From: Bacillota bacterium
Lineage (GTDB): Bacteria > Bacillota_A > Clostridia > Lutisporales > Lutisporaceae
Reading direction: 5' to 3'
Assembly (NCBI GenBank): GCA_022706865.1
Contig: JAKJBT010000071.1
Span: forward strand, 1-8,692
DNA length: 8,692 nucleotides
The position numbers were made by a program, and so were the translations under genes. The first letter of the stretch is position 1. The number at the start of each line of letters is the position of its first letter. Of this stretch, positions 1 through 8,692 are shown in pieces. The notes under the pieces are model-generated. The model saw nothing but the letters and a program-made list of their open reading frames with translations, ran no database searches and was not told the DNA's origin.

Positions 1-782
1 AAAGGCAGTCCTGTATCGTTCCAGGCAATAAGCCGATTATAATACGGGTTATCCCTTTTCAGCCCTTCCAGCACCAAATCAACTCCATCCGGATTTACCA
101 TAGGCATAATATAAATACTGCCCCTGTTCCAAAGGTCACGTATATTATAGCCTTGGATACTGGAATTCCTTGCATATCCCCGGGCATAATTCTCAATAAA
201 TTTCATAAGCAGCGGAGCCGTAATCCATTCAAGTGCATGGTGTGCACCGTTATAAAAAACTTCCGAAGGCCCATTGCCCAGTTTTATATAATAAAGGTTT
301 TTTCCAAGGACACTTCTTCCCGCAATACCCACTTGAATAAAGGGATATCTTGCTTTGAGTCCTCTTATGTCCCTGTCCATTATCTCATATGTATAATCGA
401 TATCGGTAAAAACCACATCAATACCATAGGGAACTGTGATTACCTGCCCTACTCTGAGGTTCCCGGGATCAATTCCCGGGTTGGCCGTCATTACAGCATT
501 CAAAGAAGTGTAATACTTTCGGGATATATTGTAAAGAGTATCCCCCTGCCGTATGGTATAGGTGTCATAACCAATCAGAAATCTCTCAAACCTGCTCCAG
601 GTAGCAGGGCCTACAACTCCGTCGGGTTCAAGTCCGTTATCCAGCTGAAATTCCCTTACCGCTTCACGGGTAACCTGTCCAAAGATTCCGTCTACCGGCC
701 CCGGATTATATCCGATTCTTATTAACAGGCTTTGTATAAGCTTTACTGCAGGGCCCCTGGAGCCCAATGTCAATATTTCCAT
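1..782 (-). CDS. Peptidoglycan-binding/LysM/M14 zinc peptidase (gamma-D-glutamyl-diaminoacid endopeptidase type), C-terminus cut by window
   Basis: Only the first 260 residues are in the window; the end lies beyond base 1. Residues 4-68 form a PG_binding_1 domain (LGSRGPAVKLIQ, then DGIFGQVTREAVREFQ and DGVVGPATW). Residues 74-118 form a LysM domain (YTIRQGDTLYNISRKY, NPGIDPGNLRVGQVITVP). From about residue 125 a peptidase M14 domain starts: GAHHALEW at 179-186 supplies the HxxE zinc ligands (H182, E185), and MPMVNPDGVD at 226-235 is the conserved block that follows. The third zinc ligand and the catalytic glutamate would lie outside the window. Family knowledge: such proteins cleave the gamma-D-Glu-diaminopimelate bond in cell-wall peptides during sporulation, germination or muropeptide recycling. 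No signal peptide is seen, as in the Bacillus sphaericus ENP1 type, so action in the cytoplasm or spore is likely (inference). The start at 782 has AGGAGG at 795-790. It follows apbE by 74 bases with no clear terminator between, so read-through is possible. Confidence 0.9.
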   Translation of the reverse strand, partial: MEILTLGSRGPAVKLIQSLLIRIGYNPGPVDGIFGQVTREAVREFQLDNGLEPDGVVGPATWSRFERFLIGYDTYTIRQGDTLYNISRKYYTSLNAVMTANPGIDPGNLRVGQVITVPYGIDVVFTDIDYTYEIMDRDIRGLKARYPFIQVGIAGRSVLGKNLYYIKLGNGPSEVFYNGAHHALEWITAPLLMKFIENYARGYARNSSIQGYNIRDLWNRGSIYIMPMVNPDGVDLVLEGLKRDNPYYNRLIAWNDTGLP

Positions 783-803
783 ATAACCGCCTCCTGCAAG
801 ATT

Positions 804-828
804 GATGAATAATACCATAATATTCATC
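804..828. promoter_or_regulatory. Inverted repeat upstream of the M14 peptidase gene (candidate operator or leader hairpin)
   Basis: GATGAATA and TATTCATC form perfect 8-base arms, extended inward by two more pairs after one T-T mismatch. The centre lies about 34 bases before the start codon at 782. On the minus strand the repeat is followed by ATCTTGCAGG, not a T-run, so it is not a normal intrinsic terminator for apbE. It could be a repressor site or a leader hairpin just upstream of the ribosome binding site. I could not place a convincing promoter in this gap. Confidence 0.4.
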
Positions 829-856
829 GCGAGAGGCAATTGATACAAAAAATACA

Positions 857-1951
857 CTATTCAGCCTTTGAACCGGTCGCTCCATGGCTCTTCATTATCT
901 TTTTCATTCCATCCGTAGCCTCGATCTTCCCATCGGGCATAACCCACACCGCCTCAACGTTGTCAAGGCTTTCCACAAGCTTACGGCTTTTGTCATAAGG
1001 CAGCAGAAATACGGTAGTGGACAAAAAATCTGCAAGCCCGGAATCCTGAGCAACTACCGTAACTGCACGGTAGTACTCCCCGGGCATGAGTGTATCCGGA
1101 TCAATCAAATGATGATAGGTCTTACCTCCAACCACATAATACCTTTGATAATCCCCACTGGTGACTACTGCAGCGTTATTGACAAATATCGTATCCAACA
1201 GGTTCTCTTCAACAGCTGCAAACATTTTGTCCGGATCCTGTATACCTATACCCCAGTAATCACGTAATCCGTCAAGTGGCTTTCCAAGTACGCGGATATT
1301 GCCTCCGGGACTTATGATGCCTGAAGTAAAGCCTTCCGACATAATTTCCTTGGCAACCAGCTCAGTGGCAAAGCCTTTTGCTATGGCTCCGACATCAAGG
1401 CGCATTACCTTATCGGCCAAAAATACCGTACTATTTGCTTCATCCACTATTACTTTATTTATGTCAGTATGATTCCTTGCTTCTTTAAGCTCTTCCAAAG
1501 GAGGCAGCTTAGCATTCACGGGGTCGCCCTCTCCCTGCTCGCGATAATCATGCCATATTGAAAGCACCGCACCCATTGCAATGTTGGTTCGCCCGCCTGT
1601 TTTTGCATGCCATTCCTTCGCAAACAGTATGAGATCTATTATTTCCTTATCCACCTTTACAGGTTTGATTCCTGCATTATCATTTATTGTCTTGATATTA
1701 TTGATACCTTCGTAATCATTATATATGTCATACAGCTTATGCAGTTCTTCAAAACGAGCGCGCATCTTCTCAAAATACTCCATAAATTCCTGCTCGTTTT
1801 TGTTATAGCCCACTACCTGAGTCAGCGTATCAAAAGTTCCGAAAAAGGTGTCACTGTATTTAGTTAATACTATTTCCGGAGTTTTCCCACATCCTGATAA
1901 AACCGATAGCAGAATAACCAATGTAATTACAATAACGGAAGTTTTTTTCAT
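857..1951 (-). CDS. apbE: FAD:protein FMN transferase, ApbE family lipoprotein
   Basis: The 364-residue product has a lipoprotein signal (MKKTSVIVITLVILLSVLSGC, Cys21), so it should be anchored outside the membrane. ApbE hallmarks are present in order: DVGAIAKGFATE at 186-197, SPGGNIRVLG at 214-223, SGDYQRYY at 265-272, HLIDPDTLMPG at 281-291, and ADFLSTTVFLL at 307-317, the region supplying Mg-binding residues in the family. Length is normal. Family knowledge: ApbE splits FAD and joins FMN by a phosphoester bond to a threonine of a target protein, using Mg2+. The start at 1951 is chosen because it begins the signal peptide and has AGGGTG a few bases upstream; the frame stays open to 2050, but that extension runs through a terminator. 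The gene directly upstream encodes a two-domain lipoprotein that is its probable substrate. It has its own promoter at 2012-1983. No Rnf or Nqr genes, the usual ApbE targets, are in the window. Confidence 0.96.
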   Translation of the reverse strand: MKKTSVIVITLVILLSVLSGCGKTPEIVLTKYSDTFFGTFDTLTQVVGYNKNEQEFMEYFEKMRARFEELHKLYDIYNDYEGINNIKTINDNAGIKPVKVDKEIIDLILFAKEWHAKTGGRTNIAMGAVLSIWHDYREQGEGDPVNAKLPPLEELKEARNHTDINKVIVDEANSTVFLADKVMRLDVGAIAKGFATELVAKEIMSEGFTSGIISPGGNIRVLGKPLDGLRDYWGIGIQDPDKMFAAVEENLLDTIFVNNAAVVTSGDYQRYYVVGGKTYHHLIDPDTLMPGEYYRAVTVVAQDSGLADFLSTTVFLLPYDKSRKLVESLDNVEAVWVMPDGKIEATDGMKKIMKSHGATGSKAE

Positions 1952-1982
1952 TCTTATCACCCTTAATTTTATTAGCAAAGCT

Positions 1983-2012
1983 ATTATAGCAAATAATCCA
2001 TGTTTTATGCAA
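1983..2012 (-). promoter_or_regulatory. Sigma-A-like promoter of apbE
   Basis: On the minus strand a perfect TATAAT (1988-1983) is preceded by TGC, giving an extended -10. A weak -35, TTGCAT (2012-2007), lies 18 bases upstream and overlaps the T-run of the preceding terminator. The predicted RNA start is near 1976, giving a leader of about 25 bases with AGGGTG before the ATG at 1951. The close packing suggests apbE is transcribed independently even when the upstream transcript stops. Confidence 0.65.
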
Positions 2013-2044
2013 AAAAAATCCCCCTCCAAATTTGGCGGGGGATT
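2011..2044 (-). terminator. Rho-independent terminator after the two-domain flavoprotein gene
   Basis: On the minus strand AATCCCCC (2044-2037) pairs with GGGGGATT (2024-2017), enclosing CCAAATTTGG, itself a palindrome that can extend the stem past one mismatch. The stem is followed by a run of eight T (2018-2011). It lies 25 bases after the stop codon at 2069, so it ends the lipoprotein transcript and separates it from apbE. Confidence 0.9.
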
Positions 2045-2068
2045 AATCATCCTAATTATTTATACGCC

Positions 2069-3184
2069 TTATTTTGCGTTTGCATAACCTTCCGCAACTG
2101 CTGCAATATAATCCTGAACAGATACGGTAACAGATGATGTAAGCTCAGGAACGTCAGGAACTGCAGGATGTGATGCGTCCTTGTTCTTTGTCTTCATAGC
2201 CTTTATTTCGTCAACAGTCTTGCCAACCATCCACTGTCCAAGGGCGTCAGCCTGCTGATACCATTCCTTGCCTATCGATGAAGCCTTGATCATTCCATAG
2301 CCTTCTTTAAGCTCTACCTTTGTCGGATATTCAGCTGCCTTATCTGCAGTTACTTTACCGGCATTGTCAAAAGTAATCTTAGTCTGTGCATTGTCTATGA
2401 TAGTTCCAACAACCTTGCCGTCTTTGTCAAAGGCAGTAGCTGCCATGACTGTATCAACCTGGGCGAAGGGAAGGACTTCTTTGCCTTCTGCATCTTTTCC
2501 AAGCCCCTTTGATTTACCTGTTGTTATTACATGTCCAAGTCCAACCTTTTCACCGCCTGCTACATCGACAGCAGTTTCATAAGCTTCTGCAACTGCTGCA
2601 ATGTATTCCTGTACAGATACGGTAACAGATGATGTAAGCTCAGGAATGTCAGGAACTGCAGGATGTGATGCATCCTTGTTCTTTGTCTTCATAGCCTTTA
2701 TTTCATCAACAGTCTTGCCAACCATCCACTGTCCAAGGGCGTCAGCCTGCTGATACCATTCTTTGCCTATTGATGAAGCCTTAATCATTCCATATTCTTC
2801 TTTAAGTTCTACCTTTGTCTTGCCTTCAGCTTTTATATCAGATGTAACCTGAAGAGCTGCATCAAAAGTAACCTTAGTCTGTGCATTGTCTATAGTCACT
2901 GAAACAACTTTTCCATCCTTGTCGAAGCCGACAGCAGCCATAACTGTGTCAACCTGGCCCAAAGGAAGAACTTCTTTGCCTTCTGCATCTTTTCCAAGAT
3001 CCTTTGATTTGGCAATTGTAGTAATATGTCCAAGACCTAATTTAACAATACTTCCGTTTTCTGCTGCGGGTGCTGCAGGTGCTGCCGGAGCTGCAGGTTC
3101 TGCCGGTGCTGCGGGTGCTGAACATCCAGCCAGTACTGAAAGTGCTAATGTCAGTACTAAAACGATTGATAATACTTTTTTCAT
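2069..3184 (-). CDS. Surface lipoprotein with two tandem FMN-acceptor-like domains (PplA-like)
   Basis: The 371-residue product has a lipoprotein signal with lipobox VLAGC (Cys21) and a flexible Ala/Pro linker (22-42). Two near-identical domains of 165-residue period follow (about 47-207 and 212-371). Each runs: LGH, GKDAEGKEVLP, VDTVMAA, FDKDGKVV, IDNAQTK, YGMIKASSIGKEWYQQADAL, VGKTVDEIKAMKTKNKDASH, and a final PELTSSVTVSVQ(E/D)YIAAVAE. The last block (T184-V191 and T349-V356) resembles the SGAT-type motif that carries covalent FMN in RnfG/NqrC proteins, followed by the same amphipathic helix; T188 and T353 would be the acceptors (inference by alignment). Family knowledge: Listeria PplA is a two-domain flavinylated lipoprotein used in extracellular electron transfer. 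The neighbour apbE supports flavinylation. The start at 3184 has GGAGGAGG six bases upstream; the gene has its own promoter and terminator. The FMN_bind assignment is by eye; an unrelated repeat lipoprotein is possible. Confidence 0.8.
   Translation of the reverse strand: MKKVLSIVLVLTLALSVLAGCSAPAAPAEPAAPAAPAAPAAENGSIVKLGLGHITTIAKSKDLGKDAEGKEVLPLGQVDTVMAAVGFDKDGKVVSVTIDNAQTKVTFDAALQVTSDIKAEGKTKVELKEEYGMIKASSIGKEWYQQADALGQWMVGKTVDEIKAMKTKNKDASHPAVPDIPELTSSVTVSVQEYIAAVAEAYETAVDVAGGEKVGLGHVITTGKSKGLGKDAEGKEVLPFAQVDTVMAATAFDKDGKVVGTIIDNAQTKITFDNAGKVTADKAAEYPTKVELKEGYGMIKASSIGKEWYQQADALGQWMVGKTVDEIKAMKTKNKDASHPAVPDVPELTSSVTVSVQDYIAAVAEGYANAK
2072..2551 (-). repeat. Second copy of intragenic 495-bp-period repeat (C-terminal domain)
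   Basis: This encodes residues 212-371 of the two-domain lipoprotein and aligns without gaps to bases 2567-3046 at a constant offset of 495. Over roughly 2112-2323 I count about eleven mismatches by eye, most of them at third codon positions, while the 5' half of the domain is more diverged (for example the linker after TFD). Confidence 0.9.
2567..3046 (-). repeat. First copy of intragenic 495-bp-period repeat (N-terminal domain)
   Basis: This encodes residues 47-206 of the lipoprotein and is the partner of 2072-2551. The near identity of DNA as well as protein in the C-terminal half of each domain indicates recent duplication or gene conversion. It is also a place where assembly or recombination could add or remove one domain. 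Confidence 0.9.
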
Positions 3185-3227
3185 GTTTCCTCCTCCAAAT
3201 TGTTTGTTAAATATTTATTACTATTTC

Positions 3228-3256
3228 ATTCTATCATATTGTGTAAATATTATCAA
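3228..3256 (-). promoter_or_regulatory. Sigma-A-like promoter of the flavoprotein gene
   Basis: On the minus strand TTGATA (3256-3251) and TAGAAT (3233-3228) are 17 bases apart, and TGA before the -10 makes it an extended -10. The predicted start is near 3221, about 37 bases before the ATG at 3184. The heptamer ATTGATA occurs twice (3267-3261 and 3257-3251), one helical turn apart, the second copy overlapping the -35, so it may be a regulator site (inference). Confidence 0.7.
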
Positions 3257-3314
3257 TGTTTATCAATAAAAATTCTTAAAATATTATGATAACCTTTATC
3301 GCGGTAATTTAAAC

Positions 3315-3343
3315 AAAAAAAATGCGTCTGCGACGCATTTTTT
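3315..3343 (-). terminator. Rho-independent terminator after mscL
   Basis: AAAAAATGCGTC and GACGCATTTTTT form a perfect 12-base stem around the three-base loop TGC/GCA. On the minus strand it ends in eight T and starts 16 bases after the mscL stop codon at 3359. The symmetry makes it able to work in both directions. Confidence 0.92.
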
Positions 3344-3358
3344 AATCATTCACTTTAA

Positions 3359-3796
3359 TCACTCATTCAAATTTGAAGTGCAATGCGGGCATTTGCTTGC
3401 ATCAATATGTATTTCGCTGAAGCAGTACTTGCAGGACTTTGTCTGAACAGGGGCAGGTTCCTCCTTCTTTTTGGGAATACGGTTTATTTGTTTTATAATT
3501 ATAAATATTGAAAAAGCAACTATTAGAAAGTCTATGATATTGTTAATGAATAATCCGTAATTCAAGGTAGCGACACCTGCTTCCTTGGCTTCCGCCAAGG
3601 TTTTGAAGCTTCCGTCACCCAGGGTTATGAATAAATTGGAAAAGTCCAGCTTCCCAATCAGCAAGCCGACTAAAGGCATTATTATGTCATTAACCAACGA
3701 AGAGACTATTTTCCCGAAGGCTCCGCCGATTATTACACCAACCGCCAAATCTATTACATTTCCCTTCATTGCAAAAGCCTTAAACTCTTTCCACAT
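3359..3796 (-). CDS. mscL: Large-conductance mechanosensitive channel with C-terminal zinc ribbon
   Basis: The 145-residue protein starts [20 protein letters not shown], the classic MscL N-terminus with amphipathic helix S1 and the pore-lining TM1 (about 14-46). A periplasm-side loop (50-77) and TM2 (about 78-103) follow. Family knowledge: MscL is a homopentameric pore that opens under membrane tension to release solutes on osmotic downshock. The usual C-terminal helix is replaced after a charged linker (KKKEEPAP, 109-116) by a zinc ribbon: CKYC at 122-125 and CPHC at 136-139. Such ribbon tails occur in some Firmicutes MscL proteins, with unknown purpose. The ATG at 3796 is preferred over an in-frame GTG at 3814, since AGGAGG (3808-3803) lies six bases before the ATG and inside the longer version. 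The gene has its own promoter and terminator, so it is probably monocistronic. Confidence 0.96.
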
Positions 3797-3811
3797 AGAA
3801 ATCCTCCTTTT

Positions 3812-3831
3812 CACATATTACGAATAATGTG
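3812..3831 (-). other. Imperfect inverted repeat in the mscL leader
   Basis: CACAT and ATGTG form the outer arms of an imperfect hairpin with a central TTCG on the minus strand, a few bases upstream of the mscL ribosome binding site. Pairing inside the five outer pairs needs a bulge, so it is weak. It may modulate translation or be chance. Confidence 0.25.
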
Positions 3832-3885
3832 ACGCATTCTTCTTCAAATGTGCAACAGTTCTATCTTTTATTTGATTGTATATTC

Positions 3886-3914
3886 ATTATAACTGTATAT
3901 TCGACATATTTCAA
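3886..3914 (-). promoter_or_regulatory. Sigma-A-like promoter of mscL
   Basis: On the minus strand TTGAAA (3914-3909) and a perfect TATAAT (3891-3886) are spaced by 17 bases. The predicted start is near 3879, leaving a leader of about 83 bases. The -35 begins only nine bases after the thiE stop codon, and no terminator hairpin follows thiE, so read-through from the thi operon may also reach mscL. Confidence 0.75.
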
Positions 3915-3922
3915 AGAAAATA

Positions 3923-4546
3923 TTATATTCCCTTAAGTCTGCGAGCGGCTTCAACAATACTCTCCCTTCCTAAGATTCCTGAGGCCACCGCTATTCCATC
4001 AACTCCCGCAGCTTTAACTGAAGCGGCGTTTTCTATATTTATTCCGCCAATGCCCACTACGGGTACATGTACTGCTTCCTTTATTGCCTTCAATTGGATC
4101 AGTGTAACATGATCGGTATCACTTTTTGTTTTAGTCGGAAACAGTGCACCAACCCCCAGGTAATCTGCCCCTTGTCTTTGAAATTCAAGTGCTTCTTCAA
4201 TGCAATTGGCAGAAGCGCCTATTATTTTACCGTTTCCCATAAGCTTTCTGGCAGCTGCTATGGGCAAATCCTCAGGACCCAGATGCACTCCGTCCGCATC
4301 CACAGCCAATGCTATATCAACCCTATCGTTAATTATAATGGGAATTCCGTATTTCCTCACCAGCTTTTTAACCTTTAAAGCCAGGTTATAATAATCAAAA
4401 GTATTTATATTCTTTTCCCTAAGCTGCACTAATGTCACTCCGCCCTTTATCGCATCCTCAATGCAGCCGGGCAGTTCCTTCCCTCCAAGTACTTTTCTGT
4501 CGGTTATAAGATATAAGGAATAGTTCAACAGTCCTTTATCCGGCAT
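3923..4546 (-). CDS. thiE: Thiamine-phosphate synthase
   Basis: ThiE joins hydroxymethylpyrimidine diphosphate to thiazole phosphate, releasing pyrophosphate and giving thiamine phosphate in the cytoplasm. The 207-residue protein has the normal length and all family signatures: LITDR at 13-17, QLREK at 41-45 (pyrophosphate-binding Q, R, K), IINDRVD at 71-77, DGVHLGPEDLP at 85-95, FPTKTK at 136-141 (substrate-phosphate binding T, T, K), VGIGGI at 164-169 and VASGIL at 187-192. One difference is GPED where GQED is common. The ATG at 4546 is chosen over a GTG at 4555, because the AGAAGG element sits eight bases before the ATG and abuts the GTG. It overlaps the 3' end of thiM by 11 bases, so translation is probably coupled. 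It is the last gene of the TPP-controlled operon. Confidence 0.96.
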   Translation of the reverse strand: MPDKGLLNYSLYLITDRKVLGGKELPGCIEDAIKGGVTLVQLREKNINTFDYYNLALKVKKLVRKYGIPIIINDRVDIALAVDADGVHLGPEDLPIAAARKLMGNGKIIGASANCIEEALEFQRQGADYLGVGALFPTKTKSDTDHVTLIQLKAIKEAVHVPVVGIGGINIENAASVKAAGVDGIAVASGILGRESIVEAARRLKGI

Positions 4547-5372
4547 ACACCACACCTTCTTTCATAAATATATCCTTGTTCAAATTATACATGCTGTCAA
4601 AAAGCCTTACCTTGAACATTCCTATGCCTTCATTCGGCATTAAACATGCATTTGCAAGCTGTCCTGAAATTCCCATAGTCATTGTGCCTCCCACAGCCCC
4701 TGCCAAACAGCTCTCTGTCATGCTGCAGAAAGTGCCGACAAGGGATGAAGTCATACATCCCGCTCCGGTAATTTTTGAAAGCATTTCGTGTCCGTTTTCT
4801 ATTATATAAATGGTGCTTCCGTCTGAAACCAGATCCATCCTGCCTGTGGCAGCAACCACGCAATTTAAATCCTTCGCCAAACCCTGAACTATCCCCGCAG
4901 CATTATCAATATCCCAATTTGAGTCTACTCCGCAAGAACAGAGTTCTTTGCCTGCCAAATACATGATTTCCGAAATGTTCCCCCTGATTACATCGGGCTT
5001 GATATCTGAAAGTATCTTATAGCACATTTCTCTGCGAAAGGAAGTAACTCCGGCACCAACCGGATCAAAAATTACAGGAATCCTTATTTCCTTTGCCTTT
5101 TTGCCTGCCAGCAGCATTGACCTGAAATTATTGTTATCTGGTGTCCCCATATTTAGCACCAATGCTTTTGACATTGCCGCCACCTCTTCAACCTCCGAGG
5201 GGTCCTTTGCCATAATGGGAGAGCCTCCTATTGCAAGCACGGCATTGGCACTGTCATTCATAGTAACATAATTTGTTATATGATGGATTAAAGGCCTGTA
5301 TTCTTTTATCTTTGCCAGCAGCTCCGCTGCTTCTCTTTTAATTTCCAATTCCCGCTCCGCCTCCCTATTCAT
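4536..5372 (-). CDS. thiM: Hydroxyethylthiazole kinase
   Basis: ThiM phosphorylates 4-methyl-5-(2-hydroxyethyl)thiazole with ATP, making the thiazole phosphate used by ThiE. The 278-residue protein carries the family blocks HHITNYVTMNDSANAVLA (30-47) followed by IGGSPIMA (48-55), DPVGAG (103-108), GNISEI (131-136), ATGRMD (175-180) and the anion-hole TGAGCM (202-207), with C206 at the active-site position. The start ATG overlaps the thiD stop by eight bases (ATGAATAG). Only a weak ribosome binding site is visible inside thiD, which fits translational re-initiation after thiD. A highly charged N-terminal stretch (MNREAERELEIKREAAELL) precedes the conserved core and is slightly longer than in some homologues. 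Confidence 0.97.
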   Translation of the reverse strand: MNREAERELEIKREAAELLAKIKEYRPLIHHITNYVTMNDSANAVLAIGGSPIMAKDPSEVEEVAAMSKALVLNMGTPDNNNFRSMLLAGKKAKEIRIPVIFDPVGAGVTSFRREMCYKILSDIKPDVIRGNISEIMYLAGKELCSCGVDSNWDIDNAAGIVQGLAKDLNCVVAATGRMDLVSDGSTIYIIENGHEMLSKITGAGCMTSSLVGTFCSMTESCLAGAVGGTMTMGISGQLANACLMPNEGIGMFKVRLFDSMYNLNKDIFMKEGVVYAG

Positions 5373-6171
5373 CCGTCATACCCGCTTTCTTGTATAACGT
5401 GTAAAAATGATTTGTAGGCCCTACCCCCTTGCCTATGGACAGGGAATTTTCGATTGCAATTGTAATGTACTCCTTTGCCAATGCAACAGCTTCTGCAACA
5501 GAATACCCTTTAGCCAGGTTGGAGGCAATAGCCGCCGAAAGGGTGCAGCCTGTTCCGTGAGTATTCTTAGTGTTAATCCTCTTGCCCTTCAGGCAGCTGA
5601 TTTTGCTGCCGTCAAACAGAATATCCGTTGCATCATCATCAAGATGGCCTCCTTTAATTAGCACATTTTGGGGACCCATTTCAAATATCAGCCTTGAAGC
5701 TTGTTCCATTTCTTCAATACTTCCGATTTTCATTCCGGTAAGTACTTCCGCTTCCGGAATGTTAGGCGTGACAATTGTTGCCAGGGGCACCAAACTTTTG
5801 ATTAATGCTTCCTTTGCCGACTGCTGCAATAGATGATACCCGCTTTTGGAAACCATAACCGGATCCAGGACAATATTTAAAGGCTTATAGTAACGCAGTT
5901 CTTCCCCTATGGCATTTATCGTGCCTATCTGTGAGACCATTCCGATTTTCAAGCCGTCAACCCTTATATCTTCAAATATTGCTTCTATTTGCTTCTCTAT
6001 CAATTCAACTGAAATATCCTGAACTGCCAGGACCCCCTGTGTGTTCTGAGCGGTTACTGCAGTAATAACGCTCATTCCGTAAACCCCGTGGGCGGAAAAG
6101 GTTTTCAGATCCGCCTGGATTCCTGCACCCCCGCAGCTGTCCGAGCCTGCTATGGTCAAAACATTTTTCAT
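5365..6171 (-). CDS. thiD: Bifunctional hydroxymethylpyrimidine kinase/phosphomethylpyrimidine kinase
   Basis: ThiD adds two phosphates in turn to hydroxymethylpyrimidine, giving the diphosphate substrate of ThiE. The 268-residue ribokinase-like protein shows AGSDSCGGAGIQADLKTFSA (8-27, substrate binding), DPVMVSKSG (103-111), TPNIPEAE (135-142), IKGGH (172-176), the anion-hole/catalytic loop NTHGTGCTLSAAIAS (203-217) and GPTNHFY (251-257). Length is standard. The start at 6171 has GGGAGG about seven bases upstream, directly after the thiW stop codon; the intergenic gap is only 14 bases. It overlaps thiM by eight bases downstream. Confidence 0.97.
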   Translation of the reverse strand: MKNVLTIAGSDSCGGAGIQADLKTFSAHGVYGMSVITAVTAQNTQGVLAVQDISVELIEKQIEAIFEDIRVDGLKIGMVSQIGTINAIGEELRYYKPLNIVLDPVMVSKSGYHLLQQSAKEALIKSLVPLATIVTPNIPEAEVLTGMKIGSIEEMEQASRLIFEMGPQNVLIKGGHLDDDATDILFDGSKISCLKGKRINTKNTHGTGCTLSAAIASNLAKGYSVAEAVALAKEYITIAIENSLSIGKGVGPTNHFYTLYKKAGMTDE

Positions 6172-6185
6172 ATCAATTCCTCCCG

Positions 6186-6677
6186 CTAAATGCCTGTTTT
6201 CTTCAGTATTTGGCTTCTTTCCATCACTCCCAGAATTGCATAGCCAATCATACTGCCGCCAACAGTGCTTATTAAAAAAGGTACTACGAAGTAAAAGGCC
6301 GCTGCATCATTCCCCATCACAAATTTGGCTATGGGAAAAGCCAGCAGGCCTCCCAATATACCCGTACCGAATATTTCTCCGGCTGCGGCAAACAGCTTCC
6401 TGCCGGATTTCAAATACATAACCCCGGCTATAAAAGCCCCAACCATGCTCCCGGGGAAAGCCAAAATGGAGCCTGTACCCAGCATGTTCCTCAGCAGGGA
6501 AATCAGGAATGCATTGGCCAAGCCATACCACGGGCCTAACATCACGGCAGACAATACATTTATTGTATGCTGCACCGGAAAGCATTTGGCCGCCCCTACC
6601 GGTATGTAGACCAAATTGGACGCTATTGTCCCTATTGCCACAAGCAATGCTGAAAATGTAAGCTTTTTAGTTTGCAT
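6186..6677 (-). CDS. thiW: ECF transporter S component ThiW (predicted hydroxyethylthiazole uptake)
   Basis: The 163-residue protein is very hydrophobic, with about five or six membrane segments: roughly 7-27, 40-62, 72-90, 96-118, 127-150. The conserved N-terminal region TFSALLVAIGTIASN and VGAAKCFPVQHTINVLSAVM match the ThiW family, as do GPWYGLANAF and LRNMLGTGSILAFPGSM. Family knowledge: ThiW is a substrate-binding subunit assigned to thiazole import through comparative genomics; it needs the shared energy module EcfA-EcfA'-EcfT, which is not in this window and must be encoded elsewhere. The neighbours thiM and thiD fit that role exactly. The start at 6677 has AGGAGGG seven bases upstream. 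This gene is the first after the TPP riboswitch, so uptake and salvage should fall together when TPP is plentiful. Confidence 0.94.
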   Translation of the reverse strand: MQTKKLTFSALLVAIGTIASNLVYIPVGAAKCFPVQHTINVLSAVMLGPWYGLANAFLISLLRNMLGTGSILAFPGSMVGAFIAGVMYLKSGRKLFAAAGEIFGTGILGGLLAFPIAKFVMGNDAAAFYFVVPFLISTVGGSMIGYAILGVMERSQILKKTGI

Positions 6678-6684
6678 AAAAAAA

Positions 6685-6718
6685 CCCTCCTATATCATGT
6701 AGATTTACACTAGGGGGA
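6685..6718 (-). promoter_or_regulatory. Hairpin that can mask the thiW ribosome binding site
   Basis: In the minus-strand RNA, CCCCCUA (6717-6711) can pair with UAGGAGG (6692-6686) with one C-A mismatch, and GUGUA (6710-6706) with UACAU (6701-6697) around an AAUC loop; GAUA is bulged. The right arm is the thiW Shine-Dalgarno sequence. The left arm CCCCCUAG is also perfectly complementary over eight bases to CUAGGGGG (6864-6857) in the 5' strand of the TPP aptamer. This suggests a translational layer of control. Base pairing is read directly; function is inference. Confidence 0.5.
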
Positions 6719-6724
6719 TTTAAA

Positions 6725-6760
6725 GAAAAAGCATAAACCCCATTATAAGGATTTATGCTT
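6725..6760 (-). terminator. Riboswitch-controlled intrinsic terminator in the thiW leader
   Basis: AAGCATAAATCC (6760-6749) pairs with GGGTTTATGCTT (6740-6729), a 12-base stem with one G-U pair, followed by TTTTTCTTTA. It stands between the aptamer and thiW, so it is the expected premature terminator that forms when TPP is bound. A possible antiterminator pairs GGAU and AUGC of the aptamer P5 region (about 6801-6792) with the AUCC and GCAU parts of the left arm, which would exclude both aptamer and terminator (inference). A short palindrome, ATATGTT-TAT-AACATAT (6777-6761), lies directly before it. Confidence 0.85.
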
Positions 6761-6777
6761 ATATGTTATAAACATAT

Positions 6778-6866
6778 TACTTCCCTACGCTGGCATTATC
6801 CAGATCAGGTAAAGGGTCAGAGATTCGGGCTCTCTATCTCAGCTGGCCTTACCAGCCCCCCTAGTA
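6778..6866 (-). ncRNA. TPP riboswitch aptamer (THI element)
   Basis: The minus-strand RNA contains all conserved THI-box parts in order: CUAGGGGGGC (P1/P2 5' side), the P3 stem GCUGG-UAAG-GCCAGC, CUGAGA, a small variable hairpin AGAGA/UCUCU (6835-6819), ACCCUU (P2 3' side), ACCUGAUCUGGAUAAUGCC (P4/P5, the pyrophosphate-binding side) and AGCGUAGGGAA. P1 closes with UACU/AGUA. P3 is short and the variable hairpin is compact. Binding of thiamine diphosphate stabilises this fold and favours the downstream terminator, lowering expression of thiW-thiD-thiM-thiE. The gene content of the operon confirms the ligand. Confidence 0.98.
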
Positions 6867-6888
6867 CTTAAGCTATTCAGTTATTATT

Positions 6889-6917
6889 ATGCTAACATAT
6901 ACTAATGACCGTTTCAA
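6889..6917 (-). promoter_or_regulatory. Putative promoter of the thi operon
   Basis: On the minus strand TTGAAA (6917-6912) and TAGCAT (6894-6889, four of six consensus bases) are spaced by 17 bases. The predicted start near 6882 lies about 16 bases before the aptamer, as expected. The weak -10 leaves some doubt. No terminator separates the upstream lipoprotein gene, so read-through into the riboswitch is also possible. Confidence 0.45.
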
Positions 6918-6926
6918 GTCTGAATG

Positions 6927-7874
6927 CTAATATTGCCCCTCGGCATTTTTTCTGAATTTATCTGCCTCCTCGGACAGCTTGTAATCCGATTTCTCGAGGA
7001 TTTCCATATATCCGCCCAGAAGCTTCATCAGCTCACTGTCTGCATTGTCTTTTACAGCTTTGATGTATACTTCTTTTGCTTCAGGATTCATCAATTTTGT
7101 ATCATAGCTGAAAAGAGGAGTATTATTCAATCCGTAAAGCATGAAAGTAATATATTTTTTCTGCAGCTTCTTTATGCTTTCAATCTTGGCAGAGCTGCCA
7201 TGCTTCGCCATAAAGCCTTCCTGGACCAACGCCCTCTCAATTACCTCATCCCAGCCTATCACAAGAGCCGCATCCTTTGCAGGTACTTTATTGCTCTCTT
7301 CTGCCATTATATCAATATAATCCTTCATGTCCTCCCCTGCATAATAACTGAATCTCTTAAGAAACTCATAGTTAATAATGGGAAAGAACATGCCTTCCGC
7401 AGTTTCCACCTTATAGCCCATAGCCTTGGTTTTCTCAATAAGGCTTTTAACTTCAGCATCTTTAATGCTGTCAAGCTTGTTCAGATCGAATTCCGGTTTG
7501 TATGCATTGAACAAAGCTTCTTGTACGGCTGTGCTGTAATATTTCTCCTCCAGCTCCGGCAAATTGCTTTCCAGGGATTTTTCAAGTTCATCAAGCATTT
7601 TGGACGCATTTCCCTCGGAAACCTCTGTGATATTCTTATCCATGAACTCAATTATTGCATCAGGCTTGGGATTTCCCTCCACCAATGCCATAAACTCAGG
7701 AATTATCTTATCTTCATTGCTTTCCTTCACAGCAGGAGGGCTATTATCCTCAGCTTTGCTGCCTGTATTATCCTCCGCAGGTGATGTGCATCCTGCCAGC
7801 AATCCTGCACCCAGAAGCACAACAATGGACATAGCTATTGAAACAAATCTGAAAAAAGCTTTTTTATTATACAT
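6927..7874 (-). CDS. Unrecognised extracellular lipoprotein, mostly helical
   Basis: I do not recognise this family. The 315-residue product starts with a positively charged signal peptide (MYNKKAFFRFVSIAMSI) and a lipobox GLLAGC with Cys29, so it should be a membrane-anchored lipoprotein outside the cell. A Ser/Asp/Glu-rich linker (about 30-52) is followed by a charged, probably all-helical domain with no cysteines and no enzyme motif that I can see. Two patches with conserved-looking aromatic content are EGMFFPIINYEFLKRFSYYAGEDM in the middle (begin about residue 153) and YITFMLYGLNNTPLFSYDTKLM later. The start is uncertain: AAGGGAG (7897-7891) lies 16 bases before the ATG at 7874, further than normal; an in-frame ATT at 7880 would be ten bases away. 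The frame is open to a TTG at 7925, with no binding site. It lies 84 bases after the flavodiiron gene and just before the thi promoter; neither neighbour explains it. Confidence 0.85.
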   Translation of the reverse strand: MYNKKAFFRFVSIAMSIVVLLGAGLLAGCTSPAEDNTGSKAEDNSPPAVKESNEDKIIPEFMALVEGNPKPDAIIEFMDKNITEVSEGNASKMLDELEKSLESNLPELEEKYYSTAVQEALFNAYKPEFDLNKLDSIKDAEVKSLIEKTKAMGYKVETAEGMFFPIINYEFLKRFSYYAGEDMKDYIDIMAEESNKVPAKDAALVIGWDEVIERALVQEGFMAKHGSSAKIESIKKLQKKYITFMLYGLNNTPLFSYDTKLMNPEAKEVYIKAVKDNADSELMKLLGGYMEILEKSDYKLSEEADKFRKNAEGQY

Positions 7875-7958
7875 TTTAATTAATATAACTCTCCCTTCAA
7901 AGACACTGTATTTTTCCGTACACAATTTTGACGCAGCATCTTTGTGAAAAGTTCCGGG

Positions 7959-8692
7959 TTACAGCTTCCCTGCAAAATCCGCTCCGAACTGCACGCATCT
8001 GCTCATTGCATCTTTGTCCGGATTCCACAGTTCTTTTATTCCGTCGCTTACTACTTCAAATTTGGCATCCTTCAATTTTTCCGTTATTATGCCGACCGAT
8101 TCCCCGCTCCAGCCGTATGAGCCGAAGGCTGCTGCTTTCTTATTCTTGAAGCCCAAGCCTTTCACCATGTCCAGCATCCCTCCCACAGCGTGCATAATAC
8201 TCTTATTCACAGTGGAAGAACCGAACAATACTGCCTTGGATTTGAATATTTCCGTTATCACATCGTTCTTATCGGAATGAGCTGCATTAAACAGCTTTAC
8301 TGCAACATCCTTATCAGCCGACTTGATTCCTTCTGCTATAGCTTCAGCCATCCTTCTTGTACCGTTCCACATTGTATCATATACTATTACAATTTGATTT
8401 TCCTGATAGTCCTTTGCCCATTCCATATACTTCTGAATTATCTGGACCGGATTATCCCTCCAGATTATACCGTGGCTGGGGGCAATTATGTTCACCGGCA
8501 GATTGAAGCTCAAAACCTCTTCGATTTTCTTGGTGACAAAGGTACTGAAAGGTGTCAATATGTTCGCATAGTATTTTATTGCTTCCTGATATAATTCAGC
8601 ATTGTCTACCAGGTCATTGTACATCAGCTCCGAGGCATAATGCTGTCCGAAAGCGTCATTGCTGAACAATATGTTTTCACCTGACATGTACA
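7959..8692 (-). CDS. Flavodiiron protein (FprA family NO/O2 reductase), N-terminus outside the window
   Basis: The reading frame is open through base 8692 (a Tyr codon precedes the internal Met at 8687), so this is the C-terminal part of a longer gene of usual size near 400 residues. Counting from that Met, LFSNDAFGQHYASE (7-20) provides the bridging aspartate D11 of the diiron centre, and IIAPSHGIIWRDNP (67-80) the last histidine ligand H72; both belong to the metallo-beta-lactamase-like domain. A flavodoxin domain (about 98-242) follows: VYDTMWNGTRRMAEAIA (phosphate loop for FMN), LFGSSTVNKS and FGSYGWSGES (flavin-ring loops). Family knowledge: these soluble cytoplasmic homodimers reduce O2 to water or NO to N2O at the diiron site, using FMN fed by rubredoxin or F420, and protect anaerobes. 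No rubredoxin gene is visible. The stop is TAA at 7961-7959, with no clear terminator after it. Confidence 0.95.
   Translation of the reverse strand, partial: YMSGENILFSNDAFGQHYASELMYNDLVDNAELYQEAIKYYANILTPFSTFVTKKIEEVLSFNLPVNIIAPSHGIIWRDNPVQIIQKYMEWAKDYQENQIVIVYDTMWNGTRRMAEAIAEGIKSADKDVAVKLFNAAHSDKNDVITEIFKSKAVLFGSSTVNKSIMHAVGGMLDMVKGLGFKNKKAAAFGSYGWSGESVGIITEKLKDAKFEVVSDGIKELWNPDKDAMSRCVQFGADFAGKL

Follow-up and report, generated by a model that had tools for sequence, protein, structure and literature searches.

A two-domain clostridial lipoprotein with a variant flavinylation motif beside apbE, a probable equivalent of PplA

In the portions of the literature covered here, the published flavinylation motif is Dxx[ST]GA[ST], the flavinylation sites of Listeria PplA are T143 and T265, EetB is assigned the export of FAD for flavinylation in Listeria, and Arg262 and Glu261 of Listeria FmnB are termed critical. 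The FMN-bind2 domain is described, in the covered part of its source (Huang, Meheust, Barquera and Light 2024, PMC11334425), as a unit of ~160 aa that occurs in two or four copies, has insertions after beta1 and beta3, is associated with ApbE, and pairs its sheets into a double-flavinylated, two-flavin unit; the same part of that paper states only [S/T]GA[S/T]-like motifs, and its section 5 on FMN-bind2 gives no motif, operon partner or PplA-like role. The two-domain lipoprotein considered here, labelled PPL, is encoded beside apbE in a stretch of 8,692 nt (the window, in its entirety). Taken as a whole, PPL is best explained as a counterpart of PplA that bears two flavins at a variant motif and is served by a transferase matched to it; this explanation is considered likely.

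Repeated domains and acceptor sites of PPL

The PPL coding sequence (2069..3184, minus strand, from the open reading frame and a homolog search) specifies 371 aa. A signal sequence and lipobox LAGC (residues 1-21, 3122..3184, minus strand, from the sequence) with predicted lipidated Cys21 is followed by an Ala/Pro linker (residues 22-43, 3056..3121, minus strand, from the sequence) of low model confidence (pLDDT <50 at residues 19-41), and then by two domains delimited in the predicted model (domain 1, residues 44-205, 2570..3055; domain 2, residues 206-371, 2072..2569; both minus strand). Each domain carries the motif ELTSSVT, assigned by site conservation (motif 1 at 2621..2641, predicted FMN acceptor T188; motif 2 at 2126..2146, predicted FMN acceptor T353; both minus strand), and the repeats share LTSSVTVSVQ(E/D)YIAAVAE at residues 183-201 and 348-366. 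The repetition is visible in the DNA as a 300-nt unit, 87% identical, with a start-to-start distance of 495 nt, or 165 codons. A first reading of the DNA made without database searches (the sequence-only reading) had already given the coordinates of the gene, the lipobox and Ala/Pro linker, the two 165-residue repeats and the numbering of T188 and T353, all of which proved correct, the repeats in both protein and DNA. From 5.8 billion proteins, 7997 candidates were scored, yielding 719 homologs at E<=1e-3; judged from these homologs, PPL is not a chance open reading frame.

The main alignment of 120 rows combines the window protein with 119 of the best 120 of the 719 homologs, P0096 being omitted for its long N-terminal extension. 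G20 and C21 are at least 90% conserved in these rows. Position 188 is Thr in 107 and Ser in 13 of the 120 rows, and position 353 is Thr in 106 and Ser in 14. Only 7 of the 371 columns contain nothing but Ser and Thr, and in the five besides 188 and 353 the minority letter occurs at most four times; the exchange of Thr and Ser at the two sites has no comparable column elsewhere in the alignment. The residue at position -6 from the acceptor is Glu or Asp in 120/120 rows, position -3 is Ser in 120/120 at site 1 and Ser in 113, Thr in 4 and Ala in 3 at site 2, and position -1 is Val, replaced by Ile in one row at site 1. From the conservation at these positions and at the acceptor, the PPL motif can be written [DE]Lx[ST]xV[TS].

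This motif has the same register as Dxx[ST]GA[ST] with the Gly-Ala pair exchanged: the window protein agrees with the published motif in Ser at -3 and in the acceptor Thr, has SV for GA, and hence does not match it. Among 250 motifs from 120 PplA-type proteins, the residue at -6 is Glu in 126, Asp in 115 and Asn in 9. Since Glu at -6 is also used by PplA, only the GA pair counts as a departure, the SSVT in place of SGAT that the sequence-only reading had noted. The SxVT motif was not found in the covered parts of nine papers (PMC11334425, PMC8238504, PMC12052999, PMC9973259, PMC8906456, PMC4767422, PMC10339131, PMC7074142 and PMC8837199), and a count of the string 'ssvt' in three main texts (PMC8238504, PMC12052999 and PMC7074142) gave 0.

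Two further sets of sequences retain the acceptor. Each site is Thr in 77 and Ser in 1 of 78 open reading frames from 75 of 79 loci (drawn from the best 80 of 550 relatives), and 166 domain rows from a third homolog search have Thr in 150, Ser in 6, Met in 1 and a gap in 9 at the acceptor, with Asp in 81 and Glu in 76 at -6. A chance motif is ruled out by the conservation of the acceptor across the three row sets (120 rows, 78 ORFs and 166 domains). Attachment of FMN to both T188 and T353 is predicted with high confidence.

The adjacent apbE gene

Downstream of PPL on the minus strand, after a gap of 114 nt, lies apbE (857..1954, PF02424 match with E 2.8e-66), a putative FAD:protein FMN transferase of a PPL-linked clade; as the sequence-only reading had noted, it is itself a lipoprotein, with the lipobox LSGC. 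The best match of this ApbE in the PDB is Listeria FmnB (7esa, E 3.4e-37), and the active-site Ser, Arg, His, Asp and Thr are all kept. A same-strand apbE is present within 2.5 kb of PPL in 72 of the 79 loci, which are those in named genomes (550 relatives matched, of which the best 80 were used). Three of the remaining seven loci end too early and four have no apbE (L022, L030, L056 and L067), counts that refer to assembled contig DNA, genes beyond contig ends falling outside them; in L030 an apbE follows the other PPL copy. PF02424 was found in 19/19 PPL genomes searched.

A quick ApbE tree with midpoint root has a branch (SH-aLRT 100) that separates the 77 ApbEs encoded at PPL loci from 12 others, which belong to EET-type loci or are products of second apbE genes. 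Compared with 10 other ApbEs, the PPL clade has typical residues (window numbering) at 124 (Asn in 69/71 rows versus Asp), 215 (Ser in 65/71 versus Asn), 270 (Gln in 64/71 versus Glu) and 289-290 (LM, 67/71 each, versus GY); the 71 rows include one mislabelled sequence, L005_10, which by the tree is the second apbE of L005. Arg262 and Glu261 of FmnB align with residues 271 and 270 of the window ApbE. The changes near the active site may be an adaptation of this ApbE to the altered motif. It is tentatively suggested that the pair is insulated, the PPL-clade ApbE recognising [DE]Lx[ST]xV[TS] and not [ST]GA[ST], the second ApbE the reverse, and PPL replacing PplA across clostridial EET, a reading that the co-diverged ApbE clade and the pocket substitutions fit. 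If it is true, one cell surface would bear two separately loaded flavin carriers.

The departure from the GA pair, together with the lack of a Pfam match to PPL, would also suit a protein that keeps an FMN_bind-like fold but has lost its covalent flavin, the motif being a relic or serving another ligand and the ApbE serving other proteins. This is very unlikely, given an acceptor hydroxyl at both sites in 120/120 rows with Thr and Ser exchanging, an apbE that travels with PPL and is clade-specific, and the intact catalytic residues of the ApbE. Flavinylation of PPL by its neighbour is the preferred reading.

Between the two genes is a hairpin with a T-run (2011..2044, minus strand; fold -20 kcal/mol, z -2.9), terminator- or attenuator-like, which the pattern scan of the window did not list. 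Similar hairpins occur in 35/70 homologous PPL-apbE gaps versus 12/700 simple shuffles, those of L006, L009, L019 and others being of the CTCCCCC...GGGGGAG type and followed by a T-run. Such a hairpin would suit an abundant carrier and a sparse enzyme, and may set the carrier-to-enzyme ratio. The promoter scan gave a weak result (11 sites versus 8.6 expected).

Electron-transfer genes around PPL and elsewhere in PPL genomes

The gene order on the minus strand of the window is flavodiiron-type protein (C-terminal part), unclassified lipoprotein, TPP riboswitch, thiW, thiD, thiM, thiE, mscL, PPL, apbE; a partial open reading frame at the left end has as its counterpart in the locus L001 a LysM/M14 peptidase. 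A link between PPL and the upstream thiamine genes was rejected, ThiE, ThiM, ThiD and ThiW being found by tblastn in only one of the 79 loci (L001). The thiD and thiM genes overlap at 5365-5372 in the window, and in L001 a 408-aa gene of the cytosine/purine permease family (L001:6520-7746, PF02133) lies between them. The unclassified lipoprotein (6927-7925, minus strand, 332 aa) has no Pfam family; it is 85% identical in L001 and was not found by tblastn in the other 78 loci. The MscL protein (3359-3814, minus strand) has a C-terminal CxxC...CxxC zinc-ribbon-like tail with weak matches to UPF0547 and DZR.

The window PPL is not in an EET locus: apbE alone adjoins it, without ndh2, eetB or hepT, and no Ndh2, Eet or quinone genes are among the nine window ORFs scanned, in agreement with the sequence-only reading. 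The nearest genome, G001 (a 1.8-Mb MAG), contains the same gene order in L001, where PPL is 98% and ApbE 92% identical to those of the window. Elsewhere in G001 are a long Ndh2 (L097) whose tail is DoxD-like, an rnf cluster (L081), and eetB and hepT together with a second apbE on a 7.3-kb contig that has no pplA gene (L080). In G001, ndh2 and eetB, two of the genes for which the sequence-only reading had proposed a genome search, lie away from PPL, and of the alternatives in that reading, a reduced or a dispersed module, the second is preferred because Ndh2, EetB, HepT, a second ApbE and Rnf are encoded elsewhere in G001. The two FMN_bind matches in G001 are an RnfG-like protein and a 133-aa protein, so that no canonical PplA is seen in this possibly incomplete MAG.

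Several relatives of PPL are located within EET loci. Over the 79 loci, tblastn found a long Ndh2 near PPL in four (L005, L007, L018 and L020; 26-27% matches in L010 and L030 were left out of this count) and EetB near PPL in six (L005, L007, L018, L037, L058 and L073). The gene order is ndh2, then PPL-apbE-apbE-eetB-hepT, in L007 and L018, and PPL-apbE-apbE, an opposite-strand gene, and ndh2-eetB-hepT-ubiD-ubiA in L005, so that all three of ndh2, eetB and hepT are beside PPL in these loci; ndh2 and hepT are beside it in L113, L114, L118 and L119. In Bacilli, two loci with canonical two-domain PplA (L094, whose homologs are named PplA, and L093, which aligns with them) have the order hepT-eetB-ndh2, then pplA-apbE-ubiA; at the pplA position of L096, a third such locus, a single-domain protein is encoded. 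Comparison of these three layouts with those of the PPL loci indicates that PPL occupies the place of pplA.

PPL profile matches were found in 39 of 291 Clostridia genomes, eight of them weak, and are rare in Bacilli (2/398 genomes, centre included). Among 15 stretches from 14 of the matching Clostridia genomes, a sample biased to divergent ones, nine contain a full PPL; seven of the nine have EET-type genes alongside (L112-L115 and L117-L119, with sets drawn variously from ndh2, hepT, eetB, NusG_II and ubiA), and seven have a PPL-type apbE, the others being L118, which ends at a contig end, and L111, with none in the stretch. EetB (PF07456) is encoded in 19/19 PPL genomes searched and a long Ndh2 in 20/40. 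Of the ten PPL genomes with long Ndh2 that were searched for both families, none gave an FMN_bind match within an open frame 280-350 aa long; in G004 the place of pplA is taken by an FMN_bind lipoprotein of 156 aa.

The 20 of 40 PPL genomes without a long-Ndh2 match, and the 75 of 79 close loci without a credible Ndh2 in the available locus DNA, raise the possibility that PPL, flavinylated at both sites, receives its electrons from Rnf or another donor and acts, outside Ndh2/quinone EET, in iron handling or with some other extracytosolic reductase. The rnf cluster of G001, with its FMN_bind subunit, and PF04205 proteins in 19/19 PPL genomes searched are consistent with this; the genome nearest the window nevertheless has long Ndh2, EetB and HepT, and several relatives lie inside EET loci, which leaves this alternative rather unlikely, though of some weight. 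For the window organism, a part in extracellular electron transfer like that of PplA is favoured with moderate confidence. PPL would then be an exported, lipid-anchored electron carrier, onto which the adjacent ApbE would move FMN from FAD at T188 and T353, one FMN per ~165-aa FMN-bind2-type domain at [DE]Lx[ST]xV[TS]. It would take the job of PplA, being reduced from the membrane (by Ndh2 and quinone where present, possibly by Rnf or another donor in other PPL organisms) and passing the electrons to extracellular or wall-side acceptors.

Comparison with FMN_bind proteins and PplA

The window PPL has no profile match to Pfam FMN_bind (PF04205) at the curated cut-off, a correction to the sequence-only reading, which had proposed this profile search, and PF04205 is absent among the 25 most frequent of 197 Pfam families in 120 A2 members. 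The structural comparison was divided: with the predicted models (pTM 0.84 for the two-domain model), a structural aligner ranked FMN_bind structures first with modest Z, but Foldseek returned nothing at E<=0.001. PDB sequence searches with PPL gave no credible match, hhalign of PPL against PplA domains alone was weak (P 0.074), and a broader FMN_bind set brought weak or no gain. The two families are joined through a bridge protein (L108:3007-3528), which matches both PF04205 (1.4e-7, residues 73-170) and, with 27 bits and an E of 4.5e-6 for its genome, the PPL profile (residues 90-173), with the acceptor Thr of both aligned in register; by this intermediate sequence, PPL and FMN_bind are homologous.

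Another reading makes PPL a protein without relation to FMN_bind, such as an IscU-like alpha/beta lipoprotein, whose position beside apbE has a different cause. This is extremely improbable in view of the bridge protein, the higher rank of FMN_bind entries over IscU in both models in the structural aligner, the same-frame fusions with FMN_bind described below, and the PPL-like relatives with DVVSGAT or DVVAGAT. A separate PPL-like family (L105, L106, L107, L116, L063 and L072) is marked by the signatures W-x-K/E-Q and GxT and by motifs of the DVV[AS]GAT type; the short stretches examined of L105-L107 and L116 contain no apbE alongside.

PPL domains are modular. A single domain is present in 74 of the 120 proteins listed from the third search, some of them fragments, and 40 single-domain proteins of 160-195 aa with a lipobox-like start are among the matches listed; domains are also doubled within one protein. 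PPL is fused in the same frame to one canonical FMN_bind domain in L049 (checked separately by Pfam) and, by profile, in L057, L062 and L078, hits that are not independent, the FMN_bind profile being seeded partly with the N-terminal domains of these four. In L022 a PPL domain accompanies a peptidoglycan-binding domain. A 788-residue open frame of Sedimentibacter hydroxybenzoicus (L079:9566-11929) has one FMN_bind and four PPL domains, making five predicted flavin sites. Such modularity would suit an electron relay across the wall.

Compared with the covered description of FMN-bind2 (~160 aa), PPL has a similar domain size (165-residue repeat) and two copies, with four PPL domains in L079. Its predicted secondary structure (E8-16, E35-47, E53-67, H84-91) places long loops at 17-34 and 68-83, where FMN-bind2 has its beta1/beta2 and beta3/alpha1 insertions; in contrast to the two or four copies described, single-copy members are common in the PPL family. 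The PPL domain is probably of the FMN-bind2 type, fitting the features compared, as matched to the published description. The domain interpretation of the sequence-only reading is amended to that extent, the ~160-aa type having been published as FMN-bind2: neither this type of domain nor double flavinylation as an idea is new (PMC11334425, as covered). What is new, within the covered literature, is the SxVT-type motif together with an ApbE clade specific to it, and the presence of PPL where pplA would stand in some EET loci of Clostridia.

The PPL class would escape surveys in which PF04205 and [ST]GA[ST] are the criteria for a flavinylated protein. It has the look of a terminal carrier in a number of electron-transfer systems of Clostridia (and of some Paenibacillus), and is a candidate for the missing protein in Clostridia that have ndh2 and eetB without canonical PplA. 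PPL would widen the ApbE substrate rule, possibly with a second, orthogonal flavin tag.

PPL failed the PF04205 profile and [ST]GA[ST] motif tests and was for that reason filed neither as plain FMN_bind nor as PplA. It resembles FMN_bind proteins of PF04205 (RnfG, NqrC, CPE2226 and CbFMN4) in having the predicted acceptor Thr before a C-terminal helix and, as the modest-Z structural ranking suggests, may resemble them in predicted fold, but differs in the profile, the replaced GA and two insertions. Its ApbE shares PF02424 and the active-site residues with ApbE/FmnB, but differs at the clade-typical positions 124, 215, 270 and 289-290. Like PplA of Listeria and Enterococcus, PPL is a two-domain lipoprotein beside apbE with two sites (predicted in PPL) and Glu or Asp at -6, and the pplA gene, like the genes of some PPL relatives, diverges from ndh2 in loci of similar layout. 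Unlike PPL, whose domains are of 165 residues, PplA has shorter domains (122 residues between acceptor threonines); PF04205 is present in all 120 PplA homologs listed, with [ST]GA[ST] kept, whereas PPL has neither, and has xV for GA, and the ApbE clade of PPL loci is distinct from that of PplA-type loci.
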